NCBI GenBank assembly: GCA_951828385.1 | Contig: OX639973.1 | Span: 5,261,200-5,325,199, forward strand | DNA from: an uncultured Poribacteria bacterium | Lineage (GTDB): Bacteria; Poribacteria; WGA-4E; WGA-3G | DNA length: 64,000 bases | Reading direction: 5' to 3' | Part shown: in pieces, positions 1-64,000 of the stretch | Position numbering within the stretch: the first letter of the stretch is position 1 | Layout: each line of letters opens with the position of its first letter | The notes under the pieces: generated by a model | What the model was told of the DNA's origin: nothing | The model's database searches: none | Seen by the model: the letters and a program-made list of their open reading frames with translations, nothing else | Program-made: the position numbers and the translations under genes

Positions 1-1
1 A

Positions 2-133
2 GTCGCGTCTAAAGAATGCCCTATTTTGTGCAGTGCCTCCTCTGCATTTTGTAGAAAACTCCGACAGTACTGTATTGTTCCAATTGGCACGGAACTTGCT
101 ACCCTTAAACGTGAGTTTAGGGCCAATGTGTAG
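2..133 (+). CDS. C-terminal end of an unidentified protein (partial)
   Basis: A reading frame is open from the window edge to a TAG at 131-133, giving 43 codons. The tail ends in a basic, helix-like stretch (LATLKREFRANV). I do not recognise the family. It lies 111 bases upstream of, and in the same direction as, the next gene. It may be a genuine gene end or a chance open frame; the upstream sequence would decide. Confidence 0.35.
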   Translation, partial: VASKECPILCSASSAFCRKLRQYCIVPIGTELATLKREFRANV

Positions 134-244
134 ATCGGTTTGCTTCCACCCCAAAAGTTATGTATCGGTGGCAAGTTGGACTATAATATAGTTTATCACG
201 ATTCAGAAATGGATGCAATAAAAATTTATTTAGAGAGGCTCGAA

Positions 245-1186
245 ATGCAGAAGAAAAACTACCTCGCGCTCTTTATCCTATGCGGAAGTCTTGTCTACCT
301 CGGTTGTTCCCAAGATTCGGTGCAATTTGAGTGGCGACAAATTGAAAGTGGTACAGGTGAACATCTTTATGGAGTCCATTTTGTAGATGCGAAACACGGA
401 TGGGCAGTTGGGACTGCTGGTATCATACTATCTACTACCAACGGTGGCATGAGCTGGACGGCGGCAGCAGCGTCAAAAGAGACACTCACACAGGTGAGTT
501 TCACAACCCCGAATAACGGTTGGCTTGCGAGCATCGGGAAGGTGCATTATACCGGCAGCAGTGGTGCATCTTGGAATACACAACACCAAGCGCGTGGCGA
601 AGGTAAGAAACCGCCGGGTATCTTGGATCTGTATTTTGTGAGTACGACCGAAGGGTGGGCAGTCGGCGGATCAGGAACTATTCTCCACACAACAGATGGC
701 GGGAGTCGGTGGGAAAACCACAGAGGGCTTTCAGATAAACATTTATGGGGTGTCCATTTTGTTGATCCAAACCATGGGTGGATCGTTGGCGAGGAAGGTG
801 AGGTACTCCATACCCAAGACGGTGGAAAACGGTGGGTTCGCCAGAGAAGCAACGCCGAGCAACCGCTATTTGCTGTTCACTTCGCAAATCAAACGCATGG
901 GTGGATTGTTGGCACAAATGGCTTGATCCTTGGGACGACTGACAGTGGAAAAACATGGCACCGACAGCAGACACCTGTGAATCAAAGTTTACGGGATGTG
1001 GCGTTCCGCGACGAGAACCGCGGATGGGCAGTGGGAGAAAAAGGCTTAATCCTCCATACAACAGATGGTGGGAACTTATGGAGCCGTTATCCGACACCGG
1101 CGCAATATAACTTGCAGGACATCCATCTGCACAAAAACGCCGGTTGGATCGTCGGCGCGAAAGGAACAATCCTGCGGAGTTATTAG
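245..1186 (+). CDS. Ycf48/BNR-type beta-propeller lipoprotein
   Basis: Predicted exported lipoprotein of 313 residues. The N-terminus has a basic start, a hydrophobic segment and a lipobox ending in Cys21 (LVYLGC). The rest is seven repeats of the form GWAVG-x-xG-x-I-L-x-T-TDGG-x-x-W, typical of the Ycf48/HCF136 propeller family, which helps assemble photosystem II in phototrophs but is widespread in non-phototrophs with unknown targets. I chose ATG 245 because a GAGAGG site precedes it and the signal peptide begins there; the frame is open upstream to a TTG at 140. It converges on the WD40 lipoprotein, with 16 bases between the stops. The fold assignment is firm; the role is unknown. Confidence 0.8.
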   Translation: MQKKNYLALFILCGSLVYLGCSQDSVQFEWRQIESGTGEHLYGVHFVDAKHGWAVGTAGIILSTTNGGMSWTAAAASKETLTQVSFTTPNNGWLASIGKVHYTGSSGASWNTQHQARGEGKKPPGILDLYFVSTTEGWAVGGSGTILHTTDGGSRWENHRGLSDKHLWGVHFVDPNHGWIVGEEGEVLHTQDGGKRWVRQRSNAEQPLFAVHFANQTHGWIVGTNGLILGTTDSGKTWHRQQTPVNQSLRDVAFRDENRGWAVGEKGLILHTTDGGNLWSRYPTPAQYNLQDIHLHKNAGWIVGAKGTILRSY

Positions 1187-1202
1187 CATTTGGCTCCGCA
1201 GA

Positions 1203-3167
1203 TCACTTATGTCGCCGCAAAACTGTATCAACATCCCAGAGAAAAACCGCCCCGGACTCACCACTGGCAAGCGTTCTACCATCTGAAGAAAATGCGACGA
1301 CTGAAACAGAACTCTTATTCGCTGTTAAGGTGACCAATCCGCGGCCTGTGGTTGGATCCCACAAACGCGCGGTGCCATCCATTCCTCCACTGGCAAGCAA
1401 GTTTCCATCCGGCGAAAATGCTACCGAATAAACTTCACTGGTATGATGACTATGTCGGCTTTTAGCATGTCCTATCAATGTAAACCGCTTCTCACGGGTG
1501 CGCACATTCCATAAACGGATTGTGGGATCCTGAATTCCACCGCCACTCGCAAGGTGCTGCCCATCAGGAGAAAATGTGAGGACTTCAGTGCCGTACTTCT
1601 CTGGAAAGGTGTTTAGCAAACTACCGGTCTGAATATCCCATAAATGAATTTCTGATAGCCATCCGCCGCTCGCAAGGCGCTGCCCATCAGGAGAAAACAC
1701 CACCGTTTTGAATTCTCTACCGTTGCCTGTGAAAGTCTTTAACAAGCCGCCTGTCTCTACATTCCATAGTTGGACTGTCGCTTCTCTACCAGCACTCGCA
1801 AGGGTTTGGGCATCTGGAGAAAACGCGAGCGCATTAATCCCTTTATGGTCTGAAACGGTTTTCAACAGTTCACCGGTTTCAGGGTTCCACAAACGGAGCG
1901 TCTTATCTGGAAAACGTCCACTACTTGCGAGGGTACGCCCATCCGAAGATATGGCTACAGCAATGATTGGTCCCGTGTGTCCAGTGAGAACGCGCAACAG
2001 GTGTCCCGTGTGTCTATCCCACAAGCGAATTTTATCATCTCCACTTACACTTGCAAGCCACTCACCATCTGGAGATAACGCTACATCAACACCCCAGCCT
2101 ATATGCTCCATGAAGACTTTTTTCTCATGCCCCGTTTCGGCATCCCATATTCTCAGCGTGTTGTCAGAACTTGCACTTGCAAGCGTATCTCCGTTTGGAG
2201 AAAAGGCAAGGGCACGAACCAGGTCCGTATGCCCTTTGAAAGTTTTCAATAAATCTCCAGTACGCGCATCCCACATCCGCAACGTTGTATCACCTTTGCT
2301 ACCTCCAGTTACTATAAGACCGTTTGCAGAAAAGGCTAAGGTATAGATCGAACCCGTGTGTCCTATAAGTCTATGGGTCCGTTTTTCGGTGTGGACATCC
2401 CATACATAGAGGTCCCTATCATCGTAATCGTACCCGGTAACAGCGGCGAGGGCCTGACTATCCGGAGAGAACACCATGGAAACAACTGTTCCTGGGGCAC
2501 CTAAGATATCTCGGTGTTCACCGGTTTCAGGGTTCCACAAATCAACGTATCCGAACTGCCAATCTCCGCGGCCGAGCGCGAGTGTTTGTCCATCTGGAGA
2601 AAACGCTGCAGAATTGGCTGGTGCGACGGCTCCAGGATCTCTGAAGGTTTTCAGCAAATCGCCAGTCTGCACATCCCACACCCGGAGCGCGTATCCATCA
2701 CGCGCGAAACTCATGAGGCTGCGGCCGTCTGGAGAAAACGCCATGGAAACCACCCGCATTAGTCCCCCTACAACTTCCGGATGGCTTTTCTCCAAACCAA
2801 AGGTTTTCAGCAGCTTCCCAGAACGTACAGCCCACACAGATAGCGTATAGTGCCCACTTCCACCAGCAAGTCTACGGGAATCGGCAGAGAAGGCAATAGC
2901 AGTGACCTTACCCTTATCTGCAGTTATTAGGCTGCGTGCGCTATAAGTTTCTGTATCATAGAGCCAAATTCCAACTGAAGTCGCTACTGCAAGCAGCTCA
3001 CCATCAGGCGAGAACTTTAGATCCTCTATTCCGCCCTTACCAACGCGCAATTTAGCACCTTCGGGCAATTCCCACTGTGTATAATCCCTGTCTTGTGTGC
3101 ATCCACTTAACAGAAAGCAAACGCATGCAGATAGATGAATAGCAGTTAAAAAACGGAAATGTTTCAT
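1203..3167 (-). CDS. WD40-repeat lipoprotein (14 blades)
   Basis: A 654-residue exported lipoprotein. The signal segment ends in a lipobox (LLSGC). Fourteen FSPDG-type WD40 motifs follow, enough for two seven-blade propellers, most ending in a LWD-type strand. ATG 3167 fits the signal peptide; the frame runs further upstream without a better start. The mature N-terminus (DYTQWELP, then a RVGKGG stretch) is nearly the same as the start of the WD40 part of the sigma-factor fusion at 25.5 kb, so the two propellers are paralogues. It follows the BMP lipoprotein gene by 70 bases on the same strand and may be co-transcribed. It probably acts as a protein-binding scaffold on the outer face of a membrane; the ligand is unknown. 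Confidence 0.85.
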   Translation of the reverse strand: MKHFRFLTAIHLSACVCFLLSGCTQDRDYTQWELPEGAKLRVGKGGIEDLKFSPDGELLAVATSVGIWLYDTETYSARSLITADKGKVTAIAFSADSRRLAGGSGHYTLSVWAVRSGKLLKTFGLEKSHPEVVGGLMRVVSMAFSPDGRSLMSFARDGYALRVWDVQTGDLLKTFRDPGAVAPANSAAFSPDGQTLALGRGDWQFGYVDLWNPETGEHRDILGAPGTVVSMVFSPDSQALAAVTGYDYDDRDLYVWDVHTEKRTHRLIGHTGSIYTLAFSANGLIVTGGSKGDTTLRMWDARTGDLLKTFKGHTDLVRALAFSPNGDTLASASSDNTLRIWDAETGHEKKVFMEHIGWGVDVALSPDGEWLASVSGDDKIRLWDRHTGHLLRVLTGHTGPIIAVAISSDGRTLASSGRFPDKTLRLWNPETGELLKTVSDHKGINALAFSPDAQTLASAGREATVQLWNVETGGLLKTFTGNGREFKTVVFSPDGQRLASGGWLSEIHLWDIQTGSLLNTFPEKYGTEVLTFSPDGQHLASGGGIQDPTIRLWNVRTREKRFTLIGHAKSRHSHHTSEVYSVAFSPDGNLLASGGMDGTARLWDPTTGRGLVTLTANKSSVSVVAFSSDGRTLASGESGAVFLWDVDTVLRRHK

Positions 3168-3237
3168 TTTTTTTCTATCTTTAGAGAATTTAAGGACAAA
3201 GGAAGTCCGCTGTTCCAGGGTGGAACTATCGCCAACA

Positions 3238-4287
3238 TTACTCGCGCGGAAGTGAAACTGTATCAGGCACAACAATCTCGCCAGCAATGATTTTCGCTTT
3301 TAGCGATTCAACAGTCGCTACGATGTCCTCTGAAAGTAAAGACTGGTTGTGTTCATCAACGGCATAACTCACACTACCATCCTTGAGCCCAAAATATCGG
3401 ATACCTGCCATAAAATTGCCCGCAGCGGTTTCTTGGACAATCCGCTCTACGGAAGTCGAAAGTTCTTTGACCATGCTCGTCAAGACTCTCCCGGGGGCGA
3501 GAGGGTTGCCGTTGGAATCCACCCAAATGATGAACTTTTGTTGTTCCTGTGCTGCTTCAAGCACACCGTGCCCGGCACCGCCAGCAGCGACATAAATCAC
3601 ATCAACACCACTGTCATATTGTGCTAATGCGAGCGCCTTCGCCTTGTCCGGCTGACCGAATCCGGTTGCATCTTTGCTGATGTATGCTACAGTGACTTCA
3701 GCGTCTGGATTGACCGCGTGAATTCCAGCAACGTAACCCGCTTCAAATTCGTGTAACAACGGCACATCTGCACCGCCAATGTAGCCGATCTTACCGCTCT
3801 CCGTTTTTAATCCCGCAATCGCCCCAACCAGAAATGAGCCTTCGTTTGCCTTATAGTTGATGGACGCCACATTCGGAATGTCAAGCAGGACATCAAAAAT
3901 TGCGAACTTGACATCAGGAAATTCGGGGGCTACGTTCGCGAGCGGTTCTCCCATTTGGTAACCCGCAGTTAAGACGAGATCTGAATTTTGTGCAGCCGCT
4001 CTTAACAACATTTCTGATGCCACCGCATCGCCTTCCACTCCGCTAACTTCAGTCAGATTAATCCCAAGTGCTGCTTCAGCAGCTTTTACACCGATATGGA
4101 AACTATCACAGTAAGCCGAATCGCCAACACAGTCGCTTGGGTAAACCATCGTCACGCTAAGCCGGGTGGTATCTGTTTCGCTTGGGATCTCAGAAAGGAT
4201 TACATCCTGAATAGCATCACAACCGCAGATTAAAAATAGTCCGAACGCTAAGAAAAGATATTTGCTTAGAACACTTAAATTTTTCAT
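3238..4287 (-). CDS. BMP/PnrA family substrate-binding lipoprotein
   Basis: Predicted binding protein of 349 residues for an ABC importer of the BMP (Med/PnrA) family, whose known members bind purine nucleosides. A lipobox ends at Cys23 (LFLICGC). The body has the family pattern: an early VTMVYPSDCVGD strand, GAIAGL, a KIGYIGG strand and a VIYVAAGGAGHG segment near the ligand cleft. ATG 4287 is chosen over the upstream ATG because the signal peptide starts there. No permease or ATPase gene is adjacent, so the transporter would be encoded elsewhere, or the protein serves as a sensor. The WD40 lipoprotein follows on the same strand. Confidence 0.85.
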   Translation of the reverse strand: MKNLSVLSKYLFLAFGLFLICGCDAIQDVILSEIPSETDTTRLSVTMVYPSDCVGDSAYCDSFHIGVKAAEAALGINLTEVSGVEGDAVASEMLLRAAAQNSDLVLTAGYQMGEPLANVAPEFPDVKFAIFDVLLDIPNVASINYKANEGSFLVGAIAGLKTESGKIGYIGGADVPLLHEFEAGYVAGIHAVNPDAEVTVAYISKDATGFGQPDKAKALALAQYDSGVDVIYVAAGGAGHGVLEAAQEQQKFIIWVDSNGNPLAPGRVLTSMVKELSTSVERIVQETAAGNFMAGIRYFGLKDGSVSYAVDEHNQSLLSEDIVATVESLKAKIIAGEIVVPDTVSLPRE

Positions 4288-4378
4288 CAATCTTCGGGCA
4301 GGAGACCCCTGCATTTATGTAGGGGAGGAATGCCCGTCCTTGTGCATTAGATCACAGCGTTTTTTTTTGAAAAAACAC

Positions 4379-4407
4379 TTGACAATCTAAGCGAATTGTG
4401 GTTTAAT
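4379..4407 (+). promoter_or_regulatory. Sigma-70-type promoter at the left end of the TnpB element
   Basis: TTGACA at 4379-4384, a 17-base spacer and TTTAAT at 4402-4407. The -35 box overlaps the TTGAC pentamer that may be the insertion target. The same arrangement is seen at the left end of the non-autonomous element at 32950. Confidence 0.6.
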
Positions 4408-4504
4408 ATATACATCACGTTGGCAGGCATATTGAGCGTTATCTCTTGGTAACGTGCCTGCCTACCCACTCAATAGGGGTTAAAGACGTGATACGTGAAA
4501 TCCA

Positions 4505-5662
4505 ATGGCGAAAAAACGAAAGCGAAAACAAAAACGCACGCGTCGGACGCATAAATATCAGATACGCGAACATCCGCAAAATATGCGACTCGGCAATATG
4601 CTTGACGACTTGGGCGACGTGCATAATCACTTCCTTGCTTTGGAAAAACGGTATTATCGCCGATATGGTTTGTATGCGGGACGGTATCGCTTGCAACCGC
4701 ATTTGACGAAGTTGTTGAAACGCACAAAGCACCATTGGGCGTGGATACCCCGCGACACACTTGATGAAGTGATTGTCCGTATCCATATCACTTATGAACG
4801 CTTTTTTGACGGTCTCGGGGGATTGCCGAAGTTCAAACGCAAAGACCGTTATCGTTCTGCTAAGTTCGAGTCTGCCTACAAACTCGAAGAAGGACGTGTC
4901 CGTATTTCGTTTAAGGCATGGGATGAATCCTCGCAAACCTTTAAATTCAACAAACGCTGGTTTTCTTTTCACCAGCACCGTGAATGGAAAGGACATGTCC
5001 GCTATATCCAAATCCTTCGGGATGCCGTTGGCACATTTTGGTTGTATGTCGTCAGTGATGATGCCTCGACCGACCCCTATTCTGCTACAGGTGAGAGCGT
5101 AGGAATAGATTTCGGTATGGATACCTACTTGACGCTGAACACCGGTGAAAAAATCGAACATCCGCAACCTTTGAAACAGTCCTTGACCGAACTTCGCAAG
5201 CTTAACAAAAGCCTTTCGCGTAAAGTCAAAGGCTCTAACAATTGGTGGCGTGCGGTCCGAGAACTCGCGAGACTGTATCGGCATATTGCCAACCAACGCA
5301 AAGATTGGCATTGGAAACTTGCTACTAACCTGTGTAAAAGGTTTGATACGATCGTCACCGAGACGCTGAACCTTGACGGTATGAAACGCCTGTGGGGACG
5401 TAAAGTCTCCGACCTTTCTTTCGGGCAGTTTGTTGAGATTCTGAAGTTCAAGTGTTTCAAACATAAGCGTGAGTTCCTACAAATCGGACAGTGGACACCG
5501 ACAACTAAACCGTGTTCCGATTGTGGATACCATAATAAGAACCTAACACTTGATGATAGGCAGTGGACATGTCCGGAATGTGGTTCACACCACGATCGAG
5601 ACATCAACGCTGCGATAAACATCTTGAGGGCTGCTTGTGGTCCCTCTGTGGAGCAGATGTAA
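4505..5662 (+). CDS. tnpB: TnpB RNA-guided nuclease (IS605 OrfB family)
   Basis: A 385-residue TnpB. The RuvC-like catalytic residues are all present: Asp202 (GIDFG), Glu286 (VTETLN) and Asp366 (HDRDINAA). A four-cysteine zinc finger (CSDCG and CPECG) lies between the last two. The N-terminus is strongly basic (KKRKRKQKR), as usual for nucleic-acid binding. Family members are guided by an RNA made from the element's right end and cut DNA beside a target-adjacent motif, keeping the element at its site. With the full triad this copy looks active. A 341-residue open frame on the opposite strand is only its shadow. No upstream Shine-Dalgarno site is obvious. Confidence 0.92.
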   Translation: MAKKRKRKQKRTRRTHKYQIREHPQNMRLGNMLDDLGDVHNHFLALEKRYYRRYGLYAGRYRLQPHLTKLLKRTKHHWAWIPRDTLDEVIVRIHITYERFFDGLGGLPKFKRKDRYRSAKFESAYKLEEGRVRISFKAWDESSQTFKFNKRWFSFHQHREWKGHVRYIQILRDAVGTFWLYVVSDDASTDPYSATGESVGIDFGMDTYLTLNTGEKIEHPQPLKQSLTELRKLNKSLSRKVKGSNNWWRAVRELARLYRHIANQRKDWHWKLATNLCKRFDTIVTETLNLDGMKRLWGRKVSDLSFGQFVEILKFKCFKHKREFLQIGQWTPTTKPCSDCGYHNKNLTLDDRQWTCPECGSHHDRDINAAINILRAACGPSVEQM

Positions 5663-5726
5663 GACGTTTTCTCGAAAACGCTAATTGCTACGAAGCACAA
5701 GCCCCTGCCTTTAGGTAGTGGGTGCC
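5663..5726 (+). ncRNA. Putative right-end guide RNA scaffold (omega-RNA/reRNA)
   Basis: In TnpB elements the guide RNA scaffold covers the end of tnpB and the right end, and the guide is the flanking DNA. Here 5663-5726 holds a stem (TTTTCTCGAAAA region) and the CCCCTGCC/GGTAGTGGG hairpin. The stretch is conserved in sequence at 33280-33357. The 5' limit is unknown and probably lies within tnpB. The inferred guide begins near 5732. Confidence 0.5.
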
Positions 5727-5804
5727 TTGACGTTTCCTCCGTAAAATTTTTATGATAAATATGAAGTGTGAAAAATTATTCCAGTAAGGTAGTGCGATTA
5801 GCCG

Positions 5805-7424
5805 CTACACGCCTATCGCATATCCATCGCGGCGCGGGTCCGCACCGCCCATAAAACTCCCCTCTTCGGGATCAAAAGCGATACCGTGACCGCCCCCTAC
5901 CGTTGCTGTCCAGTCGGGTAAGACCTCTACCTCATGCCCGCGTGCTTCTAATGCTGCACGGACCGCGACAGGGATACGTCCCTCCATACTGACGTGTTTA
6001 CCCGGATTTACCAATCGAATACGGGGGGCTTCGATCGCCGCTTGAACGTTCATTCCATGTTCAATTAAATTTAACACCATCTGCAGTGTGGTCTGAAGGA
6101 TACCGTGGCTGCCTGGTGTGCCGATTGCGGCGAACGGATTCCCACCTTTCCAAACTTGACACGGTGCCATACACATCTCTATCCGCTTATGCGGTCCAAC
6201 GGCGTTCGGACTCTCTGGAATCCTGTCAAACCAGTTCATGAAATTGTTAAGGAACATCCCCGTTGAACCGAGAATTACGCCTGAGCCGAAAGGTTGTCCG
6301 AGACTTTGGGTCACCGCGACGATATTACCCGCTGCATCAGCGGTGTCAAAATGGGTTGTGCATTCGGTTGTCCAATCGTTAGCGATGATTTCACCGGGGA
6401 GTTTGTCCTTTGACCACCGCTCACCACCGCTCACTGCTGCGTGTTCACCAATGCGTTCGCGCTGTGCCTGTGCATAGGCCTTAGATAACAACCTTTCGAT
6501 CGGCGGGTTCGGACGCGGCGCGTACTCGGCTCTATCCGCACTCGCCAGTTTAATCGCTTCAATCAGGAGATGCAGGTATTCTGGCGTATTGTGTCCGAGT
6601 TCACCAAGCGCATCGTTCTCTAAGATATTCAGCGTCTCTAAGTACTGAAAACCGGAACACGGCGGGGGCGGGCAATATACTTCGTAATCTTTGTAGGTAA
6701 CAGAGAGGGGTTCCTGCCACTCCACCTCAAAGTCAGCCAAATCCTTTTCAGTAATCAGCCCATCGGTTTCTTCCGAAAAACGGACAATCTCTTTGGCAAT
6801 GTCACCGCGATAGAACGCTTCTGCGCCGCCTTCCGCAACCGTGCGAAATGTTTGCGCGAGATCTTTCTGCACCAAAACTTCACCCGGATGTGGGGTCCTC
6901 CCACGTGAGGCGATAACCTCTGCAGCCCGTTCCGAAAAATAGTGATACGCACCTGCCATGAATTCCGCATTCTTGACAGTGACGGCGTATCCATTTTCTG
7001 CCAATTCAATCGCTGGCGCGAAGACATCCGCATGATCCATACTGCCGTAATGTTCCAGGAGTGCCAACCATCCGCCACATCCACCAGGCACCATACCCGC
7101 GCGAATACCGATTTGCTGACTTTCGAGTGTTGGATAGACATCCAGTGTCGCTGCGTATGGAGCAGTACCCAGATAATCTAACACGCGGTGCCTTTTTTCC
7201 TTAGCACTATAGATTAGCATATACCCGTTGCCAGCAATACCCGACATATAAGGCTCAACAACGTTAAGCGTTGAAGCGACAGCGACTGCTGCATCAAACG
7301 CATTACCGCCAGCAAGCAACATACGCGCGCCAGCGAGACTTGCGAGCGGATGCGCGCTTGTCGCCATTCCGTGTGTACCCGTTACTGTGGAGCGGTGCGT
7401 TATACCATGAGATGGAAATGCCAT
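5805..7424 (-). CDS. ggt: Gamma-glutamyltransferase family protein
   Basis: A 539-residue Ntn-hydrolase of the gamma-glutamyltransferase family, which transfers or hydrolyses the gamma-glutamyl group of glutathione and related compounds. The proenzyme would be cut before Thr356 in the sequence TTHFDTADAAGN, which makes that Thr the nucleophile. The GGNAFDAAVA stretch near the N-terminus and the late PGSHGI loop also fit. No signal peptide is visible at the N-terminus (MAFPSHGITHRS), so the protein may be cytoplasmic, unlike the periplasmic E. coli enzyme. The glutaredoxin-like gene lies 33 bases upstream on the same strand or more, depending on the start chosen, which hints at a shared thiol-related role. 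Confidence 0.88.
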   Translation of the reverse strand: MAFPSHGITHRSTVTGTHGMATSAHPLASLAGARMLLAGGNAFDAAVAVASTLNVVEPYMSGIAGNGYMLIYSAKEKRHRVLDYLGTAPYAATLDVYPTLESQQIGIRAGMVPGGCGGWLALLEHYGSMDHADVFAPAIELAENGYAVTVKNAEFMAGAYHYFSERAAEVIASRGRTPHPGEVLVQKDLAQTFRTVAEGGAEAFYRGDIAKEIVRFSEETDGLITEKDLADFEVEWQEPLSVTYKDYEVYCPPPPCSGFQYLETLNILENDALGELGHNTPEYLHLLIEAIKLASADRAEYAPRPNPPIERLLSKAYAQAQRERIGEHAAVSGGERWSKDKLPGEIIANDWTTECTTHFDTADAAGNIVAVTQSLGQPFGSGVILGSTGMFLNNFMNWFDRIPESPNAVGPHKRIEMCMAPCQVWKGGNPFAAIGTPGSHGILQTTLQMVLNLIEHGMNVQAAIEAPRIRLVNPGKHVSMEGRIPVAVRAALEARGHEVEVLPDWTATVGGGHGIAFDPEEGSFMGGADPRRDGYAIGV

Positions 7425-7457
7425 AGTGATCTCCTCAGGTTCTGACCCGTTTCGGGA

Positions 7458-7733
7458 TTACAAATCCCGCCTATCAATGAAATGCCTCCGAACCCAGTGC
7501 CAGCGTAGCTGCCACATCAATTTCCAACGCGTAACGTGATGCGTAAAAAGCGGCTGCCCATCCAACTCAAGCACAGGAATCCGATACTTATATTTCGTGA
7601 AGAGTCTTAGATCTTTCGTAATGTCAATTTCTTCCACGGTCATAAACGATGCCTTCGCACTGATGTTCTGGAGAACTGCCTTTGCCTCGTCACAGAGTGG
7701 ACAATCCTGTTTGGTGTAGAATTGAAGTTGCAT
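7458..7733 (-). CDS. Glutaredoxin-like/DUF836 thiol protein
   Basis: A 91-residue thioredoxin-fold protein. The first strand (MQLQFYTK) leads into a CPLC active-site motif (DCPLCDEA), and the IPVLELDGQ stretch has the cis-Pro typical of the fold. This matches the DUF836/glutaredoxin-like group of short proteins. ATG 7733 puts the start just before strand one; an ATG at 7778 adds 15 residues and neither has a strong ribosome site. It precedes the gamma-glutamyltransferase gene on the same strand, so a link to glutathione or thiol redox is plausible. Confidence 0.75.
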   Translation of the reverse strand: MQLQFYTKQDCPLCDEAKAVLQNISAKASFMTVEEIDITKDLRLFTKYKYRIPVLELDGQPLFTHHVTRWKLMWQLRWHWVRRHFIDRRDL

Positions 7734-7917
7734 CGGTTTGGCTTTCAACGGCATCATCCAGAAGTCAGCGTGAGGCATATCTTTTTGTTTTGACCCAGAA
7801 TCAGAAATTGTAAAATAAGTATACTATATTTTCGTCTAATAGTCACCGAAAAAAGAAGGCAGACTGTCCGCATCTGAATCTGTAACCGATTTGCAAACGC
7901 AACGTTTATACACTCAC

Positions 7918-7947
7918 ACATGTCTACATGTCTACATGTCTACATGT
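7918..7947 (+). promoter_or_regulatory. Four 8-bp direct repeats (iteron-like operator)
   Basis: ACATGT occurs at 7918, 7926, 7934 and 7942 with an exact 8-base period (ACATGTCT). Each core is palindromic. The array ends 13 bases before the parA remnant and about 60 before the RHH gene. RHH repressors of partition operons often bind short iterated sites like these, so it may be this protein's operator or a centromere-like site. The function is inferred. Confidence 0.55.
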
Positions 7948-7959
7948 GCGGAGGCGTAA

Positions 7960-8019
7960 ATGAAGGTTATGGTAATTCTATCAAGCAAGGGTGGAGCGAG
8001 GAGGTCTGATGGCAAATAA
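7960..8019 (+). pseudogene. ParA N-terminal remnant
   Basis: ATG 7960 starts a 19-residue frame, MKVMVILSSKGGARRSDGK. It reads like the start of a ParA partition ATPase (strand, then the KGG of the deviant Walker A box) but breaks off where GKT should follow and meets a stop at 8017. A GGAGG site (7950-7954) precedes it. The fusion point leads straight into the ribosome site and start of the RHH gene, as if nearly all of parA had been deleted. It could still act as a translated leader peptide. Confidence 0.6.
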
Positions 8020-8275
8020 ACCCACACTCGCAGAAACATTGAGCGGTACCGATCAAATTCGGCAAGAGGCAGTTAATATGGAAACGACACCGAAACCGAC
8101 AGCAATGGTACCGCCATCGCGTCAAGGGAAAAAGATGATTTCGGGACATTTTGATAAAGATGTGCATCGGCAGTTGAAAATGCTCGCCTTGGAGAAGGAG
8201 ACGAGTATTCAAGACCTGCTGAGCCAAGCGTTGAACGCGCTGTTCGAGCGGAACGACAAGCCGCCGATAGCGTGA
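8009..8275 (+). CDS. Ribbon-helix-helix partition/antitoxin-like protein
   Basis: An 88-residue protein with a loose N-terminal half and a C-terminal ribbon-helix-helix domain (ISGHFDKDVHRQLKMLAL, then helices ending NALFERN). This resembles the RHH partners of ParA on plasmids and chromids, and antitoxin-like RHH proteins. ATG 8009 follows a strong GAGGAGG site at 7998-8004. The gene overlaps the parA remnant at its start and the next frame at its stop (GTGA). As an RHH protein it should bind DNA as a dimer, probably at the ACATGT repeats upstream. With no intact ParA, a partition role seems lost. Confidence 0.7.
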   Translation: MANKPTLAETLSGTDQIRQEAVNMETTPKPTAMVPPSRQGKKMISGHFDKDVHRQLKMLALEKETSIQDLLSQALNALFERNDKPPIA

Positions 8276-8292
8276 ACCTTCCGGAGGATACA

Positions 8293-8490
8293 ATGATTTC
8301 AAACGCGAATTGGAGAGTTTTAGAGAAAACCAATCGGATGCTCGCGTTGAACTGGGAAGCCCTCAAACGCGCACGCGCAACCGAGGATAAACATACCATC
8401 AAGATGGCTGAGATGAAGTACTTTCAGGCGTTGCAAAGCGTGATTGTATCAACGCAAAACGCGGCTGCTCAACAGACTATCTTAAAGTAG
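8293..8490 (+). CDS. Small hypothetical helical protein
   Basis: A 65-residue protein, mostly helical and charged, with no family I recognise. ATG 8293 has a GGAGG site at 8283-8287; a GTG at 8272 overlapping the previous stop is possible but lacks such a site. It lies 17 bases after the RHH gene and is followed by a terminator at 8538, so the two genes probably form a short operon. Confidence 0.6.
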   Translation: MISNANWRVLEKTNRMLALNWEALKRARATEDKHTIKMAEMKYFQALQSVIVSTQNAAAQQTILK

Positions 8491-8537
8491 ATCACTCTCT
8501 TCAACGCCTTTTGGGTCTACTATAAAGTTGCGATAAG

Positions 8538-8564
8538 GGGAACAACAGATTTGTTGTTCCCTTT
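8538..8564 (+). terminator. Rho-independent terminator
   Basis: A perfect 10-bp stem, GGGAACAACA (8538-8547) and TGTTGTTCCC (8552-8561), with a 4-base loop and a short T run. It ends the RHH operon and faces the convergent AlbA_2 gene. Confidence 0.7.
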
Positions 8565-8633
8565 ACGCCGCGCCTGGAAAACCCACGGCATTTATCCATT
8601 ATCTTTAACGGAACAGCGTAACTGTTGTTCTGC

Positions 8634-9839
8634 TTACTTTGCGTGTATTATCGCTGATGCATACGTGTTATTAATTTCAAATTTCGGTTCTGGATGCCCC
8701 GCTTCTGCCAGCAACCTTCTCGCTATCCGTATCCCCACACCAAAACGTTGCACGAGTTCAAAAGTCCGCATCGCTTCCGCCAAATTAGGGTTTCGATAGT
8801 CAACAAACCCGGGCTTCCCAAAATTTTCAGCCGTTATACCACCAAATACACCACCCGGACTTAAAACTTCAATCCGATCGTTGTACCAATACACATGAAC
8901 CGGGGCATTCGTGCCTTCGTAAGTCCTGTGCATAATAGCATTTCGGGTGATCTGTTGCACCGCTTCTATGGGATAAAGTGCTGTCCGTTTTTCAATGGGA
9001 CCGGATATAATATCAACTGCGATGCGGTTATGGGCTATCAGTTTATCGTCTAAACGGCGGATCTGGTCAGAAATCGCCCCGCGTACTGCAAGATTGTCAA
9101 CAATATCATCCGTGAGTTCGTCCCCATCAACTCTGAGGAATTGCACATAAGCCCCGGGTAGGAAATCCTGTGGGTTCTTTCCAAGCGTGAGGATTCCGAG
9201 TACAGTTGCTGTCGGATCATCTGCAGCAGCGATCATCTTTGTGGCTGCGAGCTGTTCATTCAAACTCCGATCATTGGCATCCAATATTTCCGCAGAAAAC
9301 GCTTTCGGTAGGTATTCATAACTAAACAAAGCCAAGTTAAGGTCGGAAATCTGACTTGACAGGACAGGATAGAGGTCAAACGGACGCTCTAAATATCGCC
9401 GTTTTTCATTGAGCATCCGCTCATCTTGTGCTGTGGCGGTATCTCGACGCGGCCCTGTTCGGATATGAACCGCCCCTCTGCATCGGACGGGCGGTGAGTC
9501 GCTCGGTTCCACTTTAACTACTGCTACTTCCTTACCTTGTAGCCTCCGCTTTTCTACCGTCAGTGACGGTGGAGGCACAATGTTTCCGTCTGTTTTCATA
9601 TCGGCTAACTGACGCAACAATTCATCCGTAATTGGTGTGGTGCCGAGAGTTATGTCGTCTTTCACACCTACAAGAATAAGTCCCGGTTTTCTATGGTCTG
9701 GTAGATCATTGGCAAAGGCGCAGATCGCCTCCCTGATTCTTTCTCGGGCACTGCCGGACAAAGACTCCTTAAACTCAACGGCATCAGATTCCCCAGTTTC
9801 GATGATTTGTAGTAGTTCTTTATCTGTAAAATTCGACAT
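8634..9839 (-). CDS. AlbA_2 (Schlafen-like) and HATPase domain protein
   Basis: A 401-residue protein. The first 130 residues form an AlbA_2/Schlafen-type domain (GESDAVEFKESLS, then LILVGVKDD), a divergent nucleic-acid or ATP-binding fold. The C-terminal third has a GHKL-type HATPase_c_4 pattern (QITRNAIMHRTYEG, DRIEVLSPGG, RFGVGIRIARRLL). Proteins with this order are often annotated as transcriptional regulators or RecG-like helicases but carry no helicase motifs; some are linked to phage defence. ATG 9839 has an AGGTGG site about 9 bases upstream. It stands alone on the minus strand. The biological role is unknown. Confidence 0.8.
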   Translation of the reverse strand: MSNFTDKELLQIIETGESDAVEFKESLSGSARERIREAICAFANDLPDHRKPGLILVGVKDDITLGTTPITDELLRQLADMKTDGNIVPPPSLTVEKRRLQGKEVAVVKVEPSDSPPVRCRGAVHIRTGPRRDTATAQDERMLNEKRRYLERPFDLYPVLSSQISDLNLALFSYEYLPKAFSAEILDANDRSLNEQLAATKMIAAADDPTATVLGILTLGKNPQDFLPGAYVQFLRVDGDELTDDIVDNLAVRGAISDQIRRLDDKLIAHNRIAVDIISGPIEKRTALYPIEAVQQITRNAIMHRTYEGTNAPVHVYWYNDRIEVLSPGGVFGGITAENFGKPGFVDYRNPNLAEAMRTFELVQRFGVGIRIARRLLAEAGHPEPKFEINNTYASAIIHAK

Positions 9840-9974
9840 CAGGATATCCACCTAATTGGGTAAAATCGAAAAGTCTACAATAAGTATACAGAGGGCGTTT
9901 GGGTTTGTCAAGGTGTTGTGCAGATTCTCTGTCCTACGAAACTCAACGGACGCATTACTTAAACATACCCTAAA

Positions 9975-11675
9975 TCAATATAACACATGCACCCGATTCT
10001 TTCCGCGCACCGTCTCATCTGGCAACGCTATCGGCACTTCAACGACAACAATGAACGCGCCATCGGCACTCATCGCAAGCGTATCATAAGGCAGTTGTCC
10101 CTCTGTTCGGTAGGTGTAGAGATACTTCGCCAAGCCACTACCTTCCGCTGTCAAATCGAACACCGACACGCCGTGAAGGCTCTCGTTCGGATCTTGTGTA
10201 CGCTTGGAGACAGACAACACAGCATAGCGATCCTTTTTGTCAATTCGCAAGCCTTGCGGCATATTTTCAAGTTGCCACTGCCAGATTTTTTCGCCAGACC
10301 ACGAATAGGCGAACAAGGTCATCCCGTTTGGATGTGCCGCCGAAGGACGCTGTGCACCTTTTCGGAGATGATAGGGGATGTAGGTGTCGCCAGTGATGAA
10401 GAGAGCGGCAGCGTCCGTTGCTCCGATCGTACCAGAAGTCGCAACAATAGGAATACCACTCACCTCCAGAGGCGTGGTCAAGTTTTCCTGCCATATCGGT
10501 GCTGGCGCATTGACATCAAAGATGAACGCACGTCCGTCGTCTGTTGTTACATTGATGAATTTGCCATCCGGGGAGATGCTCACACCGCGCCAAAACGTGA
10601 CCTGTGGAAAATACTCGCGCAGCGGTTCGATATCCGCATGCCACTTTTCTGTTCCTTCTCCTATGTTAAGGACAACGAGTTTGCCATTACCGGCACCGTT
10701 TTCATCGGTCGAACTCCCTTGTAAGTTATGCCCACTGTCTGTTACGAGCCCAAGGGTCTTTCCATCAGCACTTACGTCAAACCAGCGTATTATCTTTGAA
10801 GTCGCGCTGTCGCGGGGCCATTTCCAAATGACATCCCCCGTTTCGCTGTCAAACCTATAAAGTTGGGACATCTTACGCGGTGTATCGTTTTCTGTCCATG
10901 AGTGCACGTTCGCGACCAGAAGGTCGCCATTAGCCAATGTTCGCATACACGCTGGGCCGGGGTAGCTAACCCACGCATAGACGCTATCAGGATTGCTCGG
11001 TGTGGAGGTTTCGATGTCATCGGCAGTGCGATATTTCCAGCGGAGTGTCGATTCAGAGGCTGCGAAATTATAGCAGTAGATGAATCCGTCTGCTGCCTGC
11101 TCGCCGATATAGAGTAGCGAATTATCTGGACTGAACGCCATCCTTCTGACATAGCCTTCCGAGATTCGAGTTTTCCAAAGCGTTTTGCCTGAGAGCGTTT
11201 GGAGAACTGCGAGGTGTCCACTATCAGTCGCAACCGCCAATTTATGTGTATAAGGTGCTTTTCCATGTCCTAAGGCAATCGCGGTCGGTTTCGCAGGTTG
11301 ACGCAGGTTTTCCATTAGCGATAAAAGACCGTCTAATTCAACGGTGCGGATGAGGTACGACACCGGCTTCAGCGGCGCAGTTGCTGTGGTTAGGTGATCG
11401 TTCAGGCGAAATTGGTAATCTTGATTCGGTTGCCATGTGAATTGCAGTAGCACCCGGTGGGTATCAAGTTGCTGGATTGTGGGGATTTCGGCTAATGCGT
11501 GTGCCGTGCCGTCAAACACCGTCGCGACACTGATTTTGTCCGAGATACCTTCTTTGTGTTCAGTTTCAATGACTACGCCCGTCCGAACCCAAGTGACGCT
11601 CATGTCGGCTGTCGCAATGCTAATGGGTAAAATGACAAACAGGCAAAGTAGACTCAAAAATCGAATTCGCTTCAT
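9975..11675 (-). CDS. Secreted PQQ/BamB-like beta-propeller protein
   Basis: A 566-residue exported protein. An N-terminal signal peptide (MKRIRFLSLLCLFVILP) ends around ATADMS. The body has repeated motifs of the PQQ-like propeller type (GKTLWKTRI, TGDVIWKWP, GEKIWQWQ) mixed with WD40-like SPDN/SPDG turns. No quinone-binding or dehydrogenase residues can be assigned, so an enzyme function is not supported. An AAGGA site precedes ATG 11675. It lies 100 bases downstream of the large envelope protein on the same strand. It probably works in the cell envelope as a binding scaffold. Confidence 0.78.
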   Translation of the reverse strand: MKRIRFLSLLCLFVILPISIATADMSVTWVRTGVVIETEHKEGISDKISVATVFDGTAHALAEIPTIQQLDTHRVLLQFTWQPNQDYQFRLNDHLTTATAPLKPVSYLIRTVELDGLLSLMENLRQPAKPTAIALGHGKAPYTHKLAVATDSGHLAVLQTLSGKTLWKTRISEGYVRRMAFSPDNSLLYIGEQAADGFIYCYNFAASESTLRWKYRTADDIETSTPSNPDSVYAWVSYPGPACMRTLANGDLLVANVHSWTENDTPRKMSQLYRFDSETGDVIWKWPRDSATSKIIRWFDVSADGKTLGLVTDSGHNLQGSSTDENGAGNGKLVVLNIGEGTEKWHADIEPLREYFPQVTFWRGVSISPDGKFINVTTDDGRAFIFDVNAPAPIWQENLTTPLEVSGIPIVATSGTIGATDAAALFITGDTYIPYHLRKGAQRPSAAHPNGMTLFAYSWSGEKIWQWQLENMPQGLRIDKKDRYAVLSVSKRTQDPNESLHGVSVFDLTAEGSGLAKYLYTYRTEGQLPYDTLAMSADGAFIVVVEVPIALPDETVRGKNRVHVLY

Positions 11676-11775
11676 TAGTTATGTTTCCTTAAGTTGTCTG
11701 TATCGCAGAACTTTAAAGTTTTTTGTGCGTTGCCCAGTATGCATAGAGAATCGCACTCACCATGCAGGACGATAG

Positions 11776-13695
11776 CTAATCCGCCACGCGCCAGAGTCCG
11801 CGTCCTAATTTCGCACCGAGAAGCACACCGATAAACGTATAGGCGAACCCTTCTATCAGGATTCGGAGGACAATATACCAATCGGCATAGAAAAGCCGGT
11901 AAAACAATATAGAGAGTTGGAAATCGACATAGACAGCGATCGCATCACAGAGTCCCAGCACCACTGCCCACGCCAATATATTGCGTCCTCGTACAAATAG
12001 AAATCCTGTTTCCAGTAGAAGGACACTTGTGCCAGTGTAGACAATCGCCATCGGTGTGAAAAGACCGAACGTAACACCGCTAAGAAGTAGACGCACTGCC
12101 GAGACAAGCAAGATGACACCGCTGCCTTTACCCTGCCGCGTTGCTGCCTCTGGATCCCCGCTAATATAAATTAACAGTGCCGTTAGCAAAGCGTAATAGA
12201 GCGTCTCATTGATCAAACCGGTCAGCAGCACAGAAATCGGACCGAGGACAGCGCGAATTAAATTGAGGAACAGCGTCGATGGCACCATGACACCTACAAA
12301 AATTGTCGTGCCGAATAGTGCGATAACAATGATCTGTTTTGTTGTGAATCCCGCAAAAATTCGCTCATGAAACCGTAGTACGACTGCGAAACCGATACTA
12401 CTGCCGATGATTGCCAACAGACTGATAAGCAGTGCCTGTTGGTTCGGAACAATCAGGTGTAATGGACGTTTTTCGCGAAGAATCGTCGCATCGCTTCCCC
12501 AAACTTTCACTGTAATGTCCCGTGCGTACGCCCCAGGGATTGCCTGTTCTGGTTGGTTTCCCTGCTCTATATACATTGGGTGAAAATAGATAGGGAGTGG
12601 AATTTTTGTAACCGTGCCTCCGGGTAGACTGGCGAACGCTACACTCCGATTCGTCCCCCCATTCGCTGTCGCTGGTGGCGCGAGAAATGGAATCGTTTCA
12701 CCACTCTTCGTATCTGTGTTAATTGATGATACGACTACATGGACCGTCTCTTCACCCGCATTGCGGAGCCGCACGGTCTGATAAGTGATCGGTTCATACG
12801 CATTGGTCTGTGACGTTCCGAGCCATCTGAATAGTGGACGTGCATAGTAGATGGTATCTTCGCGTTGTTTACGGTCTACCATACCCATCGCATCCGTAGG
12901 CATCTTGATTGATTCTATAGAAAGGCGTTCGGCAATCTCTGAAATAGTTGTCAATTGAAGCTGCACCGTCGCCTGCTGCTCCCATGTCTGTCCACTGTCT
13001 GTTATGAAGCGGACAGTACCTGAAATTTCTTGACCCTCTGTTGGGTCTACTTCGGATGTCCTCAGAACCAACTCGCGGTACCAGACTTCCGATGCAATAT
13101 TAAGCCTGCCAGTGGTAGAAAGACAAGTTTCTTTGTTGATTATCTCACTTTTCCAATCTGTCGGCAGGTGAACGACACTCAGCGTTTCCGGAAGACAGAG
13201 TTTGAGATCAAAGGTCGTTGGCACATTCCCATTTGTAACGAGAACCGTAGCTGCCATTTCGCTGCCGTCCAGAACGAGTGCTTTCTGCTCGCTTTCTGAC
13301 GCATTTTTCAGATCTGACTGTTGCGCAGCACCATACGGAATAGCAATCTCTAAATTTCCCTGTGTGTATACGTGTGGCACCGTTACCGTTTCAGTATCAA
13401 CATTTCCTGTGGACAAAGTCGCCTCAAATCTGTAAGTCTCCCCCGCACGCCATTCAAAATACAGCGACTCTATCTGCCGAGGCGGGACCGGAAAATCGAG
13501 TTGTGCAACCCTCACGCCATTTGCATTAAAAGCACTCAGACGCTCCACCGGTGCCTCTGTACTGAATTGCACCTTTGCCCCTAAAGAGAAGAACGTCACC
13601 TTCCATGAAAACGGTTCTTCTTTCGGAGTTGCGGCACAACTGATTAGGAAAACGAGCAGTGGCATGCACCAGACTGCTTTTTTTGTTCCTGTCAT
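11776..13695 (-). CDS. Lipoprotein with large exported domain and C-terminal membrane domain
   Basis: A 639-residue protein of unknown family with an odd layout. It begins with a lipoprotein-like signal (VFLISC at about Cys20), continues with roughly 390 residues of beta-rich exported sequence, and ends with a membrane domain of about six helices from residue 400 on (starting QQALLISLLAIIGSSIGF). The membrane part faintly recalls ECF transporter S-components such as YkoE (FGLFTPMAIVY), but this is only a resemblance. The following gene encodes a secreted propeller on the same strand, so the two may act together at the envelope. Confidence 0.65.
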   Translation of the reverse strand: MTGTKKAVWCMPLLVFLISCAATPKEEPFSWKVTFFSLGAKVQFSTEAPVERLSAFNANGVRVAQLDFPVPPRQIESLYFEWRAGETYRFEATLSTGNVDTETVTVPHVYTQGNLEIAIPYGAAQQSDLKNASESEQKALVLDGSEMAATVLVTNGNVPTTFDLKLCLPETLSVVHLPTDWKSEIINKETCLSTTGRLNIASEVWYRELVLRTSEVDPTEGQEISGTVRFITDSGQTWEQQATVQLQLTTISEIAERLSIESIKMPTDAMGMVDRKQREDTIYYARPLFRWLGTSQTNAYEPITYQTVRLRNAGEETVHVVVSSINTDTKSGETIPFLAPPATANGGTNRSVAFASLPGGTVTKIPLPIYFHPMYIEQGNQPEQAIPGAYARDITVKVWGSDATILREKRPLHLIVPNQQALLISLLAIIGSSIGFAVVLRFHERIFAGFTTKQIIVIALFGTTIFVGVMVPSTLFLNLIRAVLGPISVLLTGLINETLYYALLTALLIYISGDPEAATRQGKGSGVILLVSAVRLLLSGVTFGLFTPMAIVYTGTSVLLLETGFLFVRGRNILAWAVVLGLCDAIAVYVDFQLSILFYRLFYADWYIVLRILIEGFAYTFIGVLLGAKLGRGLWRVAD

Positions 13696-13701
13696 TTTTT
13701 C

Positions 13702-13785
13702 CCCAGGCCAGTAGGTGCGGTTTGATGAAGTTTAAGTATTTAAATTCGGTAACCCCAGGTCCGGTAGGTGCGGTTTGATGAAGTT
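13702..13785. repeat. Two CCCAGG-GGTAGGTGCGGTTT repeat units in a 318-bp gene-free stretch
   Basis: Between 13696 and 14013 there is no convincing gene. Two copies of CCCAGG(C/T)C(A/C)(G)GTAGGTGCGG, each followed by TTTGATGAAGTTTAAG, lie at about 13703 and 13750. The same core recurs at 36.1 and 49.1 kb. Around 13876 a short inverted repeat (GTGCGATTCATCGCAC) is also present. These look like members of a dispersed palindromic family. Confidence 0.7.
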
Positions 13786-14013
13786 TAAGAAAATATTTCG
13801 GTAATAAATGGGCAATAATGCACTTCGCATTTGGGTGAGTACACCGTAAAATTGCCCTACTACAAACAGACGGGCTCGTAGTAGTGCGATTCATCGCACG
13901 TTCCCATATTACCGAATTAAAAAATTAATCTTCATGGAACCGCACCGGACTGCCCCAAGAAATTACCGGATCATTTTTTGAATCTTCATCAAACCGCGCC
14001 CGCGAATGCTAAA

Positions 14014-15357
14014 TTAAAGTGCTTGCCCTATCAGCACAAGGTCAAGGATATTGACGACTTCGTCTCCATTGACATCGGCGATGATTCCAGGTCCCTGATC
14101 ACCTAAGAACCGAGTCGCGATGACCAGATCCGAAACATTGACAATCCCGTCGTTGTTGAGATCTTCTCGGCGCGAGATCACTTGTGCGAACGCAAGAATA
14201 GACGCACCGGGACCAACATGATACGTTTGTAGAAGAGACGCATCTATGACATCCATGACGCGAACATAATCCTGTCCACCGCCTCCCCAGTCAGGTTGCG
14301 TGATATAGAGACTGCCATCCGGGGCAAAAGTCAAACCACCACTGACAGAGGCATCTGGATCGTTACTGAAGTTGGTAATTGTGTCGTCATCGTCACGGAC
14401 CCAGTCTTGTCCTGCGATATCATAGATGAGCAAACCCGGTTTTTGCCAACTGCCTTGGATAAACAACTGTTTTTCTGAATTGAGAGCGAAGGAGCCAGGG
14501 GTCAGTTTGAGTTTAACCGTCTTGACAATCTCATCGGTAGCCGCGTCAATCAGAACGAGATGCCCCAAGATGTCATTGTAGTTACCCGTCGTTTTGACAA
14601 TGACAGTGGATTCGCCATCGCTGATGATTCCACTTGCGTTTGTTGGCACCGGTATTGACTTCAGAATGATGTCTGTCTCCGTATCAATCACTGTGACTCT
14701 ACTTTCGTAATAGATGGTTTTCCGTTCAACCGGATCGTACTCCCATGCAGGATTTGAGACGTAGGCTTTGCCGTTGAGAAGCGTTATGCCGGTCGGTTTG
14801 TTGAAAGCACCTGTGAGGACCTTCGTCACATTGCGATTCGGAATGTCAATGACATGCACCTCATGTGTCGCTGCACAAGTAACGTACATCTTGTTTTCGT
14901 TGATAACGGCGACCTGTTGAGGGGATGCCCCGGTTTGAATGGGGATTTCGCCAACTATTTCCCGTTGTTCCAAGTTGATAATCAAAATATTGTCGCCGGA
15001 ACTTTCAGCACCAGTAACAGGCAAGTTAAAAGTGGGGATATAAGCGAGATGACCGCGAATGGAAAGACCAACCGCGCGCCTCCGGTTAATTGGGACTGTA
15101 CCGATACTGATGATCTCATTATCAACTGCCCTTTTTTCATTCGGTTCCGCCAAATCAATAAGTGAGAGTGAAGCAGTGATGCCCAAGTCGGGATGCGTGA
15201 GGGCATTTATGACAACCGCAAGGTCTTGAACTTCCGTTTGTCCAAAGGCTGGACTCATGAGGAGTGTGAAGAGAATCGCACCTATAAGTAGGTACGAGTG
15301 CCATTTGTAGGATTTTGACAACGAGAATTGCCGCCAAGTGAAAAAAAATGTGTTCAT
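14014..15357 (-). CDS. Secreted YVTN-type propeller with C-terminal dockerin
   Basis: A 447-residue exported protein. An N-terminal hydrophobic segment (HSYLLIGAILFTLLMSPAFG) serves as signal peptide. The middle is a YncE/YVTN-like seven-blade propeller (VHVIDIPNRNVTKVL, VTVIDTETDIIL). The last 50 residues hold two dockerin type I calcium loops (DLNNDGIVNVSDL and DVNGDEVVNILDL). ATG 15357 follows a perfect ACGGAGG site. Upstream lie a terminator and a cobalamin riboswitch on the same strand, so expression should fall when cobalamin is plentiful. A role in corrinoid or cobalt capture at the surface is therefore inferred. The dockerin suggests docking to a cohesin elsewhere. Confidence 0.85.
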   Translation of the reverse strand: MNTFFFTWRQFSLSKSYKWHSYLLIGAILFTLLMSPAFGQTEVQDLAVVINALTHPDLGITASLSLIDLAEPNEKRAVDNEIISIGTVPINRRRAVGLSIRGHLAYIPTFNLPVTGAESSGDNILIINLEQREIVGEIPIQTGASPQQVAVINENKMYVTCAATHEVHVIDIPNRNVTKVLTGAFNKPTGITLLNGKAYVSNPAWEYDPVERKTIYYESRVTVIDTETDIILKSIPVPTNASGIISDGESTVIVKTTGNYNDILGHLVLIDAATDEIVKTVKLKLTPGSFALNSEKQLFIQGSWQKPGLLIYDIAGQDWVRDDDDTITNFSNDPDASVSGGLTFAPDGSLYITQPDWGGGGQDYVRVMDVIDASLLQTYHVGPGASILAFAQVISRREDLNNDGIVNVSDLVIATRFLGDQGPGIIADVNGDEVVNILDLVLIGQAL

Positions 15358-15380
15358 TAAAACCTCCGTTTGAATGAAAC

Positions 15381-15412
15381 AAAAAACCCCTGCTTCATCG
15401 GGAAGACAGGGG
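15381..15412 (-). terminator. Terminator, probable riboswitch expression platform
   Basis: On the minus strand CCCCTG (15412-15407) pairs with CAGGGG (15392-15387), with extra pairing inside, and is followed by six T. It lies between the cobalamin aptamer and the propeller-dockerin start, as expected for control by early termination. Confidence 0.75.
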
Positions 15413-15544
15413 ATGCGGCGACACTCCATATACGTTGATCCTGCAATTGCGTCCGAAAATTTCATACCTGAATCGGGACTTCTATATTTAATCTAACAGG
15501 ATACTGCTGTGCGCTGTTCCACCGCTTTCCCGCGAAAGCAGATG

Positions 15545-15757
15545 CGTGAAACACGATCCAGGCAGGTCTCCTGACTTCCGATCTTTTGGTGTAGTTTCCA
15601 AGCCAAAACTTGTCCTACACATCCCGCTGGACCTTCCCATCAATAAATTGACAGTGGTTTTTTCAACGGATACTTACGATCGTTCACAGTGGCGGGGCCG
15701 TGGCGGTTTTTCACCGCGCTTCCCTATTCTCCGTAATTCGGCACCTGAACCGTTAAT
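15545..15757 (-). ncRNA. Cobalamin riboswitch
   Basis: The minus strand shows the conserved aptamer parts in order: an ACGGTTCAGGTGCC start (about 15757), GGGAAGCGCGGTGAAAAACC followed by the CCGCCACGG and CCCCGCCACTGTGA blocks, GATGGGAAGG, and the B12 box AGTCAGGAGACCTGCC (about 15574-15559). Spacing and order fit the Cobalamin family. The next gene is the propeller-dockerin protein at 15357, about 190 bases on, with a terminator between. Confidence 0.95.
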
Positions 15758-15778
15758 GTATTCAAATGTAATGCATAT

Positions 15779-15807
15779 ATTATATCACATTGCCACATTT
15801 TTTGCAA
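15779..15807 (-). promoter_or_regulatory. Sigma-70 promoter of the riboswitch transcript
   Basis: On the minus strand TTGCAA (15807-15802), a 17-base spacer and a perfect TATAAT (15784-15779). The start would fall about 10-15 bases before the aptamer. Confidence 0.75.
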
Positions 15808-15901
15808 ATTTTTTCTGAGTGAAGGTCTATCGTTATACTTGACTGACAGGCAAATAGTTTATACTCTATCGCACGTAAGACTTATATTGCTAATCCGATC
15901 G

Positions 15902-15937
15902 AAAAAAGGGACCTGACCACCGAGGTGGTTAGGTCCC
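15902..15937 (-). terminator. Strong Rho-independent terminator
   Basis: A 14-bp stem, GGGACCTAACCACC against GGTGGTCAGGTCCC with one G-T pair, followed by six T on the minus strand (15907-15902). It ends the cupredoxin-like lipoprotein gene, 16 bases after its stop. Confidence 0.9.
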
Positions 15938-15952
15938 AAAAACCATCAAAGG

Positions 15953-16822
15953 CTATTCACTTGGTGGCGGATGAACAAGAAATATGCCAGCCGTGGGGCC
16001 ATCATCACAGCCATAGCCTAAAGCTCCAGTTGCTGGTCCAAAAACATCAGATAGAACAATATCGATTGTGTCTCCGGCTGGGATAGTGATGAAATGCCCT
16101 CCCCAATGTAGGGTATGGTCAGTTGCGTCATCATTATAAATTTGTATAGACTCTCCGTGCTCCATCTCCATAACAAGCGGGTCAGGGGTACAGCCGCTAA
16201 TGTTTAAAAGATCGACATTCACAGCTGCCGCAAGCATCGCCTCCCACCATCGCTCGAACTCTTCATCTGTCGCATCTTCCGACGGGAAAATTAAAAGTGG
16301 ATTAATTGGTGGTGGCTCAACTTGTGGAGCAACATAGAATATGCCAACCGCGGGCCAGACACCATCACATACATAGTTGTAAGCTCCTGGGTTTACTATA
16401 CCCTCTTCTCCAGTCTCAAGAAAATCAGATATAACAATATTGATTGTTTCAAAGGCTGGGACAGTGATACTATTCCCTCCGCGAGTTAGGGTGTGGTCAG
16501 TTGCGTCATCATTATAAATCTGTATAGACTCTCCGTTCTCCACCTCAATAACAAGCGGGTCAGGGGTACAGCCGGTAATGTTTAAAAGATCGACATTTAC
16601 AGCTGCTGCCCTCACCGCCTCCCACCATCGATTTCTCTCTTCATCTGTCCAATCTTCCTCCGGCCAATCTAAAAGTAGATCAATTGCTGGTGTAACTTCT
16701 TCCGTCGGATCAGGCATTACGGTTTTCCCAACTGTCATTGCCCGATCACACCCAGCAACAACTACAACAATAAGGACGATGGTAAGTATAGCCAGTCTTG
16801 CTACTCTTTCTGTTACTTTCAA
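15953..16822 (-). CDS. Lipoprotein with two tandem cupredoxin-like domains
   Basis: A 289-residue lipoprotein with a TTG start after an AGGAGGAG site (8-base spacing) and a lipobox ending VVVAGC. The body is two copies of about 115 residues, each with WWEA, NVDLLNI(T/S)GCTPDPLV, ESIQIYNDDATDHTL and a late YxCD/YGCDDG. The strands around DHTL and the late Cys recall small blue-copper proteins. A His (DHT) and a Cys are there, but the second His and Met after the Cys are missing, so copper binding is doubtful. The high identity between copies points to recent duplication. It has its own strong terminator. Confidence 0.75.
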   Translation of the reverse strand: MKVTERVARLAILTIVLIVVVVAGCDRAMTVGKTVMPDPTEEVTPAIDLLLDWPEEDWTDEERNRWWEAVRAAAVNVDLLNITGCTPDPLVIEVENGESIQIYNDDATDHTLTRGGNSITVPAFETINIVISDFLETGEEGIVNPGAYNYVCDGVWPAVGIFYVAPQVEPPPINPLLIFPSEDATDEEFERWWEAMLAAAVNVDLLNISGCTPDPLVMEMEHGESIQIYNDDATDHTLHWGGHFITIPAGDTIDIVLSDVFGPATGALGYGCDDGPTAGIFLVHPPPSE

Positions 16823-17374
16823 GGCTCTCTCCTCCTGCTATTTTTATAGAACTTAGTCTTATTTCCTAGAGGGTATTAACCACATAATGATGCGACAGTC
16901 CCTCTAAACTGGGCAGCATCACAACTAATTTTAGAGACTCACATACTTGACCAAAAGGTGTCAAGAAAAATATGCGATCTTCTGTTGACTTATTTTTCTC
17001 CTTTTTTGTAACTGAAAACGTGAGTTTGATAAAAACACCATACCTATGTTATCACAATATTATTAAAGACACATTTTTTTGGCAAAACGTTACATCGCGT
17101 GAAAAAAATATTTTGTCAGGCAATAATTTACAACTGTAGAAGGTTCGCGGATTCTGATTCTCCGCCGCGACTCCCTCCGAAAATCGAGGAAATCACGAAA
17201 ACTATGGTAGATTTTGGAATTACTGATCCACTCTGCACCAGCGAGATTAGGAAACCTCACCCACCGGGGGTAAAAGTGTTTACTTATTTTTATCTTTCAC
17301 CCTATATCACATCGCTCTGTTTTTTTATCAATGGTTGGAAAATACTAACAAGAAAATTTTTCTACCATAAAAAT

Positions 17375-17403
17375 TTGACAACACAGATTTGATATGGTAT
17401 CAT
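17375..17403 (+). promoter_or_regulatory. Consensus promoter with no following gene
   Basis: TTGACA at 17375-17380, a 17-base spacer and TATCAT at 17398-17403. The next protein gene is almost 500 bases away and a terminator intervenes, so it probably drives a non-coding RNA. Confidence 0.65.
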
Positions 17404-17409
17404 TAATAT

Positions 17410-17675
17410 TAATATCTGAAGTTTGGCACGGATAAATCCAAATATTTGGCGGTTGTTAACCGTTATTGAAAAGTGAGAAAAATGACCTTTGTAGATTCAC
17501 ACTCCAGCTTGCATAGCGTATCCAACCATTGGCATTGGTGGTGTTCCAATTGCTTGCGGGGGAGTGTGCGCTCAAACGGATAACTAAAAAAGATATCAAA
17601 AATCGTCGTTTTTTATTTTTAAGTCCTGTTGAAGCCTTATGCACACGAATCCGAGTGGCATAAGGTGTTTTTTTT
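17410..17675 (+). ncRNA. Candidate free-standing structured RNA
   Basis: The 1,076 bases between 16823 and 17898 hold no convincing gene. A consensus promoter at 17375 and a terminator at 17635-17675 (CCTTATGC/GCATAAGG stem plus eight T) bracket about 265 bases. Inside are a small hairpin CGGTT-GTT-AACCG (17452-17464) and a long-range stem CACACTCC (17498-17505) with GGAGTGTG (17561-17568) enclosing 55 bases. The size and a large irregular hairpin recall 6S RNA, but I could not match a family. It could also be a leader of hisI, though the terminator argues against that. Confidence 0.5.
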
Positions 17676-17898
17676 GCAAAGTGCACAGATTGACCTATAG
17701 TATTGGCTGTAGACAGGAATTCTGATTCCTGACGCTTGCTGAAGGATTCCTCAAAAGTAAATCCCAAGCATGTAGCTCATAATGAAATTATGCCTTAAAT
17801 GGCATAATTTGTCTTTGTTTTACATTTGGAGAGCGGATTCGAGAGAGAAACGCTAAATCCCTAACCTACAATAGTTAACCGCAAGGAAAATTTAAAAA

Positions 17899-18279
17899 AT
17901 GAAAATTCTATCCGAACTTAAATATGACAGTGATGGCTTGGTCGCTGCAGTGATTCAGGATCGCACTAACAATGAGGTCCTAATGGTCGGCTATATGAAC
18001 ACTGAGGCGATAAAAGAAACGCTGAATACCGGGCGCGTCTGCTTCTGGAGCCGTTCCCGCCAGAAACTTTGGATTAAGGGGGAGACTTCGGGGCATACAC
18101 AAACCGTGGAATCTGTCGCAGTGGATTGCGACGGCGATGCCCTACTCATAAAAGTCGAGCAGAAAGTCGCAGCGTGCCATACCGGCTATCGCTCCTGCTT
18201 TTTTAGGGAAGTCTCCCCCGACGGCGAGTCAACACGTGTGGTAGGTGATAAGATTTTCGAGGCAGATGCTGTCTATTAA
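17899..18279 (+). CDS. hisI: Phosphoribosyl-AMP cyclohydrolase
   Basis: A 126-residue HisI, the enzyme that opens the purine ring of phosphoribosyl-AMP in histidine synthesis. The metal-binding residues are clear: DCDGD near residue 75 and CHTGYRSCF near residue 95. It has no HisE domain fused to it, so phosphoribosyl-ATP pyrophosphatase must be separate. It is the only his gene in the window and lies 170 bases before trpE. Its leader (ACCGCAAGGAAAATT, then A-rich to the ATG) is the same as that of trpG. Confidence 0.95.
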
Positions 18280-18454
18280 ACTCCAAGTTGTGAAAGCGAA
18301 TCTTGTAAGCCCGATTTCGTATCTTGGCATCCATTCGGAAGTTATTTGATTGAGTTCACCTATCGTCGCTATTGTATAGAGATAAGCGTAGTATCGCTGT
18401 GTGCGGTGCTATAGAACGAAGAGCTTTGATGCTAAGATATGAAAAGGAGTTATG

Positions 18455-19957
18455 ATGTTTTATCCGACGTTGGAAGACTTTCGCGAGGCAGCGAAATCAG
18501 GAAACACAATACCCGTATACCGCCCAATTTTGGCAGATATGGAGACACCAGTGTCTGCTTTTTACAAGTTGATGCCAGATGATTACACGTTCTTGCTCGA
18601 AAGTGTTGAAGGTGGTGAAAACGTCGCGCGCTATTCCTTTTTGGGTAGTCAACCTTCGGTGCTTTTCCATAGTAAAGGGCATCAGGTGACAATTGAGTAT
18701 TTGGAAAAAGGCGAAACCGTCGTTCAGGAGTATGAAGATCCGTTAAGTGCGCTTGAGGAATTGATGCAGAATTACCGACCTGTTGACAACCCTGAGTTAC
18801 CGGAATTCCACGGGGGTGCTGTCGGTTATATGAGTTATGATATGGTGCGTTTCGTCGAGGAGTTGCCAGATAATACCGAAGATGAACTGCAGCTTCCGGA
18901 TTGCTTCTTCATGATTGCCGAGACGATTTTGATATTTGATCATGTGAACCATCAGATTAAGGTTGTGGCGAACGCGCATATTGATGGAGATGTGGATATT
19001 GCTTATGCCGACGCTATTGCGAAAATTGAAGCGTTGGTCGAAAAACTCATGGCTGCTTCCGAACGGCATTTACGCGCGGAGAGTGGTGAACATCGCGGGG
19101 CGTATGATAAAATCATATCCGATCCGCAATCGAATTTCACAAAATCCGATTACGAAGCCGCGGTCAGGCGCGCTAAGGAATACATAGCTGCAGGCGACAT
19201 CATCCAGGTTGTGCCTTCGCAGCGATTCAGTTGTCCGGTGTCCGTAGATTCCTTTGATGTATATCGGGCATTGCGAATGGTCAACCCATCACCGTATATG
19301 TATTACCTGAAGTTTAATGATTTTGACATTGTAGGGGCATCACCAGAAATGATGGTCAGAGTGGAAAATGGGATCGTCCAGACCGTTCCTATTGCGGGCA
19401 CACGCCCGCGTGGCACGACACCAGAAGAAGACAAAGAATTGGGACGGATACTCCTCGCTGATCCAAAGGAACGCGCCGAGCACGTTATGCTTGTGGATTT
19501 GGGACGAAATGACCTCGGCCGCGTCTGTGAATATCATACTGTTGAAGTCACCGAGCTCATGATAATCGAGCGTTTTTCACACGTGATGCATATCGTCTCA
19601 CGCGTCATCGGACGCTTACGCGAAGATCTTACCGCTTTTGATGTGCTGCGCGCCTGCCTTCCCGCGGGGACCCTCTCTGGTGCCCCGAAAATACGCGCAA
19701 TGGAAATCATTGATGAACTTGAACCGACGCGGCGTAGCACGTATGGCGGAACAGTCGGTTATTTCAGCTTTTCCGGCAGTGCAGACACAGCGATTACGAT
19801 CCGAACCGCGGTTATCAAAGATGGCACCGCTTATGTGCAAGCAGGCGGTGGGGTCGTTGCGGATTCAGTACCTGAAACTGAATATTACGAAACTGTGAGT
19901 AAGGCGCGAGCGATGCTCAGTGCTATTGCATTGGCGGAGCAAGGTTTCTTATTGTGA
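18455..19957 (+). CDS. trpE: Anthranilate synthase component I
   Basis: A 500-residue TrpE, which makes anthranilate from chorismate using ammonia supplied by TrpG. The N-terminal domain holds the tryptophan-site residues (YTFLLESVEGGENVARYSF), and the C-terminal chorismate-binding domain has IQVVPSQRF, the PIAGTRPRG loop, DLGRNDLGRV and PAGTLSGAPK. Two ATGs lie together at 18452 and 18455; the AAGGAG site at 18444-18449 suits 18455 better. trpG follows 160 bases on, an unusual gap for a subunit pair. The PabB alternative is less likely given the intact ESVEGG tryptophan motif. Confidence 0.95.
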   Translation: MFYPTLEDFREAAKSGNTIPVYRPILADMETPVSAFYKLMPDDYTFLLESVEGGENVARYSFLGSQPSVLFHSKGHQVTIEYLEKGETVVQEYEDPLSALEELMQNYRPVDNPELPEFHGGAVGYMSYDMVRFVEELPDNTEDELQLPDCFFMIAETILIFDHVNHQIKVVANAHIDGDVDIAYADAIAKIEALVEKLMAASERHLRAESGEHRGAYDKIISDPQSNFTKSDYEAAVRRAKEYIAAGDIIQVVPSQRFSCPVSVDSFDVYRALRMVNPSPYMYYLKFNDFDIVGASPEMMVRVENGIVQTVPIAGTRPRGTTPEEDKELGRILLADPKERAEHVMLVDLGRNDLGRVCEYHTVEVTELMIIERFSHVMHIVSRVIGRLREDLTAFDVLRACLPAGTLSGAPKIRAMEIIDELEPTRRSTYGGTVGYFSFSGSADTAITIRTAVIKDGTAYVQAGGGVVADSVPETEYYETVSKARAMLSAIALAEQGFLL

Positions 19958-20117
19958 GGAATAATCGTCGATTTTTGTTAAAGGAACATAGGAAAAAGGG
20001 TGGTTTTCTTCTCGGTTTCCAAAGGTAGCCAGCCCCTAACGAAGTGGAGGGCGGATCTACGGAAAGGTACCTCAATGTCTAAACCCACTTCATCGAACCG
20101 CAAGGAAAATTAAAAAA

Positions 20118-20681
20118 ATGGTTTTAATGATTGATAACTACGACTCCTTTACCTATAACTTGGTGCAGTATTTGGGTGAACTCGGTGCTGAACTGGAGGT
20201 ACATCGGAGCCGAAAGATTGGATTAGAGGCGTTAGACACTCTGCAACCGGAACGGATTGTCATTTCACCCGGGCCTTGCACACCGAAAGAGGCAGGCATA
20301 TCTAACGATGTCATACAACACTTTGCTGGGAAAGTTCCGATTTTAGGCGTTTGTCTTGGACATCAGTGTATCGGCGACGTATTCGGCGGTGAAGTTGTTA
20401 GAGCAGATCGATTGATGCACGGCAAGACCTCTATGATACACCACAACGGTGCTGAACTTTTCGAGGGATTAGACAACCCGTTTGAAGCGACACGCTACCA
20501 TTCGCTTATCGTAAGAAAAGAGACGCTCCCGGACTGCTTTGAGATTACCGCGTGGACAGATCAGGACGAGATCATGGGACTTCGGCATAAGACTTTGCCC
20601 ATCTGGGGTGTCCAATTTCACCCAGAATCAATCTTAACAACCGCCGGGAAAGACTTATTGGCAAACTTCCTTGCACTATAG
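20118..20681 (+). CDS. trpG: Anthranilate synthase component II (glutamine amidotransferase)
   Basis: A 187-residue class I glutamine amidotransferase that releases ammonia for TrpE. The catalytic triad is visible: Cys in GVCLGHQ and the late HPES His and Glu. The start [13 protein letters not shown] is typical of TrpG/PabA, and the protein may serve both anthranilate and aminodeoxychorismate synthesis. The leader repeats the hisI leader almost base for base (GCAAGGAAAATT followed by A). After the stop comes a hairpin repeat array rather than more trp genes. Confidence 0.95.
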
Positions 20682-20706
20682 ATTACTAAAGTTTGGACAG
20701 TTTTTT

Positions 20707-20958
20707 GTAGCATAGGCAACTGTTGGTCTCCTGTGTCTCTTTTGTAGTATAGGAGACCCTTAGCCTCCTATGCCTCTTTTGTAGCATAAACTTCCAGTTT
20801 GTGCTCTTTTGTAGCATAAACTTCCAGTTTGTGCCTCTTTTGTAGCATAAACTTCCAGTTTGTGCCTCTTTTGTAGCATAAACTTCCAGTTTGTGCCTCT
20901 TTTGTAGCATAAACTTCCAGTTTGTGCCTCTTTTGTAGCATAGGCTGTTAGCCTGTGC
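20707..20958. repeat. Tandem 31-bp hairpin repeats
   Basis: Five units of GTAGCATAAACTTCCAGTTTG followed by TGCCTCTTTT start at 20781, 20811, 20842, 20873 and 20904; a sixth with GGCT/AGCC arms starts at 20935, and two diverged units precede them (20707, 20745). Each unit has a short inverted repeat (AAACT-TCC-AGTTT). There are no unique spacers, so it is not CRISPR. The array fills the 329-base gap before the PP-loop gene. Confidence 0.9.
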
Positions 20959-21010
20959 ATCTTACGAATTGTCCAAGCTATACTATAAATTAACAAAAAG
21001 GTGTAATAAA

Positions 21011-21778
21011 ATGACAAAACAGATAAACGAACCCGCACCCACACCAGTCTTAGTCTCCTGGTCTTCAGGCAAAGATTCCGCATGGGCACTTCATACACTG
21101 CGCCAACAGCCTGAACGCTACAACGTGCGTGGTATCTTTACAACTGTCACGAAGACGTTTGACCGCGTTTCTATCCACTCGACACCAGCGTGGGTGTTGA
21201 AACAGCAAGCCGAGAAACTCGGAGTGCCGTTGTATGAGATACCGATTCCGTATCCCTGTTCTAATGCAATCTACGAAGCAGCGATGCGAAAATTTCTCGC
21301 CGAGGTGGAAGCGTTGCCTGAGCATTTGACAGCGGCGCATTTCGCATTCGGGGACCTCTTTTTAGAAGACATCCGTGCCTACCGCGAGGATAAACTCAAA
21401 GGCACCGGTTTCACACCAATTTTCCCGGTATGGGAAGAGGATACAACGCTACTTGCAGAAAAAATGATCGCCTCTGGCTTACGCGCGATTATTACTGCGC
21501 TCAACCCAACCAAAGTTCCCGCCGACTTTGCAGGACGATGGTTTGACGCGGACCTCCTCGCTGACCTACCAGACGGCGTGGATCCGCTCGGCGAAAACGG
21601 TGAGTTCCATACATGTGTCGTTGATGGACCGATGTTCAGTTCACCTGTCGCCGCGAAACCGGGTGAAGTCGTTCAGCGAGACATTATTTCTAAAAAGGAC
21701 GATGATGACAAGATGCACACAAGCAGCAACACGTCACCGACTTACGTCTATGCTGATGTGGTACCTATAGATGAATAA
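21011..21778 (+). CDS. PP-loop ATPase, diphthine-ammonia ligase-like
   Basis: A 255-residue adenine nucleotide alpha-hydrolase-like protein of the Dph6/MJ0570 group. It has the pyrophosphatase loop SSGKDSAWAL at about residue 18, the FGDLFLEDIRAYRE stretch and the late GENGEFHTCVVDGP motif that mark this family. In archaea and eukaryotes relatives amidate diphthine on EF-2; bacteria lack diphthamide, so the substrate here is unknown. ATG 21011 is picked as the start after the repeat array. A second, broken PP-loop gene starts inside its last codons. Confidence 0.85.
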   Translation: MTKQINEPAPTPVLVSWSSGKDSAWALHTLRQQPERYNVRGIFTTVTKTFDRVSIHSTPAWVLKQQAEKLGVPLYEIPIPYPCSNAIYEAAMRKFLAEVEALPEHLTAAHFAFGDLFLEDIRAYREDKLKGTGFTPIFPVWEEDTTLLAEKMIASGLRAIITALNPTKVPADFAGRWFDADLLADLPDGVDPLGENGEFHTCVVDGPMFSSPVAAKPGEVVQRDIISKKDDDDKMHTSSNTSPTYVYADVVPIDE

Positions 21779-21917
21779 TTGGAAGAAAGCAGCCGTGTTG
21801 TGGACAGGCGGCAAAGATTCTGCTCTCGCACTTCAAGTCTCCTTATATCTTTACGATATAAGGAGACTTGTCTGTTTTGTCCCACCGGATAATTGTTTTT
21901 GTTGCATATTTAAGTGA
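21771..21917 (+). pseudogene. Truncated second PP-loop ATPase
   Basis: ATG 21771 overlaps the stop of the preceding gene and opens a 48-codon frame beginning MNNWKKAAVLWTGGKDSALA, a clear PP-loop start, and continuing to RRLVCFVPPDN, a stretch also seen in this family. It ends at a stop at 21915 before the rest of the domain. The codons for QVSLYLYDIRRL lie in a perfect 16-bp palindrome (21832-21868, arms CAAGTCTCCTTATATC, loop TTTAC). The nearby IS1-like element may have caused the break. Confidence 0.65.
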
Positions 21918-22124
21918 AAGGATGTATTCTAATTTGTAAGAGTTCTATCCACAATGCGTACATAAAGGTATTTACCGAACGAGATGAAAACCCCGCATCT
22001 TTTCGGTGCGAGACTCTTTTGTAACACTTAAGCACATCACAGTCGGTTTAAAGTGGAGGCTGTGGTGAGTGCAGCGTACCTCTAAACGCTGTTGCCTCTT
22101 CTTTGAATTTCCGGAGGTTTTGCT

Positions 22125-22433
22125 TTAGATAATGATATTGGGTTTCGTCTGCCCGATTTTTAGAATGTCAAAAACATCGCCATTGACGCGAAACCTCGCA
22201 AACAAAGCGATTGTCGCGTTGACCATCTCCAGGCTCTTAGAAACGATAATAGACTTTCGCTTGAAACGTCCAAACCAATGTCTCATCTGGCAATTGTTGC
22301 GTTCAATGGCGTGTGTCTCTGCTTTCGTCTGAACCAAGAGTTCTGCGGGAATGAGACTTTTATACGGTTTCCAATCATCAGTGTAGTATATCTTCACCTG
22401 CCAGTTCTCGAAACGTTTGAGAAGTTTTTTCAA
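22125..22433 (-). CDS. IS1-type InsB catalytic part (frameshifted)
   Basis: This holds the catalytic half: YTDDWKPYKSLIP with the second Asp, and HAIERNNCQMRHW with the ERNN signature of IS1 transposases. The homologous frame reaches back to the A run at about 22515, with codons for KLWVWKAFCRDTGEL before the first ATG at 22433. Joining it to InsA needs a change of one base in the A run. In classical IS1 a programmed shift at an A-rich site makes the fusion; here slippage on nine A could do so, or the copy may be mutated. Confidence 0.8.
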   Translation of the reverse strand: MKKLLKRFENWQVKIYYTDDWKPYKSLIPAELLVQTKAETHAIERNNCQMRHWFGRFKRKSIIVSKSLEMVNATIALFARFRVNGDVFDILKIGQTKPNIII

Positions 22434-22482
22434 GGTCGCTTTATCTCTATCACCACATTGCCATGCGATGAGTTCTCCGGTA

Positions 22483-22842
22483 TCACGACAAAACGCCTTC
22501 CAGACCCAGAGTTTGTTTTTTTTTCAGATAGTGCCACATCTCATCGAGTTCAAGGACGACAGCGTCAGTCTGGGGTTCCGGGGGATGTGCGTGTTGATTG
22601 CTGAAGTTTCGTATCCACTTCAGGATGGTGCTGGGTGCGGTGTCTAACATTTTTGAAATAGCATTCATAGAGAGCCCATGACAGTAGAGAAAGACAGCGA
22701 ATGCGCGTTCTGCCGAGGGTCTGCCCCGATGTTTGTGGTTTTCTGTCCATTGATAGTCGCATTTTTTGCATTTATAGCGTTGTTTTTCGTTGATGTGTCC
22801 GTTTTTCACGAAGTCTGTAGATTGACATTTTCGACAGTTCAT
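22483..22842 (-). CDS. IS1-type InsA-like protein
   Basis: A 119-residue frame. It has an N-terminal zinc finger (CRKCQS and CKKCDYQW) and a helix-turn-helix (NAISKMLDTAPSTILKWIR), as in IS1 InsA, the DNA-binding half of the transposase. The frame runs on to DEMWHYLKKK, where the first catalytic Asp of the transposase should be, then leaves the homologous frame after the A run at 22516-22524 and stops at 22483. Confidence 0.85.
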   Translation of the reverse strand: MNCRKCQSTDFVKNGHINEKQRYKCKKCDYQWTENHKHRGRPSAERAFAVFLYCHGLSMNAISKMLDTAPSTILKWIRNFSNQHAHPPEPQTDAVVLELDEMWHYLKKKQTLGLEGVLS

Positions 22843-22901
22843 AAGAGTCTCCTTGTGAAGTGATGATGGATTTTCGCTAAGGATACCTTATCTGTTTGGG
22901 T

Positions 22902-22936
22902 CTGTCAAGAAAAATCAATCTGATTTTTCTTGACAG
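22902..22936. repeat. Perfect 16-bp inverted repeat
   Basis: CTGTCAAGAAAAATCA and its exact complement are separated by ATC. There is no T run, so it is not a standard terminator. It lies 60 bases beyond the InsA start and may belong to an IS end or be a cruciform site. Confidence 0.7.
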
Positions 22937-23067
22937 GTTTTCCGACTTATGTTAGACTTTTATCAAACAATTGTGGATGATACCCTAACGGTTAGAGGGC
23001 CCATGGTCGTATCATCATTTTAGGAAAAACCCTCGAATTTCCTAAAGATTAAACAAGGAGTCTGAAA

Positions 23068-23832
23068 ATGAAAAGGCACCTCATTTCCATATATATTGCT
23101 GTTTTCTTAATAGGGGCGACCGCACTTTGGTATTTTGGACATCACCGTCCCGCTCAAAAAATACTGGAGGCTGAGCCTAAACGAGTGTATAAGAGTATCC
23201 CCTTAAAGGCCGCAGATTCGTCAGTAAAACCAACACCTTCTGACGCTGCCCAAAAGTCTCGCGAAGAGGACACGGATGTAGAGGTTGAGGATACAGATAG
23301 TGCTGCAATGTCTGAAAAAATTGACGACAGCCACGGCCATAGCGAAGCCGTAGATTCTGAAGAACTCATGTCGCAAGAAGCAATTTCAACTGAAGACGCG
23401 GCAGCTGCCGAGGCCCTTGAAAAATATCTTACGGCAGAGTCAGATTACCAAGCAGCAGAAGAAAGGCTCAAGGAGGCATTTCCTTTTAAGGATACTGACC
23501 CGGCTATGTCCGCAGCCCGAGAAGCCAAAGAAGCACTTGCAGAGTCAGATTACCAAGCAGTAGTAGAAGAACTCGGGGAAGTGCTTGTTTCCTTTGAAAA
23601 CATGGATACTGATCAGATCAAGTCCGCAGTAGAAGCATTCAATGAGGCAAAGTTACGACGCAATGAAGCCCTGGAAAATCTTGCAATTTACTCCGAAGAT
23701 GCTGCAGAAATGTTAGCACAAGTGAAGGAAGCCGAAAGGCGAGAAAATGAAGCGCGAGCTGAATCTGAACGTAGACTACGCGAACTTCGTACGCAGTTCC
23801 GCAACATACAGGCAATACCTTCGCCAAAATGA
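23068..23832 (+). CDS. Membrane-anchored acidic coiled-coil protein, interrupted by an IS
   Basis: A 254-residue protein with one N-terminal membrane segment (ISIYIAVFLIGATALWYF), a low-complexity acidic stretch, then a charged coiled coil with two SDYQA(A/V) repeats. The real C-terminus has been moved by an IS: the frame is interrupted after FRNIQ at 23812, and the last codons of this version (AIPSPK) come from the IS end. Removing the element and one 7-bp duplicate restores the frame, which then ends DQIEKLEKSQ at 25295. No family recognised. An AAGGAG site precedes ATG 23068. Confidence 0.7.
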   Translation: MKRHLISIYIAVFLIGATALWYFGHHRPAQKILEAEPKRVYKSIPLKAADSSVKPTPSDAAQKSREEDTDVEVEDTDSAAMSEKIDDSHGHSEAVDSEELMSQEAISTEDAAAAEALEKYLTAESDYQAAEERLKEAFPFKDTDPAMSAAREAKEALAESDYQAVVEELGEVLVSFENMDTDQIKSAVEAFNEAKLRRNEALENLAIYSEDAAEMLAQVKEAERRENEARAESERRLRELRTQFRNIQAIPSPK

Positions 23833-25256
23833 TTGACTAAATAGGGTAAATATCCTAAAGTTATAGGTGAACAAACCAAACTTAAAAGGATGTTTACCCA
23901 TGTCAGAGATTGTATCATTATTTACTGTTTTCAGTCCACATTTATTAGCAACACTACTCCGGCAATTCTGCTGCATCGTGTTCGGCGTGCTTGCGATGAC
24001 CGGAGGCGTGACAATGCGAAATATCTCACGCTGGACGACACAAGGCGGGAGTTATCGCACGGTTGCGAGGTTCTTTAACACAGTCCTGCCTTGGCCGACA
24101 CTTTGCTCGGTGTTCTTTAGGGCACATCTGTATGATCCCGATGATGTGTATTTGCTTGCTGGCGATGAGACGGTTGTGCCGAAAGTGGGGGATAACACCT
24201 ACGGTTTATCGCGTTTTTTCGCTTCAACCTACGGTAAAACGATACGGGGTCTGGCGTTTTTTGCGGTGTCAATCATCCGTGTCAAGAAACGCCGTTCATA
24301 TCCGATGTGCATAGAACAGGTTGTCCGAGGTGAAGCCTCACAGACCTCGCCGAAGGTGGCGACTGCTTCAACACCTTCAAAAATGAGAGGAACCGAACCG
24401 GGACGCCCGAAAGGGAGCAAGAATCGCAACAAGACCGAGGTCATCCTCAATGACACCTTGAAACAACTCCAATCTATGCTGAAGACGGTCTTAGCAACGA
24501 TTGACGGGTTTATTCGATACTTTTTGCTTGATGGATACTTCGGAAACAATCGGACGCTTCAGATGGTCAGAGACTGCGGTCTCCATCTGATTTCAAAACT
24601 TCGCAGAGATGCTGCCTTGTATTTGCCGCCAACGACACCTTATCAAGGGCGCGGACGCCCTGCTATTTATGGTGAAAGGTTGAATCCGAAAGATATTGAC
24701 AGCAAATATCGCGTCTCGGCACAAACACAGGGAAACATCACCACGGAAGTCTATCAAATAGTGTGTCAACACAAACGCTTCCCGGACCCGTTGAACGTCG
24801 TCTGTTTGCTAAAAACCGACGCAAAGACGCAAGAGACATCGCACGTTTTATTATTCTCATCCGACTTGGAGTTAGAGGCGGAAACACTCATAGATTATTA
24901 CTCACTCCGATTTCAAATCGAGTTCAACTTCCGAGACGCAAAACAGTTTTGGGGGTTAGACGATTTTATCAACGTCAAGGAGATACCTGTCAACAACGCC
25001 GCGAACCTGTCAATGTTTATGGTCAATGTTTCAGCGAAACTCCGAGAGATGTTCGGTTCGGAGCATACCGGTTTCGGTGTTTTAGACATCAAAGCACGCT
25101 ACAGAGGACTCAGATATTTACACGAAACATTAAAAATACTTCCGCAAAAACCTGAAACCATTGTTATTGACAACATCGCTGAACACTTTGCGTCTATTGG
25201 TGCTATTCATTACACTTCAAATCAAAGTAGACCCGGATAATTTGGCGAAGGTGTTG
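23813..25256 (+). mobile_element. IS4-superfamily insertion with intact ends
   Basis: The ends are inverted repeats, CAATACCTTCGCCAAAAT at the left and the complement of CAACACCTTCGCCAAAT at the right. A 7-bp direct repeat, ATACAGG, flanks them at 23806-23812 and 25257-25263. The 1,444-bp element carries one transposase. The near-perfect ends and duplication indicate a recent insertion. Confidence 0.9.
23900..25240 (+). CDS. IS4-superfamily DDE transposase
   Basis: A 446-residue transposase. The DDE residues are visible: Asp89 (LLAGDETV), Asp211 (LLDGYF) and Glu341. Glu341 lies in YYSLRFQIEFNFRDAK, which matches the Y-(2)-R-(3)-E-(6)-K signature of the IS4 superfamily. ATG 23900 follows an AAGGA site. 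The frame is complete, so the element may be active. Confidence 0.92.
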   Translation: MSEIVSLFTVFSPHLLATLLRQFCCIVFGVLAMTGGVTMRNISRWTTQGGSYRTVARFFNTVLPWPTLCSVFFRAHLYDPDDVYLLAGDETVVPKVGDNTYGLSRFFASTYGKTIRGLAFFAVSIIRVKKRRSYPMCIEQVVRGEASQTSPKVATASTPSKMRGTEPGRPKGSKNRNKTEVILNDTLKQLQSMLKTVLATIDGFIRYFLLDGYFGNNRTLQMVRDCGLHLISKLRRDAALYLPPTTPYQGRGRPAIYGERLNPKDIDSKYRVSAQTQGNITTEVYQIVCQHKRFPDPLNVVCLLKTDAKTQETSHVLLFSSDLELEAETLIDYYSLRFQIEFNFRDAKQFWGLDDFINVKEIPVNNAANLSMFMVNVSAKLREMFGSEHTGFGVLDIKARYRGLRYLHETLKILPQKPETIVIDNIAEHFASIGAIHYTSNQSRPG

Positions 25257-25294
25257 ATACAGGACCAGATAGAAAAATTAGAAAAGTCTCAGTA

Positions 25295-25519
25295 AAGTAA
25301 AAAACCGTTCATCAAAGAGATTCTCTTTTCCATAAAGGTGTTTAGCCAGTCAGAATACCCACCGTTAAAGCAATTGAATATTGTTACCTCACATAAATCT
25401 CTAACGCTTTTATCAAACACACTTCTATATTTGCAGAATTATGCACCCGTTGCTTTCCTAAGTAGCGTCACAATTAATGAACCCAGAGGGATGCAACCAT
25501 TTTTTCCGGAGGTGTCTGA
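25295..25519. other. Intergenic stretch before the sigma-WD40 gene
   Basis: No gene is seen between the restored stop at 25295 and ATG 25520. The last bases hold a CCGGAGG ribosome site. I see no clear promoter. Confidence 0.5.
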
Positions 25520-28429
25520 ATGAAAAACGAAGATGTTAAGCTTATTCAACGTGTCCTTAGAGGTGACGATGACGCTTTTTCTCTGCTCGTGGGAAAATAT
25601 CAAAAACAGGTGCACGCGCTTGCATGGCGGAAAATCGGAGATTTTCATATCGCTGAAGAGATTACACAGGATACGTTCCTGAAAGCATACAAGCGATTGG
25701 CAACTCTGAAGGAGCCTCAACGTTTTGTGGGTTGGCTTTATGTGATTGCAGCGAACCTGTGCAGCTCATGGCTGCGTAAAAAGCGATTGCAGACACAGTC
25801 GTTGGAGCATCTGGAACAGGAAGACACGGATCAGTTAGAAAAAGCAGCGTACTCTGAGTTTGTTGTGGAAGAAAACGAACGTATATCTGGACAAACACAA
25901 CGCGATGTTGTCAAAAAACTACTGGCAAAACTACCGGAGAGTGAACGCACGATCATAACCCTACACTACTTCGGAGAGATGTCATGCACAGAGATGGGTG
26001 CGTTCTTAGGTATATCGGCAAATACGGTTAAGAGTCGCCTCCGCCGCGCACAGCAGCGTTTAAAGAAAGATGAACCGATGATTCGAGAGGCGTTAGACAA
26101 CTTCCAAGTCTCACCGAACCTCACGGAGAACGTCATGCGTGAGATTTCGCGTATTAAACCTGCTGCACCCTCCGGCAGTAAGCCATTTGTGCCGTGGGCA
26201 GTAGTAGCTGCTTCCACACTAACAGTTATGTTGCTCATGTTCGGTTTTGGAAATCACCAATACCTGACGCGTTTCCAGCAGCCCTACAGTTTCGATGCCA
26301 CCACAGAAATGACAGTTGAGATCGTTGACGCGCCTATAGTCGCGAACCTTGAATCCAAACTGGATGCGCGAAAGCAAATAGGAAGTGTCAACGCGCTTGA
26401 TAAGCGGAATCATCCACAACAACAACCGAATGATGCGCCCGCAGCAATAGCAGAGGCACAAGGAGACGAAACCGTGACAGATTATACACAATGGGAATTG
26501 CCTGAAAAGGCGAAAGCGCGTTTGGGAAAAGGTTGGATTAATGCGATTCAGTTTTCACCGGATGGCACACAACTCGCTGTTGGTGGTGGGATAGGTGTGT
26601 GGTTGTACGATGTAAGCACTGGTAAGGAAATATCGCTATTCCCGGGAATATGCAGATCCTTGGCATTTTCACCCGATGGTCGTTTCCTTGTCAATGGTGG
26701 AGATGATGCCACTACGTTGTGGGAGGTAACTACAGGTCGAAAAGTTACGCTACACGATCCGCTGCCTGCTACGTCTGTATTGTGGTTCTCTAAAGACAGC
26801 AAAACACTTGTCACGCTCAATGAATCAGGAGACACTATCTATTGGATAGATACAGATACCGGAAAGCGTAATGTTAAGAAGATTGAAAATCGACTTTATT
26901 CACATCCCCGTGAAGTCTACGCGCTCACACACGACAAAGTAGCGATAGCAGAAAAGAGTGGAATACTTGAGTTGTGGAACGCAAAGTCCGGTAAAAAAGT
27001 GTCTATACTCACAGGACCAGCAGAAAGGCTTCAAGCAGAGGGTGTTAACGGAATAGGTTTTAACCGTGTTATATCCTTGGCATTTTCACCCGATGGCACG
27101 CGCCTCGCCAGTGGAAAATTAGATAGAACCGTACGTTTATGGGATACTACAGGCAACAATGAACCTATCCTCCTCCAAAAACAATCGCTAAGTCCAGATC
27201 TGTTGCGATCCACTCAGGAGTTTGTTGATGGTCCAAATGTCCTGTTATTCTCTCCGGATGGAAAAACCCTTGCCTGTGGAGAAGGTCAGAATGTGAAATT
27301 ATGGGATATTACCACCGGTGAATTGATCACAACCTTTAGAGGGCATACCGGTCTTGTTGACAATTTAGCGTTTTCACCCGATGGCTCCATACTCGCGAGT
27401 GCAAGTGGAGATGGTACTGTCCTGTATTGGAATATCAATACAGGAGATCAGTTACCGCCAAAAATTGCAGAACACACCGATGAATTGGAAACAATAAGTT
27501 TCATGAAGGGTAGTTCCACGCTCGCCAGTGTCGCTTATAGCGGAATAATCACTTTATACGATTTGGAGACATCACAAAAAACCACACACCAAACTAAAAC
27601 CGCTTTTGAGAATACGAGGTACTGGTTAGAAGCCATCCCATTGGCGTTTTCTCCCGATGGGACAAAACTTGCCAGCAAGGGTATACTAAACACCCCGACT
27701 GAACCTCTCGGAACGACATCACGGATTCGCTTGATTGATGTCACCACCGGACGTGAATTGACCAGCTTGACGTATTCTAACGAAGATGTCACGCCAAATC
27801 TAACTTTTTCTCCAGATGGCAAAACGGTAGTGTTCAGTGCTCACAGTCATACCTACGGTAAAATTCGCTTGTGGAATACAGAAACAGATAAAACGCTTGA
27901 TATCCGTTTTTCAGATCAACCTGCATGGATCCGTGCTGCTGCCTTCTCTCCGGACGGGAACAAACTTGTAGCAGGAACCAGTGACGGAAAAGTTCAGATG
28001 TGGGATGCTAAAACTGGGGTTCACTTAACATCCTTCTTTGATAAGCAGCCTCAGAAATCTGGAGCCCTTATGAATTTGACATTCTCTTCAGATGGTGCTT
28101 TACTTGCTGTTGTGTATATGAGACAGATTCATCTGTTGGGGAGTCCGAAAATACCTCATTTTAAAGAAATTTCCTCTGAACCTGATCTGTTTTGGGATGG
28201 ATTGGTGTTTTCACCAGATAATACCTTGCTTATTCTCAGTCTGATTGGTGGTGGAATTCAATTACGAGATGTGACCACCGGTAAGGTTCTCAACACACTT
28301 GATGGACACACTGGCTCACCGAATGTGTTCTCATTTTCACCTGACGGTAAAACACTTGTTAGTGCAGGCGGTGATGGCACAATTCTTCTCTGGGATTGGG
28401 ATGAAGTCCTCAACGGTGCGGATCGGTAA
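25520..28429 (+). CDS. ECF sigma factor fused to a membrane-anchored 14-blade WD40 region
   Basis: A 969-residue fusion. Residues 10-90 are sigma region 2 (EEITQDTFLKAYKRL, FVGWLYVIAANL) and 125-185 are region 4 (LPESERTIITLHYFGEMSC, ISANTVKSRLRRA). A hydrophobic helix at about 223-244 (PWAVVAASTLTVMLLMFGF) follows, then a linker, then from about 320 a WD40 region with fourteen FSPDG-like motifs, probably two propellers. The likely topology puts the sigma part in the cytoplasm and the propellers outside. The WD40 part opens with DYTQWELPEKAKARLGKG, as in the lipoprotein at 1203-3167. It may be a one-piece signal receptor with no separate anti-sigma; release by proteolysis is an inference. A strong CCGGAGG site precedes the start. 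Confidence 0.92.
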   Translation: MKNEDVKLIQRVLRGDDDAFSLLVGKYQKQVHALAWRKIGDFHIAEEITQDTFLKAYKRLATLKEPQRFVGWLYVIAANLCSSWLRKKRLQTQSLEHLEQEDTDQLEKAAYSEFVVEENERISGQTQRDVVKKLLAKLPESERTIITLHYFGEMSCTEMGAFLGISANTVKSRLRRAQQRLKKDEPMIREALDNFQVSPNLTENVMREISRIKPAAPSGSKPFVPWAVVAASTLTVMLLMFGFGNHQYLTRFQQPYSFDATTEMTVEIVDAPIVANLESKLDARKQIGSVNALDKRNHPQQQPNDAPAAIAEAQGDETVTDYTQWELPEKAKARLGKGWINAIQFSPDGTQLAVGGGIGVWLYDVSTGKEISLFPGICRSLAFSPDGRFLVNGGDDATTLWEVTTGRKVTLHDPLPATSVLWFSKDSKTLVTLNESGDTIYWIDTDTGKRNVKKIENRLYSHPREVYALTHDKVAIAEKSGILELWNAKSGKKVSILTGPAERLQAEGVNGIGFNRVISLAFSPDGTRLASGKLDRTVRLWDTTGNNEPILLQKQSLSPDLLRSTQEFVDGPNVLLFSPDGKTLACGEGQNVKLWDITTGELITTFRGHTGLVDNLAFSPDGSILASASGDGTVLYWNINTGDQLPPKIAEHTDELETISFMKGSSTLASVAYSGIITLYDLETSQKTTHQTKTAFENTRYWLEAIPLAFSPDGTKLASKGILNTPTEPLGTTSRIRLIDVTTGRELTSLTYSNEDVTPNLTFSPDGKTVVFSAHSHTYGKIRLWNTETDKTLDIRFSDQPAWIRAAAFSPDGNKLVAGTSDGKVQMWDAKTGVHLTSFFDKQPQKSGALMNLTFSSDGALLAVVYMRQIHLLGSPKIPHFKEISSEPDLFWDGLVFSPDNTLLILSLIGGGIQLRDVTTGKVLNTLDGHTGSPNVFSFSPDGKTLVSAGGDGTILLWDWDEVLNGADR

Positions 28430-28447
28430 AAAATAAGCAGAGACACG

Positions 28448-29278
28448 TCACCGTTCTGATTTTAACCACTTCTGCACCCGCGCCAGCTTGTCAGGGGCGA
28501 TGTGAACCACATTATCATCTCTTGGAAATTCCCCGTTTTCGACATCGTATATATATTGCGATATCGCCTCAAAGGTAAGGTGGTCGTAATCCTGATAACG
28601 TCTGGCGTGTTTGAAGAGCGGACCGATGCCTAAAACATCATTGATGACGAGCACCTGTCCATCGCAATATCGACCAGCACCGATGCCGATGGTCGGAATA
28701 TCAACGGTCTCCGTGATGATTTGACTAACCTCTTCGGTGATTTTCTCAAGCACAATGAGTTTCGCACCCGCGTCTGCAAGGGCGGCAGCTGCTTCGATGA
28801 GCCGTTTCGCTTTAGCGAAAGTTTTTCCGTGCGTTGCTGCTTTACTACCGTGGATTTGCGGGTTATGACCGATGTGCGCGCAAACCTCTATATCCTGTTC
28901 GGTAAGTGCAGTAACAATCGGAACCTTTTCGATACCGCCTTCCAATTTTACACCATCTGCTCCATCAGATAAGAAGAGCTTGGCGTTAGTAACGGCTTGT
29001 TTTACATCGCGATCGGCAGCATAAGGCATATCGACAAGAAGATAGGCATCCGTCACACCGCGGCGTACGGCTCTGAGGTGATGAAGCATATCCACCATCG
29101 TCACCTCCGTCTCGCTTTTATAACCGAGGATGTTCGTGCCGACACTATCCCCAACAAAAACGATGTCGATCCCCGCCTCATCTTGTAGACAAGCAGTCGG
29201 ATAATCGTAACAGGTCAGCACGGTAATCGGTTGTCCTTCCCGTTTTTTACCGTGAAGGTAAGCGATGTCTTTCTTCAC
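28448..29278 (-). CDS. panB: Ketopantoate hydroxymethyltransferase (PanB)
   Basis: A 276-residue PanB, which adds a hydroxymethyl group from methylene-tetrahydrofolate to 2-oxoisovalerate in pantothenate synthesis. Family motifs are in order: LTCYDYPTACLQDEAGID, FVGDSVG, TVDMLHHLRAVRRG-like VTMVDML, GVKLEGG, HIGHNPQ and IGIGAGRYCDGQ. The family usually has LGLTPQ where this one has IGHNPQ, so some divergence is present. It converges on the sigma-WD40 gene with 18 bases between. It heads downstream of a nuclease-like gene and sucD on the minus strand. Confidence 0.9.
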   Translation of the reverse strand: MKKDIAYLHGKKREGQPITVLTCYDYPTACLQDEAGIDIVFVGDSVGTNILGYKSETEVTMVDMLHHLRAVRRGVTDAYLLVDMPYAADRDVKQAVTNAKLFLSDGADGVKLEGGIEKVPIVTALTEQDIEVCAHIGHNPQIHGSKAATHGKTFAKAKRLIEAAAALADAGAKLIVLEKITEEVSQIITETVDIPTIGIGAGRYCDGQVLVINDVLGIGPLFKHARRYQDYDHLTFEAISQYIYDVENGEFPRDDNVVHIAPDKLARVQKWLKSER

Positions 29279-29314
29279 AAATGCTCTCCAAACAAGATGC
29301 CAGGTAAATCCCAG

Positions 29315-29935
29315 CTAACTTTGCTTAACGCATGCCTCGCTTGCCGCTTTGAAGACAACATTAATCGCACCAAAAAGGCTCGGCAGATTATCCACGCTAA
29401 AACTCGTTCTGTTTCGGGTGAAGGCATCGCCAACGAGGTACCCAAATTGCCACCATGTTCCGTCGCTGACAATACCATATACAGGTACATCCGGATCGGC
29501 ATTGATTTTTTGTGCTGCCACCAACTCCGCTAAGCATTGTCCCCAGCCTTGTTCAAAATCATTTTTCTTCGCTTCAACGAACATTATCAAGGGTATACCG
29601 ACGACGAGCATCCCCAATTCCGAGCGTGTTGAGATAAAGTAATCCGGCGTGCCGCTGAGTGTTTCATCGTAGGTGATCGGTTTCTTTATCCAGAGGGCGT
29701 AATCTTCAGCATATGCTTTGTAAACCTCCCGCAGCACAGGAAAAATGACCGCTTCACATCGGGCACTTTCTGAAGCGAAAACGTCGATGTATTGCCGACT
29801 AAATGCTAATTCCTGCAAAAACTGTTCTGAGGGGGTGCTTGCGGTTTCTGCGACTGTGATAAAGTCGGTGTCGGTGTGTTTGATTCTAAATCTTTCCTGA
29901 ACTTCGGGGATCGCTTTGAAATCGCTGAATGCCAT
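29315..29935 (-). CDS. PD-(D/E)XK nuclease-like protein
   Basis: A 206-residue protein whose middle carries a restriction-endonuclease-like core: GTPDYFIS with the acidic Asp, then IMFVEAKKNDFEQGW with the E-x-K pair and a following helix containing Gln. This pattern is common in small stand-alone proteins of unknown role in cyanobacteria and related groups. The start ATG shares a base with the sucD stop (TAATG), so the two are translationally coupled, an odd pairing. Real nuclease activity is not shown by the sequence alone. Confidence 0.7.
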   Translation of the reverse strand: MAFSDFKAIPEVQERFRIKHTDTDFITVAETASTPSEQFLQELAFSRQYIDVFASESARCEAVIFPVLREVYKAYAEDYALWIKKPITYDETLSGTPDYFISTRSELGMLVVGIPLIMFVEAKKNDFEQGWGQCLAELVAAQKINADPDVPVYGIVSDGTWWQFGYLVGDAFTRNRTSFSVDNLPSLFGAINVVFKAASEACVKQS

Positions 29936-30861
29936 TATGCTTTCCCTCCAATGTGTTCGGTTAAAGTAGCTGCTACGGTTTCACCAATAGTAGCAAGACT
30001 ATCAGCAACGGTAATCCCGGCATCCTTAAGTGCCTGAATTTTGTCCGCAGCGGTACCTTGTCCACCAGAGATAATCGCACCGGCGTGTCCCATCCGTTTA
30101 CCCGGTGGTGCCGTCTGCCCAGCGATAAATCCGACAACAGGCTTCGTCATCTCGTTTTGCACGAACGCCGCTGCCGTTTCTTCAGCCGTTCCGCCGATTT
30201 CACCGATTAACACAACGGCGTGTGTATCGTCGTCTGCTTCAAAAAGTTTCAGGACATCAACGAAGTTTGTCCCAATCACCGGATCGCCACCGATACCGAC
30301 ACAGGTGGATTGCCCGATGCCGAGTCGCTTCAGTTGGTAGGCAGCTTCGTATGTTAGCGTTCCGCTTCGGGAGACGATACCAACGTTGCCCGGAGTATAT
30401 GCGAACTCAGGCATCACACCGATTTTGCATTCGCCGGGTGTAATAATACCCGGACAGTTCGGACCGATGAGCCGCGGAGGACCGTTCGGGATGATAAACG
30501 GATTGTCAAAATTGCCTGTCTTCAAGTACGCTTTCGCCTTAACCATATCAAGGACCGGGATATGTTCAGATATACAGACGATAAGCGACACCCCAGCCGC
30601 CGCTGCTTCCATGACAGAGTCTGCAGCGTTGAAGCGTGCCGGAACGAAAATCAGTGATGTGTCTGCTCCAGTTTCCGCAACGCCTTCCGCCACGGTGTCA
30701 AACACCGGAATACCGTTCACATCGGTTCCACCTCTACCCGGAACCGCACCAGCAACAATTTGTGTGCCGTAAGCCGCGCACTGCTCCGTATGAAAACGTC
30801 CTGAACGACCCGTGATGCCTTGAACAATCACTTTTGTATTTTTATTAACAAGTATACTCAT
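29935..30861 (-). CDS. sucD: Succinate-CoA ligase, ADP-forming, alpha subunit
   Basis: A 308-residue SucD, which carries the phosphohistidine during the conversion of succinyl-CoA and ADP or GDP to succinate and ATP or GTP. The CoA-binding [11 protein letters not shown] motif, [13 protein letters not shown] and the catalytic [10 protein letters not shown] (His in GHAGA) are all present. ATG 30861 is chosen over the ATG at 30873 by homology of the N-terminus ([17 protein letters not shown]). Its partner sucC lies 4 kb upstream on the same strand, with pgk, proS and a coiled-coil gene between. Confidence 0.95.
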
Positions 30862-30897
30862 TTGATTTCTCACAATTGAAAGTAACTTAGGATGTGT

Positions 30898-31314
30898 TTA
30901 CATTTTGGGACCGGAATCGCGTTCTTGTTTAAGTCTTTCTATCTCTTGTTGCAACGCCTCAATTCGTTGGTCTTGTGCGCGCATCTCTTTTCCTTGTCTT
31001 GCAACAAGGATTTGCGGCAACCCAACAGCCACAGCAATCAAAGCAACCAGGGCAATTACAAACCCATATACCTGTGTCAGTCGTCCATCTAAAGCCTTTA
31101 TTTGCCCGGTTACCCTTTCATCTAAAGCCTTTATTTGCCCGGTTAACTTTGCGTCTAAAGCGTTGATTTTTAAATCAACATATTCCTTAATCCGAGTTTC
31201 AGATGCCTGAATAAGTTTGTCTATTTTTTGAAGATCGGATTGTGTGAGTTCTACGAATGCGTTAGTGGTTAGAATTAGAAAACAGATCGCAAGAAGTAAC
31301 ACCTTCTTTTTCAT
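30898..31314 (-). CDS. Small membrane protein with flanking coiled coils
   Basis: A 138-residue protein: a signal-like N-terminus (KKKVLLLAICFLILTTNAF), a coiled coil with repeated (T)GQIKALDxR(V/L)T units, a membrane helix (YGFVIALVALIAVAVGLP), and a second charged coiled coil to the end. The layout resembles small membrane-bound coiled-coil proteins of unknown function. It lies between proS and sucD on the same strand, 36 bases from sucD. Confidence 0.65.
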   Translation of the reverse strand: MKKKVLLLAICFLILTTNAFVELTQSDLQKIDKLIQASETRIKEYVDLKINALDAKLTGQIKALDERVTGQIKALDGRLTQVYGFVIALVALIAVAVGLPQILVARQGKEMRAQDQRIEALQQEIERLKQERDSGPKM

Positions 31315-31354
31315 TTGACATCTTCTTCAATAATTGTCCAAACGATAGTTTATG

Positions 31355-32791
31355 TTAGTATGCACGAGCAAAGACTGCAATGTCTTCCGCAGATTTCCCG
31401 CAGACAATACACGCACCATCACCCTCCGGTTGTTCCATCGGGATACATCGGATAGTCGCTTGTGTTTCTTCACTGACCTGATCTTCACATGCTGCGTCTC
31501 CGCACCAGCGTGCGCGCGCGAACCCGTCCTCAATGACTTCTTTGAAGACATCGTAGGTATCCGGTTCAAAAGTATTCGCATCCCGAAATTCTGTTGCCCG
31601 TTTCAGCATATCCGCTTGAATCGTCTCAAGCATCTGTGTTACCGTCTCCGCAACGTTATCTATCGGTACAAACGTTTTACCTTCTTTGCCCGGTATATCG
31701 CGCCGTGCAAGAACGACCTGCTGGTTGCTCAGATCCCGGGGACCGATCTCAATACGCAATGGAACGCCTTTGAGTTCCCATTCGTTAAACCGCCAACCGG
31801 GTGAATAGTCGAACCTATCGTCAACGTGATAGCGGACACCGTCCAAGGTCTCACAAATGCCGTCAACGGCTTGCATGACCGCCTGCTTATCATCCTCTCT
31901 ATTCTTCGGAACGATGGGCACAATGACGAGTTGCGTAGGTGCCAACCTCGGCGGTAGGACCAACCCTTGATCATCGCCATGCGTCATGATAATCGCGCCG
32001 ATCATCCGCGTGCTGACCCCCCAACTCGTTGTCCAACAATGCTGTTGTTTCTGATTCGCATCGAGATATTGAATCTCAAACGCTTTGGCGAAGTTTTGCC
32101 CGAGGTCGTGTGATGTACCCGCTTGGAGGGCACGTTTATCGCCCATCATTGCCTCAATGGTATAAGAGGTCAGCGCACCGGGGAACTTTTCGCTTTCGCT
32201 CTTGCGTCCAGGGATAACAGGTATCGCGGCTTCATTGACCGCAAAATCGGTATACAGATCCAGAATACAGAGGGTCTCCTCTTCCGCTTCCGCGTGTGTA
32301 GCGTGAGCCGTATGCCCTTCCTGCCAGTAGAATTCCATCGTTCTGAGGAAAAGACGCGTACGCGGCTCCCAGCGCACAACGTTTGCCCACTGATTGATAA
32401 GCACGGGTAGGTCGCGATAAGACTGGATCCACTGGCTATACATATACCCGATAATGGTTTCAGATGTCGGACGCACCACGAGCGGCTCCTCCAACTTTTT
32501 CCCACCACCGTGTGTGACAACAGCGAGTTCCGGTTTGAAGCCCTCGACGTGTTCCGCCTCTTTCTCAATAAAGCTCATCGGAATAAAGAGCGGAAAAGCA
32601 GCGTTTTGGTGTCCTGTCGCCTTGAAACGGATATCCAACTGTTCCTTGACGTTCTCCCAGAGTGCATAACCGTAGGGACGCACCACCATGCAGCCCCGCA
32701 CGGGCGCATAGTCTGCCATCTCCGCTTGACGGATGACCTGGGTATACCATTTTGCGTAGTCTTCACTACGGGGAACTATTTTATCAAACAT
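31355..32791 (-). CDS. proS: Prolyl-tRNA synthetase, archaeal/eukaryotic type
   Basis: A 478-residue class II synthetase that charges tRNA-Pro. The N-terminus (SEDYAKWYTQVIRQAEMADYAPVRG, shown in parts) and short length without the bacterial editing insertion mark the type 3 form, as in archaea, eukaryotes and some bacteria. Motif 2 (RTRLFLRTMEFYWQEGHTAH) and motif 3 (GASWG-like TTSWGVSTRMIGAIIMTHGDD) are clear, and the C-terminal zinc-type domain with late Cys residues ends in a Tyr. The start ATG 32791 has no strong ribosome site. Confidence 0.93.
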   Translation of the reverse strand: MFDKIVPRSEDYAKWYTQVIRQAEMADYAPVRGCMVVRPYGYALWENVKEQLDIRFKATGHQNAAFPLFIPMSFIEKEAEHVEGFKPELAVVTHGGGKKLEEPLVVRPTSETIIGYMYSQWIQSYRDLPVLINQWANVVRWEPRTRLFLRTMEFYWQEGHTAHATHAEAEEETLCILDLYTDFAVNEAAIPVIPGRKSESEKFPGALTSYTIEAMMGDKRALQAGTSHDLGQNFAKAFEIQYLDANQKQQHCWTTSWGVSTRMIGAIIMTHGDDQGLVLPPRLAPTQLVIVPIVPKNREDDKQAVMQAVDGICETLDGVRYHVDDRFDYSPGWRFNEWELKGVPLRIEIGPRDLSNQQVVLARRDIPGKEGKTFVPIDNVAETVTQMLETIQADMLKRATEFRDANTFEPDTYDVFKEVIEDGFARARWCGDAACEDQVSEETQATIRCIPMEQPEGDGACIVCGKSAEDIAVFARAY

Positions 32792-32949
32792 ATTTTTAAT
32801 TATTTAATCTGCTCACCGTTCCACTTCGTTTCACGGTGGTTTTCGGTTAATTCTAACTACCTTTGGATTACGGGTATTCGGTCGTAAAGCCCAATGCTTT
32901 AGCTTTGGGATATAAGACCGCAAACACCTTAATTCCCCCAAGAAAGATT

Positions 32950-32978
32950 TGACATTCACCTAAAAATGTAGTACAATT
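32950..32978 (+). promoter_or_regulatory. Near-consensus sigma-70 promoter of an orphan RNA
   Basis: TTGACA at 32950-32955, exactly 17 bases, then TACAAT at 32973-32978. The transcript would start about 32985, just before the left-end hairpin, and run through the structured element. Confidence 0.75.
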
Positions 32979-32984
32979 AATATC

Positions 32985-33360
32985 AGCACTTGGTTAGGAT
33001 TTTCACCTCTCTCTATCTTTGAGAGAGTCCTAACCGACCTCGTGAAAAGGGTCTTAAGTGCGAAGTGCGACACCACTGAAAACATGTATCGGGCAGCTCA
33101 GGCGTAATTGAGCGAAAGCTTGGATCGGAGCAGAGGTGAAAGTCTGCACGTTGTATTGCTGCCCACTTTTCAACTTTTCTATCCATTTTGGATAGAGGTA
33201 GGCGGGGATAGCCAAGAATGTTTGCCTTGATATGCCTATCGGGATTTTTCACCTGATAGGGAATCGCCTACTGGTGGAGCGAAAATAAGACGGTCTACTC
33301 TCAGAGAAAACCGCAGTCGCTACGAAGCCGAAGCCCCTACCTTTAGGTAGTGGGTGCTAT
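32985..33360 (+). ncRNA. Structured non-autonomous IS200/IS605 element (omega-RNA-like)
   Basis: This part of the 586-base gap between proS and pgk has no gene but many paired arms: GGTTAGGA/TCCTAACC (32993/33028), GGGCAGC/GCTGCCC (33091/33158) enclosing two hairpins with 8-base loops (GCTCA/TGAGC, GCAGA/TCTGC), TCTATCC/GGATAGA (33178/33190), and GTAGGCG/CGCCTAC (33198/33265) enclosing CCTATC/GATAGG. The 3' end (33275-33357), including TAAGACG, GCTACGAAGC and the CCCCTACC-TTTA-GGTAGTGGG hairpin, matches the right end of the TnpB element at 5.65-5.73 kb. It is therefore a derivative lacking tnpB, with its own promoter. It may supply a guide RNA in trans. Confidence 0.75.
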
Positions 33361-33377
33361 CACTGACTTTAGAACAC

Positions 33378-34577
33378 TCACTCACTTACTGAATCCGTTA
33401 AAGCGACGATACCGGGGAGTGGCTTGCCTTCTAAAAACTCTAAGGAGGCACCGCCTCCCGTTGAAATATGCGTCATCCGATCTGCGACACCGGCTTGTTG
33501 TATCGCTGCGACACAATCACCGCCACCGATAATGCTCACCGATTCCGAATCTGCAATCTGTTTTGCCACTGCAATTGTGCCTTGTGCAAACTGCTCGAAT
33601 TCGTAGACACCTAAGGGACCGTTCCATACCACTGTTTGCGCCGTTCCGATCTGTTCACCAAACACTGATACAGTTTCGGGACCGATGTCTAATCCCTGCC
33701 ATCCGTCCGGAATATACCCTTTACCAACGACCTGAGCCTCCGTTTCGGGAGCAAAGTCTCGTCCGACAACGTGGTCTACGGGTAGTAAAACTGTCTCTGA
33801 GAAGTCTGGCCTTTCAACCAATGATTTTGCAACGTCAAGTTTCTCGGCTTCGAGAAGCGAATCCCCGATATTTAACCCCATCGCTGACAGAAAAGTGTAT
33901 GCCATACCGCCACCGATGAGCAGCTTATCCACCTGTTCAAGGAGCGTTTCAATGAGTGTAATTTTGTCAGATATCTTCGCACCGCCGAGAATAGCGACAT
34001 AAGGACGCACAGGGGGTTCGAGGCTTGTACTGAGATAATAAATTTCGCGTGCCATCAAGAAGCCCGCGACACACGGATTGAGATAATGCGTTACGCCCTC
34101 AGTTGAAGCGTGTGCACGGTGTGCGGTGCCGAAGGCATCGTTGACATAGACATCTGCAAGCGAAGCGAGTTGTTGAGCAAATGCTGCGTCGTTTTCGGTC
34201 TCTTCAGCATAGAAGCGAACATTCTCAAGGAGCAGCACCTCACCATTACGTAAAGACGCAACGGCACTTTGCACGGATTCACCAACACAATCGTTGACGT
34301 GTGCGACGCGCGTGCCAAGTTTTCGACTCAAAGCCACAGCGATCGGTTCGGTAGAAAGCGTTTCCCTGTCGGCTGCCGAACCCACTTCCGGTCTGCCTAA
34401 GTGTGTCACCAAAATGATTCTGGCATCTGCGTTGATGAGTGCAAGGAGCGTCGGCAAAGCAGCAGTAATACGCGTTTCGTCTGTAATCTTCCCAGCTACC
34501 ATCGGAACATTGAAGTCCACCCGTACGAGAACGCGTTTTCCGGTAACGTCTATGTCCTTTAATTCAAGTTTATCCAT
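33378..34577 (-). CDS. pgk: Phosphoglycerate kinase
   Basis: A 399-residue PGK, which transfers a phosphate between 1,3-bisphosphoglycerate and ADP in glycolysis. Motifs are in place: RVLVRVDFNVP, VTHLGRP, LLENVRFY, DAFGTAHRAHAST, AILGGAKISDK, the GGGMAYTFL stretch and the late SIIGGGDCVAA and STGGGASLEFLEG nucleotide loops. The length is normal for a bacterial enzyme. A dispersed AGTTATCAGTT repeat follows its start codon region upstream (34580-34640). Confidence 0.97.
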   Translation of the reverse strand: MDKLELKDIDVTGKRVLVRVDFNVPMVAGKITDETRITAALPTLLALINADARIILVTHLGRPEVGSAADRETLSTEPIAVALSRKLGTRVAHVNDCVGESVQSAVASLRNGEVLLLENVRFYAEETENDAAFAQQLASLADVYVNDAFGTAHRAHASTEGVTHYLNPCVAGFLMAREIYYLSTSLEPPVRPYVAILGGAKISDKITLIETLLEQVDKLLIGGGMAYTFLSAMGLNIGDSLLEAEKLDVAKSLVERPDFSETVLLPVDHVVGRDFAPETEAQVVGKGYIPDGWQGLDIGPETVSVFGEQIGTAQTVVWNGPLGVYEFEQFAQGTIAVAKQIADSESVSIIGGGDCVAAIQQAGVADRMTHISTGGGASLEFLEGKPLPGIVALTDSVSE

Positions 34578-34758
34578 ATTTTTTAGAAGTTGTCAGTTAT
34601 CAGTTAACAGTTGCCAGTAACCGTCAGTAACGGATAGGGTGCTCGCAAGGACGTAAACCGTTAACACCGCCTACTGATAATTGAAAACTGAAGACGCTTT
34701 ACCTGTCGAAAACCAGTTCCTCTCAATTCAAACGGTTATGTCGCCAATTGCGTTATTT

Positions 34759-35943
34759 TTATGCAGTGTTCGCTGCCGTCACCGCGAGTTGTGCTGCTTC
34801 AGAGAGTCCTTCTGCCTGTTGAACATTCAGATCCGACTCAGCGATAATCTGTTTACCGAGTTCCACATTTGTGCCTTCCAATCGAACCACGAGTGGGACA
34901 TTCAGTTCGACCTGTTTCGCTGCTTCAACGATGCCATTCGCGATCGTGTCGCATTTCATGATACCGCCAAAGATATTGACCAGAACAGCCTTCACATTTT
35001 CATCGGCGAGGATAAGACGGAAAGCGTGCGCGACCGCCTCCACACTTGCGCCACCACCAACATCAAGAAAGTTTGCCGGTTCACCACCGTTCTGTTTGAT
35101 GATGTCCATTGTTGCCATCGCTAACCCCGCACCGTTCACCATACAACCAATGTCGCCATCAAGTCGGATATAACTCAGTCCGGATTCGCTCGCCTCCAGT
35201 TCACTTGGATCTTCTTCGTGCGGATCGCGCATCTCAGCTATGTCAGGATGGCGCCAGAGTGAGTTGTCGTCAAGGTTTACCTTGGAATCGAGTGCGACGA
35301 TGTCTAATTTATTGTCTGTTGTTATGATCGCTAATGGATTAATCTCTACCAGTGAACAGTCGCATTCGGTGAACGCATTGTAAAGTGATAAAATCAGTGC
35401 GGTAGCATTTGGAATGATCGCGCGGTAACTTGTGTCAGTAATCAGTTTGTATGCGAATTCACGCGCTTGAAATTCTGTTAAACCGAAAGCGGGGTCAATT
35501 TGTGTTCTAATAATCTTTTCCGGGGTTTGCGCTGCGACCTCCTCAATATTGACACCGCCCTCTTCACTGCCGATTAAGGTGAGTTGTGAGGTTTCGCGGT
35601 CAAGCAATACAGCGAGGTAGTATTCTTTCTCTATTTCTACAGCAGCAGCGATAAGCACTTTTCGGACTCGCTTCCCTTCGGGACCGGTCTGCGGTGTCAC
35701 GAGTTGCATGCCGAGAAGGGTTTCAGCGTGTTGTTTGACTTCGGCGGGTGAGTTCGCAATTTTGATGCCGCCGCCTTTTCCGCGTCCGCCTGCATGGATT
35801 TGTGCCTTGACAACGTATCTATTACAGTTAAGTGCCTGTGCAACCGTTTCTGCTTCTTCTGGTGTTTTGGCGACTTCACCGGGTAATGTATTGACACCGT
35901 AGGATTCTAAAATTTGTTTGGCTTGGTATTCATGGATGTTCAT
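34759..35943 (-). CDS. sucC: Succinate-CoA ligase, ADP-forming, beta subunit
   Basis: A 394-residue SucC, the ATP-grasp subunit of the citric-acid-cycle enzyme. It begins [17 protein letters not shown], as usual, and shows [14 protein letters not shown], the LVEINPLAI loop, and [19 protein letters not shown] chose ATG 35943 by this N-terminus; the frame is open 19 codons further up. No clear ribosome site is next to it. The partner sucD is not adjacent but 4 kb downstream on the same strand. Confidence 0.95.
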
Positions 35944-36074
35944 ATTTTTTGTATGATTCTTCAGTAAGACTCCTTTGGCATTTATGGCGTGTCTGATCAT
36001 TGTGTTTTGGGTGAATTCGTTAGAAAATTATACCACACTTGAGGCAAAATTGCAAGTTTTTCAAATGTGTAGGC

Positions 36075-36572
36075 CAGAGCCATTCAATTCTCCATTTTTC
36101 GATCGAATCTTCACCCCCAGGCCCGGTAGGTTCGGTTTTGCGGCGTACCATAAGTGTCAATTTTAGAAATAAGAACCGTCGCGGCCCCAGGTCCGGTAGG
36201 TTCGGTTTCCTAACCGAACCGGATTTTACGCGGAAACCTTGAAGATTTCAAAACCGTCTTCAGTCCCGTAGGGTTTATTTGCTTGGGGTGTTTTTGCTTG
36301 GGTGTTTCTGCGGATTGATAGGGTATTTCTGCGGATTTCTGCGGATTTCTTCAATATGTTTATAGCAGCGGTTTCGAGCAGACACCTAAGCCCTGTAAGG
36401 GCGGAAACCTGTTTATATCCACAGTTGCTAAAACGCCATCAAAAACCGCTAAATTGACACCTATGGTTCAGTTCGGCGGCGTACTCGCCCAAATGCGACC
36501 TGCATTCCTAAACGCACCGGCTCCTGTAAAGAAACGTGAAACCTAATAATTCCTTAAAATTGAATGGCTCTG
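36075..36572. mobile_element. 498-bp MITE with 15-bp terminal repeats and 10-bp target duplication
   Basis: The ends are perfect inverted repeats, CAGAGCCATTCAATT at 36075-36089 and its complement at 36558-36572. They are flanked by the direct repeat ATGTGTAGGC at 36065-36074 and 36573-36582. Inside, there is no gene, but two copies of the CCCAGG-CCGGTAGGTTCGG repeat, one with perfect arms GGTTCGGTT/AACCGAACC (36199-36220). A diverged relative lies at 49.07-49.40 kb. A 10-bp duplication suggests an IS4/IS231-like transposase in trans. Confidence 0.85.
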
Positions 36573-36722
36573 ATGTGTAGGCATTGCTGCTGAAGTCTAT
36601 TCGTCCACATGTGAAAATTTCCACTATCCTTTTTGACCTTTGGTGACTCTATATAAAAAACAGTTGTTGTGTTATACTCATCGTTAGAGATCTCAACGTA
36701 GAAAAGTATCGGAGTAAATTCT

Positions 36723-37898
36723 ATGAAGCGACAGGTTAACAGGGCTACGCGCGTGGTATCGCAAACTGCTAAGGCATCTGCAGTAGGAGTGCTCAATGCG
36801 GTATCAAAGATAAAACATACTGGGTGTGAAACAATATCGAACACCTCAAGCACGGTAAAATCGCAGATTGGCAGAGCTGGTGGCATAGTTAAGGATAAAC
36901 TGCCAGATTTGAATCCGAAGCAGCTGGAACGGATTGTTCCAGCAACAGTTGTCGGAAACTTGAATGCAGCAGTACCGTGTATCTTAAAAGATTTACCAGA
37001 GGTCGCGAAATCCCTTGCGAATAGAGCTGGCCGTATAGCTCCAGACAAGTTATATAATAAACGGATACCGACCGGTGTAAAACTGGCAAAAAAGAACATC
37101 GTGGAGTTTATAAAGAACCACGAGGTGAGCCATCGTATTTCAAGAAAGAATAATCCCGCAAAAGCGAGTGACGTTAACAACGTTATCTTTGAAATTCGAT
37201 GGAAAAATCGCGCACGTGGCTCAAGAAATATGTCTCGCGCTGAGGTTCAGAGTGCTCGTTTCAACAATACGATTACTGGCATAAAATGTGGTTTGAAAAC
37301 GACTGTAAGTGCTGCAGCAAAAGGGGCATTATTGGGGGCGTTATTAGAGTTGCCGATAACTTGTATTGAGAACGCTTTTCACATTAGAAACAACAGCAAA
37401 TCGGTCAAAGAGGCTTGCATAGATGCAACAAAGGACATTGGCATAACTGCTGGCGTGGCAGGAACAACAGCAGCAGCTTTCACAGGTTTGAGTTTATTGG
37501 GTGTGACATTGGGGCCCGCTGCCATACCATTAGCTATTGTTGGTGGTGCTGTGTACACTTGGTCAGCGACAGACCGAATTTGGAAAGCGTTGGATGATAC
37601 GACGAAGAAACGGTTAATGAATTCCGACCCAGTGCTGTACCTAACATCAGTTGTTCCCAACGAGGACAAGCGAGAGCACACGTCTGTGTTGAAAATGTTA
37701 CCTGAATACATCAGTATGGACGAAACTTCCGCTGAATTGTCTCGGATGCGAGAGATTCGTGAAAAAGCGAAAGGACGTTCAAAAATCGCACAAGAATTGG
37801 CGGGTACGGATTCAAAAAGCGAAGAGCAAGAATTCCTCACCGCAGCACGTTCATCCAGCGCCTCCGATGAATTTGATACCTTGATTTTCGGTGTATAG
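36723..37898 (+). CDS. HNH-like protein with glycine-rich membrane segments
   Basis: A 391-residue protein I cannot place with certainty. Residues 130-175 read HEVSHRISRKNNP, VNNVIFE, NRARGSRNMS, an arrangement like a degenerate HNH/treble-clef domain (H, N, then N-R-x-RG). Next come glycine- and alanine-rich hydrophobic stretches (AAAKGALLGALLELPIT, GVAGTTAAAFTGLSLLGV and IPLAIVGGAVYTW) that could cross a membrane, then a charged tail. The mix suggests a toxin or effector, but no immunity gene is evident. It sits right after the MITE and converges on the AAA gene. The start ATG 36723 has a weak site. Confidence 0.6.
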   Translation: MKRQVNRATRVVSQTAKASAVGVLNAVSKIKHTGCETISNTSSTVKSQIGRAGGIVKDKLPDLNPKQLERIVPATVVGNLNAAVPCILKDLPEVAKSLANRAGRIAPDKLYNKRIPTGVKLAKKNIVEFIKNHEVSHRISRKNNPAKASDVNNVIFEIRWKNRARGSRNMSRAEVQSARFNNTITGIKCGLKTTVSAAAKGALLGALLELPITCIENAFHIRNNSKSVKEACIDATKDIGITAGVAGTTAAAFTGLSLLGVTLGPAAIPLAIVGGAVYTWSATDRIWKALDDTTKKRLMNSDPVLYLTSVVPNEDKREHTSVLKMLPEYISMDETSAELSRMREIREKAKGRSKIAQELAGTDSKSEEQEFLTAARSSSASDEFDTLIFGV

Positions 37899-37946
37899 CA
37901 GATGGACACGAAAACGGAGACGAAATCTGAACCCGCCAAGAAAACA

Positions 37947-39536
37947 TCAGTCTGATGGACGCTCTTGTATCACTGAAATCACGTAACTCCGAATTGTTAA
38001 TCCATCCAGTGTTTCTGTCTCCACACGCGGTTCCGGCGTGTTGCGATGGTCGAACACAACATAGTATCCCTCCTCAGCCCCCTCCAATCTGACATACCTC
38101 GCAAGCTGTGCTTTACCTGCCTGATAGCGGCCATCTCCACCCCAAATTTTTGTTTCAACGATATATTTTCGCTGGTTATGACGGATGAGAATATCCATTC
38201 TACCGCGCCCCGTTTGCACCTCAAGAGACATTGTCCCACCCACACTTTGAACAAACTGCTCAAGATAGGCAAAGAGCAGATGCTGTCCGACATATTCCTG
38301 CGGCGTATCCGGGACTTGTAAGATTCTGAACCCTACACGTGCAATAAAGTCACGGAAGTTATCAAGGAGTGCTACCATCTGAATCTGTCCATTCGATGTG
38401 AGGTAACCCTGAAATCCTTCGTGATTGTCTTCTGGTAGATATTCCTGTTCCAGTCCATTCACTATCGGTTTGAATGCGTCTATGATGCAATAGTGATAAA
38501 TTGGGTTGATAATTTCACACATACCGTCAGCACCTTCAGCAATAACACCGTAAGTGGCGAGTTCATTGATGTGTTCATTATAAAGGCTAAATCTTACACC
38601 TTCATCATAAGAAGCAATTTTCATGAGGAGTGCCTCAAACCGCCGATCCCTACGGATATTGGTTATCAGATGATCAATGTTAGTGTGTCCTTCGCGGAGG
38701 AGTTGGATATGTGCTTTTGAGAAGTGTTCCATCGTGATCGGTTCGCTTTTCGGGATGGCTAATTCCTCGGTAAGAATTTGCGCGAAACGATTGACAAGCA
38801 CAGGCTGACCGGCAGTCTGTTTGTGGATGGCTTTAATTGTTTCCGGTGTGAAAGGTTGTCCAACCTCATCGGTATATTGTGAAAGCAGCTCTTCCACCTG
38901 TTCAAGCGTGAAATTGGGTAATTTGAATTCGTCTTGTATATTAAACGGAGAGATGGAGCGGTCATAGTTGAGTTGTGTAATGTTCTTGACACCGATGATG
39001 CCGATACTGTGCGGACACCGTTTCCGTCCAGAAAGGTATATCTGGCGAAGCGAGTGTAAAAACCCTCTGATAGCATCTCGTGGAATACTATCAAACTCAT
39101 CAATAATCATGACAAACCGCTGGCTTTCCAGCAGACCTCCAAGATCTTCAAAAAACTCACGCATCGAAATAGGTTCAGTTATCTGCGCGTTCGCCAAAAA
39201 TCTATTGAGCACATCAGCCGGACTCTTCCCGCGTTTCTGAAAGACACTCTTAATTGCCTTACAAATTTCTTTGCTGAGAGACCTATAAAAAGCATCGGCA
39301 TCGCTGTCTACGTATCCCTCAAAATTAAGTTGTATTGGGAAATAGATGCTGCCTTCAGCTGCAAGTGAGTCAAGGGCATTTTGGAAGAACGTGGTCTTGC
39401 CTGTCTGGCGCGGCGCAAAGAGAACAATATATCTGCCTCTTTCTATTCGCTCGATAAAATCCGCAATTTCATCTCTGCGCGCAACGAAGTAGTTATCCTC
39501 AGAATAGACAGGACCGCGAGTCTCAAACCATCTCAT
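37947..39536 (-). CDS. AAA-type ATPase with C-terminal PD-(D/E)XK domain
   Basis: A 529-residue protein. A P-loop (FAPRQTGKTTFF) lies near residue 45 and a Walker B (FVMIIDEFDSIP) near residue 145, as in the AAA_14/AAA-like group. A winged-helix-like middle follows. The last 110 residues show a nuclease-like core, GRMDILIRHNQRKYIVETKIWGG, with Asp, Glu and Lys of the PD-(D/E)XK fold. Proteins with this order are abundant in PVC bacteria and cyanobacteria and are often selfish or defence-associated, with unknown targets. It converges on the HNH-like gene. Confidence 0.85.
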   Translation of the reverse strand: MRWFETRGPVYSEDNYFVARRDEIADFIERIERGRYIVLFAPRQTGKTTFFQNALDSLAAEGSIYFPIQLNFEGYVDSDADAFYRSLSKEICKAIKSVFQKRGKSPADVLNRFLANAQITEPISMREFFEDLGGLLESQRFVMIIDEFDSIPRDAIRGFLHSLRQIYLSGRKRCPHSIGIIGVKNITQLNYDRSISPFNIQDEFKLPNFTLEQVEELLSQYTDEVGQPFTPETIKAIHKQTAGQPVLVNRFAQILTEELAIPKSEPITMEHFSKAHIQLLREGHTNIDHLITNIRRDRRFEALLMKIASYDEGVRFSLYNEHINELATYGVIAEGADGMCEIINPIYHYCIIDAFKPIVNGLEQEYLPEDNHEGFQGYLTSNGQIQMVALLDNFRDFIARVGFRILQVPDTPQEYVGQHLLFAYLEQFVQSVGGTMSLEVQTGRGRMDILIRHNQRKYIVETKIWGGDGRYQAGKAQLARYVRLEGAEEGYYVVFDHRNTPEPRVETETLDGLTIRSYVISVIQERPSD

Positions 39537-39593
39537 CTTTTGATTCTCCTTTGTAAGGACTGCGGAAATTATATCAGATTGTGGTGCGAAAGT

Positions 39594-40115
39594 CTATAAG
39601 AAACAGCATTCGGCTTTCAAGGCGGACTTATCATCCTCAAGACGCTCCAATAAAGTTTGAACAGTTTCTTGGAATACTGGGTGCACAACATCCGGTGCAA
39701 TTTCTGCTAACGGTGCCAATACGAAACGGCGACGATGCATCTCTGGATGCGGGATGACGAGTTTCTCCGTCTGTAAACATAAATCTCCATAGACGAGTAT
39801 ATCCAAGTCGATCTCTCTTGGTCCCCAGCGGATGCGGTGTTGTCTGCCAATAGCTGTTTCGATGTTTTTCAAGGCGTGTAGTAAGGATAGCGGAGGGAGG
39901 TGGGTTTGAATGGCAGCGACACCGTTCAGAAATTGGGCTTGTGCCTCATATCCTACCGGGTCGGTTTTGTAAACGGAGGAAATCTTTTCTAAAGTGATCC
40001 CCTCCGTTTTCGATAAGGCATGGATAGCGTTCTGGATATGCGTCAATCGATCGCCGATATTGCTTCCGAAACCGATGTAGACTGAGTGCATAGAGTTTGC
40101 AGTTGGTAGCAACAT
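39594..40115 (-). CDS. folK: HPPK, folate biosynthesis pyrophosphokinase
   Basis: A 173-residue 6-hydroxymethyl-7,8-dihydropterin pyrophosphokinase. The motifs are [11 protein letters not shown], the [17 protein letters not shown] loop, [17 protein letters not shown] with the metal-binding Asp pair, and [21 protein letters not shown] 40115 has a GAGG site 8 bases upstream; ATG 40091 fits the family's usual N-terminus and is an alternative. hicB ends just upstream, at 40153. Confidence 0.93.
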
Positions 40116-40152
40116 AACTGAACCTCGATGATTCGTGAATGCCACAAACTGA

Positions 40153-40389
40153 TTAGACACTCACTAAAAGTTCCTCAAGGTTCCTACCGACAGTTGGATG
40201 TGGGAGAGGTCTATTCTTTTTCAGCGCGTGTGCCAACAAATCGTCAACAATCTCACATAATTGCCGGAAGACCTCTACTTCGTTATCGCCGTGGCAACAC
40301 GGACCGATAATTCCCGGACAATATCCGATGAAGCATTCATCTTCGTCTGACCATTCGACAATCTTAATGTATTTCGCACTTTCGCTCAT
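40153..40389 (-). CDS. hicB: HicB-like antitoxin
   Basis: A 78-residue HicB-type protein with the partial RNase H-like fold of the family ([21 protein letters not shown], then [18 protein letters not shown]). It lacks a separate DNA-binding domain of note. It overlaps hicA by 4 bases (ATGA) and is translated after it. It should neutralise HicA. Confidence 0.82.
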
Positions 40390-40580
40390 CTTTGAGATTC
40401 CTCAATTTTTAATTTAACCTGCTTCTCTTGGTAAGGCTTAGCATCATCACCAAGGTTCCCAGAAATAACAACCATTGGACCTGTGGGATGTTCATAAGTC
40501 CTGTGACTTCCTTTTCTGCGTATGTTGATAAATCCTGATTTTCTCAAGTCTGAGATGAGTTGTCGTATTTTTCTGGGCAT
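40386..40580 (-). CDS. hicA: HicA-like mRNA interferase toxin
   Basis: A 64-residue HicA toxin with the double-stranded RNA-binding-like fold. The catalytic His is in RRKGSHRTYEHP, preceded by LISDLRKSGF, and followed by the GDDAKPYQEKQVK stretch. The toxin gene is first in the pair, as is usual for hicAB. The pair lies between fabF and folK, and probably arrived as a small addiction module. Confidence 0.83.
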   Translation of the reverse strand: MPRKIRQLISDLRKSGFINIRRKGSHRTYEHPTGPMVVISGNLGDDAKPYQEKQVKLKIEESQR

Positions 40581-40615
40581 AGAACTTATAATGCAAAAGA
40601 TATACTTTAATCCAA

Positions 40616-41854
40616 CTAACCTGTAAATTTGCGGATGGCAATTGAGGTGTTGTGTCCACCAAAACCGAACGCATTCGAGAGTGCAACCTCAATCTTCGCA
40701 TCACGGCTCTCATTCGGGACGTAATCCAGGTCGCAATTTTCGTCCGGCATATCGTAGTTGATGGTTGGCGGCAGATACCCCTTCTCCATCGCACCCAAAC
40801 AGGCGATGAGTTCCACAGCACCCGCAGCACCGAGCAGATGACCGATCATCGATTTAGTAGAGCTAACCGGAATTTTGTAGGCTTGCTCGCCGAACAGGGT
40901 TTTGATGGCGTTTGTTTCAGCGACATCGCCAATCGGGGTAGAGGTGCCGTGCGCATTGATATAATCGACAGCGTCTAATGGTAACTCGGCCTTACGGAGT
41001 GCGAATTCCATCGCTTTCGCCGCGCCTTCACCGTTTTCAGGGGGTCTGACCATATCGTAGGCATCTGAGGTCATGCCGTAGCCGATGATTTCCGCATAGA
41101 TATGGGCACCTCGCTTTTTCGCATGCGATAGCGATTCAAGGATTAATACACCCGCACCGTCACCCATAACAAAGCCGTCTCTGTCTTTCGTGAACGGGCG
41201 CGAGGCACGTTCAGGGTCATCGTTGCGCTCTGACATCGCGCGTATTGCACAGAACCCCGCGAAAGCTAATGGCGTAATCGCCGATTCTGTGCCACCGGTG
41301 AACATCACGTCTGCGTCCCCACGTTGAATGATATGAAACGAATCACCCATAGAATGGTTTGCGCTTGCACAGGCAGTGACAGACGTAGAGTTAGGACCTC
41401 TAAGGTTAAAACGGATTGATATCTGACCTGCCGCCATGTTAATAATCATGTACGGTACAAGGAATGGGCTAACACGTTTGGCACCCTTTTCAGCAAGGAT
41501 TTTTGCGTTATCTTCAAGGACACCGATACCACCAATCCCAGAACCGATTTGAACCCCCGCGCGATAAGGATCCACTGTATCAAGATCCAAACCGGCATCC
41601 GCGTGCGCCATGACTGCAGCAGCAAGCGCATACTGAATAAACAGCGGCAGCCTGGACGCGGCGCGGCGATCCATGTACTGTTCCGCCTGGAAATCCTTTA
41701 CCTCTCCGGCGATTTGGGTGCGATGCTCAGAGGCATCAAAATACGTTAAAGGTCCGATTCCGTTTTTACCGCTGGCAAGCGCATCCCAATATTCTTCTTT
41801 CGTGTTACCAATGGCATTGACAACACCGATTCCTGTTATAACTACACGCTCCAC
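40616..41854 (-). CDS. fabF: Beta-ketoacyl-ACP synthase II
   Basis: A 412-residue FabF, which elongates acyl chains on ACP. The Cys-His-His set is visible: Cys in [12 protein letters not shown], His in [11 protein letters not shown] and His in [12 protein letters not shown]. The end [12 protein letters not shown] is typical. It is the last gene of the fatty-acid cluster, after acpP, but a 371-bp gap with a tandem hairpin element separates the two. Confidence 0.96.
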
Positions 41855-41943
41855 GAGACCGATCCTTTTTTATTGAATAATTACGGGTTCGCCTGCTACA
41901 CAGGCTGTCAGTCATCGGTTATCAGTTAAAAGAGAGCGTTATT

Positions 41944-42175
41944 ATAGTGAATTCTAAAAATAAATGGACATCTTTGTAGCATAGGCTGTTAGCCTGTGCC
42001 AGTCTGAATGCCTGTTATAGGTATTCAGACTGTTTGAGAGTGCCCAATTATAGTGAATTCTAAAAATAAATAGACATCTTTGTAGCATAAACTGTTAGTT
42101 TGTGCCAGTCTGAATGCCTGTTATAGGCATTCAGACTGTTTGAGAGTGCCCAATTAATTATAGGTTTTACTATAA
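41944..42175. repeat. Tandem copy of a 106-bp palindromic element
   Basis: The unit starts TAGTGAATTCTAAAAATAAA at 41945 and again at 42051. Each copy holds a GTAGCATA hairpin (arms GGCT/AGCC in the first, AACT/AGTT in the second) and a larger hairpin, CAGTCTGAAT/ATTCAGACTG. The block ends with TTTTACTATAA. Single copies are at 51.70 and 55.14 kb. It fills most of the fabF-acpP gap. Confidence 0.9.
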
Positions 42176-42225
42176 ACGAGAACCTCTTAACTGACAACTG
42201 ATAACTGATAACTGATAACTAAAAT

Positions 42226-42459
42226 CTATACATGGTCGTCAAGGTAACTCAGGGCATCTTGAACGGTCTGAATCTTCTCCGCATCACTATCGGGGATTTC
42301 AATGTCGAATTCCTCTTCAAGTGCCATGACCAGTTCAACAGTATCAAGTGAGTCCGCACCCAAGTCCTCCATGAAAGAGGCATCTGGGGTAACGTTATCT
42401 TCGTCAACACCGAGTTGTTTCGCAATAATTTCGACGAGGCGTTCTTGGTTTGTTGCCAT
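42226..42459 (-). CDS. acpP: Acyl carrier protein
   Basis: A 77-residue ACP, the carrier of growing fatty chains. The 4'-phosphopantetheine site is the Ser of [19 protein letters not shown]. The protein is acidic, as usual. ATG 42459 is chosen by length and homology; a GGAG lies about 13 bases upstream. It sits between fabG and fabF with 240 bases to fabG that hold no gene but a small hairpin near 42614. Confidence 0.96.
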
Positions 42460-42698
42460 AGCGTTTCTCTGATCTCCTATAAAATTTTTTGTCCGCAAGA
42501 TTGGTATTGCGGTTCAGCATTCGTCCTTATATTACAGGGAAAATAGTGCCTTGATTGTCTCTGTGATACGGGCTTACGAACAAAGCCTTACGTCAAGACA
42601 ATCATACAGGTTATGGGCATTGAAAACAGTGCCCTATAGACGGGTTAACCAGCCGTCCATTCTATTGGTGCCTTTGGGAAACTCCAAGTGCACTTGAA

Positions 42699-43499
42699 TT
42701 ACATCACCATACCACCGTCAACCTGAAGTATTTGACCGGTGATATAGCGCGCAGCATCCGATGCTAAAAAACAGACAGCGTCTGCCACATCTTCTGGGTG
42801 TCCAAACTCTCGTAGTGGAATCAGTTCAAGGAGTTGTTTCTGATGATCTTCCGATATTTCTGCTGTCATATCTGTTGTGATAAAACCCGGGGCGATCGCG
42901 TTTACAGTAATACCGCGCGCACCGACCTCTTTTGCTGTAGCTTTCGTCAAACCGATGATCCCCGCTTTCGCTGCAGCGTAACTCGCTTGTCCCGCGTTTC
43001 CTATTAATCCAATAACTGACGAAATATTGATGATGCGTCCACTTCTCTGACGGATCATAGGACGGAGGACCGCACGAGTGCAGTACATCGTACCTGTCAA
43101 ATTTGTCTGTAGAACCGCGTCCCAGTCCTCATCTTTGAGGCGCATAAGTAACATGTCGCGCGTAATCCCTGCGTTGTTCACGAGGATGTCGATTTGCGAA
43201 AACCGATCCATCGTTTTTTCAATAAGCACTTCGACATCAGCCTTTTCAGAGATGTCGGCGGCCATCGCATAAGTAGAGTAACCTTTACCTTGCAGTGTAT
43301 CGGCGATCTGTGCGACTGACTCGGCAGAACGAGAGCAGAGAACGACATTCGCACCGGCTCCGCAGAGTCTCCGCGCAATGGCCGCACCAATACCGCGCGA
43401 CGCACCTGTAACAACAGCCGTTTTGCCGCTCAATAGGTCTTCTCTAAAAGCATTCTGTTCTGTTGATACATCTATTTTATTTGCCATTTCCGTGTTCAT
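42699..43499 (-). CDS. fabG: 3-oxoacyl-ACP reductase
   Basis: A 266-residue short-chain dehydrogenase that reduces beta-ketoacyl-ACP with NADPH. Motifs are TGASRGIG at about 33, LVNNAGITRD, and the catalytic Ser-Tyr-Lys (NISSVIG, YAAAKAG). The end ITGQILQVDGGM fits FabG. The start overlaps the fabD stop by 23 bases; ATG 43487 is a shorter alternative. The N-terminal extension of about 25 residues is longer than usual. Confidence 0.95.
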   Translation of the reverse strand: MNTEMANKIDVSTEQNAFREDLLSGKTAVVTGASRGIGAAIARRLCGAGANVVLCSRSAESVAQIADTLQGKGYSTYAMAADISEKADVEVLIEKTMDRFSQIDILVNNAGITRDMLLMRLKDEDWDAVLQTNLTGTMYCTRAVLRPMIRQRSGRIINISSVIGLIGNAGQASYAAAKAGIIGLTKATAKEVGARGITVNAIAPGFITTDMTAEISEDHQKQLLELIPLREFGHPEDVADAVCFLASDAARYITGQILQVDGGMVM

Positions 43500-44415
43500 C
43501 TGCTACAAGGGACAGTGTCTTAATGTCTTCAACATTCATAGGACGACTTCCCGAAAGTGTCCGTTTCACTAAGCCAGACAATACCTGTCCCGGTCCGACC
43601 TCTACAAAATGTGTGATACCCGTTTTCTCAAGAGTCCGCAGCGTTTTCTCCCACTGGACCGGGTGTGTCATCTGTTGAAAGAGAAGATGCTTGATATTAT
43701 CAGCATCCGTGACAAATTCACCCGTTACATTCATTACGATGTCAACTTGCGGCGGATACAGCGTCACCGAATCAAGTGCGGATCCGAACCTTTCTTGCGC
43801 CGGTGCCATCAACGGCGAATGAAACGCCCCGCTTACCGGTAAAAGGCGACACCGCCTCGCACCAATTTCGGCTTTCGCAAGTTCAACAACGTGATTGACA
43901 GCCGCTACTTCGCCAGAAATTACTAATTGACCGGGGCAGTTGTAATTGGCGATATTCACAGTCCCTTCGGTCTCGTCACAGAGGTGTTGCAGTTGCGCTG
44001 TGTCCATTCCAAGGATTGCTGCCATACTACCTTGTTGTATTTCCCCGGCTTCCGCCATGAGACTTGCGCGGGCGTGTACCAAACGCAAGGCACCCGCGAA
44101 TTCAAGCACACCTGCCGCCACGAGTGCAGAATACTCGCCGAGACTATGCCCAGCGACTGCATTCGGTGTAATACCGAACTCCTTTAGGACGCGTAAGGTT
44201 GCAACACTGCAGGTCAAAATCGCCAGTTGTGTATTTTCAGTCTGTTTTAAGGTGTCTTCGGGACCCTCAAAACAGAGTTGGCTTAAGGCGCGTCCAAGCG
44301 CCGCGTCGGCTTCCTGAAAAACAGTATCGGCAATCGGATAAGCGCGCGCTAATTCCGCGCCCATGCCTACCTGTTGTGAACCTTGCCCTGGAAAAATGAA
44401 TGCTAATTGTGCCAT
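43477..44415 (-). CDS. fabD: Malonyl-CoA-ACP transacylase
   Basis: A 312-residue FabD, which loads malonyl groups on ACP. FIFPGQGSQ begins the protein, the active-site Ser is in AGHSLGEYSAL, and the later catalytic His lies in PVSGAFHSPLM. VEVGPGQVLSGLVKR ends the core. Its stop is inside the fabG start, so translation is coupled. Confidence 0.96.
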   Translation of the reverse strand: MAQLAFIFPGQGSQQVGMGAELARAYPIADTVFQEADAALGRALSQLCFEGPEDTLKQTENTQLAILTCSVATLRVLKEFGITPNAVAGHSLGEYSALVAAGVLEFAGALRLVHARASLMAEAGEIQQGSMAAILGMDTAQLQHLCDETEGTVNIANYNCPGQLVISGEVAAVNHVVELAKAEIGARRCRLLPVSGAFHSPLMAPAQERFGSALDSVTLYPPQVDIVMNVTGEFVTDADNIKHLLFQQMTHPVQWEKTLRTLEKTGITHFVEVGPGQVLSGLVKRTLSGSRPMNVEDIKTLSLVADEHGNGK

Positions 44416-44541
44416 TGCTTCTGATGAGTGGTTGTCGGCGGGCCCTTTCAGTTTTCTCAGACTCCCAAATGAAATGGAAAACCGATAGGATAGTAATGAG
44501 AAAAGCCTCTTTGCTGATTGCCGACGGCTGATTACTGACGG

Positions 44542-45537
44542 CTATAACCGTAGAAGTGTACTTCCCCATGTTAAACCCGCGCCAAAAGTTACAAACAGAA
44601 GCAGATCACCTGGCTTCGCATGCCCTTCGCGAATTGCCTCATCTAACGCGATGATGATTGTTGCTGCGGAGGTATTACCATATCTATCAACGTTAACATA
44701 GACCTTCTCTCGCGGCATACCGAGCCTATCGCCGACTGCCTCAATGATGCGCAAATTCGCTTGATGCGGGATCAACAGGTCAATTTCATCAATGCTGACA
44801 TTGGCTTCACGGAGAACGCGCTGCGCCGCTTCGGGCATAAGTCGCACCCCGAGTTTAAAGACTTCTCGACCATTCATCTGAAGTTTGTCCCGCTTTTCGG
44901 CGATCACTTCCGAGGTGACCGGCATTCTGGATCCACCTGCGGGGATGCCGAGGAGATCGATGTCAGCATAGTCTCCATCGGACCCGATATAAGATGCAAG
45001 GATCCCTTTCGGTTCATCTGTGGCTTGAACTATCGCAGCACCCGCCCCATCTCCAAAAAGAACACATGTGCTTCTATCATTCCAGTCGATGATTTTGTTA
45101 AAAACTTCACCACCAATAACAAGAATAGTATTATAGCGGCCAGATTTAATCATGCCATCGGCTAAATCCAGCCCATAAAGGAACCCCGCACACGCAGCAG
45201 ATAAATCCATCGCAGCGGCATTCTTCGCGCCGATGCCTTTCTGGACATAGCACGCGGTTGACGGGAAAAACGTGTCTGGTGTCACGGTAGCAACGAGAAT
45301 CATCTCGATGTCAAGTGGATCAATATTCGCATTTTTAATCGCCCAGCGTGCGGCATGTACACAGAGATCTGATGTAGCGACATCGTCCGCAGCGATACGT
45401 CGTTCGGTAATGCCTGTGCGTTGACGAATCCATTCGTCAGTCGTATCCACCATGTTCTCAAGATCAGAGTTGGTAACAACCTGTTCAGGGAGGTAAGAAC
45501 CTGTTCCTGTGATAGTTGCATGTCGAAGTTGCGTCAT
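44542..45537 (-). CDS. fabH: Beta-ketoacyl-ACP synthase III
   Basis: A 331-residue FabH, which starts fatty-acid synthesis by joining acetyl-CoA and malonyl-ACP. The Cys is in MDLSAACAGFLYGL, the His in LIPHQANLRIIEA, and the Asn in YGNTSAAT. ATG 45537 is chosen by homology (RHATITGTGSYLPE). In many bacteria plsX lies between rpmF and fabH; here the 124-base gap has no room for it. Confidence 0.95.
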   Translation of the reverse strand: MTQLRHATITGTGSYLPEQVVTNSDLENMVDTTDEWIRQRTGITERRIAADDVATSDLCVHAARWAIKNANIDPLDIEMILVATVTPDTFFPSTACYVQKGIGAKNAAAMDLSAACAGFLYGLDLADGMIKSGRYNTILVIGGEVFNKIIDWNDRSTCVLFGDGAGAAIVQATDEPKGILASYIGSDGDYADIDLLGIPAGGSRMPVTSEVIAEKRDKLQMNGREVFKLGVRLMPEAAQRVLREANVSIDEIDLLIPHQANLRIIEAVGDRLGMPREKVYVNVDRYGNTSAATIIIALDEAIREGHAKPGDLLLFVTFGAGLTWGSTLLRL

Positions 45538-45661
45538 TGGGTCTCTCTTGGCGTTTTTGGCGTTGTAGGGGTCCACTCGCAAGCTGAAACTTGCCGTGAA
45601 ATCTCGTCTGCTGAAGCACACCATCGGGCGACTTCAGAGGTTTTTCTGACCGACACCTTAC

Positions 45662-45847
45662 CTACGCTTCGTCAGTGGACTTTAGCACAGGGCGTCCGTT
45701 ATAATGTCCACATCCGGAGCAGACACGATGAGAAATGATCGTTTCTCCGCAATATGAACAGACGCTTGTGGATTTATCGTGGAGCGCGTTATGGCTCCGC
45801 CGCATTCTCTTTTTCGATTTTGACGTCTTCCGTTTTGGATGCGCCAT
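45662..45847 (-). CDS. rpmF: Ribosomal protein bL32
   Basis: A 61-residue large-subunit ribosomal protein. The N-terminus MAHPKRKTSKSKKRMRRSH is typical, and a zinc ribbon follows (CSYCG and CSGCGHYNGR). It is placed between yceD and fabH, the widely conserved neighbourhood that links ribosome and lipid synthesis. Confidence 0.95.
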   Translation of the reverse strand: MAHPKRKTSKSKKRMRRSHNALHDKSTSVCSYCGETIISHRVCSGCGHYNGRPVLKSTDEA

Positions 45848-45927
45848 GATTGTCTCCTTACATTTCTTTGTGGGCCTGATAGTCGTAATCTGAAGTTCAT
45901 TTCCACAATGCTATATCTGTTAAGAAC

Positions 45928-46473
45928 TCAACTCTTTTCGAGCATTTTTGACAGGACCGAAAACGGATTAGAGGGGGATGCCGGTGCCTCATCCGTCGGT
46001 TCGCAGGAACACGCACTAATATTGAGTTCCGCACCACATTCTGGACATAACCCTTCGCATGTTTCGGAACACAGCGGCCACGCCGGTATTTCAAGCACAA
46101 GTAACTGCCGAACGTCTTCTGAAATATCTAAGGTTTCGCCATCAAAGTACCGCTCATCCGCTTCACTCTCTTCTGGCGATTTGCGACTCACAGAGAATAG
46201 CAGTTCAAGCGTTGTACTTATATCAACCTCGAACGGGATGATACACCGTCCGCATTCTACCAAAATTTTCGTTTCAATAGCCGCTGTTACGTAGACATTA
46301 TCGTCGCCTTGGCGAAGCAGGCGGACTGCACAGGACAGAGCGTTATTAAATTCTACCTCCTCATAGTTCAAACCGAGGGAAGCAGGCGGCACAAGTACTT
46401 CGTATGCCTTGAAGTCCTCGTGTCGAAGGTCTTTCATGTCAAACACTAACGTGTCTTTTATCCCTTCTTTCAT
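45928..46473 (-). CDS. yceD: YceD/DUF177 family protein
   Basis: A 181-residue YceD-like protein. The middle has the family's CGRCIIPFEV motif and the later EIPAWPLCSETCEGLCPECG with paired cysteines that may bind zinc. In bacteria and plants relatives help 23S rRNA or ribosome assembly. ATG 46473 is preferred to the ATG 4 codons upstream. It heads the rpmF-fab cluster. Confidence 0.88.
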   Translation of the reverse strand: MKEGIKDTLVFDMKDLRHEDFKAYEVLVPPASLGLNYEEVEFNNALSCAVRLLRQGDDNVYVTAAIETKILVECGRCIIPFEVDISTTLELLFSVSRKSPEESEADERYFDGETLDISEDVRQLLVLEIPAWPLCSETCEGLCPECGAELNISACSCEPTDEAPASPSNPFSVLSKMLEKS

Positions 46474-46529
46474 CCTTAATTTCACCTCAAGCAGCTATCA
46501 GGCAGTCTGACTGTCCTTAATTTCAAAAA

Positions 46530-47852
46530 TTAAAAATCAACCTCTTCTTCGATTCTAATGAGTTGTGTGTCACCTTTCACGTCTTCAAGCGTATAAATCT
46601 CGGCAAGCGCGGCTTGCATATTCTTCTCCCGCGCAGTGTGGGTCAGCATCACGAGCGACACAGTATCCATACCGTGCGGATCCTTTTGGATAACGGAGGC
46701 GATACTAATCTGCCAGTTCCCCAAGATGGTGCCGATTTTCGCGAGCACCCCAGGGCGATCAGCCACTACAAAATGGAGATAGTAGCGCGTCTCTATAGCG
46801 TCAATCGGAGCGACATCAACTTCTGCTTGCGCGCCAGCAAGCCATGCTCGCGAAATTGGGGTGCTTACACCTTGGCGCAAGGATTTCCCCGCATCAATAA
46901 TGTCGGCAACAACGGCACTCGCCGTCGGCATCTCACCCGCACCCTGTCCATAAAAAAGCGTCGGACCGACCGCGTCCCCGATCACACAGACAGCATTGAA
47001 TGCACCACTGACGTTTGCTAACAGGCTCCGCTCCGGCACGAGGGTCGGGTGCACGCGGGCTTCTACACGGTTGCCATCACCTAACTTCGCAATAGCCAGC
47101 AGTTTAATGACGTAACCGAGTTCGCGCGCATATTGGATCTCTTTTTGCGTGATGTTGGTGATACCCTCAACGTGAAATTGCGACAGCGAGATATTGCTCC
47201 GATAGGCAAGCGCGATCAGCAGAATGAGTTTCTGGGCAGCATCAATACCTTCAACGTCAAATGTCGGATCGGCCTCGGCATAGCCTTTATCTTGCGCAGC
47301 CTTGAGGATGTCTGAGAAGTCAACACCCCGCTCATGCATCTCAGTTAGGATATAGTTACACGTGCCGTTTACAATGCCGTAGAGCGAGTGGATTTGGTTA
47401 CCAGCGAAACTTTCTTGAAGTGTCTTAATAATCGGGATACCACCGGCAGTGCTTGCCTCAAAATTGAGGCTCACTTGATGTTCTGAAGCGAGTTGGAATA
47501 ATTCACCGCCGTGTTCCGCGAGGAGGGCTTTATTGGCTGTGACGACATGTTTGCCGTTTTGGATCGCACGGCTAATAAGCGTGTGCGCTTCCGTAACACC
47601 GCCAATCAACTCGACGACGATATCAATATCTGGATTGTCAACAACTTCTGCGGGATCAGTCGTCAGACAGTCCGCGGGAAGTTCAACACCCGCTCGCGCT
47701 GCGGGGAGTGTCCGTTTAACTATTTTTTTAAGGCTTAATTCAATGCCACTATTTTTCGCAATGAGGGCATTCTGATTTAATAGGATTTTGGAAACCCCGG
47801 TACCGACGGTACCCCATCCTAAGATGCCAACATTAATGTACGACTTGTCCAC
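46530..47852 (-). CDS. hom: Homoserine dehydrogenase
   Basis: A 440-residue enzyme that reduces aspartate semialdehyde to homoserine for threonine and methionine synthesis. It has the nucleotide loop GILGWGTVGTGV, the VTANKALLAEHG stretch, the YGIVNGTCNYILTEM active-site segment, GIDAAQKLILLIALAY, and a C-terminal ACT domain (YYLHFVVADRPGVLAKIG). I place the start at GTG 47852 after a GGGGAG site. A longer frame to 47975 would overlap the tRNA-Pro gene's 3' end and has no homology there. A C-terminal ACT domain implies feedback control by threonine. Confidence 0.95.
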   Translation of the reverse strand: MDKSYINVGILGWGTVGTGVSKILLNQNALIAKNSGIELSLKKIVKRTLPAARAGVELPADCLTTDPAEVVDNPDIDIVVELIGGVTEAHTLISRAIQNGKHVVTANKALLAEHGGELFQLASEHQVSLNFEASTAGGIPIIKTLQESFAGNQIHSLYGIVNGTCNYILTEMHERGVDFSDILKAAQDKGYAEADPTFDVEGIDAAQKLILLIALAYRSNISLSQFHVEGITNITQKEIQYARELGYVIKLLAIAKLGDGNRVEARVHPTLVPERSLLANVSGAFNAVCVIGDAVGPTLFYGQGAGEMPTASAVVADIIDAGKSLRQGVSTPISRAWLAGAQAEVDVAPIDAIETRYYLHFVVADRPGVLAKIGTILGNWQISIASVIQKDPHGMDTVSLVMLTHTAREKNMQAALAEIYTLEDVKGDTQLIRIEEEVDF

Positions 47853-47933
47853 TACTGCAGTTCTCCCCTTTCTTGTGACTTGCTGCGCGGCGTGTGATCG
47901 CAACGCTGACAAACCGAAATTATATCTAAGAGA

Positions 47934-48007
47934 TCGGGGCGACTGGATTCGAACCAGCGACCTCTTGAACCCCATTCAAGCGCGCTTCCGGGCTGCGCCA
48001 CGCCCCG
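47934..48007 (-). tRNA. tRNA-Pro (GGG)
   Basis: The minus strand folds to a full cloverleaf: acceptor CGGGGCG/CGCCCCG, D stem GCGC/GCGC, anticodon stem CTTGA/TCAAG with loop ATGGGGT (anticodon GGG), and T arm GCTGG-TTCGAAT-CCAGT. No CCA is encoded. It is 81 bases upstream of the hom start. Confidence 0.95.
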
Positions 48008-48067
48008 TTAATCCTTTTAATTGTATCATAAGCCACTTTGAAAGTCAAATAAAAATGTGTTTTCTTT

Positions 48068-48189
48068 CGTAGGGGTCGGGTTTCCCGTCCCGTTCAATCG
48101 TAGGGGTCGGGTTTCCCGTCCCGTTCAATCGCAGGAGGCAAGTTCCCCGACCCGTTCAATCGTAGGGGTCGGGTTTCCCGACCCGCTCA
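48068..48189. repeat. Four 31-bp hairpin repeats (GTAGGGGTCGGG type)
   Basis: Units start at 48068, 48099, 48130 and 48161. Each reads GTAGGGGTCGGGTTTCCCG followed by (T/A)CCCGTTCAAT or a variant, with inverted arms around TTT. A single relative at 51632-51657 has GGGCGGGG/CCCCGCCC arms. It is a direct tandem array without spacers. Confidence 0.88.
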
Positions 48190-48198
48190 TCTACGCTG

Positions 48199-48984
48199 CT
48201 ACACAAAACCCATCTCTTTCAGGTTATTCAGGCTAATGCCTAAACTTTCAAACGGGTCGCGTTCGTAGCAACTATCTTGTTCAATGATGTACCACTCAAC
48301 CCCGGCATAGACACAAGCATCTAAGATGGCTGGCCAGTTAAGGTTACCTTCGCCGACTTCGGCATAGCGTTGTGAAGAACCTTCCATCGCCATATCTTTG
48401 AGATGGATGATGTCGGCGCGGCCTTTTAACTGTCGAACCCATGCTGCGGGGTCGCCGCCCCCGTGCTGAATCCAGTACGTATCCAGTTCGCTCTTAAAAT
48501 AGGTCGGATCGCTTTCGGCGTATAAAATCTCTAATCCGGTACGTCCGTTATAGCGTTCCAACTCGAAACTATGGTTATGATAGGAAAAAGTCAAACCGCC
48601 TTCGGCGAGACGGGCTGCGACTTTGGAGGCTTCTTTCGCAAATGTCGCATACCCTTCAGCACTACGATATTCGCCCGGAAGCCCACCAATTGCAGCGTGT
48701 TTGCATCCCCATAATTGATGTTCGTCAATGACAGATTGCGGTTCATCGCGCATCCTTTCGTAACTGGTATGTGTCGCGATGATGCTGAGCCCTTCACCGT
48801 CAACGATGTTTTTCAGGGCTACGGGTTCAATCGGACCGAGTGCCGAGCATTGCACCGCCTCATAGCCGAGGTGCCGAACCTTTTTCATCGTTTCCGCAAT
48901 ATCCGCCTCAGTTTTAGTAAACTCTCTAACGGTATAAAGTTGTGCTGCGATCTGCTTCGCAGAGAGATTGTTTGGTGTTGCCAT
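48199..48984 (-). CDS. Sugar phosphate isomerase/epimerase-like TIM barrel
   Basis: A 261-residue protein of the xylose isomerase-like family. Typical pieces are AAQLYTVREF at the start, HNHSFELERYNGR, FKSELDTYWI and HLKDMAMEGSSQRYAEVGEGNL, with His, Glu and Asp that would bind a metal. The exact sugar is unknown; the family includes inosose and tagatose-type epimerases and is greatly expanded in PVC-like bacteria. ATG 48984 follows an AAGGAG site. Confidence 0.85.
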   Translation of the reverse strand: MATPNNLSAKQIAAQLYTVREFTKTEADIAETMKKVRHLGYEAVQCSALGPIEPVALKNIVDGEGLSIIATHTSYERMRDEPQSVIDEHQLWGCKHAAIGGLPGEYRSAEGYATFAKEASKVAARLAEGGLTFSYHNHSFELERYNGRTGLEILYAESDPTYFKSELDTYWIQHGGGDPAAWVRQLKGRADIIHLKDMAMEGSSQRYAEVGEGNLNWPAILDACVYAGVEWYIIEQDSCYERDPFESLGISLNNLKEMGFV

Positions 48985-49068
48985 AATCACTCCTTGTTGT
49001 TGGCTTATGTTGTCTGCGGATAGTATACCAAAATAGAATCTACCGGTCAAATTAATATGGATTGTGAG

Positions 49069-49400
49069 CAGAACCATTCAGTTCTCGTTTTTTCCTCCAA
49101 CTTTAGACCCCAGGCCCGGTAGGTGCGGTTTGCAACCGCACTATAAGTGTCAATTTTAGAAATAATAACCGTCTCAGACCCAGGTCCGGTAGGTGCGGTT
49201 TCCTAACCTAACCGGATCCTACGCAGAAACATTGACGACTTCAAAAACCTCTTTAGTCCCGTAGGGTTTATTTGCTTGAGTGTTTCTTCATTATGTTTAT
49301 AGCAGCTGGCCCAAAAAGCCCCAAGCCCTGTAAGGGCGGCATGTGTATAATAGTTGTTCCCAAAAGTTCTGAAAAATCCTAAATTGACACCTATGGTGTT
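49069..49400. repeat. Diverged relative of the 36.1-kb MITE
   Basis: CAGAACCATTCAGTT at 49069 matches the MITE terminal repeat with two changes. The next 330 bases share its order of landmarks: CCCAGG-CCGGTAGGTGCGG, ATAAGTGTCAATTTTAGAAATA, a second such unit, AGTCCCGTAGGGTTTATTTG, GCCCTGTAAGGGCGG and AAATTGACACCTATGG. The right end is missing. The first unit has arms GTGCGGTT/AACCGCAC. No gene is present in 48985-49462. Confidence 0.85.
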
Positions 49401-49462
49401 TGCGTAAGTCCTCTAAAAAATTAATTTGCATATAAAAAACAGTTTTGGTAAACTTTAAAATT

Positions 49463-49813
49463 ATGCTGAATTCATTTTTCTTCGGCGGTAAAAGGCAGGG
49501 CTCCTTTAAACTTTTCCGTCTCCTTCTCCATCTCCCAAATTTCGTCAAGTTGACGTGGCGACTGTTTGTTGATGAACGCGTTCCTATCTATCGGAAAGCG
49601 ATCCTCATTCTCGCCGAATTATTGGCATTTGCCTTTGCTGTCGCTTACTTTGTCAATCCACTTGATCTTGATTTTCTTCCTATTCTCGGTAAATTTGACG
49701 ATCTCCTCGTTGGTGCTTTTGTAATCCTTGTACCCGGTGCTTGGCTCTTTATTAAATTATGTCCCGAACATATTGTCCGTGAACATGTGGATCGAATTTC
49801 GCGGAAAGAGTGA
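49463..49813 (+). CDS. DUF1232 (YkvA-like) membrane protein
   Basis: A 116-residue protein with the DUF1232 core: RVPIYRKAILILAELLA, the YFVNPLDLDFLPILGKFDD loop and a second hydrophobic stretch (LLVGAFVILVPGAWLF). Such proteins are small membrane proteins of unknown role. ATG 49463 is chosen because the core follows at the usual distance. It precedes the DegP gene with a hairpin-rich gap. Confidence 0.75.
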   Translation: MLNSFFFGGKRQGSFKLFRLLLHLPNFVKLTWRLFVDERVPIYRKAILILAELLAFAFAVAYFVNPLDLDFLPILGKFDDLLVGAFVILVPGAWLFIKLCPEHIVREHVDRISRKE

Positions 49814-49852
49814 TTTTTTTCAACTTTTTTGCAACTTTTTTTTCCAATAGGT

Positions 49853-49871
49853 GTGTTTAGAACGTAAACAC
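49853..49871. promoter_or_regulatory. Operator-like palindrome upstream of the DegP gene
   Basis: GTGTTTA-GAACG-TAAACAC, perfect 7-bp arms with a 5-base spacer, about 75 bases before the DegP start. It may be a repressor site; no regulator is identified. Confidence 0.45.
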
Positions 49872-49887
49872 AAAAAAATCTAAAAAA

Positions 49888-49925
49888 TGATTCCGGTCAT
49901 CTCCGAAACCGGAGTCACCTTTTTT
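49888..49925 (+). terminator. Terminator or attenuator before the DegP gene
   Basis: TGATTCCGGT (49888) pairs with ACCGGAGTCA (49908) over 10 bp, one a G-T pair, and seven T follow. It ends only about 20 bases before ATG 49945, so read-through from upstream would be needed for a normal leader. Confidence 0.7.
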
Positions 49926-49944
49926 TATAGTAGAGGTATATATC

Positions 49945-51576
49945 ATGAAATTCAGAAACACACTTCAGAACCCTATGCGGTTCGTCTTAATTTTAGCAGC
50001 CCTCATCGTCGTAACAGGGATTGTCATCAGTTGGGATACAGATGAATTTACACTGCAAACCGCAGTCGGGCAGACGAACGATACACTTGAAACATCGGAA
50101 GATTTTCAGCACTTGGAGCGGGCGAATCGGGCGTTTATTAATTTAGTCAAACGGACGCGTCCTGCGGTTGTGAAAATTACAACACAAACAAGCCGCAATA
50201 GAATCGTGACATCACGAAGAAATCAACTAACACCTGAGCAAGAAGAGGAATTTAGACGCTTTTTCGGCGACGAGCTCCCGCTTCCATTCAGACGCTTTTT
50301 TGAAGAACCCGAACGAATCCCGATCCCCAATCCAAGATCCGCCAGAGGGGTTGGCTCCGGCGTAATTGTTAGTGACGACGGTTATATCCTCACCAACAAC
50401 CATGTTATTGAAGGTAGCGACGCGATTAAGGTAACCCTATCAAACGGCAAAGAGTATGATGCCGAGTTAGTCGGGCGTGATGATGCACGGAGTGTCGTCG
50501 GTGGCAGCGATTTAGCCGTTATTAAAATTGATGCTGAAGCACTTCCGGTCCTGCCCTTCGGCGACTCAGACGCACTTGAAGTGGGTGAATGGGTTGTCGC
50601 TATCGGAACGCCGCTGAACTATTCCCAAACCGTGACGCGCGGCATTGTTAGCGCGAAGGGCAGGACAGGATTCACGGCTTATGGACAGTTCATACAAACC
50701 GATGCTCCAATTAATCAAGGCAACAGCGGCGGCGCGCTGATTAATATTCGTGGCGAATTAGTCGGTATTAATACTTTAATTGCCACTAACGGCTTAACAA
50801 GCGGAAATATCGGCATCGGTTTCTCTATTCCAAGCAACCTGGCACAACAGATCTTACCGCAACTGATAGAAAACGGGAAGGTGGAACGCGGGTGGCTCGG
50901 TATTAGTATGGAACCCGTGAGCCCTGAGTTCGCGGAGGAACTGAACCTTGATATGCCACGCGGTGTGCTTGTTAAAGCTGTCGGTCCGAAAAGCCCCGCG
51001 CAAAAAGCAGGCATCCAGCCCGGAGATGTTATCCTCACCTTCAACGCGCAGCAAGTCCAAGACATGGTTCACTTGCAGCATATTGTTGGAGCAACAAAGG
51101 TCGGTAAATCTGTTGAAGTGACTGTCATCCGGAAGAGCGGCGAAGAAAAACGGTTGACTGTTAAATTGGGGAAACGCACACAAGAAACCCTTGCTTCACT
51201 CTCACCCGATGTGGAGCTACAGCTACAAAGAATGGAGCTAGCAGATGAAGAAGAAGGAACGCTTGCGGGGCTTGAGGTCCAAGAGCTAACCCCTGAGATT
51301 GCTGAACGTTACGGCTATACTTTAGGCGAAAAAGGCGTTATTGTCACAAAGGTTGAATCCGGCAGCAATGCCGAGAAAAAAGGCATCAAACCCGGATATC
51401 TTATCCAAGAACTGGAATGGATGCCGGTTGATGACCTTGAGTCGTATTCCCGCATCGCCAAGCAACTGAAAGCGCAGAATAAGAGGCGTGTGCTCCTCTA
51501 TGTCAGGTTGCCAGATAATCTCGGCGGCGACTACGTCACCTTGGGCACTCGCAGATCAGGCGGATCAGATCGTTAA
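49945..51576 (+). CDS. degP: DegP/HtrA-type periplasmic serine protease
   Basis: A 543-residue S1C protease that degrades or refolds misfolded envelope proteins. An N-terminal anchor (FVLILAALIVVTGIVI) is followed by the protease domain with its His (TNNHVIEG), Asp (GGSDLAVIKID) and Ser (NQGNSGGALIN) and by two PDZ domains (about 300-395 with MPRGVLVKAVGP, and 430-520 with EKGVIVTKVESGS). Its length is a little above the usual 450-500. The sequence LPFRRFF resembles the LA loop region. A GAGG site precedes the ATG. Confidence 0.92.
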   Translation: MKFRNTLQNPMRFVLILAALIVVTGIVISWDTDEFTLQTAVGQTNDTLETSEDFQHLERANRAFINLVKRTRPAVVKITTQTSRNRIVTSRRNQLTPEQEEEFRRFFGDELPLPFRRFFEEPERIPIPNPRSARGVGSGVIVSDDGYILTNNHVIEGSDAIKVTLSNGKEYDAELVGRDDARSVVGGSDLAVIKIDAEALPVLPFGDSDALEVGEWVVAIGTPLNYSQTVTRGIVSAKGRTGFTAYGQFIQTDAPINQGNSGGALINIRGELVGINTLIATNGLTSGNIGIGFSIPSNLAQQILPQLIENGKVERGWLGISMEPVSPEFAEELNLDMPRGVLVKAVGPKSPAQKAGIQPGDVILTFNAQQVQDMVHLQHIVGATKVGKSVEVTVIRKSGEEKRLTVKLGKRTQETLASLSPDVELQLQRMELADEEEGTLAGLEVQELTPEIAERYGYTLGEKGVIVTKVESGSNAEKKGIKPGYLIQELEWMPVDDLESYSRIAKQLKAQNKRRVLLYVRLPDNLGGDYVTLGTRRSGGSDR

Positions 51577-51631
51577 GCAATATTAAATAATAATCTTCCG
51601 ATTTTTTTCAGCAGACGATGACACCGAGCTC

Positions 51632-51825
51632 GTAGGGGCGGGGTTTCCCCGCCCGCTATCAATGGACAATGTGCATATTTAATATTGAAACTTGCTTAGT
51701 GAATCCTAAAAATAAATAGACACATTCGTAGCACAAACTTTTAGTTTGGGTTTCCAGTCTGAATGCCTGTTATAGGTATTCAGACTGTTTAAGAGTGCCC
51801 AATTAATTAGTAGGTTTTACTATAA
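51632..51825. repeat. GGGCGGGG hairpin and a 129-bp palindromic element
   Basis: The 366-base gap between the DegP and oxidoreductase genes holds GTAGGGGCGGGGTTTCCCCG with arms GGGCGGGG/CCCCGCCC (about 51636-51654), and from 51697 a copy of the TAGTGAAT-TCTAAAAATAAA element with the CAGTCTGAAT hairpin, ending TTTACTATAA at 51825. No gene is seen. Confidence 0.85.
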
Positions 51826-51942
51826 TGCGTCAAACGTCCGCGCTATTGGACGGTTCACAGATTAACACTTGACGGATAGTTGTTCTTCTGGTAAACTGCC
51901 GGAAAACAACTATCCTTTTATATGCTGAGGCTCAGGTTTTTA

Positions 51943-52944
51943 ATGAAAGCACAACGCGTTGTTTGGCCAAGTCGCGCCAAAGTTGATATTGAGACATTTG
52001 AGTTACCGCCCATCGGAGACGATGAAGTACTCGTCGCTACAGCGTGCACACTCATCAGTCCCGGCACGGAGCGAGCGTTCTTATTGGGACTTCCCAATGC
52101 ACAAGGACGTTACCCATCCCGACCGGGTTACAGCAATATCGGCACGGTGATAGAGGTCGGGAAATCAGTTACGAACTATCAAGTCGGGGAACGCATCGCT
52201 TCCACACAAGGACACACCAGCCACTTTGTAACCTCGCCGAACCGTTTGCTGAAAGTGACATCCACGGATGTTCCCGCTGAGGAAGCGGTTTTCTTTAATC
52301 TCGGTGCGATCGCATTACAAGGCATCAGAAAAGCACGGATTGAATTGGGAGAGGCAACACTAATTTTGGGACAAGGACTCATCGGTTTGCTGGCGATGCA
52401 ACTCGCGAAACTCTGTGGGGCACTTCCGCTTATTGCGGCAGATCTCACCGATAGCCGTCTCGAAATCTCTAAAAGTATGGGCGCAGACTCCGCACTCAAC
52501 CCGGAAGATACTAATTTCTCTGAGCAGTTAGGTGATGTCACGAATGGCAATGGACCGGCTGTTGTTATTGAAGCGACGGGGCATCCAGACGCTATCAGCA
52601 CCGCCTTAGATGTCGCGGGACGGGATGCGCGCGTGGTGCTGTTGGCAAGCACACGCGGCGAAACACCGAAGGTGAACTTTTATCGGGATGTGCATAAAAA
52701 AGGACTTATCCTTTACGGGGCCCACAATTCTATCCGCCCGCGCCAAGAATCCTCACCGAACTTCTGGACACTTGAAGATGACAGTCTCTTGCTGTTGACA
52801 CTCATCGCGGGGAAACGGTTCGACGTTGTCCCGCTGATAAGCCATCGCGTTCCGGGAGAAGAGGCACCGAAGGCATATCAACTTCTTATGGAATGGAATC
52901 CCGGCTTACTCGGTGTTGTTCTTCAATGGAACAACGAGATGTAG
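51943..52944 (+). CDS. Medium-chain (MDR) alcohol dehydrogenase-like oxidoreductase
   Basis: A 333-residue protein of the zinc-type MDR superfamily. It has the N-terminal GroES-like fold (LISPGTERAFLLGLP), the GYSNIGTVIEVG strand, and a nucleotide domain with LILGQGLIGLLAMQLAKLCGA. The four structural-zinc cysteines of classic alcohol dehydrogenases are missing, as is a clear catalytic Cys. In related proteins the substrate is a sugar or polyol derivative, but it cannot be named here. ATG 51943 is chosen by homology. It is 21 bases upstream of fusA. Confidence 0.85.
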   Translation: MKAQRVVWPSRAKVDIETFELPPIGDDEVLVATACTLISPGTERAFLLGLPNAQGRYPSRPGYSNIGTVIEVGKSVTNYQVGERIASTQGHTSHFVTSPNRLLKVTSTDVPAEEAVFFNLGAIALQGIRKARIELGEATLILGQGLIGLLAMQLAKLCGALPLIAADLTDSRLEISKSMGADSALNPEDTNFSEQLGDVTNGNGPAVVIEATGHPDAISTALDVAGRDARVVLLASTRGETPKVNFYRDVHKKGLILYGAHNSIRPRQESSPNFWTLEDDSLLLLTLIAGKRFDVVPLISHRVPGEEAPKAYQLLMEWNPGLLGVVLQWNNEM

Positions 52945-52965
52945 ACGCTAACCTGAAGGAAAAAA

Positions 52966-55131
52966 ATGGCACGCGAATATCCTATTGAAAACGTACGCAA
53001 CATCGGTATTGCAGCCCACATTGATGCTGGCAAAACGACGACAACTGAACGCATCCTCTTCTACACCGGCAAAAAACATAAAATCGGCGCAGTAGATGAT
53101 GGCACCGCTGAAATGGATTGGATGGTGCAGGAACGAGAACGCGGCGTGACAATCACTGCCGCCGCGACAACTTGTTTCTGGCGTGATCACGCAATTCACC
53201 TCATCGATACACCCGGACACGTCGATTTCACGGTCGAAGTAGAGCGTTCTTTGCGGGTCTTGGATGGAGCAATCGCACTTTTCTGTGCTGTCGGGGGCGT
53301 GGAGCCTCAGTCAGAAACCGTCTGGCATCAGGCGGAACGCTACGGTGTACCCCGTATCGTTTTTGTCAATAAGATGGACAGGGTGGGCGCGAATTATGCC
53401 CGCGTCTTGGAGATGATGAAAGCGCAATTGGGCGCGAATCCACTACCGCTCCAATTGCCGATCGGCGAAGGTACAGACTTTGCGGGGGTCATTGATCTGG
53501 TCACACAAAAGGCGATGCGTTGGGACACAGCCGACCAAGGGCAAACCTATTCAGAGATGGAAATTCCATCTGAATTTCAGAATGAAGTCGATCAAGCACG
53601 CGAGACGCTTTTTGAGAGTGTTGCTGTTGAAGATGAGATGTTACTTGAGAAATACTTGAACGGCGAAGAAATTACGCACAACGAATTATTGGCGACTGTC
53701 CGCACAGCGACTTTAAGCGGGGCATTAGTGCCGGTGCTATGTGGGAGTTCTTTGAAGAATCAGGGGGTTCAGCCCCTGCTTGATGCTGTCATCGATTTTT
53801 TGCCATCTCCTGTTGATGTGCCACCGATTGAAGGGACTGTCCCACACCCTACCTCTATCAGTGCGCGTGCCAAACGTAAAAGAGACGCAACTTCTGACGG
53901 AGGCGAGGAAGCTAAAATAACGCGCCCGGCAGACGATACTGCACCGTTTTCAGCCTTAGCATTTAAGGTCGCCAGTCATCCAACAGTTGATAAACTCATT
54001 TACTGTCGAGTCTATTCGGGTACGCTTCGGCGCGGGGAGGCAGTCTATAACGTCCGTTCCGAGAAACGCGAGCGAGTGAATCGCATTTTACAGATGCACG
54101 CCAATAAAGAGGCAGTGTCTGATGCAGCTTACGCCGGTGATATTGTGGCGCTCGTCGGACTTAAGGAGACTAAGACCGGCGATACTGTGACCGATGCCAA
54201 AGAACCCATTCTCTTAGAATCCATCACCTTCCCGGATCCAGTTATCTCTATTGCGATAGAGCCTGAGCGTGCAAGTGATGCAGACGCATTAGAGGAAACG
54301 CTTGAAAAACTCATGGACGAAGATCCGACATTCACCGTAGGGATTGACAAAGAAACCGGACAGCGAATTATCTCTGGGATGGGCGAGCTGCATTTGGAGA
54401 TTTTGACAGATAGGATGGTCCGTGAATTTGGGGTTAACGCTCGGGTGAGCAAACTCCAAGTGGCATATCGCGAAACTATAAGTACCGTCGCGGAGGCACG
54501 CGGAACACACATTCATAAAACTGACGAGGAAGGCATTTATGGTGATGTACGCCTCACAGTTGAACCTTTAGAACGCGATGAAGGATTTCAGTTTGAGGAT
54601 AATACCGATGAAACGCAGATCCCGCGGCACTATATCCCGTTCATTGAGAAAGCATTAGAAGGGGCGATGGGGACAGGTCCCCGCATCGGATACCCGATGC
54701 AAGACGTGAAAGTAACACTCACGGGCGGTTCCTATCACCCAACGGATTCCTCGGAGGTGGCATTTGAGGCGGCGGCAGCGCTTGCCTTTGAAAACGCCGT
54801 TAGAAAAGCAAACCCATTGCTCTTAGAGCCAATTATGCGGATACATATCACTGTTCCCGATGAACATGTCGGCAAAGTAATCGGCGACCTGAATTCACGC
54901 CGCGCCCAAATTAACGAGAGCACGACGCAAGACGCATCCGGTACAGGCCCCGCATCGCAATCCACACGGAATGTTATTGATGCCTTCGTCCCGTTGTCAG
55001 AGACATTTCAATACACGACGCGACTCCGTTCGATGACACAAGGGCGTGGCGCGTTCACATTGGAATTTTCACATTACGAAGTGGTACCTGAATCCCTCGC
55101 GCCGGGTACAAATCCTATTCGCTCGGTTTAA
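52966..55131 (+). CDS. fusA: Translation elongation factor G
   Basis: A 721-residue EF-G GTPase that moves tRNA and mRNA on the ribosome. The G motifs are [25 protein letters not shown] and NKMD; domains II to V follow in normal order (e.g. [11 protein letters not shown], and the domain [11 protein letters not shown] loop). A charged insert of about 30 residues ([19 protein letters not shown]) sits between the G domain and domain II, and is unusual. No rpsL/rpsG/tuf neighbours are present, so this may be an additional or relocated copy. An AAGGA site precedes the ATG. Confidence 0.93.
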
Positions 55132-55138
55132 ACACAAA

Positions 55139-55266
55139 TTATAGTAAATTCGAAAAATAAATAGACACATTCGTAGCACAAACTTCCAGTTTGCGCCAGT
55201 CTGAATGCCTGTTATAGGTATTCAGACTGTTTGAGAGTGCCCAATTAATTCTAAACTTTACTATAA
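55139..55266. repeat. 128-bp MITE-like element with TTATAGTAAA ends
   Basis: The terminal inverted repeats are TTATAGTAAA (55139-55148) and TTTACTATAA (55257-55266). Inside are the GTAGCACAAACTTCCAGTTTG hairpin and the CAGTCTGAAT/ATTCAGACTG hairpin. It is the best-kept copy of the family also at 41.94 and 51.70 kb. The rest of the gap to 55413 has no gene. Confidence 0.88.
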
Positions 55267-55413
55267 TACCGTTTCTGAATAAACGTTTCTCATTATCGAA
55301 AACGGGTTCGTAGTTGCGCAATTCTGCGGCGTACTCGCCCAAATGCGACGTGCATTATTGCGCTCTTACGTGTGGAAACCTTTAATGAGTTTCAAAACCT
55401 CTGAAATGTAAGT

Positions 55414-56565
55414 TTATTTTTCAGATTTAGTATAAGGGCTGTATGCTTTCATCACCTTCTGTAACGCTGCCAAGGGAATCGCGTACATCGTCCTGCCGTT
55501 GCGGCCGGTGGTTGTCGTTGCCATTGTCATTGAATTGACAATAGCCTCCTCTGTTGCTTCAATAACTGCTTGGAAGAGCGCACTTAAGCGTCTATTGACG
55601 AGCATCTCGATGTGAAAAGTGCCAGTTTCAGACCTGTTTGAAAAGATATTCGCAGTGGAAAACGCTATGACGAATTCGCCACTACCGTCCGTACTCGGTG
55701 TCCCTGTACGGGCGAGTCCGTGTGTCGCCCGGATCGCTAACTGTTTCAATTGACGGTGCGTTAACGGCGCATCGGTCGCGATCACAATAATAAACGAACC
55801 CTCTCGCGTCGGTTTCGGTGGGGATCCAGTAATTTCTCTGCCGACCGGCACACCATCAATTCGCAATTGATGGCGGCGGCCCCCGTTGGAGTTAACGAGT
55901 ACACCTATTGTCCATCCGCCCTGTTCTTCAGGCAGAACGCGAGAAGATGTACCGATACCCGCTTTGAACTCGTAGCAGCGCATACCGGTGCCACCGCCGA
56001 CGCAGCCTTCGGTGACGGGACCATCGGTGGCATTTTCAATCGCTGCAATCGCGTGTTCTGCTGTAACATGAAGTCCACTGATGTCATTCAAACCACCATC
56101 GTAACACTCTGCTACAATCGGCAGCACGATGTTGTTGTCCGGATACCTTTTCACAATGTAACGCACAACACCATCATGGACTGCGCCGACACTGAGCGTA
56201 TTTGTAAGTAAAATGGGAGATTCAATCCACCCGGCTTGGTTAATACGTGCGATGCCGGTCGCTTCACCGTTGCCGTGGATAGTATAGGCTGCGCCGAACA
56301 GACGCGCTGTCCAAATATCATCACTCGGAATGACGGCGGTCACACCGGTACGAATTGAATCCCCTTCATTCAAGGTGACATGTCCGACCTTCACACCAGC
56401 GACATCGGTGATAGCGTTGTGAGTGCCTGTTGGAAGACTCCCGATTTGGATGCCGATGTCGCGTGCCCGGGCGCGGGTGTTTGGCGGAACAGCTTCAGTG
56501 TCGGCACTATGTAGGGGATGTGCCCCCAAAATACCAACAAGAACGACAAGCAGCAAAATTTTCAT
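55414..56565 (-). CDS. DmpA/P1-type beta-aminopeptidase family
   Basis: A 383-residue Ntn hydrolase of the P1 peptidase family (L-aminopeptidase/D-esterase DmpA, beta-aminopeptidase BapA). It has a signal peptide (MKILLLVVLVGILGAHPLHS), the opening NAITDVAGVKVGHVT, the GGGTGMRCYEFKAGIGTSS segment, and the self-cleavage site Gly256-Ser257 in REGSFIIVIATDAPL. The mature enzyme would sit in the periplasm. ATG 56565 starts the signal peptide, but no ribosome site precedes it: the repeat array comes right up to the start. The frame is open further upstream through the repeats, encoding 10-residue units (KKHSLTDYAT), to about 57033. Confidence 0.88.
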   Translation of the reverse strand: MKILLLVVLVGILGAHPLHSADTEAVPPNTRARARDIGIQIGSLPTGTHNAITDVAGVKVGHVTLNEGDSIRTGVTAVIPSDDIWTARLFGAAYTIHGNGEATGIARINQAGWIESPILLTNTLSVGAVHDGVVRYIVKRYPDNNIVLPIVAECYDGGLNDISGLHVTAEHAIAAIENATDGPVTEGCVGGGTGMRCYEFKAGIGTSSRVLPEEQGGWTIGVLVNSNGGRRHQLRIDGVPVGREITGSPPKPTREGSFIIVIATDAPLTHRQLKQLAIRATHGLARTGTPSTDGSGEFVIAFSTANIFSNRSETGTFHIEMLVNRRLSALFQAVIEATEEAIVNSMTMATTTTGRNGRTMYAIPLAALQKVMKAYSPYTKSEK

Positions 56566-56567
56566 AG

Positions 56568-56803
56568 CATAGTCTGTTAGACTGTGTTTCTTTGTAGCAT
56601 AGTCTGTTAGACTGTGTTTCTTTGTAGCATAGTCTGTTAGACTGTGTTTCTTTGTAGCATAGTCTGTTAGACTGTGTTTCTTTGTAGCATAGTCTGTTAG
56701 ACTGTGTTTCTTTGTAGCATAGTCTGTTAGACTGTGTTTCTTTGTAGCATAGTCTGTTAGACTGTGGCTCTTTGTAGCATAGTCTGTTAGACTGTGGCTC
56801 TTT
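56568..56803. repeat. Eight 30-bp hairpin repeats
   Basis: CATAGTCTGTTAGACTGTG recurs at 56568, 56598 and every 30 bases to 56778. The arms are GTCT/AGAC around GTT. Since 30 is a multiple of three, the minus strand stays open and would encode KKHSLTDYAT units. No unique spacers. Confidence 0.92.
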
Positions 56804-56833
56804 CCCAACCGAGATAAGCGGCCTTGCATCCGT

Positions 56834-57382
56834 TTAAGTAATTTCTGCATTTTCCAGTTGACCCCTATAGATTTCGCGAATTTTGTTAAAGATAACGATA
56901 TATGTTGGTAACCGGTAGTCGGGGTAGCTCCACTCCCACGGTTGAAACGTTTTACGATAAAAGCGGAGTGTAATTTCGGCATAAATGCCATCACAAAGAT
57001 AGATACGGTGCGCGTGATCCTTCGTTGATGCAAGCACTAACTTTGCTAAACAGAGGTAACCCGCATCCAAATTAACACGCCGTGCATCTCCATCTAACTT
57101 TTGTCTTATGAAATTTTGCTCCACTGTATTTGTAAATAGTTTCATCTCTGCCAATGTACCTGCGTCAATGAGCCTTTTAAAACTGAGAAATTGCCTGTGG
57201 ATGTCCGGTCCCATCTCCGCTTCATAATAGTTTGTACTTGTAAAAGGCAGCAGTTCACTTGTGAAGTCAATGGGTCCGAGACGTTGTGTGAGTTCAGCGT
57301 AAACGGTTGACAGAAGACCCGGTTCAGCGGTTAGCACACCGATAACGGCTTTAACAGGGTGTGGTGTTGTAACGATTCCCAT
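56834..57382 (-). CDS. DUF4416 family protein
   Basis: A 182-residue protein matching DUF4416 (KAVIGVLTAEPGLL, then DFTSELLPFTSTNYYEAEMG and NLDAGYLCLAKLVLASTKDHAHRI). The function is unknown. ATG 57382 has a GGAGA site and fits the family's start better than the frame's earlier ATG at 57448. It lies upstream of the repeat array and the DmpA-type gene. Confidence 0.82.
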   Translation of the reverse strand: MGIVTTPHPVKAVIGVLTAEPGLLSTVYAELTQRLGPIDFTSELLPFTSTNYYEAEMGPDIHRQFLSFKRLIDAGTLAEMKLFTNTVEQNFIRQKLDGDARRVNLDAGYLCLAKLVLASTKDHAHRIYLCDGIYAEITLRFYRKTFQPWEWSYPDYRLPTYIVIFNKIREIYRGQLENAEIT

Positions 57383-57526
57383 GTCATTCTCCAGACTAAA
57401 TTTTATGCCTTCAGTATAACAGACAACATTTCGAGTGTCAATGTTCATTTGTCACGTCAAAAATTGAGGCTTAACAGGACAATTTCATTAAAAATGCGAA
57501 AAAAACGCGCTTTTTTTCATTTTTTC

Positions 57527-57555
57527 TTGACATGTTGTAAATTATAATGTATAAT
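57527..57555 (+). promoter_or_regulatory. Consensus promoter of rpoB
   Basis: TTGACA at 57527-57532, exactly 17 bases, then TATAAT at 57550-57555. This matches both boxes of the sigma-70 consensus. The start would be near 57563, giving a leader of about 120 bases. Confidence 0.85.
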
Positions 57556-57599
57556 ATTCTGTTATGCTATGCTTATGTCACCATATTAAGACGGAGACG

Positions 57600-57629
57600 G
57601 AAAAAGCAGCTGCAGAGGTAGGCTTTTTC
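57600..57629 (+). promoter_or_regulatory. Hairpin in the rpoB leader
   Basis: GAAAAAGC (57600-57607) pairs perfectly with GCTTTTTC (57622-57629) around a 14-base loop. It lies between the promoter and the rpoB start and could take part in control of rpoBC, as leaders of this operon do in other bacteria. The function is inferred. Confidence 0.45.
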
Positions 57630-57682
57630 GAGAGTCTATTCGTAAGCTGCGCAACCACCGCCAAATAGGGGGACTCCTTTCA

Positions 57683-60600
57683 GTGAACAAAAAGCCCAGA
57701 AAATCTTTTGCCAAAACAGAGATTCGGACAGATCTCCCGAATCTTATAGAAACCCAAAAAGTTTCCTACGATGTCTTTTTACAGCGAGATGTCTCACCCA
57801 ATGAACGTATAGATACAGGCCTCCAAGCCGTATTTAAGGAAGTATTTCCGATCCGAGATTTCTCGGAGGTCAATAGCCTTGAATTTGTCAGTTACACCCT
57901 CGGGACACCTAAATATACATTACAAGAATGCGTTGCGCGCGGTGTTACCTATCAGGTATCTCTCACAGCGCGTATCATGCTCATCCTACGCGAAACGGAT
58001 CCGGATGCAGATGAACCGCACGTCGTAGATATACGAGAATCCGACGTCTATCTCGGCGAAGTGCCATTAATGACTGAAAACGGCAGCTTCATTGTCAACG
58101 GCAGTGAACGTGTGATCGTGAGTCAGCTGCACCGGTCGCCGGGTGTCATTTTTCTTGAGAAATCGTTGCCAACCGGAAGACGAACACCGACTGCCCAAAT
58201 TATCCCCTATCGAGGGGCCTGGGTCGAATTTGAAATAGACACGAAGGATCAGATTTATGTCCGCATTGACAAACGCAGAAAACTACCGGCTACAGTGCTA
58301 CTGCGTGCACTCGGTTGGGCATCAGACGCAGATATCCTGAAGCTCTACGCCAAAACGGAACGGCTTGTGCTTGACGGATGGAAGGTTACGCACGTCGAGG
58401 GACCCGCAATACAGGTTAAAGCGGGTGACCTGTTAGACGCCGCGGAATTTCGGCAAGCCAAAAAGGACTATCCCGATATTGAGGTTGAGAAGTGTTATCG
58501 GGTCCTTAAAGTACCAGACGCAGGCTGTCCCCTTGAAGTTGATCAACTGATTTCAGCGACAGAGCGTACAAGGCACCGGAGAAAATGGAAAGGTTTTGAG
58601 ACCGAGCTGCGACAACGCGTGCTTGATACCCACGACAGCGGATGTGAGTTTACACTTGGACAGGTGCTAACGAATTCGGAATACGAAGCCGCACGCACCC
58701 GCTACGGAAAAGAGGCTTTCACGGCTGAACAGATTCTGGCCGAAGATGCGCAAGATAGGGTCTGTGCTGAAGACGTTATCCACCAAGAAACCGGCGAAGT
58801 GCTCCTCACGGCGAATACACTCCTCACCGAAACCGAACTGGAGCGTCTCAAAGAAACTGGGGTTGAGGCACTCACTGTCTTGGATGCCGAGGATTGCCAA
58901 CACATCCGGTTTTTACGGAATACACTCGAGCGCGATCGACAGGTGGACTACGAGCCGCAATACTCTTTACAGGACGCAGCACTCCTTACAATTTTCCGCA
59001 CTTTGAGACCCGGGGATACCACCAATATAGAGAACGCACGTAAACACCTCACATGGTTGCTTTTTGATTCACACCGATATGATTTAGGTGTCGTTGGGAG
59101 ATACAAGCTGAATCGAAAATTCCGTGGAATATCTGTTTATGGCGAGCCACCTGAAGAAACGTTGCGCACACTCCGGCCAGAAGATATTGCCGCTACCGTA
59201 GATTATCTGCTTAAAGTGCATAACGGTCTTAAACCGAAAGACGATCTCGATCATCTCGGCAACCGACGTGTACGTGTTATCGGTGAACTTCTGGAAAACC
59301 AGTTCCGGATGGGGTTATTCCAAATTCGCAGGACGACGCGCGAACGGTTGAGTACCAACAACGACATCGCGAAAGTCGTGCCGTCTTCACTTGTGAACCC
59401 GAAACCACTCATGATGGCACTCCGTGAATTCTTCGGCTCAAACCAGTTGTCGCAATTTATGCAACAGATTAATCCGCTGGACGAGTTGACACACAAACGC
59501 CGTATCTCAGCAATCGGTCCGGGCGGACTGCATCGAGACAGAGCAACAGCCGCAGTTCGCGATGTACACCGGACACATTTTGGGCGTGTCTGTCCTTTGG
59601 AAACGCCTGAAGGTCCCTCAATCGGACTCATCGTTTCGCTTGCTTGCTATGGGCGGATAAATCCTTATGGTTTTATAGAAACGCCGTATCAGAAAGTGGA
59701 GAACGGATCCGTTTCAGGAGAGATCGAATATCTCACCGCAGATAGCGAAGATACCGCCCACATTGCCGCGAAGACAGCATCGCGCGATACCGCAGAAACT
59801 ACGAATGGGGGCGCGGATGCTTCGGAACAGCTGCTACCGGTCCGCAGTGGTGAGGACGTACTGTCCCTCCCGATGGAAAAGGTGGACTATATCGGCGTTT
59901 CACCCCAGCAGATCGTTGGCATCTCTGCTGCACTGGTCCCGTTTCTGGAACATGAGGACGCAAACCGGGCATTGATGGGTGCCAACCACCAACGCCAAGC
60001 CGTACCGCTTGTCCGCCCAGAAGCACCGCTTGTCGGCACAGGAATGGAAGAACCGGCGGCGCGGTATTCTGGTGCTCTTATCACTGCTAAGCGTGCAGGG
60101 ACGGTCACGAGTGTCTCAGCCGACGAAATTCTCATATACACAGGCCAAGCACTTCACCATGATGAAGGTGAAAACACGTTCAGCGAGATGGGCTACGATG
60201 TTTATAAACTCCAGACATTCAAGCGGAGTAACAGTGGTACTTGTATCCATCAACGTCCGATCGTTGCAGTCGGTGATAAAGTTGAAGCCGAACAGGTCAT
60301 CGTCGATGGCACCTCTACAGAGAATGGCGAACTCGCACTCGGTCGGAATATTCTGTGTGCTTATATGCCGTGGGGTGGGCACAACTACGAGGACTCTATC
60401 CTCATCAGTGAGTCACTCATCACCGAGGATACCTTCACCTCTATCCATATTGAGGAATTTGAGGTAGAGGCGCGCGAAACAAAGGTAGGCCCCGAGGAAA
60501 TCACGCGGGACATTCCGAATGTCAGTGAACAGCGACTCGGCCAACTTGATGAGGAAGGCATCATCCGGGTCGGGAGCGTTGTTAAAGCAGGTAGCATTCT

Positions 60601-62908
60601 TGTCGGCAAGATTACACCGAAAGGTGAAAGCGAATATGGGCCGGAAGAGAAACTCCTACGAGCCATCTTTGGTGAAAAGGTTAAAGAAGTCCGGGATGCC
60701 TCTACTTATGTTCGACCCGGCGTTGAAGGCGTCGTCATTGATGTAAAGGTGTTTTCACGTAAACCCGACGGCGCACAACGGCGGGGCAACTGGATGCAAG
60801 ATGACTCCGGGTTGTCAATGGCTGATGGGTTACGGTATGAATCGAAACGTAAGGAGATCGAAGAGAATTGGCGGCAGCAGACAGCTTCAATCCGGCGTCG
60901 AAGAATCGAGGAAATTCGCAATGCCCTCATCGGTTCTGAACTTGTGGATCCACTTTATGCAGTCGGTGTCTCTGAGCCTTTCGCGAATGCCGGTGATATC
61001 TTGACCGCAGAAGTTTTAGATACTTATATGTCCGGTTTCACGGCGAACGAGTATTGGACGGTAACCGAGGATACAGCCGCTGAAGCCTTCATTGCTGAGC
61101 CGCACTATAGGGTCACGAGTGTGCCTGAGCCGGTTCCTACGCTCGCGACACGGATGCCAGATGCCTTAGCCGAAGGAACAGAGGCTACCGACGGCGACGA
61201 AGATGGGGACTTTGAAGCGGTAGGCATATCCTCAGTCGCATCTTCCGAAATCGTCAGCGCAGTGGAGGCGTATTTGAGTGAAGTTTGCAAGCCATTCTTG
61301 GAAGATGGTGAACTACTTATGCAGGAAGAGGCACCTTTAAGTGCGCAAACAGGACATGCTGACGTTTCGCTTCTCGGTTACGATGGCAGCGTGGTGGCTA
61401 TTGCGATGCATAAAAACACGGATGCCGACGCTGAAGATGCCGAAGGCGAACCGGACACCGAACAGTTGAAGGAGACCCTGACTGCAGCGAACGCCCGATT
61501 CGGGATATTGCTAACTGAAGAAGACCGTGAACCTGATAACTATGATTTCTACGAACTTGTGGATAACACAACGTTGGAAGCCCGGGAACGCTCGGAATTT
61601 GAACAATCTGTTGTCATTCAACTGGGGGAAGCCGGATGTCCGGTTATGGAAGGCGAAGAACTCACCGAAGAAGCTTGGGCGGACTTTAGTGAAATCTATC
61701 CAGATTTGCAAACAGAACAATTTTGGCAAATTCAGGAAGTCTTTAACACCGAGTGTCCATTGAGCGAGGGGCAGGAACTTTCGGATGCTGACTACAAGGA
61801 AGCGTCTATCGAGTATCCAGCACGTCTCGTAGAAGCCGGGCAGCAACTGACTGCCGAAGAACGCGAGACACTCAGTAAGACCGCCAGAGACCTAAAAACC
61901 GAAAGCACTTGGCACATTACTGCTGTTTTCGACCCGAAGTGCACACTATCGGTTGGAGACCATGCTTCTGATGCCGACTATCAGAAAGCGCGTAAGGCAT
62001 CTAATTTATCCTTCTCGGACATCAACGTGACCAATGCTGAGGCGAAAGAGCATATTCAGCGCATTGAGGAGATGGCACAGGGCAGGATCACCGCTTACAC
62101 AGACGAGAAAGAGCAGGCACTCCAGCAATTGGAAATGGGCGATGAACTCAAGCCTGGTGTTATCAAGCGTGTTAAAGTCTATGTTGCCAGCAAGCGTCCT
62201 ATTTCTATCGGTGATAAGATGGCGGGACGCTACGGGAACAAAGGTGTTGTTGCCAAAATTTTGCCAGCTGAGGATATGCCCTATCTGCCAGATGGTACAC
62301 CGGTCGAGTTAGTCTTGAATCCTCTGGGGGTGCCTTCTCGAATGAACGTTGGGCAAATTTTGGAAATTCACCTCGGATGGGCGTGCCATGAACTCGGGAT
62401 CCGCGCGGAATCTCCGGTATTTGATGGCGCCACCGAGAAAGAAGTTTTTGAAGAACTCGGCAAAACCAATCTCCCGGAGCGCAGTAAACGCACCGGTAAG
62501 AGCATCCTTTTTGACGGTAGGACAGGTGAACCCTTTGCACAAGAAGTAACCGTAGGATACGTCTATTTTCTCAAATTGAACCACCTCGTCGCTGATAAGA
62601 TGCATGCGCGTTCCACGGGGCCTTACTCTCTCGTTACACAACAACCCCTCGGCGGTAAGGCACAACACGGTGGGCAACGGCTCGGTGAAATGGAAGTTTG
62701 GGCATTGGAAGCTTACGGCGCTGCGCATACACTTCAAGAAATGCTCACCCTCAAATCGGATGACGTTCTTGGCAGAAGAGAGATTTATGAATCGGTTGTG
62801 AAAGGGCTAAACCCTGATCCACCTGGAACCCCCGAATCATTCAAGGTATTAGTCCGTGAACTCCAAACCCTCGGACTTCATGTATCCCTTGACCAAGATG
62901 ATGATTAG
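57683..62908 (+). CDS. rpoB: RNA polymerase beta subunit, with large insertions
   Basis: A 1,741-residue RpoB; the usual range is about 1,150-1,350. Conserved regions are complete: GSERVIVSQLHRSPG, HLGNRRVRVIGEL, the rifampicin cluster (FFGSNQLSQFMQQINP), GRVCPLETPEGPSIGL, NYEDSILIS, GDKMAGRYGNKGV and the C-terminal GGQRLGEMEVWALEAYGA. Two inserts stand out: about 100 extra residues near 240-340 next to the lobe, and about 400 near 1,090-1,490, at the place of the E. coli i9 insert. Both contain copies of a module with Cys-x-L-x-x-GQ-x-L-x-x-x-(E/D)Y. It begins with GTG at 57683. rplJ/rplL are not upstream. Confidence 0.95.
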   Translation: MNKKPRKSFAKTEIRTDLPNLIETQKVSYDVFLQRDVSPNERIDTGLQAVFKEVFPIRDFSEVNSLEFVSYTLGTPKYTLQECVARGVTYQVSLTARIMLILRETDPDADEPHVVDIRESDVYLGEVPLMTENGSFIVNGSERVIVSQLHRSPGVIFLEKSLPTGRRTPTAQIIPYRGAWVEFEIDTKDQIYVRIDKRRKLPATVLLRALGWASDADILKLYAKTERLVLDGWKVTHVEGPAIQVKAGDLLDAAEFRQAKKDYPDIEVEKCYRVLKVPDAGCPLEVDQLISATERTRHRRKWKGFETELRQRVLDTHDSGCEFTLGQVLTNSEYEAARTRYGKEAFTAEQILAEDAQDRVCAEDVIHQETGEVLLTANTLLTETELERLKETGVEALTVLDAEDCQHIRFLRNTLERDRQVDYEPQYSLQDAALLTIFRTLRPGDTTNIENARKHLTWLLFDSHRYDLGVVGRYKLNRKFRGISVYGEPPEETLRTLRPEDIAATVDYLLKVHNGLKPKDDLDHLGNRRVRVIGELLENQFRMGLFQIRRTTRERLSTNNDIAKVVPSSLVNPKPLMMALREFFGSNQLSQFMQQINPLDELTHKRRISAIGPGGLHRDRATAAVRDVHRTHFGRVCPLETPEGPSIGLIVSLACYGRINPYGFIETPYQKVENGSVSGEIEYLTADSEDTAHIAAKTASRDTAETTNGGADASEQLLPVRSGEDVLSLPMEKVDYIGVSPQQIVGISAALVPFLEHEDANRALMGANHQRQAVPLVRPEAPLVGTGMEEPAARYSGALITAKRAGTVTSVSADEILIYTGQALHHDEGENTFSEMGYDVYKLQTFKRSNSGTCIHQRPIVAVGDKVEAEQVIVDGTSTENGELALGRNILCAYMPWGGHNYEDSILISESLITEDTFTSIHIEEFEVEARETKVGPEEITRDIPNVSEQRLGQLDEEGIIRVGSVVKAGSILVGKITPKGESEYGPEEKLLRAIFGEKVKEVRDASTYVRPGVEGVVIDVKVFSRKPDGAQRRGNWMQDDSGLSMADGLRYESKRKEIEENWRQQTASIRRRRIEEIRNALIGSELVDPLYAVGVSEPFANAGDILTAEVLDTYMSGFTANEYWTVTEDTAAEAFIAEPHYRVTSVPEPVPTLATRMPDALAEGTEATDGDEDGDFEAVGISSVASSEIVSAVEAYLSEVCKPFLEDGELLMQEEAPLSAQTGHADVSLLGYDGSVVAIAMHKNTDADAEDAEGEPDTEQLKETLTAANARFGILLTEEDREPDNYDFYELVDNTTLEARERSEFEQSVVIQLGEAGCPVMEGEELTEEAWADFSEIYPDLQTEQFWQIQEVFNTECPLSEGQELSDADYKEASIEYPARLVEAGQQLTAEERETLSKTARDLKTESTWHITAVFDPKCTLSVGDHASDADYQKARKASNLSFSDINVTNAEAKEHIQRIEEMAQGRITAYTDEKEQALQQLEMGDELKPGVIKRVKVYVASKRPISIGDKMAGRYGNKGVVAKILPAEDMPYLPDGTPVELVLNPLGVPSRMNVGQILEIHLGWACHELGIRAESPVFDGATEKEVFEELGKTNLPERSKRTGKSILFDGRTGEPFAQEVTVGYVYFLKLNHLVADKMHARSTGPYSLVTQQPLGGKAQHGGQRLGEMEVWALEAYGAAHTLQEMLTLKSDDVLGRREIYESVVKGLNPDPPGTPESFKVLVRELQTLGLHVSLDQDDD

Positions 62909-62913
62909 TTGCT

Positions 62914-62998
62914 AGTTGCCAGTTACCAGTTACAAGAAGGGCTCATTAAACGAAAACCTCTTTAACTGGTTACTGGCAACTGGTTACTGGTAACTCTA
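62914..62998. repeat. Inverted repeat between rpoB and rpoC
   Basis: AGTTGCCAGTTACCAGTTA (62914-62932) pairs with TAACTGGTTACTGGCAACT (62963-62981) with one mismatch, around a 30-base loop. It is a member of the AGTTATCAGTT-type dispersed family also seen at 34580-34640 and 42185-42220. No T run follows. Confidence 0.8.
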
Positions 62999-63013
62999 AT
63001 AAAAGGAGAACTG

Positions 63014-64000
63014 ATGAACACGGCATTTGACAGCATCTCCATAAAGATCGCCTCGCCTGATCAGATAAAGGACTCGGCGAAACAAACCAGTTGCAGACGC
63101 CGAAACGCTTCTGAACCGACAGAGGGGGCCTTTATCTGCCCCGAAAAAGGCACATGTAGCTGCGGCGAAGTCAAGAAAGCGGAGACTATTAACTACCGTT
63201 CCTTCCGTCCAGAACCTGAAGGACTTTTCTGTGAGGCTATCTTCGGGCCACAAAAGGATTGGGAGTGTAACTGCGGTAAGTATAAACGTATTAAGCACAA
63301 AGGGATGATATGTGATCGCTGTGGCGTTGAGATTACACAACAGCGCGTCCGCAGAGACCGGCTCGGATATATCCAACTCGCTGCACCCGTATCCCATATA
63401 TGGTATTTCAAGGGGCTCCCCTCACGCATCGGCGTTTTCTGTGGGCTCTCTTCACGCGATGTTGAACGTGTACTCTATTTTGAGGGATTTATCGTCGTTG
63501 AGGTAACTGACCCAGAGTGCACCCTTGAAGTTGGGCAAGTGCTAACTGAAGTTGAATATGTAGAGCATAGTAATAAGCATTGGGGCGGCTTTCGTGCTGG
63601 CACCGGTGCAGAAGTTATCCGCGAAATTCTTAGCAACATTGATCTTGAAGAGAAGGTAAAAGAGTTAACCGAAGAGTTGGCAGAAACAACGAGCCATCAG
63701 AAAAAACTTAAGGTCGCCAAGCAGCTGAAGCAGATGGCAGATTTTGCGGAAGCCGAACAGCGACCCGAATGGATGATTCTCGATGTCATTCCAGTGATTC
63801 CACCCGATTTACGACCCCTTGTGCCACTTGAAGGCGGACGCTTCGCTACCAGCGATCTCAACGACCTCTACCGCCGTGTTATCAATCGGAACAACCGACT
63901 CCGTAAACTCATACAACTCCGTTCCCCAGAGGTGATCCTTCGAAACGAAAAACGGATGTTACAAGAGGCTGTTGATGCCTTCTTTGACAACGGACGCCAC
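63014..64000 (+). CDS. rpoC: RNA polymerase beta' subunit (5' part, runs off the window)
   Basis: The first 329 codons of RpoC. After [12 protein letters not shown] comes an insert of about 29 residues with four Cys ([13 protein letters not shown]), placed before [12 protein letters not shown]. The normal zinc-ribbon follows ([22 protein letters not shown]). The [17 protein letters not shown] module lies at about residue 166-183, and the lid/rudder region begins near the window end ([13 protein letters not shown]-like [13 protein letters not shown]). ATG 63014 has an AAGGAG site. The frame is open to the end of the window. Confidence 0.93.

Follow-up and report, generated by a model that had tools for sequence, protein, structure and literature searches.

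A gene-free IS200/IS605-type element of a Poribacteria genome with a conserved RNA structure and a TnpB-type guide scaffold

In this work we describe a complete, gene-free IS200/IS605-type element of 492 bp, on the plus strand at positions 32872–33363 of the window (the whole stretch of 64,000 nucleotides that was analysed), in a Poribacteria-like genome of 6.66 Mb (G000), the Poribacteria concerned being associated with sponges. The nuclease gene is lost and a guide-like RNA is kept, so this orphan element probably survives by borrowing the transposase and the RNA-guided nuclease of full-length relatives. We consider it rather likely that it is a non-autonomous, guide-RNA-only IS200/IS605 element, the RNA being its sole product, which uses TnpA and TnpB in trans. 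This model is built on the mobility of the element, its ends and target motif, the match with empty sites, the promoter sequence, selection at the RNA level, scaffold homology, and the finding of TnpA in the genome and TnpB in every carrier genome; from these observations we infer expression, TnpB binding and cutting in trans, and a role for the leader and middle domain of the RNA.

Results

The element, its ends and its promoter

The following features define the element as DNA.

32868–32871, plus strand: TTAC target motif (TAM), outside the element on its left side; the left boundary, read from the flanks, is TTAC or TTAT in 37 of the 37 copies with a parseable left end
32872–33363, plus strand: whole non-autonomous IS200/IS605-type element, 492 bp; its ends follow from a relative's near-identical copies, whose flanks are unrelated, and the right end also from empty sites in six relatives
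32890–32909, plus strand: left-end hairpin CCCAATGC-TTTA-GCTTTGGG, common to tnpB elements
32949–32977, plus strand: sigma-70-like promoter TTGACA-N17-TACAAT, recognised by its sequence and kept in copies and in tnpB elements

The element lies between proS (minus strand, start at 32791) and pgk (minus strand, stop at 33378). The initial annotation placed its start at 32950; the real start is 32872, directly after the TTAC motif. The promoter described there as near-perfect is present, with TTGACA (32949–32954) and TACAAT (32972–32977) separated by a 17-bp spacer, and 41 of 52 copies have a loose form of the promoter pattern upstream. Between promoter and right end about 379 nt would be transcribed. 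That no nuclease gene is present also holds: among the listed ORFs of at least 60 amino acids, the only one inside 32980–33363 is antisense (79 amino acids). A tnpB gene in cis, which is usual for TnpB reRNA elements although not strictly required, is thus absent. The left end is 97.7% identical over 87 bp to that of a tnpB element (L012).

Copies and mobility

Copies align end to end over about 480–500 bp, with no space for tnpB. The genome contains seven more full-length copies, 77–89% identical to the whole element, and 10–11 copies when shorter and divergent ones are counted; sister species hold about 50 further copies. When 85 genomes of the phylum were searched at the DNA level, 25 had interior matches, nearly all of them in the same genus, and a covariance model of the middle domain (R1) gave 54 matches in 21 of the 85. 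All relatives detected with a DNA pattern belong to Candidatus Poribacteria, and the middle-domain pattern occurs only in Poribacteria among genome contigs and in none of the viral contigs, exact-pattern scans being of a kind that overlooks diverged relatives.

In one relative (G082) five copies, 99.2–100% identical, are found in five unrelated flanks. Each reads TTAC followed by GGGA (AGGA in one copy) at the left boundary and ends in GCTATCAC at the right boundary, i.e. TTAC–element–TATCAC. Because copies of 99–100% identity with precise ends sit in unrelated flanks, they show recent transposition. The fixed short target motif, the lack of target duplication and the subterminal end hairpins are those of non-autonomous IS200/IS605 elements.

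Six relatives (L111, L115, L117, L118, L129 and L130) carry the site without the element. In these empty sites the right-flank sequence TGACTTTAGAACACTC, beginning TGA(C/T)TTTAG, is preceded by TTTAC (GTTAC in L117), and one base differs in L130. The left junction of the window copy is at GGATTAC, and about 30–130 bp or more of the relatives' sequence is absent on that side, which points to a small deletion at the time of insertion or after it. Judged by this loss of left flank relative to the empty sites, the window copy is not a perfectly simple insertion.

Selection on the RNA structure

The RNA of the element folds at -134.6 kcal/mol (z = -4.3), and none of 100 shuffles is equally stable. 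Covariation, which the initial annotation had proposed as a check, was counted on an alignment of 37 homologous copies (A2). RNAalifold gave 79 pairs on these copies, 41 of them with compensatory changes; the covariation test itself used a hand-written structure of 82 pairs, pseudoknot included. In this structure 98.0% of the pair cells are standard, and double-sided changes affect 42 of the 82 pairs and 421 cells, against a mean of 125 cells after shuffling, a number that none of 500 shuffles raised to the observed one. Sliding the partners by 1–3 columns lowers pairing to 36–50% of cells, and some one-sided changes preserve G-U pairs. The structure of the orphan RNA is therefore under selection. 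The at least seven stems noticed earlier become at least 13 helices, including a pseudoknot that had been missed. One helix proposed by RNAalifold, CCACT(94–98)/GGTGG(340–344), was rejected: none of its changes is double-sided, and several copies that retain GGTGG have lost CCACT.

These observations bear on the idea of a passive IS200/IS605 MITE, in which only the DNA end hairpins count and RNA structure is incidental. The ends, the target motif and the absence of genes all fit such an element, but one would not expect from it compensatory changes in 42 pairs, most of them deep inside the element and some in the pseudoknot, one-sided changes that keep G-U pairs, or a conserved promoter. This reading is already disfavoured, and we regard it as quite improbable.

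The 3' scaffold and the predicted guide

The following features belong to the 3' part of the element and its right flank; the tnpB gene of the window is listed with them.

33198–33363, plus strand: reRNA scaffold, with helix P8 (33198–33205/33264–33271), helix P9 and the right-end hairpin; from about 33202 onward it is homologous to the 3' ends of tnpB
33334–33354, plus strand: right-end hairpin CCCCTACC-TTTA-GGTAGTGGG, helix 14, with covariation; common to tnpB elements
33364–33379, plus strand: predicted 16-nt guide TGACTTTAGAACACTC, in flanking DNA outside the element; preceded by a TAM in the empty sites of six relatives
4505–5662, plus strand: tnpB gene, 385 amino acids, MAKKRKRKQK subfamily, which differs from the subfamily of the orphan's nearest scaffold

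The last 162 nt of the element are homologous to the TnpB reRNA scaffold and overlap what are the last codons of the tnpB gene. The initial annotation was thus correct in seeing the hairpin of a TnpB element at the right end, and the likeness to tnpB extends further than it had claimed. With nhmmer the scaffold matches the 3' ends of seven tnpB loci (E 1.9e-11 to 8.5e-3), and its last about 106 nt are 88–90% identical to two tnpB elements (L164 and L159). The tnpB element of the window has only about 52 nt of right end in common with the orphan element, which has closer relatives elsewhere in the genome. Two orphan copies keep a related leader and have a different right end: their scaffolds match subfamily-2 tnpB ends at 95% (L011) and 91% (L108) identity; the other orphan copies compared have a subfamily 1 scaffold. 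Two TnpB scaffold types are therefore found joined to the leader module, whose accompanying middle domain has diverged. This apparently modular pairing, read from sequence comparison, argues for the guide-RNA-only model. Among tnpB right ends, four (L161, L166, L170 and L171) carry an inverted repeat of ~60–130 bp in a loop of the reRNA scaffold, where it is apparently tolerated.

The guide is predicted to start at 33364 and not at about 33361 as first proposed. As in TnpB reRNAs, it lies beside the right end, and the same sequence follows the TAM in the empty site. In the genome TGACTTTAGAACACTC has an exact match only at its own site, and off-target regulation by the guide was dropped as a candidate because no second exact match exists. 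Matches with at most two mismatches are near the control level (7 versus 3). It is on general grounds conceivable that nuclease-free orphan guides turn to regulation, the RNA then being a guide adopted by the host to bring a TnpB-like protein to other sites of the genome; the restriction of exact matches to the element's own flank, the near-control number of looser matches, and flanks that differ between recently mobile copies make this very unlikely.

The 5' leader

Upstream of the scaffold the RNA begins with a leader domain, composed as follows.

32986–33068, plus strand: 5' leader domain, with covariation in P2 and P3 and with strands A, A' and A''; same topology in 15 of 15 parsed tnpB leaders
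32986–32991, plus strand: strand A, with tandem partners A' (33056–33061) and A'' (33063–33068)
32991–32998/33029–33036, plus strand: helix P2, covariation
33007–33013/33021–33027, plus strand: helix P3, covariation
33000–33006, plus strand: TTTTCAC, forming a pseudoknot with GTGAAAA (33042–33048); paired in 37 of 37 copies, with double-sided changes in 4 of 7 pairs
33063–33077, plus strand: small hairpin P5, A'' with strand 33074–33077, an alternative to A–A''

In divergent copies strand A, its partners and the P5 strand change together, and for P5 the coordinated changes are GATAG/CTATC, GCAAG/CTTGC, CAAG/CTTG, ACAAG/CTTGT and AGGTG/CACCT. Since the pairings of the A strands exclude one another, the A, A', A'' and P5 pairings suggest a possible switch.

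The same fold precedes tnpB genes. Among the tnpB loci of this genome (L154–L181), belonging to several TnpB subfamilies, all 15 mRNA leaders that were parsed have, about 130 nt upstream of the start codon, the pseudoknotted topology of the orphan leader (P2 and a pseudoknot of ~7 bp), with different sequences and the pairing kept. They resemble the orphan leader in the arrangement of P1, P2, P3 and pseudoknot and in the tandem A'/A'', which in most of them ends a few bases before the start codon. They differ in what comes next, the start codon in tnpB leaders and the middle domain in the orphan element. A covariance model of the orphan leader, combining sequence and structure, did not detect the tnpB leaders, so that the likeness rests on identical topology and on the parsing of each leader. 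From topology and position, common descent of the two kinds of leader is likely, although not proven. The tnpB leader fold has no match in Rfam, and it possibly serves translational control of tnpB. A palindromic insert of ~35 nt (CCGCCCCTTCCnAGTAACGGGnGGGG-like) recurs in loops of RNA structures, at L157, L160, L161, L178 and L181 in the P3 loop of the leader, at L166 in the left end, and at L010.

The leader gives reason to consider that the RNA acts as a decoy or regulator, binding TnpB or another reader of tnpB leaders and titrating TnpB or tuning its translation rather than guiding cleavage. A tnpB-type leader fold is kept with nothing to translate, the tandem A'/A'' give mutually exclusive pairings, and a region of a TnpB mRNA was reported to inhibit cleavage (PMC10278001). 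A decoy would, however, need neither scaffold nor right end nor a correct geometry of guide and TAM, all of which are kept, and we consider it unlikely that this is what the RNA does.

The middle domain and tests against known RNA families

Between leader and scaffold lies a domain that sets the orphan element apart.

33070–33198, plus strand: middle domain M, with helices P6 and P7; found in orphan elements only, covariation
33091–33097/33158–33164, plus strand: helix P6, with inner hairpins, covariation
33177–33184/33190–33197, plus strand: helix P7, covariation

This domain of about 130 nt has no match in tnpB loci when both strands are searched, and its covariance model matched only orphan elements in this genome. 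A plain tnpB deletion was rejected, as the middle domain is unmatched in tnpB loci even though leader and scaffold resemble tnpB elements. The earlier proposal that the 5' two thirds are not deleted tnpB and form a fold of their own stands for the middle domain; the leader has the fold of tnpB mRNA leaders. A likeness of the middle domain to RNase P or group II RNA was a by-eye resemblance only and was dropped.

No Rfam family matches the element at the gathering level, and up to E = 10 the interval 32600–33700 gave three chance-level matches to unrelated families. In the same search group I (RF00028), group II and self-cleaving ribozymes gave no match. This weighs against a self-splicing or self-cleaving element, IStron-like or of a ribozyme class yet to be named, a reading suggested by the large conserved fold, pseudoknot included, that this IS605-type element contains, and one which we hold to be very improbable. 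HEARO (RF02033) likewise has no match up to E = 10 on 32600–33700. Beside RRXRR (IscB-like) genes elsewhere in this genome, the model does score, if weakly (38.5, 29.9 and 28.3 bits; E 6e-5 to 0.017). Eight such IscB/IsrB-like genes are present (G000:C1, at 6210449, 717478, 4960222, 3518891, 6061381, 2115338, 4547330 and 854335), and sub-threshold HEARO matches adjoin three of the five checked, which makes the negative result at the orphan element informative. The immediate neighbours, proS and pgk, are not iscB or isrB. The initial annotation had combined an IscB/IsrB-type (HEARO) RNA with a TnpB-type end; although RRXRR genes occur in the genome, the lack of a match despite this positive control, a middle-domain model that in this genome finds only orphan elements and a 5' part with the tnpB leader fold led us to reject a HEARO/IscB origin, and the fusion is extremely unlikely.

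TnpA and TnpB in the genome, and other features of the window

The genome contains 12 matches to the Y1 transposase (PF01797) and 54 TnpB C-terminal domains over the cut-off. A TnpB relative at E <= 1e-50 is found in 25 of 25 carrier genomes against 59 of 85 overall, a co-occurrence that is confounded by kinship and that, TnpB being common in the genus, is weak evidence.

Two further features of the window score above the Rfam gathering level.

15544–15763, minus strand: cobalamin riboswitch
47934–48007, minus strand: tRNA

Close copies, at unrelated positions inside and outside mobile elements, repeatedly alternate between NGCC and GGTTTCC (L004/L006, L074, L089, L156, L164 and L120 versus L005, L073, L009, L154, L166 and L115). 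This alternation is either the trace of a mutational mechanism or an assembly artefact; the GGTTTCC 7-mer is only mildly enriched in the window.

Discussion

In TnpB systems the reRNA derives from the right end and carries a guide of about 16 nt taken from the flank; it was proposed to lead TnpB to the donor joint after excision, where repair restores the element (PMC8612924). Long precursors are trimmed on their 5' side by TnpB, and after processing the guide RNAs are 79 to 466 nt long (PMC10278001). The anatomy of the orphan element fits this scheme with the nuclease supplied in trans. In the mechanism that we propose, TnpA of full-length relatives would move the element as single-stranded DNA, through its end hairpins, into TTAC or TTAT sites. 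The element's own promoter would then give an RNA of roughly 380 nt running past the right end into the flank; its 3' part would fold as a TnpB reRNA scaffold, and the adjoining 16 nt or so of flank would serve as guide. A TnpB encoded at another locus of the genome would take up, and perhaps trim, this RNA, and the complex would cut the empty site (TTTAC followed by the guide sequence), repair of which from a sister copy would restore the element. As for the leader and middle domain, they presumably keep the untranslated RNA stable or aid its loading. Known reRNAs need no structured leader or middle domain, so that guide function alone leaves the conservation of these parts unexplained; they may protect the RNA, improve its loading, or compete with tnpB mRNAs for a shared factor.

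A bolder version of the guide-RNA-only model, which we put forward tentatively and judge possible, is that the lineage swapped its nuclease gene for a new RNA domain, giving a self-promoted, guide-RNA-only selfish element that parasitises TnpA as well as TnpB and has paired with two TnpB scaffold types; its leader and middle domain would together be a structured RNA of a new class, able to remodel or recruit the nuclease.

If the model is true, the RNA-guided nucleases of transposons are a shared resource exploited even by gene-free elements, and the orphan element illustrates a step on the way to CRISPR-Cas12, whose guide RNAs are encoded in trans. It also allows one to ask, in a natural setting, whether TnpB-guided homing benefits an element that has no TnpB of its own. 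Two of its folds, the pseudoknotted leader and the middle domain, covary strongly, are absent from Rfam and lend themselves to direct biochemistry.

In the literature searched, which comprised papers available without subscription, we found nothing direct on tnpB-less guide-RNA elements or structured tnpB leaders, and no promoter-driven TnpB-type guide RNA with a conserved extra domain in a gene-free element. Two related phenomena are already known, non-autonomous IS200/IS605 elements and trans-acting omega-RNA loci for IscB. Like the reRNA (omega-RNA) of the ISDra2 type, the orphan RNA has a 3' scaffold continuous with the right-end hairpin and a guide in the adjacent flank, with a TAM on the left and an empty site made of TAM and guide; unlike it, the orphan element has no tnpB in cis, has its own promoter right before an untranslated leader, and contains an extra structured domain of 130 nt. 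It shares with IS200/IS605-derived MITEs and REP/REPIN-type elements a short, gene-free form, presumably mobilised via end hairpins by a Y1 transposase in trans, and differs from them in its interior, which combines a promoter, an RNA under strong structural selection and a nuclease guide scaffold. For IscB, orphan trans-acting omega-RNA loci have been reported in Ktedonobacter, where guide-RNA loci outnumber or stand apart from the nuclease gene; those loci are of the HEARO type, with the guide at the 5' end, whereas the element described here is of the TnpB type, with the guide at the 3' end.
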